Below are positions 1 to 43,241 of a DNA stretch of 43,241 nt, piece by piece. Numbering within the stretch: the stretch's first letter is position 1; each line of letters opens with the position of its first letter. Below the pieces are notes generated by a model. That model saw only the letters and a program-made list of their open reading frames with translations. It was not told the DNA's origin and did not search any database. The position numbers and the translations under genes are program-made. The DNA is taken from positions 1 to 43,241 of the forward strand of contig JAILDT010000069.1 in assembly GCA_024689085.1 (NCBI GenBank), in the 5' to 3' direction. The DNA is from Clostridia bacterium (GTDB lineage Bacteria > Bacillota > Clostridia > Peptostreptococcales > Anaerovoracaceae).

Positions 1-1251
1 GACCTGCCCGTTTCCTTTGATGATGTATTTGAAGGTGCATATTTCCTCGAGCCCCAATGGCCCCCGTGCGTGGAGCTTTTGGGTGGAGATTCCCATCTCG
101 CAACCCTGCCCGAATTCACCGCCGTCGGTGAAGCGGGTGGATGCGTTGACATAGACTGCCGCGGAATCCACGAGGGAGGTGAAGAGCTGCGCCGCTTCTT
201 CATTCTCTGTAATGATGCAATCGGAGTGACCTGTCGAATGCGCATCGATGTGCGCGATGGCTTCATCAACGTTGTCGACCACTTTGACGCCCATGATGTA
301 ATTCAGGAATTCCGTGTCAAAATCTTCAGGACCTGCCGACGTTCCATCGATGATGCCGGCTGCCGTCTCATCGAGCCGGAGTTCAACCGGCGTCTGTCCT
401 GCCTTGGCGCGGTCTGCAACCAGTCGGGCATAGTACTTCGGCAGGAATTCCGCCGCGATATCCTTGTGAACGATGCAAACTTCTGCTGCGTTGCAGACAG
501 AAGGGCGACTGGTCTTCGCGTTTTCCAGAATGTCCAGCGCCATCTCCTGATCAGCATCCTTGTCCACGTAGACGTGGCAGATGCCGGTGCCGGTTTCCAG
601 GACAGGGACCTTGGCGTTGTCGACGCAGGAGCTGATGAGCCCTTTGCCGCCGCGCGGAATGAGCAGATCGATGATGCCACGGGCCTCCATGATCTCAGAA
701 GCGGACTGACGCGTCGTGTCTTCAATGAGTTCGATGGAATTCGCCGGCAGACCTGCTTCCGTAAGACCGGCCTTCAGCGCCTTCACGATTTCTGCTGCGG
801 AGCGGCGGGCTTCCTTGCCGCACCGAAGCACACAGGCGGAACCTGCTTTGATAGCCAGAGCAGTTGCATCAGACGTAACGTTCGGCCTGCTCTCATAGAT
901 GATGGCGATCACGCCCATCGGGACCAGGACCTTGCTGATTTTGATGCCGTTCGGACGTTCGTGAGATGCCAGCACTTTTCCGACTGGGTCAGGAAGGGCA
1001 GCGACTTGACGGATGCCGTCGGCCATGCCTTTGATGCGGTCTTCTGAGAGCGCCAGTCTGTCCAGCATCACGTCGGAAATGATGCCTTTCTGGGACTCCA
1101 TATCCTCCGCGTTCGCTGCGAGTATGGCGGGTGTATTCTTCTCAAGCGCGTCTGCCATGCACAGCAGAGCCCGGTTCTTCGTCTCCGTGCTGGCTGCCGC
1201 CAGTGCCGTGCGTGCGCTGCGTGCGCTCTTCATTAATTCCTGTGTAGTCAT
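1..1251 (-). CDS. proA: Gamma-glutamyl phosphate reductase (3' end just cut off)
   Basis: Second enzyme of proline synthesis: NADPH-dependent reduction of glutamyl-5-phosphate to glutamate semialdehyde in the cytoplasm. The 417 visible codons start MTTQELMKSARSARTAL and run off the window edge still in frame. The family is about 415-420 residues, so only the last residue or two and the stop codon are missing. The aldehyde-dehydrogenase fold is clear: YESRPNVTSDA near residue 120, the ETGTG segment near 220, and the catalytic cysteine C253 in SVCNAAE. The ATG at 1251 shares four bases (ATGA) with the stop of proB, which indicates translational coupling and one proBA transcript. Identity is not in doubt. 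Confidence 0.96.
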   Translation of the reverse strand, partial: MTTQELMKSARSARTALAAASTETKNRALLCMADALEKNTPAILAANAEDMESQKGIISDVMLDRLALSEDRIKGMADGIRQVAALPDPVGKVLASHERPNGIKISKVLVPMGVIAIIYESRPNVTSDATALAIKAGSACVLRCGKEARRSAAEIVKALKAGLTEAGLPANSIELIEDTTRQSASEIMEARGIIDLLIPRGGKGLISSCVDNAKVPVLETGTGICHVYVDKDADQEMALDILENAKTSRPSVCNAAEVCIVHKDIAAEFLPKYYARLVADRAKAGQTPVELRLDETAAGIIDGTSAGPEDFDTEFLNYIMGVKVVDNVDEAIAHIDAHSTGHSDCIITENEEAAQLFTSLVDSAAVYVNASTRFTDGGEFGQGCEMGISTQKLHARGPLGLEEICTFKYIIKGNGQV

Positions 1252-2033
1252 TGGATGATTCCTTCTTTGTTTCCTTTGAATAGTGTTCCGGCGCTTTTGC
1301 CTTCCACGATGTCGTAAAGCAGGTTCGGGTTGCTGCCGTTGATGATGACCATGTCGCAGCCAGACTGCGTGACCATCTGGGCAGCGCCGATCTTGGTTGC
1401 CATGCCGCCGGTGCCCAATCCGGAATCCGTGTCACCTGCAAAAGCTTCAATCTCTTTTGTGATTTCCTCGACGGTCTCGATGAGACGCGCATCCGGGTCT
1501 TTGTTCGGATCTGCAGTGAACAGTCCGTCGATATCCGACATGAGGATGAGAATATCTGCGTGGATCGTCTTCGCGACAATTGCCCCCAGCGTATCATTGT
1601 CACCGACGCTGTTGATCTCCGTCGTTGCAACAGTATCATTTTCATTGACGATCGGCAGGGCGCCGAACTGAAGGAGCGTCTTCATAGTGTTTTCGAAATT
1701 TTCCCGGCGCTCCGGGTCTTCGATATCTTCGCTGGTGATAAGAATCTGTCCAACGGTGTGGCTGTACTTCAGGAAGAGGGTGTCGTAAGTGTGCATGAGC
1801 TCGCACTGGCCGACAGCAGCCGCTGCCTGTTTCGCCGGCACGTCCATATGAGCACGGTCCATGTTCAGCTTGCCGATGCCCATGCCGATAGCGCCTGATG
1901 AGACCAGGATGATCTCATGACCGGCATTCTTCAGGTCCGCCAGGACCTTGACCAGTTCTTCCACGTTTCTGATGTTCAGCCTCCCGCCCGGGTGAGCCAG
2001 CGTCGACGTTCCGATTTTTACTACAATTCTCAT
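1248..2033 (-). CDS. proB: Glutamate 5-kinase, short form without PUA domain
   Basis: First enzyme of proline synthesis: ATP-dependent phosphorylation of glutamate. The amino-acid-kinase fold is seen in KIGTSTL (residues 6-12), SSGAIGMGIGK (45-55), NENDTV (130-135) and DIDGLFTADPNKDP (167-180). The protein has 261 residues and ends after the kinase domain. It therefore lacks the C-terminal PUA domain of the E. coli enzyme, as many Firmicute ProB proteins do. An in-frame ATG lies at 2039, but the GGAGG at 2041-2045 is only one base from it. The same GGAGG is seven bases from the ATG at 2033, so 2033 is preferred. The stop overlaps the start of proA. Confidence 0.95.
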   Translation of the reverse strand: MRIVVKIGTSTLAHPGGRLNIRNVEELVKVLADLKNAGHEIILVSSGAIGMGIGKLNMDRAHMDVPAKQAAAAVGQCELMHTYDTLFLKYSHTVGQILITSEDIEDPERRENFENTMKTLLQFGALPIVNENDTVATTEINSVGDNDTLGAIVAKTIHADILILMSDIDGLFTADPNKDPDARLIETVEEITKEIEAFAGDTDSGLGTGGMATKIGAAQMVTQSGCDMVIINGSNPNLLYDIVEGKSAGTLFKGNKEGIIQ

Positions 2034-2073
2034 ATCCATTCCTCCGGGACTGTTTGCAGATTGTTATGGTAAT

Positions 2074-2102
2074 ACTATACTCTGCGTGAATCTGTTTCGC
2101 AA
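2074..2102 (-). promoter_or_regulatory. Sigma-A type promoter of proBA
   Basis: On the minus strand TTGCGA (-35) is followed after 17 bases by TATAGT (-10). Transcription would start about 34 bases upstream of the proB ATG. It lies just downstream of the terminator that closes the neighbouring repeat locus. Confidence 0.6.
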
Positions 2103-2116
2103 TCGGTCTTTCAAAT

Positions 2117-2162
2117 AAAAAAAAATGGGCTGCGTCTTACTTCTCGTACTACGCAGCCCATT
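2117..2162 (-). terminator. Intrinsic terminator facing minus strand
   Basis: Perfect 12-bp stem AATGGGCTGCGT / ACGCAGCCCATT (2124-2135 with 2151-2162) around a 15-base loop. On the minus strand it is followed by nine T residues (2117-2125). There is no T run on the plus side, so it is oriented to end transcripts coming from the repeat region. No coding gene uses it: proB starts downstream of it. Confidence 0.85.
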
Positions 2163-2301
2163 ATCTGTCAACTTGTAACTTCCTCATTTCTGTTACCTTT
2201 CCTTTCCGCGGCCTGATCTGTGCATCCGGGCTTCCTGTTCCCCCGATTGGATCTTTCTTTGATTCCTACGCCGTTCTCACTCTGTACGCTGTTTCTTCGA
2301 A

Positions 2302-2817
2302 CTTCGCTAATTCTACGATTCTTTGTTAGTTCAGTGCGAAACGCTTGCCCGTGGACTTCGCTGGTTCTGCGATTCTCTGTCAGTTCAGTTCATCAGATTC
2401 TGCAACTGTGCTTCGCTGGTTCTGCGATTCTCTGTCAGTTCAGTACATTAGATCCTGCATTGTGCTTCGCTGGTTCTACGATTCTCTGTCAGTTCAGTAC
2501 GTTAGATTCCGTAAATCTGTAACTGCGCTTCGCTGGTTCTACGATTCTTCGTCAGTTCCGTACATCAGATTCCGAGATCCTGCATTTGTGCTTCGCTGGT
2601 TCTACGATTCTCTGTCAGTTCAGTACATTAGATCCTGCTTTCAATCCTGCAAGTGTGCTTCGCCAATTCTTCGATTCTGCGTCGGTTCCACTTCTGAAAC
2701 TGTACTTCGTTTCCGGCCTTCCGCCAATTCTTCCATTCTTTGCTGGCTTCGTGAATCCTGCTGCGGGTTTCGCTAATTCTTCTATTCTATGCTAGTTCCG
2801 CTCGCCGATCCTGCATC
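2302..2817. repeat. Degenerate tandem repeat array, nine units
   Basis: Units begin at about 2302, 2356, 2411, 2465, 2528, 2591, 2658, 2718 and 2768, with spacings of 54, 55, 54, 63, 63, 67, 60 and 50. The plus-strand core starts CTTCGCTGGTTCTACGATTC and continues CTCTGTCAGTTCAGTACATT, then AGATCC. Units 2 to 6 are nearly identical over about 35-44 bases; units 1, 7, 8 and 9 are diverged. A variable tail of 10-25 bases joins them. The longer units gained 9-13 bases by small duplications of an AGATTCCG/AGATCCTGC-like piece. Confidence 0.9.
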
Positions 2818-2896
2818 CTTTGCCGCTATTCGTTTTTCAAGGTACCGTTTTTTATATCTCAGGGGGTCCTCCTTCAGGTGCCCTCCTGTCGACCTT

Positions 2897-2925
2897 AAAA
2901 TACTACGCCCGGGGGATACAGTCAA
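2897..2925 (-). promoter_or_regulatory. Promoter reading into the repeat array
   Basis: Minus strand TTGACT (-35, 2920-2925), 17-base spacer, TATTTT (-10, 2897-2902). The spacing is ideal and the -35 box matches five of six consensus bases; the -10 matches four of six. The start would be near 2890. The next gene on this strand is proB, past a terminator, so the promoter serves the repeat locus if it is real. Confidence 0.45.
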
Positions 2926-3026
2926 TAGGTTTGGGGCATGTCTTTTGTTGTTTTTGTGTACTAATAATACAACGCAGAACAATGCATTCGCGCGTGAAAG
3001 TAAGGAGGAGAAGAGAACGCAATATG

Positions 3027-3035
3027 TGGTATAAT
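3027..3035 (+). promoter_or_regulatory. Extended -10 promoter of metallopeptidase gene
   Basis: TGGTATAAT fits the extended -10 form TGnTATAAT. No recognisable -35 box sits 17 bases upstream. A start near 3042 would leave a leader of about 13 bases, just enough to keep the GGGAGGGA ribosome binding site at 3041-3048. Confidence 0.55.
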
Positions 3036-3054
3036 GTGCTCGGGAGGGAACCAA

Positions 3055-3420
3055 ATGGACTTAAACAGAATGGGAGAAATCCTGGATATGCTCGCGGAAG
3101 AACTGCCGGAGGAATTCTACAAAGACCTGAATGCCGGCATTGTTCTGACGCCTGAGATCAAAAGAAGCCCCCACGGCGATGACCTGCTGATCATGGGTGA
3201 GTACTCCAGATCGAATCTGGGGCGCGGTATTTCGATTTACGGCGGTTCCATTAATAGCGCCTACGGATGGATGTCCGAAGAGCAGATGACCGAGCAGCTC
3301 CGGGAGGTGCTCCGCCATGAGTTCACTCATCACATCGAATCTCTGGCAGGGGAGAGAGGGCTGGAGATCAAGGACGAAGAGCAGCTTCGCGACTATTACA
3401 ACAGCAAGAAGAAAAGATAG
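3055..3420 (+). CDS. Small zincin-type metallopeptidase family protein
   Basis: 121-residue soluble protein of a family conserved in Clostridia and annotated as metallopeptidase. The zinc motif HEFTH (H88, E89, H92) sits in RHEFTHHIESLAGERGLE, and an acidic D/E-rich tail follows. The first half (ELPEEFYKDLNAGI, IMGEYSRSNLGRGISIYGG) matches the family pattern. The natural substrate is unknown. A longer reading frame begins at 3034, but the ATG at 3055 has GGGAGGGA about seven bases upstream and gives the usual family N-terminus. The gene stands alone and converges on ilvE across a shared terminator. The metallopeptidase activity is inferred from the HExxH motif only. Confidence 0.82.
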   Translation: MDLNRMGEILDMLAEELPEEFYKDLNAGIVLTPEIKRSPHGDDLLIMGEYSRSNLGRGISIYGGSINSAYGWMSEEQMTEQLREVLRHEFTHHIESLAGERGLEIKDEEQLRDYYNSKKKR

Positions 3421-3444
3421 TAGATCAGAAAACAATGACATCAA

Positions 3445-3474
3445 AAAGACCGCGGCCGAATGGCTGCGGTCTTT
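3445..3474. terminator. Bidirectional intrinsic terminator
   Basis: A 13-bp stem with one G-U pair (AAAGACCGCGGCC with GGCTGCGGTCTTT) around a four-base loop. A-rich sequence precedes it and T-rich sequence follows, so it can stop both the metallopeptidase gene and the converging ilvE. Confidence 0.8.
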
Positions 3475-3494
3475 GCTGTTGCTTTTGCAAATCC

Positions 3495-4526
3495 TTATTT
3501 GATTTCGTGGATCCAGCCTTCCGGTCCTTCGACGGTACCCATCTGGATTCCGGTCAGTGTATCGTAGAGATTCTTGAGGACAGGGCCCATTTCGTCCATG
3601 CCGCTCGGGAAGCAGATTTCTTTACCGTGGTCGTTGATTTTGCCGACCGGGGCGATGACAGCTGCGGTACCGCAAAGTCCGCATTCCGCAAACTCAGGAA
3701 CTTCCGCGATCGGAACTTCTCTCTGCTCAATATCCATACCGAGGATGTCCTTGGCCACGATCATCAGGCTTCTTCTTGTGATGGAAGGGAGAATGGAGTT
3801 GGACTTGGACTTCGGCGTGATGATTTTGCCTTCCTTCGTTACAAAGAGGAAGTTCGCGCCGCCGGTCTCCTCAACGCAGGTTCTGGTCGCAGCGTCCAGG
3901 AACATGTTCTCCGAGAATCCTTCCTGGTGCGCAACTTCATGCGCGTGGAAACTCATGGCGTAGTTCAGACCCGCCTTGATGTCGCCGGTGCCGTGCGGAG
4001 CCGCTCTGTCGAAGTCTGAAATCTTCAGAACGAGAGGCTTGATGCCGCCCTTGAAATAAGGGCCAACCGGCATGCAGATCATGCGGAACTCAAATTCTTC
4101 AGCCGGAGCAACGCTGATCATCGGTCCGCTTCCATAGACGAACGGGCGGATGTACATTGTCGCGCCGCTGCCGTATGGCGGAACCCAATCCAGGTTGTTG
4201 GCTACCAGCATATCCAGTGCTTCCATGAACATCTCTTCCGGAACAGGCGGAATGCCCAGTCTTTCGCATGAGTCGATCATTCTCTGCGCGTTCAGGTCAG
4301 GGCGGAAAGTAACGGTTCTGCCGTCCGGAGTTGTGTATGCTTTCAGACCTTCAAAAACAGTCTGCGCGTACTGCAGTACGCAGGCACATTCCGAAATGTG
4401 GCACGTGTGATCAGCAGTCAGTTTGAGTTCGCCCCACTTGCCGTCCTTATACATGGCGCTGACGCTGTAGTCAGTTGGCTGGTAGACGAATCCAAGGCTG
4501 CCCCAGTCGATGTTCTTCTTAGTCAT
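3495..4526 (-). CDS. ilvE: Branched-chain amino acid aminotransferase (class IV)
   Basis: PLP enzyme that transfers the amino group between glutamate and the keto acids of leucine, isoleucine and valine. The 343-residue length and the sequence match the longer, eukaryote-like ilvE type (TVFEGLKAY near residue 56, MYIRPFVYGSGP near 124). The PLP lysine is K184 in GTGDIKAGLNYA, and the phosphate-binding and substrate segments CVEETGGANFLFV and ECGLCGTAAVIAPVG are present. A GGAG lies ten bases before the ATG. No other ilv or leu gene is adjacent; hypB lies upstream on the same strand. A separate promoter and a direct repeat precede the gene, so it is probably its own transcription unit. Confidence 0.95.
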   Translation of the reverse strand: MTKKNIDWGSLGFVYQPTDYSVSAMYKDGKWGELKLTADHTCHISECACVLQYAQTVFEGLKAYTTPDGRTVTFRPDLNAQRMIDSCERLGIPPVPEEMFMEALDMLVANNLDWVPPYGSGATMYIRPFVYGSGPMISVAPAEEFEFRMICMPVGPYFKGGIKPLVLKISDFDRAAPHGTGDIKAGLNYAMSFHAHEVAHQEGFSENMFLDAATRTCVEETGGANFLFVTKEGKIITPKSKSNSILPSITRRSLMIVAKDILGMDIEQREVPIAEVPEFAECGLCGTAAVIAPVGKINDHGKEICFPSGMDEMGPVLKNLYDTLTGIQMGTVEGPEGWIHEIK

Positions 4527-4547
4527 GTGTTTTAATCTCCTTATACT

Positions 4548-4578
4548 TTTATTGCGTTCCTATGCAATTTATTGCGTT
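4548..4578 (-). promoter_or_regulatory. Direct repeat in ilvE leader, possible regulator site
   Basis: The 11-mer TTTATTGCGTT (plus strand) occurs at 4548-4558 and exactly again at 4568-4578. The 20-base period is close to two helical turns. It lies between the predicted start of transcription and the ilvE ATG. I cannot name a regulator. Confidence 0.35.
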
Positions 4579-4590
4579 AACACGTTAGTC

Positions 4591-4599
4591 ATTGTATCA
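4591..4599 (-). promoter_or_regulatory. Extended -10 promoter of ilvE
   Basis: Minus strand TGATACAAT fits TGnTAnAAT. There is no convincing -35 element. The start would be near 4584, giving a leader of about 58 bases that contains the TTTATTGCGTT direct repeat. Confidence 0.45.
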
Positions 4600-4632
4600 C
4601 AAATCCGCGCATTTCGGCGGAAAAATCGCTGT

Positions 4633-5319
4633 TTATACGAGAAATTTCTCGATTTGCCCGCGCAGCCAGGCGGCCCATTCCGCAACGCCTTCGCCAGTCG
4701 CGCCGGACAGGAAGAATACCGGTGCGTCAGGGTTCACGCCCGCAAGGTTTTCCCGGAACGTTTCCGGTGCAAAATCAAAGGCCTCCATGGCGTCGATCTT
4801 CGTTACGAGTACAACGTCCGCCTCATCAAACATGAGCGGGTACTTGAGTGGTTTGTCGTCGCCTTCCGGCACGGAAAGGATGACGGCTTTCATGTGCGCG
4901 CCGGTGTCGAATTCGGCAGGGCAGACCAGATTGCCTACGTTTTCAAGGAAGACGAGATCCAGATCTTCGTGCCCGATCTCGCGCAGGCCCTGTCTTGACA
5001 TTTCCGCATCCAGATGGCACATGCCGCCGGTATGCAGCTGCACGGAGGCAGCGTCGGTCTGCGCGGCAATGGTGCGGGCGTCCACATCGCTGTCGATATC
5101 CGCCTCCATAACGCCGATCTTCAGAGGCCGTTGCGCATTCGCCGGTTCCTGCAGCGCCCGGATGGTGCTGACGAGGGTGGTCGTTTTGCCGGAGCCAGGT
5201 GAGGACATGACATTCACATAAAAGGTCTTCGTGCCTTTGAGCTGCGCGCGGAGCAGTTCCGCATCCTTGTCGTTATCTTCCAGTATCGTTTTTTTCAGTT
5301 CAATTGTTTTGATGTCCAT
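4633..5319 (-). CDS. hypB: Hydrogenase nickel-incorporation GTPase HypB
   Basis: SIMIBI-class GTPase that, with HypA, delivers nickel to [NiFe]-hydrogenase or urease. The 228 residues show the P-loop SSPGSGKTT (39-47), the metal-site motif CHLDA (C101, H102), a further conserved cysteine C133 in NLVCPAEFD, and the guanine-specificity motif TKID (173-176). There is no histidine-rich N-terminal nickel store. No hypA, other hyp gene, hydrogenase or urease is in the window, so it is an orphan here. It starts 12 bases after the RibD-like gene, which places it at the end of the minus-strand operon headed by the DUF4160 gene. Confidence 0.93.
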   Translation of the reverse strand: MDIKTIELKKTILEDNDKDAELLRAQLKGTKTFYVNVMSSPGSGKTTTLVSTIRALQEPANAQRPLKIGVMEADIDSDVDARTIAAQTDAASVQLHTGGMCHLDAEMSRQGLREIGHEDLDLVFLENVGNLVCPAEFDTGAHMKAVILSVPEGDDKPLKYPLMFDEADVVLVTKIDAMEAFDFAPETFRENLAGVNPDAPVFFLSGATGEGVAEWAAWLRGQIEKFLV

Positions 5320-5331
5320 GTTGTTTCCTTT

Positions 5332-6057
5332 TCATCTGTTGTCGGGGATATACTTCAGCCAAAGTCCGTCTCCCGGGAGCTTCTCTGCGTCTGTCAGGCG
5401 GAAGCCCACAGGTGCAAAAGCACCGGAACCATTGCCGGAAACCGGTCTGTCGAAGAGTCCGGCTGACTGCCTGTTGCCGTCCACCATCGGAAGAATTACG
5501 ATGTTCAGTTCATCCAGACAGCCTGCCTGCAGGAAGGTCCAGTTCATTTGTCCGCCGCCAGTGAGCAGAACTGTCTCAATGCCGAACAGAGAGTGCAGTT
5601 TTCCCAGGGCGAGGGGCAGATCCAGATCTGTTTTCCCGGCGAAGATGTAAGAAATCTTCCGTTCTTTCAGATAGGACAGATAGCCATCGTCCACAGCTTC
5701 GGTGAGGACCTCGATCACATGTGCCGGCGGGTTGCCCCTGTGGCTGACAGCGTTGCTGTTCCATTTGAGGGAACCTTTTGTGTCAACACAGACGACGTAA
5801 TTGTTCCGGTACGGTTCGGCCAAATAGTCCTCGCGGGTCATCGCTTCACGTGCCTCAGGGCGCACAGAGAGAAAACCATCCGCGTAGATTTCCGCACAGG
5901 TCACCGCGCCGTTCATGACAGCGTCGGCTTTGTAGCTTTTGCGTATGGTGTTGTCGGTTTCGTAGCCAGCATCTGCGGCAGGGGTGAAGAAAAAGTTCCC
6001 GCTGATCCTGCCGTCGATGGAAGTCTGCATGTGGCAGATTACATAAGGTCTATCCAT
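5332..6057 (-). CDS. RibD C-terminal / dihydrofolate reductase-family protein
   Basis: 241-residue cytoplasmic protein of the RibD_C reductase superfamily. It shows the family start MDRPYVICHMQTSIDGRISG, a G-rich cofactor segment VLLTGGGQMNWTFLQAGCLDELNIVILP near residue 180, and a C-terminal strand rich in hydrophobics. The superfamily reduces pyrimidine or pterin substrates with NAD(P)H; the substrate of this member is unknown and it has no deaminase domain. An upstream in-frame extension to 6162 lies inside the previous gene; the ATG at 6057 has GGA nine bases upstream and gives the family N-terminus. It sits ten bases after the DUF2804 gene and twelve before hypB. Confidence 0.82.
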   Translation of the reverse strand: MDRPYVICHMQTSIDGRISGNFFFTPAADAGYETDNTIRKSYKADAVMNGAVTCAEIYADGFLSVRPEAREAMTREDYLAEPYRNNYVVCVDTKGSLKWNSNAVSHRGNPPAHVIEVLTEAVDDGYLSYLKERKISYIFAGKTDLDLPLALGKLHSLFGIETVLLTGGGQMNWTFLQAGCLDELNIVILPMVDGNRQSAGLFDRPVSGNGSGAFAPVGFRLTDAEKLPGDGLWLKYIPDNR

Positions 6058-6067
6058 GAGTGTTCCT

Positions 6068-7237
6068 TTACAGCAGCATTGTCTTGTCTTCGCCCATTCC
6101 CATGCAGCCGGTGAGGTCGTATTTCGTTCCGGCTTCATCGAGAATGTATCCTTCCAGTTCACCGAAGGTGATGTAATAGTCGATGTTGACGATCCCTGCG
6201 TGGACGATCATCGGGTTCAGGCTGAAGACTTTGAACTTCAGGTCGACCATACCGTACTCGTCTTTGATGAGCCACTCTGCGTAGTTCCTGAAATCTTTTG
6301 TCTCCGGTTTGCGTGTAAACTTAACTGGCGGCAGGATGCTCGAAGCGCCTTCCAGCCAGAGCATGTTCTCGTTGTATTTGTCCTGATCGATGGACTGGTT
6401 GCGGGTCAGGTTGAAGGCCAGATATTTCTTTTCGCCGTTGAAATCATATCTGCCCAGTGTCGTCACCCAGTCGTAGTGGGCGCGGCGAGGGTAATAGCCT
6501 CTGTGGTCGTCGATGACGGCGACGGTGTTTTCGTCACATTCCATCTTTTCACCGTTGATGGTCAGGAATCCTTCCGCCTTGAAGAAGTCCTTCTGGGAGT
6601 ACAGAGGTCTTGGCTTCGTCTTTGAAAACGGAATGCTCGCGATGCTCGGATTCGACAGTCTGGTCAGGTGCAGATCGTAGAAGATCTCCGCCTCACCCAT
6701 GTTTTCCTTCATCGCTGCGACAGCCGTCTTGTCTGGGCGCGGATCGGTAATGAGGCATTTGCCTTTGTGCATTCCGGAGAGGTCGGCGCGTCCTTCATTG
6801 AATGTATTCTCATATCTGACGAAACTGACCGGCGTCTCCGCATATGCTACAGAGCCGTTGATCAGATTCGGCGCAATCTGCGTTTCGGCGCTTTTGAGGT
6901 TCGTATCCCAGCAGTAGGTCTTGTGGGTTCGTTTGTCGTAGAAGACGTTGAGCGTCTTGCCGAAGATGCCCATGTCGCAGACGACGGCCAGCAGTACGCC
7001 GTGTTCGAAGTGAACTTCCGTTGCTTCCCATAGGGTCAGCTTGAGACGGTTAAACATGTTCGGCAGGTGGGTAGGACCTTTCAGCTTCAGAAAATCCATG
7101 GCCTCGAACTCTTTGTCGAAGGTTCCGAATTCGCAGGTCCCGTCCTTCTTACAGATATTCGCCGGGGTAGGGACCGCGCGGCGGGCTTCATTGATATATT
7201 TACTGTATTTGCCTCTGATTTCGTTCTGCTCTACCAT
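6068..7237 (-). CDS. DUF2804 family protein
   Basis: 389-residue protein matching the DUF2804 family by length and by its pattern: KLKGPTHLPNMFNRLKLTLWEATEVHFEHG near residue 50, repeated aromatic-rich beta-strand segments, and RGYYPRRAHYDWVTTLGRYDFNGEKKYLAFNLTRNQS near 250. No signal peptide or membrane segment is visible. The family has no established activity; the fold is predicted to be mostly beta and is sometimes likened to lipocalin-type proteins. AAGGAGAAG precedes the ATG. It begins 21 bases after the DUF2442-HTH gene with no promoter in the gap, so it is probably transcribed with that module. Confidence 0.8.
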   Translation of the reverse strand: MVEQNEIRGKYSKYINEARRAVPTPANICKKDGTCEFGTFDKEFEAMDFLKLKGPTHLPNMFNRLKLTLWEATEVHFEHGVLLAVVCDMGIFGKTLNVFYDKRTHKTYCWDTNLKSAETQIAPNLINGSVAYAETPVSFVRYENTFNEGRADLSGMHKGKCLITDPRPDKTAVAAMKENMGEAEIFYDLHLTRLSNPSIASIPFSKTKPRPLYSQKDFFKAEGFLTINGEKMECDENTVAVIDDHRGYYPRRAHYDWVTTLGRYDFNGEKKYLAFNLTRNQSIDQDKYNENMLWLEGASSILPPVKFTRKPETKDFRNYAEWLIKDEYGMVDLKFKVFSLNPMIVHAGIVNIDYYITFGELEGYILDEAGTKYDLTGCMGMGEDKTMLL

Positions 7238-7258
7238 AGTTCTTCTCCTTATAATGGT

Positions 7259-7714
7259 TTATGAAATAACGATCTGTAAGTCGGCGCCCAAAGCGTCGGC
7301 AATTCTTGACAATGTATTCACTGATGGGTTTGAAACACCTCTTTCGATTTTAGAAATATCCGATTGATCAATTCCGGTTGCGGCTGCAAGTTGCGATTGT
7401 GTAAAGCCAGCCTTTGATCTGGCTTCAGAAACTGCGTTCGCTACCAACATAGAGGCCGGCATTTTTTCTTTTCTGACCAGCAGACCTTCTTGATATACCG
7501 TTTCAACTTCAATATCTAAATCTTCGTTCCAGACAATTCCATAAACACCTTCCAGTTTTCCGGACAGGAATAATTTGCGATTTTCAAGCGCACGAAGCTG
7601 AGGATATTTGTCAAAAAGAGACGACATATCATAGCTTTTTACTTCTCCGCTCTGAAATGTAACTTCGAGAGTTGTACCATTCTGAAATTTTAAGTCAACA
7701 GCTTTATGAAACAT
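7259..7714 (-). CDS. DUF2442 domain fused to Cro/C1-type HTH regulator
   Basis: 151-residue protein with two parts. Residues 1-80 look like DUF2442 (FHKAVDLKFQNGTTLEVTF, with the ALENRKLFL segment and a W near 62). Residues 90-151 form a lambda-repressor-type helix-turn-helix (ARSKAGFTQSQLAAATGIDQSDISKIERG). DUF2442 proteins are frequent partners of DUF4160 proteins, in pairs that resemble toxin-antitoxin modules; activity of this pair is not established. The HTH makes it the likely DNA-binding, antitoxin-like and autoregulatory partner. It begins one base after the DUF4160 stop. The coding is more AT-rich than that of the neighbours, which would suit horizontal gain. Confidence 0.85.
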   Translation of the reverse strand: MFHKAVDLKFQNGTTLEVTFQSGEVKSYDMSSLFDKYPQLRALENRKLFLSGKLEGVYGIVWNEDLDIEVETVYQEGLLVRKEKMPASMLVANAVSEARSKAGFTQSQLAAATGIDQSDISKIERGVSNPSVNTLSRIADALGADLQIVIS

Positions 7715-7715
7715 A

Positions 7716-7970
7716 TCAGTCTAATGGTGGGAGTTTTTTATAGACTTCCGTTTCCCACATCTCTTCTAATTCCTTCTGGTTTTTGAAAATGAACTCCTTG
7801 ACCATGGCGGATGCTTTTGGAGGAAAGGATCCATCCATTATTTCTCCTGTTTTTAAGGAGAAGGGTGCGTCATATTCCTGCGTAATCGCGTGAATATGAG
7901 GTGGGTTATGCTCTTTGTCGCGAAGATACATAACAATAGTGATTCCATAAAAATGTGCAATTGTAGGCAT
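7716..7970 (-). CDS. DUF4160 family protein, possible toxin partner
   Basis: 84-residue protein with the typical DUF4160 start MPTIAHFYGITIVMYLRDKEHNPPHIH: small, basic-acidic mixed, with the conserved PPHIHA. The family usually sits directly before a DUF2442 gene and is suspected to belong to toxin-antitoxin-like modules, without a proven mechanism. Here the DUF2442 partner follows after one base. AAAGGGGAT precedes the ATG. A strong promoter with a palindrome in its spacer lies 40 bases upstream. Family assignment is good; toxicity is inference. Confidence 0.83.
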   Translation of the reverse strand: MPTIAHFYGITIVMYLRDKEHNPPHIHAITQEYDAPFSLKTGEIMDGSFPPKASAMVKEFIFKNQKELEEMWETEVYKKLPPLD

Positions 7971-8009
7971 GATTGATCCCCTTTCAAATAATCTCTGCCC
8001 CTTACCGAA

Positions 8010-8038
8010 AGTATAGGGGATATATCACCTACTGTCAA
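8010..8038 (-). promoter_or_regulatory. Strong sigma-A promoter of DUF4160 operon
   Basis: Minus strand TTGACA (8033-8038), exactly 17 bases, TATACT (8010-8015). The -35 box is perfect and the -10 matches five of six bases, the strongest promoter in the window. It would drive DUF4160, DUF2442-HTH and, with no other promoter seen before hypB, the DUF2804, RibD-like and hypB genes. Confidence 0.8.
8015..8030 (-). promoter_or_regulatory. Palindromic operator inside the promoter
   Basis: AGGGGATATATCACCT is a 16-base inverted repeat with one mismatched pair (AGGnGATATATCnCCT). It fills most of the spacer and touches the -10 box, the usual position for a repressor site. The HTH protein encoded by the second gene of the operon is the natural candidate to bind it. 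Binding is inferred. Confidence 0.55.
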
Positions 8039-8070
8039 CAAATAAATAACGGTTTCATTTGCGGAAACTA

Positions 8071-8097
8071 TTGAAAGAATGGTAAACTTTATACAAT
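8071..8097 (+). promoter_or_regulatory. Possible promoter of HD-domain gene
   Basis: TTGAAA and TACAAT match the consensus well but are only 15 bases apart, shorter than usual. An inverted repeat GTTTC / GAAAC lies just upstream (about 8052-8068) between the two divergent promoters. Confidence 0.35.
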
Positions 8098-8125
8098 TAA
8101 TACATGAAAGAAGGAGAATGGGGAT

Positions 8126-8701
8126 ATGCTTACACTTGAAAGAGCGAAAGAAATAAACGGCACAATGGTTACGGATCATGCGCTGATCATTCACGCCACC
8201 AACGTCATGGCCGCGATGGGCGCTATGGCAGAACATTTCGGTGAGGATAAGGAACACTGGCAGGCCGTTGGATATCTGCACGACTATGATTACGAGAAGT
8301 ATCCGGAGGAGCATCTGCTGCACACGGAGAAGGAACTTCTGGCAGAAGGCGTTGATCCGGAAGACGTCCGCGCCATCATGGCCCATGGATACGGAATCTG
8401 CACGGATGTGGAACCTATCACCAATATGGAGAAGAGCCTCTTCGCAGTTGATGAACTGACAGGAATCATTCAGGCTTATGCGCGTATGCGCCCGGAAGGA
8501 ATCCACGACATGAAGACGAAGGGCATCATGAAGCGGTTCAAGGACAAGAGATTTGCAGCCGGGTGCGATCGGGAAGTCATCCTGAAAGGCTGTGAGATGC
8601 TGGGCATGGAGCTGCGCGACGTTGCGGAAATCTGTGCGCGCGGCATGGAAGAGTTCGCGGTGGAAATCGAGCTGGATGGAGAACCGGCGGAGGAGTCATA
8701 A
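8126..8701 (+). CDS. HD-domain phosphohydrolase-like protein
   Basis: 191-residue protein with the HD metal-binding pattern: H23 in HALIIHATNV, the HD pair H52-D53 in GYLHDYDYEKYPEEH, and a later D in VDELTGII. HD proteins hydrolyse phosphate esters of nucleotides and similar compounds; this short single-domain type is common in Clostridia and its substrate is unknown. AAGGAGA lies nine bases before the ATG at 8126. The stop codon TAA shares its last base with the ATG of the alcohol dehydrogenase gene (TAATG), so the two are translationally coupled and co-transcribed. Confidence 0.85.
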   Translation: MLTLERAKEINGTMVTDHALIIHATNVMAAMGAMAEHFGEDKEHWQAVGYLHDYDYEKYPEEHLLHTEKELLAEGVDPEDVRAIMAHGYGICTDVEPITNMEKSLFAVDELTGIIQAYARMRPEGIHDMKTKGIMKRFKDKRFAAGCDREVILKGCEMLGMELRDVAEICARGMEEFAVEIELDGEPAEES

Positions 8702-9873
8702 TGGATTACAAATGCACAGGATTTTTTGATTTCACACTGCCTACCAAAATCATCTATGGACCGGGCAGAGTCAAAGAAGTTGTCAATGAACTGAAGGCTC
8801 TCGGCGGCAGCCGCCCGCTGATCATTACGGACAAAGGCATCTGCCAGGTGGGCATCGTCAATATCGTGACAGAGCTGCTGGATGAAGCGGGAATTCAGTA
8901 TGTGATCTACGACGGCGTCGAGGCGAACCCGAAGGACGTCAACGCAGAAGATGGCGCGCGTAAGGCCAGAGAAATCGATGCGGACAGCATGATTGCCGTA
9001 GGCGGCGGCAGCCCGATCGATTGCGCGAAAGCAGTGGGTGTTCTGCTGGGACATGACGCGGAATACATCAAGCCATTTGAAGGCAAGACAGCGGCGAAAC
9101 TGCCGGGACCTCCGCTGATCACGATTCCGACGACAGCGGGCACCGGCAGTGAAATCACGTTCTCATCGGTCATTACAGACACGAAGAATCACTACAAGAT
9201 GACGATCAAGAGTCCGTTTACCGCGGCAAATACCGCCATCTGCGATCCGGAGCTGACCCTTACGGTTCCGCCGGCGGTCACGGCGGCGACAGGTGTGGAC
9301 GCGCTCACCCATGCGATCGAAGGGTTCACTGCGACCTGCTCCGAACCGATTGGAGACGCAGCGGCCCTCTACGCCATAGAACTGATTTCACAGAATCTGC
9401 TGCGCGCCGTGAAAGAAGGTTCGAATCTGAAGGCACGCAGCAATATGCTCATGGGCAGTATGCTCGGCGGCATGTCTTTCAGCCATTCGGACGTAGCAAG
9501 CGTCCACTGCATTGCGGAATCTCTGGGCAGCAAGTACGACCTGCCGCACGGAACATGCAATGCAATCTTCCTGCCGTACGTCATGGAGTACAACATGAAC
9601 TACTGCACCGATCGCTACGCCCGCGTTGCGAAAGCGATGGGTCTGGATTTTGAAACGGAGGAAGAAGGAGCCCGCAAAGCCGTAGCGTTTGTCAAACAGC
9701 TGACGATAGACGTCGCGCTGCCGACTTTCGCGTCGCTGGATCCGGATCCCGCGGACTTCCCGTATCTGGCGGAGATCTCCTTTAAGAACGGGTCCAATGA
9801 CAGCAATCCGCGCCCGATGACAGCGGCAGATTACGAAGTGCTGCTGGATAAGGTGTACCAGGCGGGATTGTAA
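8701..9873 (+). CDS. Iron-containing alcohol dehydrogenase
   Basis: 390-residue NAD(P)-dependent group III alcohol dehydrogenase. Cofactor-binding GGGSPIDCAKA (near residue 101) and TIPTTAGTGSE (near 140) are present. The four metal ligands are in place: D200 and H204 in DALTHAIEG, H269 in SVHCIAESLG, and H283 in LPHGTCNA. At the position of FucO His267 this protein has E273, where most relatives keep histidine (AHxLG). Substrate cannot be told from sequence; alcohol-aldehyde interconversion in fermentation is the family role. It overlaps the HD-domain gene by one base. The next gene, an antiporter, has its own promoter. Confidence 0.93.
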   Translation: MDYKCTGFFDFTLPTKIIYGPGRVKEVVNELKALGGSRPLIITDKGICQVGIVNIVTELLDEAGIQYVIYDGVEANPKDVNAEDGARKAREIDADSMIAVGGGSPIDCAKAVGVLLGHDAEYIKPFEGKTAAKLPGPPLITIPTTAGTGSEITFSSVITDTKNHYKMTIKSPFTAANTAICDPELTLTVPPAVTAATGVDALTHAIEGFTATCSEPIGDAAALYAIELISQNLLRAVKEGSNLKARSNMLMGSMLGGMSFSHSDVASVHCIAESLGSKYDLPHGTCNAIFLPYVMEYNMNYCTDRYARVAKAMGLDFETEEEGARKAVAFVKQLTIDVALPTFASLDPDPADFPYLAEISFKNGSNDSNPRPMTAADYEVLLDKVYQAGL

Positions 9874-9891
9874 ATAACATCAAAAAAACTC

Positions 9892-9920
9892 TTCACAACA
9901 GTATTGGTTTGATATATCAT
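9892..9920 (+). promoter_or_regulatory. Promoter of NhaC-type antiporter gene
   Basis: TTCACA, 17 bases, TATCAT. The start would be near 9927. The leader holds a small hairpin (CGCATC with GATGCG) before the ribosome binding site. Confidence 0.5.
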
Positions 9921-9976
9921 GTACGGGTGCGCATCGTGAACAGATGCGGCAAATACTGACCTGGAGAGTGAACGAA

Positions 9977-11293
9977 ATGGAAAAGAAAACACCAAACGGA
10001 TTAGCCCTGCTGCCGATCATTATCTTTCTGATAGTGTACCTTGGCAGCGGGATTTATTATGAGTATATCAACCCGGTTGAGGGAGGCATGGGCTTCTATG
10101 TGACATCTGTTGTTGTTGCATTCATGATCGCCCTCGCCGTAGCATTTGTGCAGAACAGGGAGCTGCCGTTTGATGAGAAAATCACGGCATGTGCAAGGGG
10201 CATCGGTGATGATAACATCACGATCATGCTGTTCATCTTCCTTCTGGCAGGCGCCTTTTCAGGCGTTGCGAAGGCATCCGGAGGGGCTGACAGCACAGCA
10301 TATATGCTTCTGGATATCATACCTGCAAACTTCGCGGTGCCGGGACTGTTCATCATTGCCTGCATCATTTCAATGGCCATGGGTACTTCCTGCGGAACCA
10401 TTACAGTTCTCGCACCGATTGCCATGAGCGTAGCAACAACGGCGCATCTCAGCCTGCCGCTTTGCATCGGCACCATTGTCGGCGGCGCCATGTTCGGCGA
10501 CAATCTTTCATTTATCAGCGACACGACGATTGCAGCGACAAAGACCCAGGGCATAGCTATGAAGGAGAAATTCAAAGCGAATTTCCGTATTGCGCTTCCG
10601 GCGGCCATTGCCACACTGATTCTGCTGATCATTCTGTGCATGCGGAGCAGCGGAGCGGAGATCGAGCATTTTGATTTCAACTTCCTGCAGGCGATGCCGT
10701 ATTTCGCAGTACTGATCGCGGCCCTGTGCGGTGTGAATGTGTTTATCGTTCTTGGGTGCGGCGCCATCCTCAGTATGATCATGGGTATGATTACAGGATC
10801 CCTGACCATGAGCACGGCCATGTCTGCTATGGGCGAAGGAACAACCGGCATGTTCGAGACGATGATCGTCACGATACTGGTCGCCTCCATTGGAGCGCTA
10901 ATGAGAGAGTTCGGCGGATTCGAATTCATTCTGCAGCTGATCCAGCACGGATTCAAAACGAGAAGAGGCGGAGAATTCGGCATCGGACTGCTCGTTTCGA
11001 TCATGGATATTGCGACAGCAAATAATACAGTTGCCATCGTCATGGCCGGACCGCTTGCGAAGAACATCAGCGAGCACTTCAATGTTGCTCCGGCGAGAAC
11101 GGCGTCCATCCTGGACATCTTCTCCTGTATATGGCAAGGCATCATTCCTTACGGCGCGCAGCTTCTGATTGCGGCGGGAATTGCTGGCATCGGCAGTATC
11201 ACGATTGTACCGTTCCTGTTCTATCAGGGATTTCTGCTTATCAGCGTGATCCTGTCGATCATTACAGGCTGGGGACTCAAAGCAAAAGCATAA
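9977..11293 (+). CDS. Na+/H+ antiporter, NhaC family
   Basis: 438-residue integral membrane protein with about 11-12 hydrophobic segments. Family signatures are MAMGTSCGTITVLAPIAMS, GGAMFGDNLSFISDTTIAATKTQG, and later DIATANNTVAIVMAGPLAKNIS with the DIFSCIWQGIIPYGAQ repeat. These are typical of NhaC/YuiF-like secondary transporters, which exchange sodium for protons or in some cases move amino acids; the substrate here is not certain. GGAGAG lies eight bases before the ATG at 9977, which is preferred to the in-frame ATG at 9944 that lacks a binding site. A strong terminator follows. Confidence 0.88.
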   Translation: MEKKTPNGLALLPIIIFLIVYLGSGIYYEYINPVEGGMGFYVTSVVVAFMIALAVAFVQNRELPFDEKITACARGIGDDNITIMLFIFLLAGAFSGVAKASGGADSTAYMLLDIIPANFAVPGLFIIACIISMAMGTSCGTITVLAPIAMSVATTAHLSLPLCIGTIVGGAMFGDNLSFISDTTIAATKTQGIAMKEKFKANFRIALPAAIATLILLIILCMRSSGAEIEHFDFNFLQAMPYFAVLIAALCGVNVFIVLGCGAILSMIMGMITGSLTMSTAMSAMGEGTTGMFETMIVTILVASIGALMREFGGFEFILQLIQHGFKTRRGGEFGIGLLVSIMDIATANNTVAIVMAGPLAKNISEHFNVAPARTASILDIFSCIWQGIIPYGAQLLIAAGIAGIGSITIVPFLFYQGFLLISVILSIITGWGLKAKA

Positions 11294-11296
11294 ATA

Positions 11297-11330
11297 AAAA
11301 TGCCGCAGAACTGCGGCATTTTTTCTTTTT
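11297..11330. terminator. Bidirectional intrinsic terminator
   Basis: AAAATGCCGCAG-AA-CTGCGGCATTTT hairpin followed by a long T-rich run on the plus strand and A-rich sequence on the other side. It serves both the antiporter gene and the converging aldehyde dehydrogenase gene. Confidence 0.88.
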
Positions 11331-11344
11331 TTGTCACTTGTCGT

Positions 11345-12763
11345 TTATTTCTCGAAGAGTCTCAGCATCTTCATCTTATAGGCATTCTTCTTTCCCGCAT
11401 ACGGGTGCTCCCGCAGCGGAAGGTTGAACTTCGTGTAGCCCCGCAGCACCGTGCACGGATGGGTGAATTCCCGGAAACCCCACTTCCCGTGATAGGCGCC
11501 CATGCCCGAGTGGCCGGTGCCGCCGAACGGCGCGCCCTTGACCATCATGTGCAGGCACACTTCGTTGATGCATCCGCCGCCGAACTGCTGGGTCTCCATG
11601 ACTTTGTTCGCCCATCTGATGTCCTTTGTGAACAGATAGAATGCGAGACCGTGTTCCCGCTCTGCGATGACACGGAGCAGATCATCCACTTCGTCATCGG
11701 CAAACGGAACGACTGGCAGCAGCGGTGAGAATAACTCGTGCTTCACGATTGGTTCGTCCGCGCCCACTGGATAGATAATCGTCGGCTGGTAACGGAGTCT
11801 GACCAGATCGCCCTCGCCGCCGAATACGATGCGATCTCTGTATTCGTCTGCCTCGTCGGAGCATTTCATGTAGGCTGCTCCGGAGATGAGCCGCGGGTAT
11901 TCCGGGTTCAGCAGGGCATCCTCGCCGATCTGGTTCACAAAAGCTGCTTTCAGTTCCGCAAGGAATTCTTCAGCGACCTCCTCCGCCACAGCGACCTGAT
12001 TGATATTGATGCAGATCTGACCGCTGTTGCAGAGTTTGAAGAAAGCGATTTTTCGCGCTGCGTCCTTCAGGTCGGCGTCCTTTCTTACGATACACCAGTT
12101 GCCGGTTTCTCCGCCAAGTTCCAGTGCGACAGGCGTCAGGTTCTTCGCGGCCTTTGCCATGACATGTTTGCCAACAGCAGGGGAGCCGGTGTAAAAAATC
12201 TTGTCGAAGCGCTGATCCAGACACAGATCCGCCACATCATGTCCGCCATCGATGACGGTGATGTATTCCTCAGGATAGATTTCGGAGACCATCTTGATCA
12301 TAACGTCCGTGCAGTGCGGCGTCTTCGAGCTCGTTTTGATAACGGCCGTATTGCCGCCCGCGATGCTGGCGGCCAGCACGCCGAAGGTGAGGGTGAACGG
12401 GAAGTTGAACGGGCTGATGATCAGTGCCGTACCGTAAGGCTTGTGGTACACCCTGGAGAAGAGGCTCGGGAAGCAGGTCATCCCGCTGAAGAGCAGGTCC
12501 GGTTTCGCCCACCGTTTCAGCCCCTCTATCATTTCGTTGACTTCCAGGATGACGGTGCCGATGTCACAGAAATACGCTTCCGTTTCACTCCGCCCCAGAT
12601 CCTCTTCCAGAGCCTGCGTGATTTCTTTTTCATAAATCGACATCTGGACTTTGAGCCGCTTGAGCTGCACGATGCGCCAGTCTACGTCGAGGGTCGCACC
12701 GCTGAGGAAGAAGGCGCGCTGCTTTTCCACGATCTCTTTGATTTGTTCTTCTGTATATGCCAT
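11345..12763 (-). CDS. Aldehyde dehydrogenase, class 3-like
   Basis: 472-residue NAD(P)-dependent aldehyde dehydrogenase resembling class 3 / YwdH enzymes. Seen are the PYGTALIISPFNFPFTLTFGVLAASIAGGNTAVIK nucleotide-binding region, FYTGSPAVGKHVM, the general base glutamate in LELGGETGNW, and the catalytic cysteine in CNSGQICININQV. The usual LELGGKSP is changed to LELGGETG, a small oddity. AAAGGAAATGAA precedes the ATG at 12763. The aldehyde substrate is not known; detoxification or conversion of aldehydes from the nearby alcohol dehydrogenase is possible but not shown. No signal peptide, so cytoplasmic. Confidence 0.93.
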   Translation of the reverse strand: MAYTEEQIKEIVEKQRAFFLSGATLDVDWRIVQLKRLKVQMSIYEKEITQALEEDLGRSETEAYFCDIGTVILEVNEMIEGLKRWAKPDLLFSGMTCFPSLFSRVYHKPYGTALIISPFNFPFTLTFGVLAASIAGGNTAVIKTSSKTPHCTDVMIKMVSEIYPEEYITVIDGGHDVADLCLDQRFDKIFYTGSPAVGKHVMAKAAKNLTPVALELGGETGNWCIVRKDADLKDAARKIAFFKLCNSGQICININQVAVAEEVAEEFLAELKAAFVNQIGEDALLNPEYPRLISGAAYMKCSDEADEYRDRIVFGGEGDLVRLRYQPTIIYPVGADEPIVKHELFSPLLPVVPFADDEVDDLLRVIAEREHGLAFYLFTKDIRWANKVMETQQFGGGCINEVCLHMMVKGAPFGGTGHSGMGAYHGKWGFREFTHPCTVLRGYTKFNLPLREHPYAGKKNAYKMKMLRLFEK

Positions 12764-12802
12764 TTCATTTCCTTTCACGGTCCGTGCGGGAAGCCGGCCG
12801 TA

Positions 12803-12831
12803 TTGCGAATTATCTTCTGTTAATGTATTAT
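12803..12831 (+). promoter_or_regulatory. Promoter of C11 protease gene
   Basis: TTGCGA, 17 bases, TATTAT in the short region divergent to the aldehyde dehydrogenase gene. The start would be near 12838, about 33 bases before the ATG. Confidence 0.55.
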
Positions 12832-12870
12832 GACACAAGAAGAAGAAAAGTACCACACAGCGAGGGTGAA

Positions 12871-15471
12871 ATGTTAATTTACTATCACGCGCTTTTTAAT
12901 TACGTACCGGTTCTGATCATACTTCTTTTTCTTTTCAGGATCGTGTGCCGCTGGAAGGTTTTCAGCAAGATGGGGCTCAGACCGTGGACCTCACTGATCC
13001 CGTTTGTCAGCGAATACCTCGTATTCAGGAGAACGTGGAAGGTGTGGCCTTTTGTTGTGCTCTTACTGTTGGCGATGGTAACCAGTCTGACTGTTGAGAT
13101 CACCGCTTATACAGATGCGTTTTTCCCAATTCCGACATTCGTCAAATCGCACATGACCCTCGTTTCGATCGTGTGCCTGATGTTGATCCCGATGTTCCAG
13201 TACAAGCACCTTGCTTTTGCGTTTGGGCATGACGTAGGGTACATGATGGGACTGCTGTTTCTCAACCCGATTTTCCTTGGCATCATGGCGTTCTCGAAGG
13301 ATTACTTCCACGAAGACCTCGCGGCGCTCAAAGGAAAGGAGCTCAAGGAATACAACAAGAATAACCGGACGCTCGTTAACAAGATTCTGAGCGTGGCTTC
13401 CGTTCTGGTCATCCTTTCCACGGCGGGCACCTACATCGGGCACGTGCTGATGACAGAGCAGCAGCCGGCGTTCATGATCAGAAGCGCCATCAGTGAGAAA
13501 TACGACAAAACCGCGGGCAAAGTCAACGGCACCGGCGAAGTCATCTATTCTGCGGTAGACGGAGTCGCGCAGGACGTTGCGGTAAAAGCAGACAGAGACC
13601 TTTATTTCCCTGACAAGTCCAGAGTCAAAGAGACGACGGTTTATATGTATCTGATAGGATCCGACCTCGAAGATGCCTCCGGTTCGGCATCCGTCAATCT
13701 GGCGCAGATCAAGGACGCCACTGCAGCCGGGCACAATCTGAAATTCATTATCGAAGCTGGCGGAACAGGCCGCTGGTTCACAGACGGATTCAAAAACAGA
13801 ACGATTGGGCGCTATATGATAAAAGACGGCGAAGTCACATTGCTGGAGACCCTGCCTGACCAGACATGCATGTCTAAAGAGAGAACGCTGAGGGACTTCC
13901 TGAAATGGGCGAAAGAAAACTATCCGTCTGACCGTAAGATGCTGTTCTTCTGGGATCATGGCGGGGGAGTGTTCGGATACGGAATCGACTATCTCAACCC
14001 GAGACAGGGGCAGTCCATGCTTTCTGTTCCTGAAGTTGTCAGCGCGCTGGAAGAAGCCGGAGACAAGTACGATGTCATCGCGTTCGACGCGTGCCTGATG
14101 CAGACCATGGAGGTTGCCGTTGCGATGGAACCGTATGCGGACTATCTTCTGGGATCAGAGGAAACCGAACCGACTTCGGGATTGTACTATACGGCGGCAT
14201 TCTCAAAACTTGCGCAGGAGCCGGATATGGACACGGTGGAGTTCGGAGCCATGATGTGCTCGTCGTATGACCAGGCGCTGGAGATCATGAAAGGAGGACC
14301 GCAGCCGGGTTACATGCTGTCTATGATGGATCTGCGCTACATTCCTGATGCGGCAGACGCGTTCGTTTCCTATCTGGATCATCTGGACAGAAATTTCATG
14401 TCGAACAAGCAGGCCTTCGTGAACATGTCAGCGGCGCGTTCCAAGGCATATGAGTTCCAGCACGAGGATCAGATTGACCTCATCGACTTCATCGATCAGA
14501 GCGATATTTCGGCACGGGAGAAGAACGTTCTTAAAAGCAAAATCAACAAGGCCATCGCTGTCCGCAGTGCAGCCAGCGCCAACCACATCAACGGCCTTGC
14601 GCTCTACATGCCGTATGATGATATCGACGGCTATACCGACGCTTATGAAGCGCTTGAAGAGCTTGACATGAATACGGAGGCAAAGGTCTACAACGACTTC
14701 GCCACGATCATTGGAAGCAAGGAGTATAAAGAAGAGGGTCTGCTTGTGGGCTACCAGTATGAGCCGTGGTACAGGCACAGATTCGAGGACTATGACGTGT
14801 CCGTCTTCAGAGATCATGTTCCGCTCATCCAGAAGGGCCACGAGTATGCGATCGATCTCACCGACGAGGAGTGGGAAACGGTCACCGGCTACGAGCAGGG
14901 CCTGAAAATGAAGGTAGGCAACAGGTATGTCGATCTGGGAAGCGACAATGTGTTCGACCTGGATGAGAAGGGGCATTACATGCTTGAATTCAATCACACC
15001 TGGGTTGCCATAAACGGCGTGATCGTCGCGCTGCATCCGGGGACACCGAAAGATGTCGGCGGCGGCAAGATCATCTACAGCGGGACCGTCGACGCAACGC
15101 TGAATTTCATATACCCGATCAAGATCTACATCGAATGGGTCGACGTCGGAGATGTGGAAGGTGAGGGCGTTGTTCTGGGATACCTTCCGGCGGAAGAGGA
15201 TTCTGATGACATAACCGAAATAGGAACCCCAAGAGGCATGAAACAGTTCAAATCGAACAGCGTGGTATCCTTCCTCTACGACTGGTACGACGAGGACGGC
15301 AAGTATCTCTCAACAGCGGCGGGTCACATGCCGATCGATGTCGGAATCAAGGGCCTCACGGTCACGCAGAAGGACATCAGTTCAGAGGAGTATGATTACT
15401 ACGGCATTTTGTTCGACGTCATGAACAGGACGATGAAAACGGAAACGCTGCATCACAAGCCGGAGAAATAA
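12871..15471 (+). CDS. Membrane-anchored clostripain-family (C11) protease
   Basis: 866-residue protein. Residues 1-200 hold four to five hydrophobic segments (YVPVLIILLFLFRIVCRWKVF, WPFVVLLLLAMVTSL, LVSIVCLMLIPMF, a later one near 195) and resemble a DUF5684-type membrane domain with WTSLIPF. After the last segment a C11 peptidase domain begins (TVYMYLIGSDLED). The catalytic dyad is H363 in FFWDHGGG and C408 in FDACLMQTMEVA, with the C11 motif SEETEPTSGLYY after it. A beta-rich C-terminal region follows. The catalytic part probably faces the outside. Family members cleave after arginine or lysine. GAGGGTGA precedes the ATG at 12871; an upstream in-frame start at 12757 overlaps the other gene and is less likely. 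Confidence 0.87.
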   Translation: MLIYYHALFNYVPVLIILLFLFRIVCRWKVFSKMGLRPWTSLIPFVSEYLVFRRTWKVWPFVVLLLLAMVTSLTVEITAYTDAFFPIPTFVKSHMTLVSIVCLMLIPMFQYKHLAFAFGHDVGYMMGLLFLNPIFLGIMAFSKDYFHEDLAALKGKELKEYNKNNRTLVNKILSVASVLVILSTAGTYIGHVLMTEQQPAFMIRSAISEKYDKTAGKVNGTGEVIYSAVDGVAQDVAVKADRDLYFPDKSRVKETTVYMYLIGSDLEDASGSASVNLAQIKDATAAGHNLKFIIEAGGTGRWFTDGFKNRTIGRYMIKDGEVTLLETLPDQTCMSKERTLRDFLKWAKENYPSDRKMLFFWDHGGGVFGYGIDYLNPRQGQSMLSVPEVVSALEEAGDKYDVIAFDACLMQTMEVAVAMEPYADYLLGSEETEPTSGLYYTAAFSKLAQEPDMDTVEFGAMMCSSYDQALEIMKGGPQPGYMLSMMDLRYIPDAADAFVSYLDHLDRNFMSNKQAFVNMSAARSKAYEFQHEDQIDLIDFIDQSDISAREKNVLKSKINKAIAVRSAASANHINGLALYMPYDDIDGYTDAYEALEELDMNTEAKVYNDFATIIGSKEYKEEGLLVGYQYEPWYRHRFEDYDVSVFRDHVPLIQKGHEYAIDLTDEEWETVTGYEQGLKMKVGNRYVDLGSDNVFDLDEKGHYMLEFNHTWVAINGVIVALHPGTPKDVGGGKIIYSGTVDATLNFIYPIKIYIEWVDVGDVEGEGVVLGYLPAEEDSDDITEIGTPRGMKQFKSNSVVSFLYDWYDEDGKYLSTAAGHMPIDVGIKGLTVTQKDISSEEYDYYGILFDVMNRTMKTETLHHKPEK

Positions 15472-15473
15472 GA

Positions 15474-15503
15474 AAAACCCGGACCAAACGGTCCGGGTTT
15501 TTA
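15474..15503. terminator. Bidirectional intrinsic terminator
   Basis: AAAACCCGGACC-AAAC-GGTCCGGGTTTTT: a perfect 12-bp stem with A and T flanks, between the C11 protease gene and the converging lipoprotein gene. Confidence 0.9.
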
Positions 15504-15524
15504 GATTGCTTTCTTAGTATGATC

Positions 15525-16838
15525 CTATACGGTCTTGCGCCTGTTGCGTAAGAGTACGATGACAACTGCGATTGCGATTGCGATAAGAGCCAGAATAATG
15601 GCGATCTTTGTAGCGCCGCCCACACCTGACTGCTCATCACCGATAGACTTGCCTTCTTCTGCTGCGAGATAAACGTGAACAGCATCCGTGGATCCTTCGG
15701 TGTACTCAACAACGACCTGCTGTCCGAGCGCTTCTTCGCTGGTTACATCGAGCTGAGCGCCTGCGATGTTATAGGTGGTTCCGTCGTCAAGAGTAAGAGT
15801 TCTTCCATCAACATCAGTTACGATGCCCTTTGCGATAAGGGTTACAGGTTCTTCTGTCTGCTTTTCCGTCTGTTCTTCCGTTACCTCTTCCGTCTGCTCT
15901 TCCGTTACCTCTTCCGTCTGCTCTTCTGTTACTTCTTGAGTCTGTTCTTCTGTAGACTTGGTTTCGGTAGCTTTGGTTTCGGTAGCTTTGGTTTCAGTAG
16001 CTTTGGTTTCGGTAGCTTTAGTTGCTGTCGCCTTAGCCGGATCCTTCGTCGTCAGATAACTAGATGCGATGAAGCGGTCCTTATCCTTGTAAGTGACTCT
16101 GCTCCAGCCGTTGCTCAGTACGCCGGTACGAGTGAGTTTCGTCCCTTTCTTGATGGTACCGACCTTTTCGGAATCTGTGCTGGCTTCCGCTCTGACGTTG
16201 ACCTGGGTCGACGCCCAAACCGTTTCATTGGCAGCCTTGACCGATACAGCGTTGGCAGTTGTTTCAGTCGGTTCGGTATTCTTGGCAGCTGACATGCTTC
16301 TGACATAAGCATGGCTCGTGTCGTCGCCGTTGATGACGCCCGCGTACGTTACCTTGACGGCTTCGCCGGCCTTCACCTTGCCATTCTGAGCAGCGACATC
16401 CGCTTTCTGGAACGTGTATTTCTTGTTGTTGCTCGTGATGGTTACTGTGCTGTCGCTGTTAATGGAGTCGATGACGCCCTCGATGGTTGTCTCCGCGCCC
16501 GCGACATCGACGACCTTCTGAACCTGACACCCTGATGTATCGCCGTTTACGACTTCGCCGGTATACTCAACAGTAGCGGTATCGCCAGGGTTGATGCCGT
16601 CCTCGGATACGATTTCAGCATTTTCGATGTTGAAATTCAGTTCCTCGTCGGCCTGTGTGTAGATCTGAAGCTGCCCGCCTGACAGTTCATCAACGATACC
16701 CGCTACACTGTGCGCAGCAGCGGCTTCTGTTGCAGGTTCAGGCTCTTCGGAAGTTTCGCCGCAGCCGGCCATGAGCAAAGCCATCAGAACGACGGTTGCA
16801 ACCGCCGCCAGCGTCAGCAGTAAGTTCTTTCTTTTCAT
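15525..16838 (-). CDS. Lipoprotein with SH3 domain, acidic repeats and C-terminal helix
   Basis: 437-residue secreted protein of unknown function. A signal peptide ends in the lipobox LMAGC, so the mature protein starts with a lipid-modified cysteine. Two small beta domains follow (HSVAGIVDELSGGQLQIYT; TTIEGVIDSINSDSTVTIT), then a bacterial SH3 domain (STQVNVRAEASTDSEKVGTI, residues about 195-260). Next come KATET repeats (about four copies) and TEEQTEEV repeats (about three copies), another small domain, and a C-terminal hydrophobic helix with RNRRKTV. GGAGGT lies 11 bases before the ATG at 16838. It may hold the cell wall to the membrane from both ends. The repeats are in frame in the DNA (15-base and 24-base units). 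Confidence 0.82.
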   Translation of the reverse strand: MKRKNLLLTLAAVATVVLMALLMAGCGETSEEPEPATEAAAAHSVAGIVDELSGGQLQIYTQADEELNFNIENAEIVSEDGINPGDTATVEYTGEVVNGDTSGCQVQKVVDVAGAETTIEGVIDSINSDSTVTITSNNKKYTFQKADVAAQNGKVKAGEAVKVTYAGVINGDDTSHAYVRSMSAAKNTEPTETTANAVSVKAANETVWASTQVNVRAEASTDSEKVGTIKKGTKLTRTGVLSNGWSRVTYKDKDRFIASSYLTTKDPAKATATKATETKATETKATETKATETKSTEEQTQEVTEEQTEEVTEEQTEEVTEEQTEKQTEEPVTLIAKGIVTDVDGRTLTLDDGTTYNIAGAQLDVTSEEALGQQVVVEYTEGSTDAVHVYLAAEEGKSIGDEQSGVGGATKIAIILALIAIAIAVVIVLLRNRRKTV

Positions 16839-16897
16839 TCTCTGTAATACCTCCTTCAATGTCCCGTGTATATTTCTTTTTCTGCTATAACAAAAAT

Positions 16898-16925
16898 AGT
16901 ATACAACAAACTGCAGCCATTTGAA
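16898..16925 (-). promoter_or_regulatory. Promoter of lipoprotein gene
   Basis: Minus strand TTCAAA, 16 bases, TATACT, about 60 bases before the ATG. The -10 box is good; the -35 box is moderate. Confidence 0.45.
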
Positions 16926-16979
16926 TATACTTTCTAAACAACTTTATATATCTTACTTTTATGCAATAAAGGAAAGTTG

Positions 16980-16988
16980 TGTTAAAAT
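16980..16988 (+). promoter_or_regulatory. Extended -10 promoter of malQ
   Basis: TGTTAAAAT fits the extended -10 form. The start would be near 16995, leaving a leader of about 24 bases with TAAGGAGG. Confidence 0.5.
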
Positions 16989-17018
16989 AGCAACATCTAC
17001 ATAAGGAGGACGCAACCA

Positions 17019-18542
17019 ATGAGAGCAAGCGGGATACTGCTGCCGATTTTCTCCCTGCCGTCGAAATACGGCGCGGGTGATGTTTATGCAGAAGCATACG
17101 ATTTCATAGACAGACTGCACGAAGCAGGACAGCGCTTCTGGCAGGTGCTGCCCATCGGTCCGGTCAACAAGGAATACTGTCCCTATCAGTCGGGCTCCGG
17201 TTTCGCAGGCGAGCCGCTCTTGATCTCTCTGGAACGGCTCCGGGACAAAGGCCTTCTGTCCGATTTGGATCTGGTGGCTTTTGACGATCCGGACATGACG
17301 TGGGAAGACAGGATGGCGTGCAGAAGGGAACTGCTGAAACTGGCCTATCGCGCTTTTCGGGAGAAGCTGGCCGAAGATGAGGAGGCGGAACTCCACTACA
17401 TGGCTTTCTGCAGAATGGAAGAGGAATGGCTGAATGATTACTCGCTTTATTCAGCTGTTGCGGACCATTATGACGACGGGGACTGGTCTTTGTGGGAAGA
17501 AGATCTGCGGACCAGAAACTCCAGCGCTATGGCGAAGTGGTCCATCATGCTGTCCAATGAAATCGAATACTACAGATGGACCCAGTACGAGTTCTTCGAG
17601 GAGTGGGACAGGCTCAAAAGATACGCCCACGCCAAGGGCGTCGAACTCATCGGTGATATTCCGTACTACGCAGCGTTTGAGAGCGCGGACTGCTGGGCGC
17701 ATCCGGAGCTGTTCCGGTTGGAAACCGGCGCGGAAGAAGGCTTTGAAGCCGGTGCGCCGCCGGACGGATTCACATCCAAAGGTCAGTGCTGGGGCAATCC
17801 TGTCTACAACTGGGACGCGCACAAAGCCCAGCATTATGACTGGTGGATCAGAAGGATCCGGCAGCAGTTCCGGTTTTTCGACGTGGTCAGGCTGGACCAC
17901 ATGCGAGGATTTGAATCCTACTATGCCATCCCGATGGAAACAGAAGATCCGCGGGAGGGACACTGGGAGAAGGGTCCGGGCATGGAACTCTTCGACGCTG
18001 TGAAGGAAGCAATCGGCGAATGCCGGTTCATTGCGGAGGATCTGGGTTATCTGACGGAAGAAGTAAAACAGATGATGAATCAGGCGGGGTATCCCGGCAT
18101 GAAAGTGCTGCAGTTCGCTTTTGATACCAGCGAGGAAAACGTCTACCTACCGATGAATTACGATACGGATCATTCCGTGATTTACACAGGGACCCATGAC
18201 AACGACACGACCCTAGGCTGGTATGCAAAAGCAGAAGAATGGAAGAAACGGTTCGTTTCCTGGTACTTGCGCGAGAAGGCGGGACTGGATGACGGCGCAG
18301 ACGAGCCGGATGAGATCATGGAGCCGGAAGAAGCCGTCAAAGGACTGGTGGAGCTGGCTCTGGGCAGCCGATGCGAACTGTGCATCATTCCAATGCAGGA
18401 TTATCTGCTGCTGGGAAGCGAAGCGAGAATCAACGTGCCAGGTGTCGCGAAAGGGAACTGGCGCTGGCAGATGGAGGACGATGCGTTCAGCCGTGAACTG
18501 GCAGAAGCAATTGCGAAAAAAACCATCCACTACAAACGATAA
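17019..18542 (+). CDS. malQ: 4-alpha-glucanotransferase (amylomaltase)
   Basis: 507-residue GH77 enzyme that moves alpha-1,4-glucan segments between maltodextrins, making longer chains for phosphorylase and freeing glucose. The start RASGILLPIFSLPSKYGAGD, the SGSGFAGEPLLISLE segment, the nucleophile aspartate in VVRLDHMRGF, the acid glutamate in FIAEDLGYLTEEV and the third aspartate in TGTHDNDTTLGW are all seen. TAAGGAGGA lies eight bases before the ATG. It stands alone on the plus strand, converging on the glg operon across a shared terminator, and belongs functionally to the glycogen island. Cytoplasmic. Confidence 0.96.
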   Translation: MRASGILLPIFSLPSKYGAGDVYAEAYDFIDRLHEAGQRFWQVLPIGPVNKEYCPYQSGSGFAGEPLLISLERLRDKGLLSDLDLVAFDDPDMTWEDRMACRRELLKLAYRAFREKLAEDEEAELHYMAFCRMEEEWLNDYSLYSAVADHYDDGDWSLWEEDLRTRNSSAMAKWSIMLSNEIEYYRWTQYEFFEEWDRLKRYAHAKGVELIGDIPYYAAFESADCWAHPELFRLETGAEEGFEAGAPPDGFTSKGQCWGNPVYNWDAHKAQHYDWWIRRIRQQFRFFDVVRLDHMRGFESYYAIPMETEDPREGHWEKGPGMELFDAVKEAIGECRFIAEDLGYLTEEVKQMMNQAGYPGMKVLQFAFDTSEENVYLPMNYDTDHSVIYTGTHDNDTTLGWYAKAEEWKKRFVSWYLREKAGLDDGADEPDEIMEPEEAVKGLVELALGSRCELCIIPMQDYLLLGSEARINVPGVAKGNWRWQMEDDAFSRELAEAIAKKTIHYKR

Positions 18543-18550
18543 GGCAAGAA

Positions 18551-18578
18551 AAAAATGGGGCGCAGCGCCCCATTTTTT
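18551..18578. terminator. Bidirectional intrinsic terminator
   Basis: A near-perfect palindrome AAAAATGGGGCGC / GCGCCCCATTTTTT centred at 18564, between malQ and the converging pgm. It ends transcription in both directions. Confidence 0.88.
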
Positions 18579-18597
18579 CCTGATTTTATGATTCCGG

Positions 18598-20316
18598 TCA
18601 TGCCTTGACCAGTGCAAGCAGTGCGGTCTTAATGGCGTCGAGGGCGATATCGCAGCCTTCTTCGTCGCCGCCCTGGGCCATCAGGTACAGTTTGACCTTC
18701 GGCTCCGTACCGGAAGGACGCACGATGGCTTTGGATCCGCCGGCCAGCTCGTAGAAGAGCATGTTGGCGGACGGCAGCCCTGTCGGTGACGTCTCGCCGG
18801 TGGCGGCATCTGTAATCAGACCGGTGCTGTAGTCGCGGATCTTCTCGATTGGGAATCCGATTTCTGCCGGAGGCTCATCCCGCAGTTTTTTCATGACAGC
18901 GGCCATCTTATCCGACGCATCGAAGCCTTCGAACAGGATGGAGAGGACTTCCTCCTTGAAGTAGCCATATTTTTTATACATTTCCTGCAGGACCTCATAG
19001 AGCGTCATGCCTTTGCATGCGTAGTAGCAGGCCATCTCGCAGAGGAGCATGGACGCGACGATGGCGTCCTTGTCGCGGGCATAGGTGCCGGAGAGATAGC
19101 CGTTGCTCTCCTCAAATCCGAAGAGGAAGGTGTGCTCGCCGTTGGCTTCCCACTCCTTGATTTTCTCACCGATGTACTTGAAACCGGTGAGTACGTCGAT
19201 GACTGCCACGCCGTTGGCTGCGCAGATGGCGTTGGCCATCGGAGTCGAAACGACGCTCTTCACCGCGGCACTGTTAGCTGCCAGCGTACCGGCTTCCTTC
19301 TTCGCCTGAATGAGATAATCCAAAAGCAGAACGCCCAGCTGATTGCCTGTCAGCATGATGAACTCGTCGCCGTTTCTGACAACAGCGCCGCACCGGTCGC
19401 CGTCCGGGTCTGTACCGATGATGAGGTTCGCGTCGTGGGCTTTTGCCAGTTCGATCGCCAGTTCAAACGTGCCGATATTATCCGGGTTCGGTGAAGCGAC
19501 CGTTGGGAAGTTGCCGTCGATGATCATCTGCTCCGGAACGGTGATGATGTTCTCTGCGCCGAGGCGTTTGAGCACTTCCGGTACAAGTTGATATCCTGTG
19601 CCGTGCAGCGGCGTGTAGATCAGTTTAAAATCCGCGGCTTCCTTAACGGATGCAGCGCTTGCCGATTGCTCCAGTACGCGTGCGAGATATTTCTCGTCCA
19701 TCTCCCCGCCGAGAATCGTGATGAAACCGGCTTCTGATGCTTTTGCGAAATCCATGGTCTTCACATCTTCGAAGATGTCGCTCCGGATCATGGAATCGGC
19801 AACCTGCGCGGCGTGTTCCGGCGGAAGCTGCGCCCCGTCGGCCCAGTAGACTTTGTAGCCGTTGTATTCCTTCGGGTTGTGGCTGGCAGTAACGTTGATG
19901 CCGGCGATGGAATTCGTCTCACGGAGTGCGAAGGACAGTTCCGGCGTTGGCCGCAGGCTCTCGAAGAAGTAAACGTGGATGCCGTTGGCTGCCAGAACCC
20001 CTGCCGCTTCACGGGCAAACAGATCGCTGTTGTTTCTGGAGTCGTAGGAAATCGTCACGCCGCTTTTGCCTTCCTCGCTGCTGCTGTTGATCAAGTCAGC
20101 CAGGCCCTGGGTTGCGTAGCGGACGGTGTACACGTTCATGCCGAACAAGCCGGCGCACATGATGCCGCGCAGCCCGGCAGTGCCGAAGTCCAGCGGTTTG
20201 CTGAATCTTCCTTCGATTTCCTTCTCGTTGCCTGCAATGGCGCGGAGTTCTTCCTTCGTCGCAGCATCGACGATGTCACTGGCCAGCCAGCGTTCATATT
20301 CTTTTCTGTAATCCAT
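18598..20316 (-). CDS. pgm: Phosphoglucomutase / phosphomannomutase
   Basis: 572-residue alpha-D-phosphohexomutase that interconverts glucose-1-phosphate and glucose-6-phosphate, linking glycogen to glycolysis. The catalytic phosphoserine loop NVTASHNPKEYNGYK, the metal loop GTDPDGDRCG, the sugar loop FGFEESNGYLSG and the phosphate loop RPSGTEPKVKLY are all present, in family order. The length matches the long Firmicute PgcA type. AAAGGAGAA lies eight bases before the ATG at 20316; the longer in-frame extension to 20346 lacks a binding site. It is the last gene of the minus-strand glgBCD operon, 34 bases after the GH13 gene. Preference for glucose over mannose is inferred from the setting. 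Confidence 0.93.
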   Translation of the reverse strand: MDYRKEYERWLASDIVDAATKEELRAIAGNEKEIEGRFSKPLDFGTAGLRGIMCAGLFGMNVYTVRYATQGLADLINSSSEEGKSGVTISYDSRNNSDLFAREAAGVLAANGIHVYFFESLRPTPELSFALRETNSIAGINVTASHNPKEYNGYKVYWADGAQLPPEHAAQVADSMIRSDIFEDVKTMDFAKASEAGFITILGGEMDEKYLARVLEQSASAASVKEAADFKLIYTPLHGTGYQLVPEVLKRLGAENIITVPEQMIIDGNFPTVASPNPDNIGTFELAIELAKAHDANLIIGTDPDGDRCGAVVRNGDEFIMLTGNQLGVLLLDYLIQAKKEAGTLAANSAAVKSVVSTPMANAICAANGVAVIDVLTGFKYIGEKIKEWEANGEHTFLFGFEESNGYLSGTYARDKDAIVASMLLCEMACYYACKGMTLYEVLQEMYKKYGYFKEEVLSILFEGFDASDKMAAVMKKLRDEPPAEIGFPIEKIRDYSTGLITDAATGETSPTGLPSANMLFYELAGGSKAIVRPSGTEPKVKLYLMAQGGDEEGCDIALDAIKTALLALVKA

Positions 20317-20350
20317 GGTAAACAGTTCTCCTTTTTCTATTCGCAAAAAG

Positions 20351-22234
20351 CTACTCGCTTGATTTTTCCAATAATACGGCGCCGCCCGGGCGCAGGGTCA
20401 CGGTCCCGTCGTGGGTCAGCTCGGTCAGAAGATCCGTCCAGTGGCCTTCCAGCGCAAGGTGGTGCTCGTGTGCACCGCAATTGACAGCCGTAATGACAGA
20501 GGCAAAAGCATCACTGTCCGGTTCGCAGTCTTCGCGGAACCGCTCGAAGGCGTAGAACCCGTCGCCGGCCATGATGGTCCGGTATCCGCCGCGTTGGTAG
20601 ACGTCGCGGGCTGTCCTGAGGTGGGTGATCTTCTTATACCAGCTCAGCAGTTCCTCATTCTCATGCCCCCATGGATAGCAGGTCCGGTTGAACGGATCCT
20701 TATATCCCTCGACGCCGGCTTCGTCGCCGTAGTAGATGCAAGGGACGCCCGGCAGGGTCATCTGTATCAGGGACGCTGTCTTCAGCCGTTCGATGCCAAG
20801 GGCCCATTCCTCCTTGCTCATGTGAATCTGCGACTGCATATCCCGCGGAGGATCGGCGCCCAGTTCCACACCTGCCAGCGCCGTGATGATCCTGACGCTG
20901 TCGTGGGTACCCAGCACATTCATCAGACAGTGGAGTACTTCCGGCGGATAGTTCTCTACAATGCTTTCCACAGTCTGGGCGAGCCCGTCCGCGTTTCCGT
21001 AGCGGACGAAATCTATGATGGCCGTCCGGAACGGATAGTTCATGACGGAATCCAGCCGGTTTCCTTCGAAATAGTTCTTGCGTTCATCATAAGCGACTTT
21101 ATGTGAGGCGTCCTCCCAGACTTCTCCGATGATGAGAGCGTCGCTTTTTTCTGCTTTTGCAGCATGCACCAGAGCGTCGAGAAAATCGTTCGGCAGCTCG
21201 TCGGCCACGTCGAGACGCCAGCCGGAAGCTCCTGCGCGGAGCCATTTGCGGATGATGCCGTCTTCACCTGTGATGTACTGCGTGTAACCGGGATCGCGTT
21301 TGTTCAGTTTCGGCAGTGTCTTGAAATCCCACCAGCAGTCGTAGGTTTCTCCTTCGTGGAAAAAGTACCAGCTGCGGTACGGGGAGTCCGGGTGGCCGTA
21401 AGCGCCAAGGGCAGGGCTGTAGTGCCCGTACTTGTCGAAGTACTTTGAATCAGATCCTGTGTGGGCGAAGACGCCGTCGCAGATGACGCGCATGCCGTAA
21501 TCGGCAGCGTCGCTGCAGAGAGTTCTGAAAACCTCTTCCGTCCCAAACATAGGATCGATTTTTTCATAATCTCCGGTGTCGTATTTGTGGTTGGAATAGG
21601 CTTCGAATACCGGACTCAGATAAATGCACGTGACATGCAGCTCGGCCAGATAAGGAAGCTTTTGGCGGATGCCTTCCAGGTCGCCGCCGAAGAAATCGTT
21701 GTTGAGGATCTTCAGTTTCTTTGGTTTCCATTCCGGCACACCGCCCCAGTCGTGGCGGTTGATTTTGTTTTCCATTCTGACGCGCGGACGACCGGATTTG
21801 TGGAAACGGTCCACAAAGATGTGATAGAACACACCTCCGTCGATCCATTCCGGCGCGTCATAGGCGCGCTTGTAAACAGTCTGTTGCCAGGCGGCCGGTT
21901 CATCCGTCACGACGGCTCTGTTCTCTGCGTCTTTTCCGATACGCAGCAGACCATCCTCGGTCAGCACCTCAAAGTGATACCAGTACAGACCGGTGTCGTG
22001 GATGGTGAAGCAGACGGAATAGGCATTGGAGCAGCCATTGCAGCCGGTCGCTTCCATCTCATAGACTGCCGGCATGTCGTGGCGGTCGTACTTGATGATC
22101 AGCCGCACGGCGGTTGGATGCAGTTCCTCCGAAACAAGGAGACGGAAACAAAGCTCTGTGCCAGTCCTCACGGCTCCCAGAGGTGATTTGAAATATTCAT
22201 TTCTCGAGTCAAAAACAATGTCGGCCTTTTTCAA
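20351..22234 (-). CDS. GH13 alpha-glucan hydrolase (neopullulanase-like)
   Basis: 627-residue glycoside hydrolase of family 13. An N-terminal beta-sandwich domain (residues 1-120, likely carbohydrate-binding, with WYHFEV) precedes the TIM barrel (GGVFYHIFVDRFHKSG near 130). Catalytic residues are the nucleophile aspartate in GWRLDVADE, the acid glutamate in IIGEVWE, and the aspartate in LGTHDSVR. The usual DxVFNH is DGVFAH here, as in several relatives. There is no signal peptide, so it acts on internal glucan or maltodextrin. The start codon is TTG at 22234 with AAAGGA seven bases upstream. It starts 15 bases after glgD. Neopullulanase, maltogenic amylase and cyclomaltodextrinase cannot be told apart. 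Confidence 0.9.
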   Translation of the reverse strand: MKKADIVFDSRNEYFKSPLGAVRTGTELCFRLLVSEELHPTAVRLIIKYDRHDMPAVYEMEATGCNGCSNAYSVCFTIHDTGLYWYHFEVLTEDGLLRIGKDAENRAVVTDEPAAWQQTVYKRAYDAPEWIDGGVFYHIFVDRFHKSGRPRVRMENKINRHDWGGVPEWKPKKLKILNNDFFGGDLEGIRQKLPYLAELHVTCIYLSPVFEAYSNHKYDTGDYEKIDPMFGTEEVFRTLCSDAADYGMRVICDGVFAHTGSDSKYFDKYGHYSPALGAYGHPDSPYRSWYFFHEGETYDCWWDFKTLPKLNKRDPGYTQYITGEDGIIRKWLRAGASGWRLDVADELPNDFLDALVHAAKAEKSDALIIGEVWEDASHKVAYDERKNYFEGNRLDSVMNYPFRTAIIDFVRYGNADGLAQTVESIVENYPPEVLHCLMNVLGTHDSVRIITALAGVELGADPPRDMQSQIHMSKEEWALGIERLKTASLIQMTLPGVPCIYYGDEAGVEGYKDPFNRTCYPWGHENEELLSWYKKITHLRTARDVYQRGGYRTIMAGDGFYAFERFREDCEPDSDAFASVITAVNCGAHEHHLALEGHWTDLLTELTHDGTVTLRPGGAVLLEKSSE

Positions 22235-22249
22235 ACAGCAGTCCTTTCC

Positions 22250-23368
22250 TTAGATCACGGAGCTCTTCTTCACATAGAACGGATGGGTCACGTAGCCTGA
22301 AAGCAGTCGTTTGTCATTGATCACCACGTTCTTGTCCAGTACCGCGTAATTCAGCACAGCGCCTTCTCCGATGGTGCAGTTCTGATTGATGACGCAGTTC
22401 TCGACGACGGCCCCTTTCTTGATGTGCACCCCTCTGAAAATCACAGAATTTCTGACCGTTCCCTCAATGGTCGACCCTGCTGCGATGATGGAGTTCGTCG
22501 ACTTGGAATCCGCGCCGTAGAAGGCAGGGGAACTGTTTCCGGCTCTCGTGATGATCGGCCTGAGTTCCTGGGAGAAGAGCTCGTGTCTTACATCAGCGTC
22601 GAGCAGATCCAGATTGCTCTTCAGATACGAGGCAACAGAGTCCACAAACAGCAGTGTCTCATCCGTAACGTATGCCATAACCTTGGAATCTTTCAAAGCA
22701 GGAAGCAGGACGTCCTTTCTGAAACTCATTTTCTGCTTGTCGATGGAATCCGCAATGATATCCAGCAGATCCTCCCGGCTCATGATGTACGTGCTCGTTG
22801 CAACATAGGAGTCCGGCGTCCTATCATTATGGATGATGATGTCTTCGATTCTTCCGTCCTTGTTCAGAACGTACTCTGTCGTCGACATACCTTCGGTCTT
22901 ATTCACAGGATTCTTCGTGCAAAGGCAGGTGAACCGCGCCCCGCTCTCAATGTGCTGCTGCAGCATGGCGGAGTAATCGATGTTGCCGATGGCGTTGCAG
23001 CAGGTAAAGAGAACGTAAGGTTCGCTGTTTTCTCTGATATAGTTCACGTTTGCCTGCAGGGCTTCCAGAATGTTCTCATAACGCACATTGCCGTTGTAGA
23101 AGGAGAATGGAGGAAGAACAGTCAGACCGGTCTTCCTTCTGTGCAGGTCCCATTCGCCGCCGTAGCGGACGTGTCCCATCAGGCTTTCGTACTTGGTGGT
23201 TGCGATGACGCCGATATTGCGGACGCCCGAGTTCGTCATATTGGAAATGAAGAAATCGATGATGCGGTATCTCGCGCCGAACGGAATCGCAGCAAAGATT
23301 CTTTTTGTTGTCAGATCACTGATGTCAGAACTGTGCTCATCAGCAAATACAAGTCCCAGCATTTTCAT
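22250..23368 (-). CDS. glgD: Glucose-1-phosphate adenylyltransferase-like subunit GlgD
   Basis: 372-residue partner of GlgC. It keeps the nucleotidyltransferase fold (RYRIIDFFISNMTNSGVRNIGV near residue 33) and the C-terminal left-handed beta-helix (SVIFRGVHIKKGAVVENCVI). The N-terminal GGxGxRL loop for the nucleotide is replaced by LGLVFADEHSSDISDL, as is typical for GlgD, which is thought to be regulatory rather than catalytic. The ribosome binding site GGAGGT lies within the last codons of glgC; the two genes are three bases apart, so they are tightly coupled. Cytoplasmic hetero-oligomer with GlgC is the known arrangement in Firmicutes. Confidence 0.94.
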   Translation of the reverse strand: MKMLGLVFADEHSSDISDLTTKRIFAAIPFGARYRIIDFFISNMTNSGVRNIGVIATTKYESLMGHVRYGGEWDLHRRKTGLTVLPPFSFYNGNVRYENILEALQANVNYIRENSEPYVLFTCCNAIGNIDYSAMLQQHIESGARFTCLCTKNPVNKTEGMSTTEYVLNKDGRIEDIIIHNDRTPDSYVATSTYIMSREDLLDIIADSIDKQKMSFRKDVLLPALKDSKVMAYVTDETLLFVDSVASYLKSNLDLLDADVRHELFSQELRPIITRAGNSSPAFYGADSKSTNSIIAAGSTIEGTVRNSVIFRGVHIKKGAVVENCVINQNCTIGEGAVLNYAVLDKNVVINDKRLLSGYVTHPFYVKKSSVI

Positions 23369-23371
23369 GTT

Positions 23372-24523
23372 CTATACCTCCTTTGCTTCCACTGTCGTTC
23401 CGGCAGCGATTACCGTCAGCTCTGTCGTTTCTTTATCCCCGCCGACTTTGGCGCCTGCGCAGATACGGACGTTCCTGTCGAGGATGGCGTATTCGACGAC
23501 GGCGTTCTTCTCAATGACAACGTTGTTCATGATGACGCAGTCTTTGACGACGGCGCCTTCCTCAATGACGATGCTGCTGCCGAGGACGGAATCGGAAACC
23601 TGTCCGTTGATCTCATTGCCGGCAGCGCAGTTGCAGTTGTGCAGACTTGCCTCTTCGCCCACGTAAGTCGGCGACTGGATATCATGTCTGTAGTAGATGC
23701 GCCATCCGTCGTCGTTGAGCGCCAGCTCTGGGGCCTCACCCAGCGTATCCATGTTGGCGCTCCAGTAGGAGCCGAGGGTACCGACGTCGCGCCAGTAGCC
23801 TTTGTACAGATAAGCGTGCAGTTTTTCACCGGACGCCAGCATGAGCGGAATAACGTTCTTGCCGAAGTCATTGTCGGAATCAGGGTTCTGCTCATCCAGT
23901 TCCAGATATTTTGCCAGTTTATCGGTGCTGAACACATAGACCCCCATGGAAGCCAGCGTGCTCTTCGGATGCGCCGGTTTCTCAGCGAATTCCGTAATAC
24001 GCCCTGTTTTATCGCAGCTCATGATGCCGAAGCGGCTCGCTTCTTCAAGCGGTACGTCCATAACCGCAATGGTGCAGTCCGCGCCGTTGTCGATGTGCTC
24101 CTGCAGCATGATGTCATAATTCATTTTGTAGATATGGTCGCCGGAAAGGACCAGAACGTAATCCGGGTCATAATTGGAGATGAACTTCAGATTCTGATAG
24201 ATCGCGTTCGCCGTTCCCTTGAACCAGTCTCCGCCTTTGGCAGCCTGATAAGGCGGCAGCACGTGGAGTCCGCCGTAGTTCAGGTCCAGATCCCATGGAT
24301 CGCCGGTTCCCAGATAGTCGTTGAGCTCCAGCGGCTGATACTGTGTCAGAACGCCGACGGTATCAATTCCTGAATTGACACAGTTCGAAAGGGAAAAGTC
24401 GATGATCCGGTATCTCCCTCCAAACGGTACGGCTGGTTTTGCGACGTTCTCCGTCAGGGGAGCAAGTCGGCTGCCCTGACCTCCGGCAAGAAGCATCGCA
24501 ACACATTTTTTCTTTCTCGCCAT
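23372..24523 (-). CDS. glgC: Glucose-1-phosphate adenylyltransferase, catalytic subunit
   Basis: 383-residue enzyme making ADP-glucose from ATP and glucose-1-phosphate, the committed step of glycogen synthesis. The catalytic loop [35 protein letters not shown] (residues 9-43), the metal aspartate in [12 protein letters not shown], and the sugar-binding EFAEKP are all present. A C-terminal beta-helix ([25 protein letters not shown]) completes it. AAGGAGGA lies eight bases before the ATG. The start follows the glgB stop directly (TAAATG), so the two are co-translated. Confidence 0.96.
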
Positions 24524-26455
24524 TTATGATTCCTCCTTCTGTTTTAGAACAATGGCTGACAAGGCCGGAAGCGCCAGTTCGATATGACGTTCATATCCGT
24601 TCCAGCCGTCAGGTAATACTTCATATATCTGGGCGGTCCGCTTGCCGCTGCCGCCGTAATCGAATGCATCTGTATCTATGACCGGTATGTATGCTTTCGC
24701 ATCAGGCACGCCCACTTTGTAGTGTGGCAGATCTCTGCCGGAAAGGTTGAGGCAGATGACCAGAGGGCTGCCCGCAGCAGTTTCCGCTGCTTTTGCATCC
24801 GGACACTTCCGAATGAACGTGATGACGTTGTCGTTGATGTTGCCGCCGTCGATCCACTGGAAGCCTTCCGGCACATCGTCTCCGTTCCAGAGGGCCGGTT
24901 CGCGCAGATACATGCAGTTCAGATCGCGGATGTATTCCTGAATCTGCCGATGCTTGTCGTAGTCCAGCAGGAGCCAGTCGAGTCCCTGGCTCTCGTTCCA
25001 CTCGATGAACTGGGCGAACTCTGTGCCCATGAAGGTGAGCTTCTTGCCCGGATGGGTGATCATGTAGGCCATAAAGGTCCTGAAACCTGCGAACTTGCTG
25101 TCGTAATCGCCCGGCATTTTGTCCAGCAGGGACTTCTTGCCGTGCACAACCTCGTCGTGGGAAACCGGCAGGATGAAGTTTTCGCTCCATGCATAGTCCA
25201 GGGAGAAGATCAGCCTGCCGTGGATGTCTCTGCGGAAGAGGGGATCCGTCTCGAAATACTCCAGCTCGTCGTTCATCCAGCCCATGTTCCACTTGAAGTT
25301 GAAGCCAAGTCCGCCGTCATGAGGCGGTTTGGTGATCATCGGGAACGCTGTGGATTCCTCCGCGACGGTAACGACGCCAGGGAAGTTCATCAGTACGTCC
25401 TGATTCATCCGCTGGAGGAATTTGATAGCCTCCAGATTCTCCACGCCGCCGTTTTCGTTTGGTGTCCATTCGCCATCCTCGCGGCCGTAGTTCAGATAGA
25501 TCATAGCTGCGACAGCGTCCACCCGCAGTCCGTCTGCGTGGAACTGCTCGCACCAGTAGAAGGCGTTGGAGACCAGGAAGCTGATGACTTCCGGTCTGCC
25601 AAAGTCGAAGGAGAGGGTCCCCCAGCCCTTGTGCTCAGCCTTCAGTTTGTCAGTGTATTCATATAACGGCTGTCCGTCGAAACTGGCCAGCCCGTATTCG
25701 TCTTTTGGGAAGTGGGCCGGAACCCAGTCCATGATCACGCCGATGTCGTTTCTGTGCGCCGTGTCGATCAGGTACTTCAGATCCTCCGGTCTGCCGTAGC
25801 GGGACGTCGGGCTGAAGTAGCCAGTGACCTGATAGCCCCAGGATCCGTCGAATGGATGCTCCATGACAGGCAAAAGCTCGATGTGGGTGTAGCCCATGGC
25901 TTTGACGTAGTCGATGAGGGAATCCGCTGTCTCGCGGTAGGTAAAGACGCGACCGCCTTCGTGGCGCCGCCAGGATCCCAGATGCACTTCGTAGATGTTG
26001 ACAGGGGACTTGTAGATGTTACGGCTTTTGCGCTGTTGCATCCAGGCATCGTCCGCCCATGGGAACCCTTCGCGCATGTCGTAGATGATGGATGCCCGCT
26101 GGCTGTGCGGCGTCGCGCCGTTCTCTGAGAAGAAAGCGTAAGGGTCGGCCTTCCAGACAGTGCGCGTTTCGCCGCCGGCGTGGTCAGCTGTAACGGCGAA
26201 CTTGTAGAGCTCGTCGGCCTTTGCGCCGGGAACGAAAGCCTCCCAGATTTCATGATCATCTTCCAGCGGCCGCATCGGGTGCGCGGAACTGTCCCAGTCG
26301 TTGAATGATCCAACGACTGCGATTGCCTTTGCGCGCGGGGCCCAGACACGGAAGCGTACGCCGTCATCCGTGACGTGTGCGCCGAGGAATTCATATGATC
26401 TGTAGTTTGCTCCGTGGTGGAACAGATATTTGTGTTCTGAAATATTCTGATTCAT
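24524..26455 (-). CDS. glgB: 1,4-alpha-glucan branching enzyme
   Basis: 643-residue GH13 enzyme that adds alpha-1,6 branches to glycogen. A CBM48 domain (residues about 25-120, GVRFRVWAPRAKAIAVVGSFNDWD) precedes the barrel with the marker HIELLPVMEHPFDGSWGYQVTGYF. The nucleophile is in GLRVDAVAAMIY, the acid glutamate in VTVAEEST, and the last aspartate in LPVSHDEVVHGK. The C-terminal all-beta domain ends the protein. GGGGTGAT precedes the ATG at 26455. First gene of the minus-strand operon glgB-glgC-glgD-GH13-pgm, divergent from glgA. Confidence 0.96.
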   Translation of the reverse strand: MNQNISEHKYLFHHGANYRSYEFLGAHVTDDGVRFRVWAPRAKAIAVVGSFNDWDSSAHPMRPLEDDHEIWEAFVPGAKADELYKFAVTADHAGGETRTVWKADPYAFFSENGATPHSQRASIIYDMREGFPWADDAWMQQRKSRNIYKSPVNIYEVHLGSWRRHEGGRVFTYRETADSLIDYVKAMGYTHIELLPVMEHPFDGSWGYQVTGYFSPTSRYGRPEDLKYLIDTAHRNDIGVIMDWVPAHFPKDEYGLASFDGQPLYEYTDKLKAEHKGWGTLSFDFGRPEVISFLVSNAFYWCEQFHADGLRVDAVAAMIYLNYGREDGEWTPNENGGVENLEAIKFLQRMNQDVLMNFPGVVTVAEESTAFPMITKPPHDGGLGFNFKWNMGWMNDELEYFETDPLFRRDIHGRLIFSLDYAWSENFILPVSHDEVVHGKKSLLDKMPGDYDSKFAGFRTFMAYMITHPGKKLTFMGTEFAQFIEWNESQGLDWLLLDYDKHRQIQEYIRDLNCMYLREPALWNGDDVPEGFQWIDGGNINDNVITFIRKCPDAKAAETAAGSPLVICLNLSGRDLPHYKVGVPDAKAYIPVIDTDAFDYGGSGKRTAQIYEVLPDGWNGYERHIELALPALSAIVLKQKEES

Positions 26456-26485
26456 TTGACATCACCCCAGGGTATACCTATTTAA

Positions 26486-26514
26486 ATATTACTCTTTTTT
26501 GTCGGAAGATTCAA
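26486..26514 (-). promoter_or_regulatory. Promoter of glgBCD operon
   Basis: Minus strand TTGAAT, exactly 17 bases, TAATAT. The start would be near 26479, about 24 bases before the glgB ATG. Confidence 0.6.
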
Positions 26515-26630
26515 CCGATTGGGCAGGAAGGAGGAAGTATTTTCATTGTTCAAACAGGTGGATTATTGGCGCGGTTTGTGGCAAAATAAAAGATAAGTTG
26601 TTAGAAGACTGAAAAAACAGATAAAGAATC

Positions 26631-28073
26631 ATGGCTAAAAAAGCAACCAATAAAAAGATGAAAACAAAAGTACTCTTCGCCTCCCCGGAGGTCATGCCCT
26701 TCGGCGGCACCGGCGGACTGGGAGAAGTGGCAGGATCGATGCCGCGCGAGGTGAACAGGATGCGGGGCTCCGGCGTGGAGTGCCGCGTCATCATGCCATT
26801 GTATGGCTCGGTGAAGGAAGAGTTTCGCAAGAAGATGAAGTTCCTCGGCAGCAAGCAGATTCCGGTCGCCTGGCGCGGTCAGTACATGGGCATCTTTGAG
26901 CTTAAGAAGGACGGCGTGGTCTATTACTTCGTCGACAATGAGTATTATTTCAAACGCGGCGGTTTATACGGTTTTGGCGATGACTGCGAGCGGTTTTCCT
27001 TCTTCAGCCGCGCCGTGATCGAGAGTGCGGATATCACAGGGTTCGAGCCTGATATCATCCATGCCAACGACTGGCAGACAGCGCTGGCGGTGGTCTTCGC
27101 CAAAACGATATACAAGAGCAAAGGCATCAAGACGGTGTTCACTGTCCACAATGTAGAATACCAGGGCAGGTACGGTACGGAAGTGCTGCATGACTGCATC
27201 GGCCTGGACGGGAAGGATAATCATTTCCTGTTGCATGACGGCGACGTCAACCTCATGAAAGGGGCCATTGAACTTTGCGACAGGTTCACGACGGTCAGCC
27301 CGACCTATGCGAGGGAGCTGACCTATCCCGTCAGCGCATTCGGTCTGGACGGGGTGATCCGCAGCAACGCGCACAAGATGATCGGTATTCTGAACGGCAT
27401 CGATACGGTTTCCTATGACCCGCAGAATGATCCGTTCGTTGCAGCGTCTTACAGCGCAGAAAAACTGCAGGGAAAGAAGAAGTGCAAGCGTGCGCTGCAG
27501 AATGATCTGGGACTGCCGGAAAGTGATGCGCCGATGCTGACCATGATCACCCGGCTCGTAGCGCCGAAGGGCGTCGACATCGTTGCCGAAATGATCGACA
27601 ATCTGCTATATCACAGCGAAGTGCAGTTCGTCATGCTGGGAACCGGCGACAGAAAATACGAAGACTTCTTCCGGCAGCTGCAGGAGCGTCATCCGGATCA
27701 GGTGCGTTCGCTGATTGAATTCAATACGGCGACAGCGCACAAAATCTACGCAGGCGGAGACATCTTCCTTATGCCGTCCAGAAGTGAGGCCTGCGGGCTG
27801 GCGCAGATGATCGCCTGCCGTTACGGCAACGTGCCGATCGTCAGGCTGACGGGAGGGCTGGCGGATTCCATCCACGAATGGGACGGCGAAGAAGGAAATG
27901 GATACACCTTCTACGACTTCAATGGAACCGAGCTTTCGTACGTTGTAGGCAGGGCGCTTGATCTGTACAGCCACAAAATCAAGTGGCGCAGGCTGGTGAG
28001 ACACATCCTCGACGAGGATTTCTCCTGGGCAAAAGCAGCGATAGTCTATCACCGCATGTATGCGGAACTATAA
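26631..28073 (+). CDS. glgA: Glycogen synthase (ADP-glucose)
   Basis: 480-residue GT5 glycosyltransferase that extends alpha-1,4-glucan from ADP-glucose. Family segments are FASPEVMPFGGTGGLGEVAGSMP (residues 16-38), HANDWQTAL, TVHNVEYQG, GILNGID, and the C-terminal PSRSEACGLAQMIACRYG with VRLTGGLADSI. The KTGGL lysine of E. coli GlgA is glycine here (G26 in GGTGGL), and EPCGL is EACGL. Neither would by itself exclude activity, as relatives vary. The start is uncertain: no clear Shine-Dalgarno lies near 26631, nor near the in-frame ATG at 26658. glgP follows 28 bases later, probably on the same transcript. Confidence 0.93.
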   Translation: MAKKATNKKMKTKVLFASPEVMPFGGTGGLGEVAGSMPREVNRMRGSGVECRVIMPLYGSVKEEFRKKMKFLGSKQIPVAWRGQYMGIFELKKDGVVYYFVDNEYYFKRGGLYGFGDDCERFSFFSRAVIESADITGFEPDIIHANDWQTALAVVFAKTIYKSKGIKTVFTVHNVEYQGRYGTEVLHDCIGLDGKDNHFLLHDGDVNLMKGAIELCDRFTTVSPTYARELTYPVSAFGLDGVIRSNAHKMIGILNGIDTVSYDPQNDPFVAASYSAEKLQGKKKCKRALQNDLGLPESDAPMLTMITRLVAPKGVDIVAEMIDNLLYHSEVQFVMLGTGDRKYEDFFRQLQERHPDQVRSLIEFNTATAHKIYAGGDIFLMPSRSEACGLAQMIACRYGNVPIVRLTGGLADSIHEWDGEEGNGYTFYDFNGTELSYVVGRALDLYSHKIKWRRLVRHILDEDFSWAKAAIVYHRMYAEL

Positions 28074-28101
28074 ATAATAACCAATAGGATAAGGGTTACA
28101 C

Positions 28102-30540
28102 ATGGAAAACAGAGAACAATTCATCAACGAACTGAACGATTATCTGGAGGACAGTCTCCATACGGATTTTGAAGAAGCAACGCCGGAGCAGATATACAAG
28201 GCGCTGGCGCGGATCGTCAACGGTCAGCTCAAGCACCGCTACTTCGAATTCAGGAAGAAGAAGAACAGGACAGAAACGATCTCGGCCGGAAAGAAAAAGA
28301 TCTACTACATCAGCATGGAATTCCTCATGGGGCAGTCGCTGAAGAACGCTCTTTACTGTCTCGATGAAACAGAGATGGTCAGGGAGCTCGTCGAGGGCAG
28401 GGGGTTGACTTTGGACGAAATCTTTGATTGCGAGCCTGATGCGGGACTGGGCAACGGCGGTCTGGGAAGACTGGCTGCGTGCTTTTTATCCGCCATGGCG
28501 ACGGGCAATTACGACGCCACAGGCTTTTCGCTACGGTATGAATATGGACTGTTCAGACAGAAGATCGAGGATGGCTGGCAGGTAGAACTGCCGGACAACT
28601 GGATTCCGGGCGGCGGCGTCTGGCTCAACAAGAGAGACGACGATCCGTTCTATGTGCAGTTTTACGGAAGATACAACGAGTGGTGGGATGAGAAGGGACT
28701 GCAGTTCTCGCTGGACGAGGCGCAGACCGTCAAAGCGATTCCGTACGATATGTACGTGCCGGGCGCAGACAACGGATCTGTCGAAAAGCTGAGACTCTGG
28801 AGAGCTATCGACTCCGAAGGTTTCGACATGAAAAGCTTCAACAGCGGCGACTTTACGAAAGCAGCCCAGAGGAATAACAGAGCGGAAGCGATCACCAAAG
28901 TGCTCTATCCGCCTGACAATATCGAGGAAGGCAAGGAACTGAGACTGAAGCAGCAGTACTTTATGGTATCCGCATCCTGTCAGAACATCGTCCGCGACCA
29001 CATGCAGCTGCATAAGACGCTGGACAACTTCCATCTGACCAATGCAATCCATATCAACGACACACATCCGGCGCTCTGTATTCCGGAGCTCATGAGAATT
29101 TTCATGGACGATTACGGATGCTCCTGGGACTACGCCTGGGAACGCGTCGTCGGTTCTGTTTCCTATACGAACCATACGGTTCTGGCGGAAGCGCTGGAGA
29201 AGTGGAAGACGTCACAGGTGCAGGCGCTCATGCCGCGTGTATTCTCCATCATTTCCGAGATCGACCGCAGGTTCCGCATTGGTATGTATGCGAAATTCCC
29301 GGGCGATCACGGCAAGGTCGACTACACAGCCGTACTGGGCAACGGGCAGGTCCGCATGGCGAATCTGTCTGTCATCGGATCCCACAAAGTCAACGGTGTC
29401 TCTGCGCTCCACTCACAGATCTTAAAGGATGACCTGTTCCACGATTTCTGGCTGGCAACGCCGGACAAGTTCACCAACGTTACCAACGGCATCGCCTACA
29501 GACGCTGGCTCTGTCAGTCCAATCCGGAGCTGGCCCGGCTGATCGACGATTGTATCGGAACAGATTACCGTCATGATGACCGCAGACTGGAGGATTTCTT
29601 CCGGTTCCGCGAAGACGCAGTGGTTCATGAGAGACTGGAAAAAATCAAATATGAAAACAAGGCCCGCTTTGCGGATAAAGTGAAGAAGAATTCCGGCATC
29701 GCCATCGACCCGGATTCCATTTTCATTGTCCAGGCGAAAAGGCTGCATGAATACAAACGCCAGCTGATGAACGCCCTGCGCATCATCAGCCGTTATCAGA
29801 TGCTGAAGGATGATCCTGACATGGAGATGAGACCGGAGACCTATCTCTTCGCTGCAAAAGCAGCCCCGAGCTACTACCTGGCCAAGGAGGTCATACAGCT
29901 CATCTGCAAACTGAGTGAAGAGATTGAACGCAATCCGAAGATCTCATCCAAGCTCAAGGTCGTCTTCCTGGAGAACTACAGCGTCTCCATGGCGGAAGGT
30001 CTCATGCCGGCAACGGAAATCTCTGAGCAGATCTCGCTGGCCGGCAAGGAAGCCAGCGGTACCGGCAACATGAAGATGATGATCAACGGCGCGGTGACCA
30101 TCGGCACGCTGGACGGCGCCAACGTGGAAATCCGGGAGGCTGTCGGACCGGACAGCATCTTCATCTTCGGCAAGAAGGAGCACGAGGTGCGGGAAGTACT
30201 GCAGCAGGGCTACAGCGCATACGATATCTATGAGAAGGATCCGGTTCTGAAGCGGGCGGTGGATGCACTCCCGAAAGGATTTGCGGGAAAGAGCTTCGAT
30301 ATCCTGAACGACTATCTGCTGATGCCGTCTTACAGCATCGCAGACCCGTACATGTGTCTGCTTGATTTCGCAGATTACTGCAGGGCCCACGACGATATCC
30401 AGGCGGCCTACGAAGACAGAAAGAGGTGGAACACCATGTCCATCGAGAACATCGCCAAGGCAGCCCGGTTTGCTGCGGACCGCAGCATCCGCGATTATGC
30501 GGACAGAATCTGGAATACGACGCCGGTCACAGATCAATAA
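28102..30540 (+). CDS. glgP: Glycogen phosphorylase
   Basis: 812-residue GT35 enzyme that releases glucose-1-phosphate from glycogen with phosphate. The length is that of the standard family. Seen are YYISMEFLMGQSLKNAL near residue 70, LGNGGLGRLAACFLSAMA near 117, KRLHEYKRQLMNAL near 550, and the PLP-lysine region GTGNMKMMINGAVTIGTLDGANVEI near 655. AGGATAAGGG precedes the ATG. It follows glgA by 28 bases, so synthesis and breakdown enzymes share a transcript, with control likely at the enzyme level. Cytoplasmic. Confidence 0.97.
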   Translation: MENREQFINELNDYLEDSLHTDFEEATPEQIYKALARIVNGQLKHRYFEFRKKKNRTETISAGKKKIYYISMEFLMGQSLKNALYCLDETEMVRELVEGRGLTLDEIFDCEPDAGLGNGGLGRLAACFLSAMATGNYDATGFSLRYEYGLFRQKIEDGWQVELPDNWIPGGGVWLNKRDDDPFYVQFYGRYNEWWDEKGLQFSLDEAQTVKAIPYDMYVPGADNGSVEKLRLWRAIDSEGFDMKSFNSGDFTKAAQRNNRAEAITKVLYPPDNIEEGKELRLKQQYFMVSASCQNIVRDHMQLHKTLDNFHLTNAIHINDTHPALCIPELMRIFMDDYGCSWDYAWERVVGSVSYTNHTVLAEALEKWKTSQVQALMPRVFSIISEIDRRFRIGMYAKFPGDHGKVDYTAVLGNGQVRMANLSVIGSHKVNGVSALHSQILKDDLFHDFWLATPDKFTNVTNGIAYRRWLCQSNPELARLIDDCIGTDYRHDDRRLEDFFRFREDAVVHERLEKIKYENKARFADKVKKNSGIAIDPDSIFIVQAKRLHEYKRQLMNALRIISRYQMLKDDPDMEMRPETYLFAAKAAPSYYLAKEVIQLICKLSEEIERNPKISSKLKVVFLENYSVSMAEGLMPATEISEQISLAGKEASGTGNMKMMINGAVTIGTLDGANVEIREAVGPDSIFIFGKKEHEVREVLQQGYSAYDIYEKDPVLKRAVDALPKGFAGKSFDILNDYLLMPSYSIADPYMCLLDFADYCRAHDDIQAAYEDRKRWNTMSIENIAKAARFAADRSIRDYADRIWNTTPVTDQ

Positions 30541-30566
30541 TTTATCTTTCTGTTCTGCTTTTTCTT

Positions 30567-30575
30567 TGATAGAAT
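30567..30575 (+). promoter_or_regulatory. Extended -10 promoter, leaderless start
   Basis: TGATAGAAT fits TGnTAnAAT. Only six bases (30576-30581) separate the -10 box from the ATG at 30582, so transcription should begin on the start codon. Confidence 0.5.
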
Positions 30576-30581
30576 ACGGAT

Positions 30582-31523
30582 ATGGGTAAACAACTACGCG
30601 GCACAATTATGCTATTCATGACAGCTCTCATTTGGGGAACTGCTTTTGTTGCGCAGAAAAGCGGCATGGATACGATGAGTCCGCTGGCGTTCAACGGCAT
30701 CCGTACGCTCATCGGAGGCATCGCGCTTCTGCCGGTCATCTACATTATGGGTAAGGTGGCAAAGAAAAAAGGCACCTACCATAAGGAGACTCCGCAAGAG
30801 AAAAAGACACTCTGGATCGGCGGCATCTGCTGCGGCCTTGCGCTCATGCTGGCCGGCAACATCCAGCAGGTCGGCATGTGCTATACATCGGCAGGCAAGA
30901 CAGGCTTCATCACAGCCCTGTATGTCATCCTTGTTCCGCTGCTCGGCCTGGTGATAGGGAAGAGGATCCGTCCGATTTTCTGGGCCTGTGTCGCGGCATC
31001 GGCAGTAGGCCTTTATCTGCTCTGCATCCCGGCGGAGGGCGGCTTCGGGCAGGTCAACAAGGGGGATCTAATCATCCTGCTCTGCTCGCTCATGTTCGCC
31101 TTCCATATACTCACCATCGATCACTTCTCGCCGAAGACGGACGGCGTCAAGATGTCCTGCATCCAGTTCTTTGTAGCGGGCGGGCTTTCCTGTATTCTGG
31201 CGATTTTTGTCGACCCGGCACTGGGATTTGCCCTTCCGGGCATGTCAAATATTCTGGCTTGCTGGTTCAACATTCTGTACGCCGGCATTATGTCATGCGG
31301 CGTAGCCTATACATTCCAGGTCGTTGCTCAGGCAGACGTGGAACCGACGCTGGCCTCCATGATTCTGTGTCTGGAGTCCGTCTTCGCCGTACTGGCGGGA
31401 GCCGTCATCCTCGGAGAGGCCATGGGAGCCAGAGAGATTATCGGATGCGCCCTCATGTTTGTGGCGATCGTTGTTGCGCAGCTTCCTTCGAAGGATCCGG
31501 CGGCGGAGATCGAGAAGCATTAA
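30582..31523 (+). CDS. EamA-family (DMT superfamily) transporter
   Basis: 313-residue inner-membrane protein with about ten hydrophobic helices in two EamA repeats (LFMTALIWGTAFVAQKSGMD at the start; LYAGIMSCGVAYTFQVVAQ and SMILCLESVFAVLAGAVILGEAMGAREIIG in the second half). The family exports amino acids, nucleosides or other metabolites; the substrate is not identifiable. No Shine-Dalgarno precedes the ATG, and the promoter position suggests a leaderless message. It is a monocistronic gene between glgP and bioY, ending in a hairpin terminator. A second, only distantly similar EamA gene lies at 32304. Confidence 0.87.
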   Translation: MGKQLRGTIMLFMTALIWGTAFVAQKSGMDTMSPLAFNGIRTLIGGIALLPVIYIMGKVAKKKGTYHKETPQEKKTLWIGGICCGLALMLAGNIQQVGMCYTSAGKTGFITALYVILVPLLGLVIGKRIRPIFWACVAASAVGLYLLCIPAEGGFGQVNKGDLIILLCSLMFAFHILTIDHFSPKTDGVKMSCIQFFVAGGLSCILAIFVDPALGFALPGMSNILACWFNILYAGIMSCGVAYTFQVVAQADVEPTLASMILCLESVFAVLAGAVILGEAMGAREIIGCALMFVAIVVAQLPSKDPAAEIEKH

Positions 31524-31555
31524 CAACAGGTATACAATTGCAAAAGCATCAAAAG

Positions 31556-31578
31556 AAGCGGCAGTCAATGCCGCTTTT
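31556..31578. terminator. Terminator between EamA gene and bioY
   Basis: AAGCGGCA-GTCAA-TGCCGCTT hairpin followed by TTTT on the plus strand; the opposite side is A-rich, so it may also end the converging bioY transcript. Confidence 0.75.
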
Positions 31579-31601
31579 ATAATGGACGTGAAGTGGTTTT
31601 G

Positions 31602-32159
31602 CTATTGGATGCCGATGCGGCTGAGGCGTTTCCGGACGGTCCGTCCCAGGAAAATCGCAATCACGATTTTAACGAGATCGAAGATGACGAACGGCAGCAC
31701 GCCGACAGCGAGCGCTGCCATGAAGGTCATTTCCGCGGAGTAAGCAAGCCAGGCTGTGCCGAAAGCGTAGAGGACAGCGAGCCCCAGAACCATGCCGAAG
31801 AACTGGATCACCACCTGATTGTAGAAACGGTGGATGAACCACCCGGCGATGAGTGCCATGAATATATAACCGATCATATATCCGCCGGTAGGGCCGGCAA
31901 GTTTGCCGATGCCGCCGGTGAACCCGGAAAACACAGGAACGCCCACTGCGCCAATCAGCAGATAAATCAGCAGGGACAGCGTTCCTTTTTTTGTGCCCAG
32001 GATGTAGACGCTTAAGAAAATGGCAAGGGGCACGAGGGATACGGGAACCGGGCCAATCGGGATCGTCAGAGGGCCCACCACGCAGGTGACTGCTGCCATA
32101 AGCGCAATCGACGTTAATGTATATGTTTTTGATGTCGTGTTCTGTGATGTCATTTCCAT
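31602..32159 (-). CDS. bioY: Biotin transporter BioY
   Basis: 185-residue membrane protein with about six helices, the S-component of a biotin ECF transporter. The family motifs GPLTIPIGPVPVSLVPLAIFLSVYILG, IYLLIGAVGVPVFSGFTGGIGKLAGPTGGYMIGYI and the C-terminal basic tail RTVRKRLSR are all seen. It can work alone or with the shared EcfAAT module, which is not in this window. AAGG lies six bases before the ATG at 32159. A BirA-like operator covers the predicted start of transcription, so repression by biotin-loaded BirA is likely. Confidence 0.95.
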   Translation of the reverse strand: MEMTSQNTTSKTYTLTSIALMAAVTCVVGPLTIPIGPVPVSLVPLAIFLSVYILGTKKGTLSLLIYLLIGAVGVPVFSGFTGGIGKLAGPTGGYMIGYIFMALIAGWFIHRFYNQVVIQFFGMVLGLAVLYAFGTAWLAYSAEMTFMAALAVGVLPFVIFDLVKIVIAIFLGRTVRKRLSRIGIQ

Positions 32160-32189
32160 ACGATACCTTACCCTGTGCAGGGCCCTCTG

Positions 32190-32220
32190 AAGTCAACAAT
32201 TAAATAGTGTTAGTTTACAA
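32190..32220 (-). promoter_or_regulatory. BirA-like operator upstream of bioY
   Basis: Minus strand TTGTAAAC, 15 bases, GTTGACTT. The Firmicute BirA site is TTGTTAAC-N15-GTTAACAA; the spacing is identical and the half-sites match at seven and five of eight positions. It overlaps the predicted transcription start, as expected for a repressor site. Confidence 0.55.
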
Positions 32221-32225
32221 TCGAA

Positions 32226-32254
32226 ATGTTAACATCTGAGGATACAATTGTCAA
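32226..32254 (-). promoter_or_regulatory. Promoter of bioY
   Basis: Minus strand TTGACA, 17 bases, TAACAT. The -35 box is perfect and the -10 box moderate. The predicted start near 32219 falls in the BirA-like site. Confidence 0.5.
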
Positions 32255-32288
32255 CCGGCAAAGCAGATTATTACTTTTGTCTGTGGGA

Positions 32289-32297
32289 TGATATAAT
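32289..32297 (+). promoter_or_regulatory. Extended -10 promoter, leaderless start
   Basis: TGATATAAT is a perfect extended -10 element. Six bases (32298-32303) separate it from the ATG at 32304, the same layout as the other EamA gene. Confidence 0.6.
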
Positions 32298-32303
32298 GCC
32301 ATT

Positions 32304-33224
32304 ATGAAAAAATTCGCGTTCATTTTACCGCTCCTGTCCGGCGTATGTTTCGGCTCGATCGGCATCTTTATAAGATTATTCAGCGAGGCAGGCTTTAACA
32401 ACATGGCGATTCTGGCGACCAGAAATGCGATTTCCGCGTTGTTGCTGTTCCTGTTTTTGTTTGTGTACGACAGGGATCTGCTGAAGTGCAGGCTGCGCGA
32501 TCTGCCGGTCCTGCTGGGCGGGGGATTCATCAGCATGACGCTGACCAATGTGTTCTATAACATCGCAGTGCTGAATCTGTCCCTGGGATTCGCGGGCGTC
32601 CTCATCGGGCTGTCGCCGGTGTATGTGGTTTTCATCGCTGCCTTCCTGTTCAGAGAAAGAATTACAGCGAGAAAGCTTCTGGGCATGGTGCTGGCCATCA
32701 TCGGTGTCACAATGGTAAGCGGCGTGATCGATCACGGCATTACGTTTACCGGACTCGGGCTGGCGGCCGGATTTCTGTCAGGGCTGTTCTACGGCATGAC
32801 CAGCATCTTCACAAAAGTGAGCATCGGCAGGGGATACAAGGGCTTGACCATCACGTTCTACGCAGTTCTGATCACAGCCATTACGACGGCTCCTTTCGCC
32901 AACTGGGGAACAGTCGCCGCGTATACGGCGGCCGCTCCGGTCTCCCATATCCTGCTCATGATCGGCCACGCGGTGGTCGGTGCCGCGCTGCCGTATCTCA
33001 TGCTCAACGTGTCGCTCCGTTTCATCGAGGCAGGCAAAGCCTCCATTCTGACATCCAGCGAACCGGTGGCCGCCATGCTGTTTGGCGCTTTTGTATACAG
33101 CGAGAAACTGTCAGTCATCTCGGTGTTGGGGATGGCGATTGCCGTTACGGCCTTCGGTATTATCAGCACAGGAAAAGGACAGAATGCAAAGTCAGGACAG
33201 CAGGAAAAACCGGGTGCCGAGTAA
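32304..33224 (+). CDS. EamA-family (DMT superfamily) transporter
   Basis: 306-residue membrane protein with about ten helices in two EamA repeats. It begins MKKFAFILPLLSGVCFGSIGIFIRLF; the second repeat includes GLFYGMTSIFTKVSI and SILTSSEPVAAMLFGAFVYSEKLS, a family signature. It probably exports a small metabolite, not identifiable from sequence. There is no Shine-Dalgarno; the -10 box sits six bases before the ATG, so the message should be leaderless. It is divergent from bioY, but there is no evidence that it carries biotin. A short polar tail ends the protein. Confidence 0.87.
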   Translation: MKKFAFILPLLSGVCFGSIGIFIRLFSEAGFNNMAILATRNAISALLLFLFLFVYDRDLLKCRLRDLPVLLGGGFISMTLTNVFYNIAVLNLSLGFAGVLIGLSPVYVVFIAAFLFRERITARKLLGMVLAIIGVTMVSGVIDHGITFTGLGLAAGFLSGLFYGMTSIFTKVSIGRGYKGLTITFYAVLITAITTAPFANWGTVAAYTAAAPVSHILLMIGHAVVGAALPYLMLNVSLRFIEAGKASILTSSEPVAAMLFGAFVYSEKLSVISVLGMAIAVTAFGIISTGKGQNAKSGQQEKPGAE

Positions 33225-33235
33225 AGGTTTTGTGC

Positions 33236-33263
33236 TTGATAAAAACGGCTTATGATTTATAAT
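33236..33263 (+). promoter_or_regulatory. Promoter of FTR-like / desulfoferrodoxin operon
   Basis: TTGATA, 16 bases, TATAAT. The -10 box is perfect. An imperfect dyad (33251-33270) overlaps it. Confidence 0.6.
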
Positions 33264-33270
33264 TAGCATA
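33251..33270 (+). promoter_or_regulatory. Imperfect dyad over the -10 box
   Basis: TATGATTTATAATTAGCATA has outer arms TATG and CATA plus scattered inner matches. Its AT-rich character and place recall PerR/Fur-type sites, but the match is weak. A redox or metal regulator is possible. Confidence 0.3.
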
Positions 33271-33285
33271 GAAGGAGGGATATGT

Positions 33286-33489
33286 ATGAAAGTAAGATTG
33301 AATGAGAATCAGGAGATTGTAGATGCGATCAAAGAAGGTCTGGAAAAAACGGGCGGATACTGTCCGTGCAGACTGGAACGCATAGAAGACAATAAGTGCA
33401 TGTGCAAGGAGTTCCGCGACCAGATCGCAGATCCGGAGTTCGAGGGCTACTGTCACTGCATGCTCTATTACAAATCATTGGAGGACTAG
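33286..33489 (+). CDS. Ferredoxin-thioredoxin reductase catalytic-domain-like protein
   Basis: 67-residue small protein with three CxC pairs: CPC (26-28), CMC (38-40) and CHC (56-58). In plant and cyanobacterial FTR the pattern is CPC, 16 residues, CPC, 8 residues, CHC, and it holds a [4Fe-4S] cluster next to a redox disulfide. Here the order is kept but the gaps are 9 and 15 residues, and the second motif is CMC. Function is likely thiol-disulfide electron transfer using an iron-sulfur cluster, by family analogy. AAGGAGGGA lies about eight bases before the ATG. Desulfoferrodoxin follows after 13 bases, so the two form an operon. Confidence 0.8.
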   Translation: MKVRLNENQEIVDAIKEGLEKTGGYCPCRLERIEDNKCMCKEFRDQIADPEFEGYCHCMLYYKSLED

Positions 33490-33502
33490 GAGGTATTTAG
33501 TT

Positions 33503-33877
33503 ATGGAAATGAAATTCTATCAGTGCGCGCATTGCGGACAGATCATCGCAATCGTCAAGGCGACAGGTGTTCCTGTTATCTGCTGCGGAGAACCGATGAA
33601 GGAACTGGTTGCGGGCACAACAGACGCTGCCGTTGAGAAGCATGTTCCGGAATATGAAGTGAAGGACGGCGTCGTTGAAGTGACCGTCGGAGCAGTTGAG
33701 CATCCGATGATCGAAGAGCACTACATTGAGTGGATCGCAGTCCAGACCAAGCAGGGCAATCAGAGAAAGGCCCTGAATCCAGGAGAACCGCCAAAGGCGT
33801 GCTTCAGCCTTTGCGAGGGAGATGAAGTAGAAGCAGTTTACGCATACTGCAACCTGCACTCACTCTGGAAAAAATAG
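33503..33877 (+). CDS. dfx: Desulfoferrodoxin (superoxide reductase)
   Basis: 124-residue non-heme iron protein that reduces superoxide to peroxide without making oxygen, typical of anaerobes. The N-terminal desulforedoxin-type centre is C8, C11, C27 and C28. The active-site centre has H47 in EKHVP (with the catalytic lysine K46), H67 in VEHPM, H73 in EEHYIEW, and C116 plus H119 in CNLHSLW. All ligands are present, so it is a two-centre enzyme. It lies 13 bases after the FTR-like gene, which may feed it electrons; that link is inference. Ribosome binding site AGGAGG precedes the ATG. Confidence 0.95.
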   Translation: MEMKFYQCAHCGQIIAIVKATGVPVICCGEPMKELVAGTTDAAVEKHVPEYEVKDGVVEVTVGAVEHPMIEEHYIEWIAVQTKQGNQRKALNPGEPPKACFSLCEGDEVEAVYAYCNLHSLWKK

Positions 33878-33892
33878 AAAAGAAGTGATTCC

Positions 33893-34357
33893 ATGCGAGA
33901 GAACATGCAATATGAGATGAAATGGAGAGTGCAGTATTACGAGACCGACCGAATGGGCATCGTGCATCACTCCAATTACATCAGGTATTTCGAAACAGCG
34001 AGGACGGAATTCATACGGAAGGAAGGACTCCCTTACGAGACGATTGAGGAGATGGGAGTCCTGATTCCTGTGCTCGCGGTCAGCGCTGAATACAAGACCC
34101 CTGCGGTATATGATGAGATCCTTTCTATCAGCTGCAGATTCACCAAACTCGGATATGCATCCTTTGAACTTGAATACGAAGTGCGAAACGACGAGACTGG
34201 CGAACTGCACGTCAGGGGATGGAGCAAGCAGGCCTTTACCGACGAGACCCTTAAGCCGGTTGCGATCCGGAAGGCCGCGCCGGTCGTGCATGAAGTGTTC
34301 AGCAGATTATACAAGGAAAGTCAGGAAAAAGCAGGAAAGCAGCAGAGCGATGAGTGA
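33893..34357 (+). CDS. Acyl-CoA thioesterase, YbgC/4HBT type
   Basis: 154-residue hotdog-fold thioesterase. The family signature YETDRMGIVHHSNYIRYFETARTEF (residues 16-40) contains the catalytic aspartate and the histidine pair. It hydrolyses an acyl-CoA or acyl-ACP thioester; the substrate is not known. A second in-frame ATG at 33905 with GAGAG upstream could be the true start; the ATG at 33893 is kept because AAGTGA lies before it. It follows desulfoferrodoxin by 15 bases. Its last eight bases overlap the PAP2 gene. Confidence 0.9.
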   Translation: MRENMQYEMKWRVQYYETDRMGIVHHSNYIRYFETARTEFIRKEGLPYETIEEMGVLIPVLAVSAEYKTPAVYDEILSISCRFTKLGYASFELEYEVRNDETGELHVRGWSKQAFTDETLKPVAIRKAAPVVHEVFSRLYKESQEKAGKQQSDE

Positions 34358-34820
34358 TAAGACCATAGTGGTTCTCAATTCCATTCTGACAAAAGCGGTT
34401 TATGCGCTGTATCCGCTTCTGCTCATTTATCTTGCCGCATATCATCTGACAGACAAAGAGCCCGGCTTCGTGCCGGCTCTTCTTGTGCCCGGAATCTCAT
34501 TCGTGCTGCTCAGCATTTTCAGAGACAAAGTCGATGCGCCGCGTCCTTATGAGATGCCGGGTGCGGCGCCGCCGATCATACAAAAAGACGCCTCGGGAAA
34601 ATCCTTCCCGAGCCGTCACATCTTTTCTATTTTTGTTATCGCTGTGACCTTTTTCTGGGTGTGGCCGGCAGCGGGCGTTCTGATTGGAATCGCTGGCGCG
34701 CTGCTCGCCTGGGTCCGCGTCAAGGGCGGGGTCCACTTCCCGCGCGATGTCATCGCCGGCGCTCTCATCGGTATTGGATGCGGTATCGTCGGTTTCTATG
34801 TGATTCTTCCGCTTATCTAG
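34350..34820 (+). CDS. PAP2-family membrane phosphatase
   Basis: 156-residue membrane protein with about five hydrophobic segments and the three phosphatase motifs: KVDAPRP (KxxxxxxRP-like), the FPSRH motif (PSGH in most), and RVKGGVHFPRD with the catalytic histidine and aspartate. It dephosphorylates lipid phosphates such as undecaprenyl pyrophosphate or phosphatidate. The glycine of PSGH is arginine here, seen in some members. The ATG at 34350 overlaps the thioesterase gene by eight bases, indicating coupling. The stop is seven bases from that of the converging hydroxyacid dehydrogenase, with no hairpin between. Confidence 0.85.
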   Translation: MSDKTIVVLNSILTKAVYALYPLLLIYLAAYHLTDKEPGFVPALLVPGISFVLLSIFRDKVDAPRPYEMPGAAPPIIQKDASGKSFPSRHIFSIFVIAVTFFWVWPAAGVLIGIAGALLAWVRVKGGVHFPRDVIAGALIGIGCGIVGFYVILPLI

Positions 34821-34827
34821 GCAAAAG

Positions 34828-35745
34828 CTACAGATCCCGTCTGTTCATCGTTCCGCCGCTGAGCCAGCTCTTAAGATTTTCTGTCAATACGTCGATGACC
34901 ATCTGACGCATCTCTTTTGGCGCCCAGGCGTTGTGAGGCGTGATGATACAGTTCTCCAGTTTTGTAAGAGGGCAGTCTTTCTCAGGAGGTTCTGTTCCCA
35001 GTACATCCAGCCCGGCACCGGCCAGATGACCGGACTGCAGCGCTTCCGCAAGGGCGGTTTCGTCCACCAGCCCGCCGCGCGCTGTGTTGATCAGGAAGGA
35101 TCCCTCTTTCATCTCCGCCAGAAAGGCAGCGTTCACCATGTGCGCGTTGTCTTCCGTGAGCGGGCAGTGCAGAGATACAAAATCCGATTTTACAGCAGCT
35201 TCCCGGTCGCGACTGTAAACGTTGACCGTCATGCCGAAGGCTTCTGCGATCTGTCCGACCTTTTGACCGATCTGGCCGTAGCCGATGATGCCGATGCTTT
35301 TGCCTGCCAGCAGAGTGATGGGTTTTTTCCAATAACAGAAAAAGTCGTTGTGCTCCCACTCGCCGCCATGAACCGATGCGTTGTGCAGACCCACGTTGTT
35401 GGTGAGCTCCAGCATGAGGGCAAGGGTGTGCTGCGCGACGGCGTCCGTCGCGTAGGCGGGAATATTTGTGACGGCGATGCCCAGATCTTTCGCCGCTGCA
35501 ACGTCGACGTTATTATATCCTGTTGCTGTCAGACCGATGTACTGCAGGTTCGGCACCTGTTCCATCACCTGTCTGGTAATGAGGGTTTTGCTTGTGAAAA
35601 CGATTTCGCAGTCGCCGATGCGCGACACCAGATCCTCGTTGTAGCTTCTGTCATATGCAGTGAACCCATCGCACAGGTCGCTGAGCTTGTCCCAGCTCAG
35701 ATCGCCCGGATTGATGGTGTATCCGTCGAGTAAAACAGCCTTCAT
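34828..35745 (-). CDS. D-2-hydroxyacid dehydrogenase (glycerate dehydrogenase-like)
   Basis: 305-residue NAD-dependent enzyme of the D-isomer-specific family. The Rossmann motif GIIGYGQIG lies near residue 144; the catalytic arginine is in NTARGGLVDE, the glutamate in GTEPPEKD and the histidine in ITPHNAWA. The overall pattern (TATGYNNVD, NIPAYATDAVAQHTLALMLE) resembles HprA/hydroxypyruvate reductase. Acts on glycerate or a related hydroxyacid; the exact substrate is not certain. GGAGG lies five bases before the ATG at 35745, so the longer frame to 35760 is not used. Confidence 0.9.
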   Translation of the reverse strand: MKAVLLDGYTINPGDLSWDKLSDLCDGFTAYDRSYNEDLVSRIGDCEIVFTSKTLITRQVMEQVPNLQYIGLTATGYNNVDVAAAKDLGIAVTNIPAYATDAVAQHTLALMLELTNNVGLHNASVHGGEWEHNDFFCYWKKPITLLAGKSIGIIGYGQIGQKVGQIAEAFGMTVNVYSRDREAAVKSDFVSLHCPLTEDNAHMVNAAFLAEMKEGSFLINTARGGLVDETALAEALQSGHLAGAGLDVLGTEPPEKDCPLTKLENCIITPHNAWAPKEMRQMVIDVLTENLKSWLSGGTMNRRDL

Positions 35746-35767
35746 AGTAACCTCCTTCAATGAGACA

Positions 35768-35796
35768 ATTCTACAATAGCCGGTGTGGAAAGTCCA
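35768..35796 (-). promoter_or_regulatory. Promoter of hydroxyacid dehydrogenase gene
   Basis: Minus strand TGGACT, 17 bases, TAGAAT, 23 bases before the ATG. The boxes match four and five of six consensus positions. Confidence 0.45.
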
Positions 35797-35805
35797 GCCG
35801 GCTTG

Positions 35806-35814
35806 TGATACAAT
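35806..35814 (+). promoter_or_regulatory. Extended -10 promoter, near-leaderless start
   Basis: TGATACAAT, followed by eight bases and the ATG at 35823. Transcription should begin within a base or two of the start codon. Confidence 0.5.
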
Positions 35815-35822
35815 AATTATGT

Positions 35823-36470
35823 ATGGAAACCGTAGTAGCAGCGACGAGAAATAAACACAAAATTGAAGAAATCGGCGAGATTACCGGCAAGTTCGGAATG
35901 CACATCATTTCCAGAGACGATGCCGGTGTTCCGCCTGTGGAAATTCCCGAGACGGGAACAACATTTGAGGAGAACTCCTACATCAAAGCCTGTGAAATCA
36001 TGAAACTCTGCGGACAGATCACCGTAGCGGATGATTCGGGCCTCGTGGTCGACTGCCTCGATGGAGCTCCCGGTGTTTATTCTGCGCGTTTTGCGGGGTT
36101 TGAAGGTCTCTGGCCGGAAAACGGCGAGGGAATCGATACGGATGACGGAGACAATAACGCCAAGCTGATCCGCCTCATCAGGGACGTCCCTTATGAAGAC
36201 AGAACGGCCCGGTTTGTCTCGGTGATCACCATGGTCTATCCGGATGGGAAGACCATTGTCGCCAGAGGGACCGTCGAGGGACACCTGATCCTCGAGGAGA
36301 GGGGAGAGAACGGATTCGGATACGATCCGCTCTTCGTACCGGAGGGATACGATCAGACCTTCGGACAGCTGGGACAGGATATCAAGAATGCAATCAGCCA
36401 CAGAGCGAGAGCTCTGCAGATTTTGCATGAGAAGCTATTGGAAGAGAGACCGGAGAAGGATTGTGAGTAA
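35823..36470 (+). CDS. rdgB: Non-canonical purine NTP pyrophosphatase (Ham1/RdgB)
   Basis: 215-residue enzyme that hydrolyses dITP, ITP and XTP to keep deaminated purines out of nucleic acids. The family start VVAATRNKHKIEEI, TTFEENSYIKA near residue 46, ADDSGLVVDCLDGAPGVYSARFAG near 68, and GFGYDPLFVPEG with SHRARAL near the end are all seen. No Shine-Dalgarno is found and the promoter ends eight bases before the ATG, so the message is probably leaderless. The last eight bases overlap the start of the YihY-family gene. Confidence 0.94.
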   Translation: METVVAATRNKHKIEEIGEITGKFGMHIISRDDAGVPPVEIPETGTTFEENSYIKACEIMKLCGQITVADDSGLVVDCLDGAPGVYSARFAGFEGLWPENGEGIDTDDGDNNAKLIRLIRDVPYEDRTARFVSVITMVYPDGKTIVARGTVEGHLILEERGENGFGYDPLFVPEGYDQTFGQLGQDIKNAISHRARALQILHEKLLEERPEKDCE

Positions 36471-37503
36471 TCTCATCAACAGATTCAAAAGAATGTTCAT
36501 AGTGGGATTCCAGCAGATTCAGGATCCTTATTACCATGGGTTCGCGGCACAGATCTCTTTTTATCTGATGCTGTCCGTAGTCCCGATTCTCATTCTGATT
36601 ATTCAGCTGCTGGGTCTCATCGGCATCAGCATGGAGACGGCGCTCAACGTGGTGGAACAGTATACGGGGAATCGTATTTCCAATGTACTCAGCATCATCT
36701 TTGAGTTCAGCTCCATCGGTTTCGGAAACATCATCTTCCTTATCATCGCCTTGTGGGCGGGGTCCAGGGCATCCTTTGCCATATCCCGTATCGCGAACTA
36801 TACGATGACAGAAGGAAGAAACACAGGAAAAAATTATTTCATTGAGAGAGCACGCGCCATTGTGACGATGCTTCTGACGATGATCAGTCTCGTTGTGGCA
36901 ATCGTCATACTCTGTTACGGAAAAATCATCCTGATCGGTGCGCTGACAGCGCTCCGTATCGATGATACATCTTTTGTCGACAGCTTCTGGCTGTGGCTGA
37001 GATGGCCGCTGGCATTCGTACTCTACTTTTTTATCATCGGATACAACTTCTACATACTTCCAACTGTGAGGAAACCGTTCAAGACGGTCATTCCAGGAGC
37101 GCTGTTCGCTTCCATCGGAATGTTGATCGTGAGTTGGGTCTATACCTTCTACACCAGCAGTCTTGTCAACTATGACATCATGTACGGCGCGCTGTCATCG
37201 GTCGTCGCACTCATGATCTGGTTCCTGCTGCTCTCCTGGGTTCTGATCCTCGGGCTTATGTGCAACAAGGTTGTAGAAGATACCAGCCATCCTTACAGCA
37301 AGAGAGAAGTTCCGGAGGAACTGGAGGAAATCAGGTGGTTCAAGCAACGCAATTACGGACATGTCAGCAAGTTCGATATGGCGCCGGAAGATGTCAATAT
37401 ATCTACGATCAAGGATATCCTCAAAGGCGGGCAGGAAGCGGTGGAACAAAACACCAGTGAAAGCACAGAAGAGGCGGCGAGAAAGCCAATTAACAAGCAG
37501 TAA
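36463..37503 (+). CDS. YihY/BrkB-family membrane protein
   Basis: 346-residue integral membrane protein of the YihY (virulence factor BrkB, once misnamed ribonuclease BN) family. Six hydrophobic segments are visible; family features are AQISFYLMLSVVPILILIIQLLG, ALWAGSRASFAISRIANYTM, and YGALSSVVALMIWFLLLSWVLILG. The tail from about residue 275 is hydrophilic and acidic. Function is unknown; a role in transport or membrane biogenesis is suggested. The start is GTG at 36463 with GGAGAAGGA five bases upstream, inside the rdgB end; an ATG at 36388 lies deep in rdgB and has no binding site. Confidence 0.88.
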   Translation: MSNLINRFKRMFIVGFQQIQDPYYHGFAAQISFYLMLSVVPILILIIQLLGLIGISMETALNVVEQYTGNRISNVLSIIFEFSSIGFGNIIFLIIALWAGSRASFAISRIANYTMTEGRNTGKNYFIERARAIVTMLLTMISLVVAIVILCYGKIILIGALTALRIDDTSFVDSFWLWLRWPLAFVLYFFIIGYNFYILPTVRKPFKTVIPGALFASIGMLIVSWVYTFYTSSLVNYDIMYGALSSVVALMIWFLLLSWVLILGLMCNKVVEDTSHPYSKREVPEELEEIRWFKQRNYGHVSKFDMAPEDVNISTIKDILKGGQEAVEQNTSESTEEAARKPINKQ

Positions 37504-37540
37504 AATCGGGTATATCCATACTGCCTGAGGGGCGGATTTA

Positions 37541-37549
37541 TGGTATAAT
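37541..37549 (+). promoter_or_regulatory. Extended -10 promoter of hom
   Basis: TGGTATAAT, a perfect extended -10 element, without a -35 match. The start near 37556 leaves a leader of about 29 bases that keeps the GGAGG. Confidence 0.55.
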
Positions 37550-37584
37550 CAGATAAACAAAAACTAATGGAGGAAAGATTAAAA

Positions 37585-38565
37585 ATGAAAGAAATCAAAA
37601 TCGGTCTTCTGGGACTTGGAAACATTGGAACAGGTACATATAAAGCCCTGGAGATGAACAGAGAAATCATAGAGAAAAGGGTTGGCGCAAAAGTCAATAT
37701 CGTCAAGATTCTCGAGAAGGATATAGATAGAGAACGTGATATTACCGTATCAAGAGATCAGTTCGTTTCCGACCCTGATGAAATCTTCAAGGATCCGGAA
37801 ATCGATATCGTGGTCGAACTTCTCGGCGGCGTTGAACCAGCTGCCACATTCATGGAAACAGCCATGAAAAACGGCAAGCATGTGATCACTGCCAATAAGG
37901 CTGCTGTGGCAGCGAACTATCCTCGTCTGATGAAAGCAGCTGAGGAGAACAATGTACAGTTCAAGTTTGAAGCCAGCGTGGGCGGCGGCATTCCTGTCCT
38001 GAACCCACTGGACTGTGGAGCAAGAGCAAACGACTATACAGAGGTGCTTGGCATCGTAAACGGTACGACGAACTATATCCTCCACAAGATGAGCACAGAG
38101 GGGATGAGTTACGAAGATGCTTTGAAAGACGCCCAGGAGAAGGGATTTGCAGAAGCAGATCCTACGGCGGATGTAGAGGGAATTGACGCAGCGAATAAGC
38201 TGAGCATCCTCATGGCGCTCATGTTCGGCAAGTACGTTCATCCGGATGACATTCCGACGACAGGCATCAGCAGCATCACTCACGAACAGATTGAAGAAGC
38301 GAAGGCAAACGACTGCGTAATCAAGCTGATTGCCCATGCGACAGTCAAAGAGGACGGAGATATCGATTACGAAGTACGTCCGACATACATCAGAACTTAC
38401 CATCCGCTGGCAGGCGTTCTTGAAGAATACAACGCTGTTTACGTCAAAGGCAATCTCGTAGGCAAGCTCATGTTCTACGGACCGGGCGCAGGCCCTCTGC
38501 CGACAGGCAGCGCGGTACTTGGAGATGTAATGGAAATCGCGAAGACAATGGATCTGCAGGATTAA
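37585..38565 (+). CDS. hom: Homoserine dehydrogenase, short form lacking ACT domain
   Basis: 326-residue NAD(P)H-dependent enzyme converting aspartate semialdehyde to homoserine for threonine and methionine. The Rossmann motif GLLGLGNIGTGTY (near 6-18), ITANKAAVA, the signature ASVGGGIPVLNPL and GIVNGTTNYILHKM, and the catalytic region GFAEADPTADVEGIDAANKLSILMALMFG are all seen. Most Firmicute Hom proteins are about 430 residues with a C-terminal ACT domain for threonine feedback. This one stops after the dimerisation domain (TGSAVLGDVMEIAKTM), so it should lack that control. GGAGG lies about ten bases before the ATG at 37585; the frame to 37567 is not used. Confidence 0.94.
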   Translation: MKEIKIGLLGLGNIGTGTYKALEMNREIIEKRVGAKVNIVKILEKDIDRERDITVSRDQFVSDPDEIFKDPEIDIVVELLGGVEPAATFMETAMKNGKHVITANKAAVAANYPRLMKAAEENNVQFKFEASVGGGIPVLNPLDCGARANDYTEVLGIVNGTTNYILHKMSTEGMSYEDALKDAQEKGFAEADPTADVEGIDAANKLSILMALMFGKYVHPDDIPTTGISSITHEQIEEAKANDCVIKLIAHATVKEDGDIDYEVRPTYIRTYHPLAGVLEEYNAVYVKGNLVGKLMFYGPGAGPLPTGSAVLGDVMEIAKTMDLQD

Positions 38566-38591
38566 GGACTGAATAGCGGAGGAACAAAGAA

Positions 38592-39092
38592 ATGGCAACT
38601 TTATTCAAACAGTGGCAGACACTGATAGGAAATCAGACAAAAGAAACCTTTAACGAATTCTGGGAAGAGTACAGCGGTGCTGAGACGAAGATTTACAGCG
38701 ACATCCTGGATCATCCGCAGGAGAAAATGACAGGAACCATCGGTGAACTGGCGGAGAAATATGATGTCAGACCTGTTATATTCATGGGTTTTCTCGACGG
38801 TATCAATGAAAGCATCACGAAACCGAATGATCTGGAAGACATGGACGAAGCATCCGAAGTCGAAGTTGAGATCATTCCGGAGAAGCTCTTTTTCAACATG
38901 CTGAAGGCAGACGCTGATTATCTGTACAGTCTTGAACAGTGGGAAGACATCCTCGGTGAAGAGAAGATGGTTCAGATCGCGAAGGAATACAAGCAGTCAA
39001 GGACGGTGAGAAGAGCCACACCTAAGATCGGAAGAAATGATCCTTGTCCTTGCGGCAGCGGCAAAAAGTATAAGCATTGCTGCGGCAGATAG
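38592..39092 (+). CDS. SEC-C metal-binding domain protein
   Basis: 166-residue protein. The last 22 residues form a SEC-C zinc motif ([21 protein letters not shown]), as at the C-terminus of SecA. The first 140 are acidic and mostly helical, with no named domain ([27 protein letters not shown]). The SEC-C motif binds zinc and can contact SecB or ribosomes in SecA; here the partner is unknown. Proteins of this layout are common in Clostridia. AGCGGAGGAA lies about eight bases before the ATG. It is 26 bases after hom and may share its transcript. Confidence 0.85.
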
Positions 39093-39140
39093 CTGTATCA
39101 GATATTGACTGCGGTCGCAGACTACGGCAGACGTTAGGCT

Positions 39141-40541
39141 ATGAATGACATTAAATTAGGCTTTGACCTGACAATTGAGCAGTCTCAGAAACTGGTGATG
39201 ACGCCGGAACTGATCCAGGCGATTCAGATTCTCCAGTTCAATACCCAGGAGCTGGATGCTTTTGTACAAGAACAGCTTCTGGTGAATCCTGTGCTGGAAC
39301 AGGACCAGAACGAACCGGCGAATCCCGAGGCGGAAACCTCGGAGAAAGAACGGGAGAAACTGGACTGGAAAGAATTCATCAGAAACGGCAGTTATGATGA
39401 TATCAGCTATAGAGGATACAGAGACAAAGACGAAGATCGGTCTGATTCATTTGAGCGGTACGTTACCAACGAAGTAACCTTGCCGGAGCACCTTATGTTC
39501 CAGTATCAGTTCGCAACTGTGGACAAGGGATGCCGGCGTGTAGGGAAATACATCATAGAGTCATTGGATGAGAATGGGTATATGACCTCGACGGTAGAGG
39601 AAATCTCCCGTGCGACAGGAGTACGCGAAGAGAAAGTCGGGGAAGCTCTTGATATCATACACGGATTTGATCCTGCAGGCGTGGGTGCCAGAGATCTGAG
39701 CGAGTGCCTGCAGCTTCAGCTCGCCGCCAGGAAAGAGCTGACGCCTCAGATGGAAGAGATCATCACACACCATCTTGAGGATATCGCTAACAACAGACTG
39801 TCGGCGGTGGCCAGAGACACAGGAATGACGGTGCTTCAGGTTCAGGAAGCGGCGGATGTCATCAGAACACTGGAACCAAAGCCGGGCAGGCAGTTCGCTT
39901 CACAGATGGAGACAAAGTATGTCATACCAGATGTCATTGTGGAAAAGATCGACAACGAATATGTGGTGATCATAAATGAAAGCAGCACGCCCCACCTGAC
40001 CATAAGCTCCTACTACAAGGGTCTATTGGGTAAGGCGGAGAAAGATCAGCAGCTTGCAGATTATCTTTCGGAGAGAGTGAGCTCTGCAAACTGGCTTATC
40101 AAAAGTATAGAACAGAGAAAGCAGACCATATACAACGTGGTGTCTGCTGTTGTCAAATACCAGAAGGATTTCTTCGACTTGGGCAGTAAGCACCTGAGAA
40201 CGCTGACACTCAAGGATATTGCGGAGGAACTTGGAATCCACGAATCGACGGTTTCAAGATCCATCAGCGGCAAATACCTGCAGTGCCCGAGGGGCGTTTA
40301 TGAGATCAAATATTTCTTCTCAGCCGGCGTTTCAGACCAGGTGGGAGAGGGCGTTTCATCGAACAGCATCAAGGAATTCATCAAAGAGATCGTTGAAGGA
40401 GAAGACAGACACAGACCTTACAGTGATCAGGCCATGGTCAGCATTCTGAAGGACAAAGGCTTCAACATCTCCAGGAGGACCGTTGCCAAGTACAGAGATG
40501 AACTGGGCATACTCTCGTCCTCAAAAAGAAAGAGATATTAA
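39141..40541 (+). CDS. rpoN: RNA polymerase sigma-54 factor
   Basis: 466-residue alternative sigma factor. Region I is the typical glutamine/leucine-rich start (DLTIEQSQKLVMTPELIQAIQILQFNTQELDAFV), followed by an acidic region II. The core-binding and helix-turn-helix regions (GIHESTVSRSISGKYLQCPRGVYEIKYFFS) follow, and the RpoN box RRTVAKYRDELGI lies near residue 445. It reads -24/-12 promoters with AAA+ activators, none of which is in the window. In many Firmicutes rpoN adjoins the gap operon, usually with cggR between; here cggR is absent. The Shine-Dalgarno before the ATG is weak. Confidence 0.96.
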   Translation: MNDIKLGFDLTIEQSQKLVMTPELIQAIQILQFNTQELDAFVQEQLLVNPVLEQDQNEPANPEAETSEKEREKLDWKEFIRNGSYDDISYRGYRDKDEDRSDSFERYVTNEVTLPEHLMFQYQFATVDKGCRRVGKYIIESLDENGYMTSTVEEISRATGVREEKVGEALDIIHGFDPAGVGARDLSECLQLQLAARKELTPQMEEIITHHLEDIANNRLSAVARDTGMTVLQVQEAADVIRTLEPKPGRQFASQMETKYVIPDVIVEKIDNEYVVIINESSTPHLTISSYYKGLLGKAEKDQQLADYLSERVSSANWLIKSIEQRKQTIYNVVSAVVKYQKDFFDLGSKHLRTLTLKDIAEELGIHESTVSRSISGKYLQCPRGVYEIKYFFSAGVSDQVGEGVSSNSIKEFIKEIVEGEDRHRPYSDQAMVSILKDKGFNISRRTVAKYRDELGILSSSKRKRY

Positions 40542-40630
40542 CCTGCAGGCTGCGTTGCCTTTGCAGGCTGATATATAACTAATTCAATCCATAATTTAAT
40601 TAAAGATATTTGTTTCAGGAGGAAAGATTT

Positions 40631-41647
40631 ATGGCTATCAAAGTTGGAATCAGTGGTTTTGGACGTATTTCACGTCTTGCAATTCGTGCTTCATTGGACA
40701 TGCCGGACATTGAAATTGCGGGAATCAACTATCGTAATGCGGACCTCGATTACCTTGTTTACATGCTGAAGTTTGACTCAGTCTTCGGACGTTTCCCGGG
40801 AGAACTCGGTACTTATGAAGGCGGCATCGTTATCAACGGCAAAGAAGTTCCTGTGTACAGTGAACCAAACGCGAAAATGATCCCTTGGGATGAATGCGGA
40901 GCAGAGTATATCGTAGAAGGAACCGGTGCTTACAACACAGCAGAAAAAGCACAGGATCACCTGGACGCAGGCGCAAAGAAAGTCATTATCACAGCACCTG
41001 CCAAGGATGACTCCCCAACATTCGTGTGCGGTGTAAACCTCGACAAGTACACATCTGATATGGATGTCGTATCAAATGCTTCCTGTACAACAAACTGCCT
41101 CGCTCCTCTGTGCAAAGTTCTGGAAGACAACTTTGGCATTGAGATGGGACTGATGGCTACGATCCACGCAGCGACATCCAAGCAGGTAACAGTAGACAAG
41201 AGAAACATGAAAGACTGGCGTATTGGAAGATCTGCATTCAACAGCATCATTCCGACAACCACAGGCGCCGCAAAGGCAGTAGCTAAGGTTATCCCTTCCC
41301 TGAAGGGAAGAATGACAGGTTTTGCCTACAGAGTACCTACAAACGACGTATCCGTAGTTGACCTGAATGTCATGCTGAAGAAACCGACAACACTGGAAGA
41401 AATCAATGCAGCTGTCAAAAAAGCTTCCGAAGGCGAACTGAAGGGCATTCTGGAATATGTTGAAGATAAATGTGTAACAATCGACTTCGTCGGTGATACG
41501 AACACTTCCATCTTCGACTCAACGATGGGCATCGCTCTGAATGACAAGTTCTTTAAACTGATCGCATACTATGACAATGAGTATGGTTATGCGACAAAAG
41601 TTCTTGAGCTCATCAGACACATGTACAGTGTAGACCACAAAGAGTAA
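40631..41647 (+). CDS. gap: Glyceraldehyde-3-phosphate dehydrogenase, type I
   Basis: 338-residue glycolytic enzyme (G3P, NAD and phosphate to 1,3-bisphosphoglycerate). The Rossmann start [16 protein letters not shown], the catalytic C152 in [13 protein letters not shown], the [14 protein letters not shown] segment and the C-terminal [15 protein letters not shown] are seen. GGAGGAAAG lies eight bases before the ATG at 40631; the in-frame ATG at 40610 is not used. The 89-base gap to rpoN holds an inverted repeat (CCTGCA / TGCAGG, 40542-40567) that could be a weak terminator or a regulator site. Heads the gap-pgk-tpiA operon. Confidence 0.97.
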
Positions 41648-41675
41648 TAAATCAGAAAGTGAAAGGATCAGCATT

Positions 41676-42860
41676 ATGAAAAAAACAGTAAGAGATGTTG
41701 AACTGAATGGTGTGAAAGTTCTGTGCAGATGCGACTTCAACGTTCCGATGAAGGATGGTGAAATTACCGATGACTTCAGAATCGTCTCCGCGCTGCCGAC
41801 AATCAAATACCTCATAGAGAACAAAGCCCGCGTCATTCTCATGTCACATATGGGAAAGCCAAAGGGCGAGCCGAAACCAGAGCTCTCTCTTGGGCCTGTT
41901 GCTAAGAGACTGGAAGAGCTGCTCGGCCAGGAAGTTAAATTCTCATCCTGCCCGACCGTCATCTGCGATCACATCAGAGAAGTTGCAGATGGACTTCAGC
42001 CGGGCGAAGTAATGCTTCTTGAGAATACCAGATACAGAAAAGAAGAAACCAAGAGCGAAGAACCGTTCACCGGAGAACTGGCTTCCCTGGGAGAACTGTT
42101 CGTAAACGATGCTTTTGGAACGGCTCACAGAGACCACAGCTCCACAGCCGGCATCGCAAGATACCTGCCGACGGTTTCTGGATTCCTGATCGAGAAGGAA
42201 GTCAAGTTCCTGGGAGACGCTTTGGAATCTCCTGAGAGACCTCTGGTTGCCATCATGGGCGGCGCAAAGGTCGGTGACAAGATTCCGGTCATCGAGAACC
42301 TGCTCAAGAAGGTTGATCAGATCCTGATCGGCGGCGGAATGTCATACACATTCTTCAAGGCTCTCGGATATGAAATCGGCAAGTCGATCCTTGATGAAGA
42401 AAGCATTGAGCTTTCCAAGGAACTGCTTGCAAAAGCAGAAAAAGCAGGTGTTGAAATCGTGCTTCCGGTCGACACAGTATGCACGGATGATTTTGCTGAG
42501 AACAATGTCATCGAAACTTATGACTCAGACAAGATCCCGGCGGATCTGATGGGCATGGATATCGGTCCTAAGACGATCGCCAAGTATGAGGAACTCATCG
42601 CGAAGGCGAAGACCGTTGTCTGGAACGGACCGATGGGCGTATTTGAGAATCCGAAGTTTGAAGCAGGTACGAAAGCGGTTGCTCTCGCACTGGCAGAGTC
42701 AGATGCAATGACGATCATCGGCGGCGGCGATTCAGCAGCAGCAGTGGAACAGTTCGGACTCAAGGATAAGATGACGCACGTTTCAACAGGCGGCGGCGCT
42801 TCCATGGAATTCCTGGAAGGACGCGTACTGCCGGGCATTGCTTGCATAGAGGAGAAGTAA
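41676..42860 (+). CDS. pgk: Phosphoglycerate kinase
   Basis: 394-residue glycolytic kinase making ATP from 1,3-bisphosphoglycerate. The two-domain pattern is clear: RCDFNVPMKDG near residue 19, SHMGKPKGEPKPELSLGPVAKRL near 55, LLENTRYRKEETK, the hinge KVGDKIPVIENLLKKVDQILIGGGMSYTF, and the C-terminal GGGDSAAAVEQF with STGGGASMEFLEG. It starts 28 bases after gap with AAAGGA before the ATG. tpiA begins one base after its stop. Confidence 0.97.
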   Translation: MKKTVRDVELNGVKVLCRCDFNVPMKDGEITDDFRIVSALPTIKYLIENKARVILMSHMGKPKGEPKPELSLGPVAKRLEELLGQEVKFSSCPTVICDHIREVADGLQPGEVMLLENTRYRKEETKSEEPFTGELASLGELFVNDAFGTAHRDHSSTAGIARYLPTVSGFLIEKEVKFLGDALESPERPLVAIMGGAKVGDKIPVIENLLKKVDQILIGGGMSYTFFKALGYEIGKSILDEESIELSKELLAKAEKAGVEIVLPVDTVCTDDFAENNVIETYDSDKIPADLMGMDIGPKTIAKYEELIAKAKTVVWNGPMGVFENPKFEAGTKAVALALAESDAMTIIGGGDSAAAVEQFGLKDKMTHVSTGGGASMEFLEGRVLPGIACIEEK

Positions 42861-42861
42861 C

Positions 42862-43241
42862 ATGAGGATACCGTTTATCGCAGGAAATTGGAAAATGTTT
42901 AAGACCAGAGCAGAGGCGGAAGCCTTTGCCCTGGAGTTCAAAGACCTCTATCAGGGAACGGACATCAGAGCTGCTATCTGCGCACCGTTCACCGATCTTG
43001 ATACCCTCGTGAAACTATTCGCAGGGACAGGCATCGGCGTCGGCGCACAGAATGTGCATTTTGAAGAAGAAGGTGCATTTACCGGAGAGGTGTCAGTGAG
43101 GATGCTGGAGGATATCGGCGTAGATTACTGCATCGTAGGACATTCAGAAAGAAGACAGTACTTTGCCGAAACCAATGAGACAGTCAATCTTAAGCTTAAG
43201 AAACTTCTTGCAAGTTCGATCAGACCGATCATGTGCTGCGG
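42862..43241 (+). CDS. tpiA: Triose-phosphate isomerase (5' part only)
   Basis: The first 126 codons of the enzyme that interconverts dihydroxyacetone phosphate and glyceraldehyde-3-phosphate; the window ends within the gene (about half of the usual 250 residues). The start MRIPFIAGNWKMFKTRAEA contains the catalytic lysine K11; the catalytic histidine H94 is in IVGHSERRQYF; QNVHFEEEGAFTGEVSVRML matches the family. The binding site GGAGAAG lies in the end of pgk and the ATG is one base after the pgk stop. The catalytic glutamate of loop 6 lies beyond the window. Confidence 0.95.
   Translation, partial: MRIPFIAGNWKMFKTRAEAEAFALEFKDLYQGTDIRAAICAPFTDLDTLVKLFAGTGIGVGAQNVHFEEEGAFTGEVSVRMLEDIGVDYCIVGHSERRQYFAETNETVNLKLKKLLASSIRPIMCC

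Follow-up and report, generated by a model that had tools for sequence, protein, structure and literature searches.

Several small RNAs, among them SR1/SR1P, SgrS/SgrT and VcdRP, contain a short ORF. RNAs of the CsrB/RsmZ type hold many alike hairpins with GGA loops in one molecule, and ToxI is arranged in the order promoter, repeats, terminator. Repeated translation in which the ribosome is not released is reported for ORFs of 2-8 codons, and mccA, the seven-codon gene of the microcin C precursor, has a terminator that yields a short mccA transcript, the mRNA being translated reiteratively in vitro (PMC6495379). The minigene mg2 of axe-txe consists of two codons and acts on the following gene (PMC8708949), and VcdP has 29 residues. 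Genes of eight codons are practically unsearched, and one survey of small-RNA ORFs began at ten residues and counted only ORFs of 10-50 residues (PMC5521070).

The locus compared here with these systems lies on the minus strand of a 43,241-nt contig of a Clostridia bacterium (the window, by which we mean the whole stretch of DNA analysed). Judged from sequence, it is probably a stand-alone octapeptide gene or a dual-function small RNA, linked in many of its short forms to CodY, and comparison between genomes supports the reading of one transcription unit with residue-level selection on the octapeptide. The locus shares with mccA a very short ORF preceded by a Shine-Dalgarno sequence and followed by a terminator, with the dual-function small RNAs a promoter and terminator of its own around a short ORF, and with mg2 what is proposed here, a translated tiny ORF on an mRNA. 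The many similar hairpins in one stand-alone RNA recall the CsrB/RsmZ-type sponge RNAs. There are also differences. The sequence is unrelated to that of mccA, the C-terminal Asn needed by MccB occurs in 1 of 33 peptides, no MccB adenylyltransferase-like domain was found in the seven window proteins scanned, the terminator ends the unit, and a long structured 5' region precedes the ORF. Unlike the dual-function small RNAs, the locus has an ORF of only eight codons, which is at the upper edge of the range for repeated translation, and no base-pairing partner stands out in a search of its own genome; unlike in CsrB/RsmZ, the conserved loop is AGAAUYGNAGAA and not a GGA loop; and, in contrast to mg2, conservation extends to the peptide and the gene behind the unit is not a fixed one. 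Small RNA genes that hold a tiny ORF are an already known kind, the RNA family with a variable hairpin array is new, and what is unusual is the length of the ORF and the occurrence of the array in only some species. In the part of the literature that was available no description of it was found, and supplements of structured-RNA surveys (e.g., PMC8040213) may hold an unnamed prediction.

The layout of the predicted RNA gene in the window is given in Table 1. An earlier note, made from the letters of the window alone, had described nine degenerate repeats between a minus-strand promoter of ideal spacing and a minus-strand intrinsic terminator with nine T residues, as well as a purine-rich RNA of about 770 nt, and these features are all borne out: a 37-nt repeat core occurs nine times at 2302-2804 (spacings 54, 55, 54, 63, 63, 67, 61 and 49), the plus strand carries nine A at 2117-2125, opposite the T-run, and the predicted RNA has 772 nt and a purine fraction of 0.65. 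Tandem Repeats Finder (TRF) detects the central part of the array only (2356-2638, score 289). Taken alone, the window promoter is weak evidence, with four promoter-like sites observed in 1500-3500 against 1.8 expected. The upstream block TACACAAAAACAACAAAAGACATG is present with few changes in the long, array-bearing forms and in several short forms, and 5' hairpins judged by eye to resemble that of the window occur in relatives. The whole predicted RNA folds better than its own shuffles (z -2.6, 20 shuffles), and the unit is single-copy within its own genome.

Table 1. Features of the predicted RNA gene and its two neighbours in the window.
Feature	Position	Strand	Remark
Conserved block upstream of the promoter, TACACAAAAACAACAAAAGACATG	2937..2960	-	Candidate UP element or operator
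Sigma-70-type promoter TTGACT-17-TATTTT	2897..2925	-	Comparable pair, likewise 17 nt apart, at the corresponding position of 10 further long-form loci
5' hairpin of the predicted RNA	2860..2888	-	Predicted by folding the complete RNA
Array of nine units, short stem CYRR/YYRG around loop motif AGAAUYGNAGAA	2286..2806	-	
Shine-Dalgarno-like sequence AAGGAAAGG	2196..2204	-	Weak in the window; AGGAGGU in some relatives
Eight-codon ORF MRKLQVDR*	2161..2187	-	ATG from 2187, stop TAA 2163-2161
Intrinsic terminator	2117..2162	-	Arms 2124-2140/2146-2162; T-run 2125-2117
proB (amino acid kinase)	1248..2039	-	Downstream neighbour, outside the unit
Small HEFTHH-motif (zincin-like) protein gene	3055..3420	+	Upstream neighbour, outside the unit

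The distribution of the unit was followed with covariance models of the repeat unit (R1) and of the 3' module (R2). A DNA search gave matches in 14 of 61 genomes, its own genome counted. R1 found arrays in 12 of the 49 genomes of the genus, and across the order in 5 of 297 genomes, every one of them of the same genus. Behind the array, each of these 12 genus genomes has one and the same 3' module, and in 11 of the 12 the array is preceded by the promoter pair with 17-nt spacing and the upstream block TACATAAAAACAACAAAAGACATG or a variant of it, the promoter side of the twelfth (G071) being lost at a contig end. Promoter, repeats and terminator, all in the minus-strand sense of the window, are therefore kept together wherever they are in view (the terminator module in 12/12, the promoter in 11/11), and an array lacking promoter and terminator in a relative, the case that the note had named as speaking against it, was not encountered among the 12 array genomes. 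The 3' module is more widespread: at E <= 0.01, R2 places it at 33 sites in 29 of the 49 genus genomes, each a different species (33 of 49 matches were used, 15 were antisense on the same terminators, and G013:C73, E 0.005, was left out of the 33). At the same threshold it is absent from 20 of the 49 genomes, including 10 of the 18 good ones. No array match was obtained in 17 of the 29 module-bearing genomes, and the 33 places divide into 12 long forms, 18 short forms without repeats and three others, namely an intermediate (G002:C172), a remnant (G017) and a copy cut at the contig start (G069:C212). Since 18 places are short and lack repeats, the ORF and the terminator constitute the constant part. 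The array may have been either gained or lost among these species. Two places per genome occur in G002, G003, G018 and G069; G003 and G018 each hold one long-array form and one short form.

R2 matched 9 of 297 genomes across the order, two of them outside the genus (G047 and G159) and both without the ORF, and across the family a further model, R3, matched 33 of 349 genomes, four of these outside the genus at E values of 5e-5 to 9e-4. Three of the four have no ORF, and the fourth (L176, G193:C3:39995-40077), in another genus, has a short frame of loose resemblance that follows immediately on a gene, and is probably a chance match. Neither phages nor plasmids gave a match. The ORF pattern, which is blind to the window's own K3 variant, was found in 0 of 391 genomes of the class, the sole genus member drawn being G000, and, with the same blindness, in no viral contig; the repeat pattern gave five single matches in viral contigs. 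A repeat-pattern scan of named genomes returned 30 stretches, 11 with three or more matches and 19 with one. The 11 multi-match contigs carry titles of Firmicutes, Bacillota or Clostridiales MAGs (one is Firmicutes bacterium UBA1191, and goat gut is the origin of several), and four of the 19 single-match stretches (L027, L038, L040 and L041) showed no promoter block and no 3' module. The statement that the RNA fits no known class holds in Rfam 15, where no family reached the gathering cut-off in the window and 20 related loci, the four sub-threshold matches of the window lying at chance level (E 3-8.9).

The 3' end of the RNA changes the earlier interpretation. According to the note no gene uses the terminator; in fact an eight-codon ORF ends on it, the base of the terminator stem overlapping the stop codon at 2161-2162. 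The description as simply a non-coding RNA likewise gives way to this ORF, which is conserved at the protein level and whose module occurs in 29 of 49 genomes against 12 of 49 for the repeats. The peptide is MRKLQVDR in the window and elsewhere mostly [MVL]RVL[QM][VI]D[RK]*. A start codon is present in 31 of the 33 loci (ATG 18, GTG 10, TTG 3), the stops are TAA in 31, TAG in one and TGA in one, and in G001 the predicted peptide has nine residues, beginning at an ATG one codon earlier. Across the 33 loci, positions 2 to 5 read R in 33; V in 29 and K in 4; L in 33; and Q in 21, M in 10 and R in 2, and positions 6 to 8 read V in 21, I in 9 and G, L and F in one each; D in 30 and N in 3; and R in 16, K in 16 and N in one. 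Five leucine codons and four valine codons are in use. Pairwise comparison of the 25 distinct sequences gives 1215 codon differences, of which 584 (0.48) leave the residue as it is and 631 change it, and when columns are permuted the share kept is 0.155 +/- 0.073 with a maximum of 0.443, so that 0 of 2000 permutations reach the observed value; the two loci without a start codon and six duplicates are left out of this test, which ignores the tree. At the level of sequence comparison, the codon differences have the pattern of selection on a peptide, and in the column permutation test the ORF shows the amino-acid-level conservation expected of a dual-function small RNA. Codon 2 is AGG in 33 of 33 loci, so constraint at the RNA level may account for some of this conservation. 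The mean pairing energy with the anti-Shine-Dalgarno is -8.4 kcal/mol against -6.0 in shuffles; the Shine-Dalgarno of the window is weak, with -4.0 kcal/mol in a 14-nt stretch (L127, L129 and L130 are similar) and -7.6 in one of 20 nt. One locus, L149 (G017:C76), is a decayed copy, with an ORF lacking a start codon, no recognised promoter and a retained terminator.

The short forms give RNAs of 184-365 nt (15 with a reliable start). Among 14 aligned short forms AUAGAU is invariant, ACAACUGAAUA is exact in 10, and the terminator stem shows compensatory changes. Scored against what we take to be the CodY consensus, 10 of the 18 short-form loci have in the promoter a sequence resembling a CodY box, with no more than two mismatches; for each of eight of these ten boxes, 4 or fewer of 300 Markov shuffles did as well, and the other two (L144 and L150) were counted without shuffles. 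The remaining eight short forms have no CodY box (3-8 mismatches), nor do the 11 long-form loci in view (4-7 mismatches). As codY is encoded in 46 of the 49 genomes as well, the short form is in many species probably under CodY and hence nutrient-responsive. The promoters of L143, L144 and L150 were read by eye, that of L158 is cut by the contig, none was obtained at L154 and none was recognised at L149. Two further candidates in these RNAs are not upheld. A long-range AUUCAG/CUGAAU helix of the short forms fits part of the 14 sequences, is absent from the RNAalifold consensus and is not claimed, and an rRNA-like boxA (CTTGAAAACTGAATA), exact in 2 of 49 genomes and once inside the RNA (G004), was dropped. 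At its other place there is no rRNA but a match to pemK RNA; in G067, positions 1289-1363 of L159 (minus strand) score above the gathering threshold for pemK RNA (RF02913).

The genes around the unit bear on a quite different explanation, in which the ORF is the leader peptide of an attenuator and its translation alters the folding of the overlapping terminator and thereby controls the next gene. The overlap of stop codon and terminator stem would suit such a device, as would the position of proB in the window, on the same strand and 78 nt behind the module. However, flanking genes vary from locus to locus: the next genes elsewhere include a permease, a pyruvate:ferredoxin oxidoreductase, a PALP-family enzyme, an MFS or ABC transporter and others, codirectional next genes belong to unrelated families, and in 9 of the 33 loci the ORF predicted next lies on the opposite strand and matches Pfam (these nine loci represent seven sites, three of them sharing one site with DUF1848, and the scan in relatives covered 20 of 30 ORFs of at least 100 aa). 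In G035 (L130) the cassette is even inverted between the window's two neighbours, the HEFTHH gene and proB, and in G004 (L133) it is likewise turned round with respect to the HEFTHH gene. Because the next genes differ or are convergent, the terminator closes the unit and does not act as the switch of a fixed gene; with no conserved regulated gene downstream, attenuation is rejected here and we consider it very unlikely. The separate promoter that had been attributed to proB comes down to a 9-of-12 consensus match at 2102-2074, while proB does lie beyond the terminator. The HEFTHH-motif protein itself (3055-3420, plus strand) has no Pfam match, and small proteins with this motif also occur in relatives.

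The repeats form a second layer. On the minus strand a unit reads GAA-CYRR-CNN-AGAAUYGNAGAA-YYRG-CGAAG, and the 11 complete arrays hold 7 to 11 units. In 73 distinct units (ten duplicates were removed from 83, and units of G064, G071 and G002:C172 were left out) the outer pair is C-G in all 73, and the inner pairs are standard in all 73 (UA 40, CG 32, UG 1 and AU 51, GC 16, GU 6), with changes on both sides of the stem; the fourth pair is formed in 56, and G-U is found at the fourth pair in 33 of 73 units and at the third in 6. Over 11 arrays with 90 units, a unit's own arms pair at 180 of 180 inner positions (170 of them Watson-Crick); shuffling the arms within arrays (1000 trials) gives 159 on average and never more than 166 of 180. 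When a doubtful outer helix is included in the structure, all 500 shuffles are exceeded on three of five covariation measures, but not on the other two (312 and 483 of 500); that outer helix, paired in 62.7% of cells, is not claimed. RNAalifold predicts no pair in the repeat units, and energy folding of five single array units gives the stem in 0 of 5, so by itself the stem is weak, and contacts within the loop or a protein may be required for it. The remark that the RNA shows little self-pairing is therefore right as far as energy folding goes, which finds no repeat stem, and wrong in that each repeat has a short covarying one. Two of three units of the diverged copy G002:C172 have longer stems. 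Coding across the repeats was rejected, the spacings not all being multiples of three. These comparisons support RNA-level selection on the hairpins and suggest that they have a separate RNA-level function.

Covariation of this kind could also be expected if the array were the whole point, that is, if the transcript were a non-coding sponge whose AGAAUYGNAGAA loops sequester an RNA-binding protein or another RNA and the ORF were incidental or a protection of the 3' end. The variation in unit number among the complete arrays would agree with this, as would the loop sequence, which is nearly frozen and common to the units; its invariance is in part by construction, because the units were picked by a pattern that contains the loop and the 3' arm, the 5' arm being outside it. 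Titration, which had been proposed earlier, is possible for the hairpin loops of the array. Titration of CsrA is unlikely, however, and a Csr/Rsm sponge was rejected: csrA occurs in 1 of 49 genus genomes, which is not that of the window and itself lacks the module (G036). The loop 12-mer occurs elsewhere in the genome four times against two for a reversed control, so no RNA partner stands out. Given the missing array in most module-bearing genomes and the rarity of csrA, a pure sponge is less likely, and with an ORF conserved residue by residue we regard it as improbable.

The arrangement of promoter, repeats and terminator resembles ToxI as well, and would permit a type III toxin-antitoxin RNA with a ToxI-like repeat array before its terminator. 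Tandem repeats that fold as pseudoknots mark that class, and the repeats of this locus are degenerate. The gene directly after the terminator is proB and not a toxin, none of the seven window proteins, both neighbours included, matches PADLOC models, and most module-bearing relatives lack the array; this candidate was rejected and appears extremely improbable. Finally, relatives have the cassette at various sites and in either orientation, which could indicate a DNA-level element, either a row of sites to which a protein binds or a mobile cassette with the promoter and the terminator as its limits. Here the tolerance of G-U pairs in the stem fits an RNA better than a DNA dyad, and promoter, Shine-Dalgarno, ORF and terminator share one sense, which leaves a DNA-level role with very little probability indeed.

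In the reading that we prefer, the octapeptide gene or dual-function small RNA, the promoter would drive an RNA of about 184-910 nt that ends with a ribosome-binding site, the eight-codon ORF and an intrinsic terminator whose stem starts inside the stop codon, and that in a subset of species carries the 7-11 hairpin units. We infer that the RNA is a small mRNA, or a dual-function small RNA, making an octapeptide that would mostly read [fM]RVL[QM][VI]D[RK] and might be produced by repeated translation without ribosome release, as for other ORFs of 2-8 codons. The 5' region, together with the array where there is one, may serve as a stabilising or protein-binding leader that controls the life or the translation of the RNA. 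More speculatively, the locus might be a free-standing gene for an unprocessed octapeptide, fMRVLxVD[RK], acting as an autonomous signal or effector from a nutrient-controlled RNA, with an expandable protein-binding hairpin array metering synthesis in a subset of species; we put this forward tentatively, as possible and somewhat doubtful. If true, few known protein-coding genes under selection would be as short, and no biosynthesis cluster would accompany it. What brings the octapeptide to light is the agreement of promoter, Shine-Dalgarno-like sequence, terminator and codon-level substitution in 29 genomes, and it offers a concrete test of whether eight residues made by the ribosome can by themselves be the product of a gene.

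A second repeat region of the window was observed in passing. At 15848-16034 two tandem arrays adjoin, with 12/24-nt and 15-nt units, all multiples of three, inside a minus-strand ORF with an SH3_3 domain, and they probably encode a low-complexity linker.
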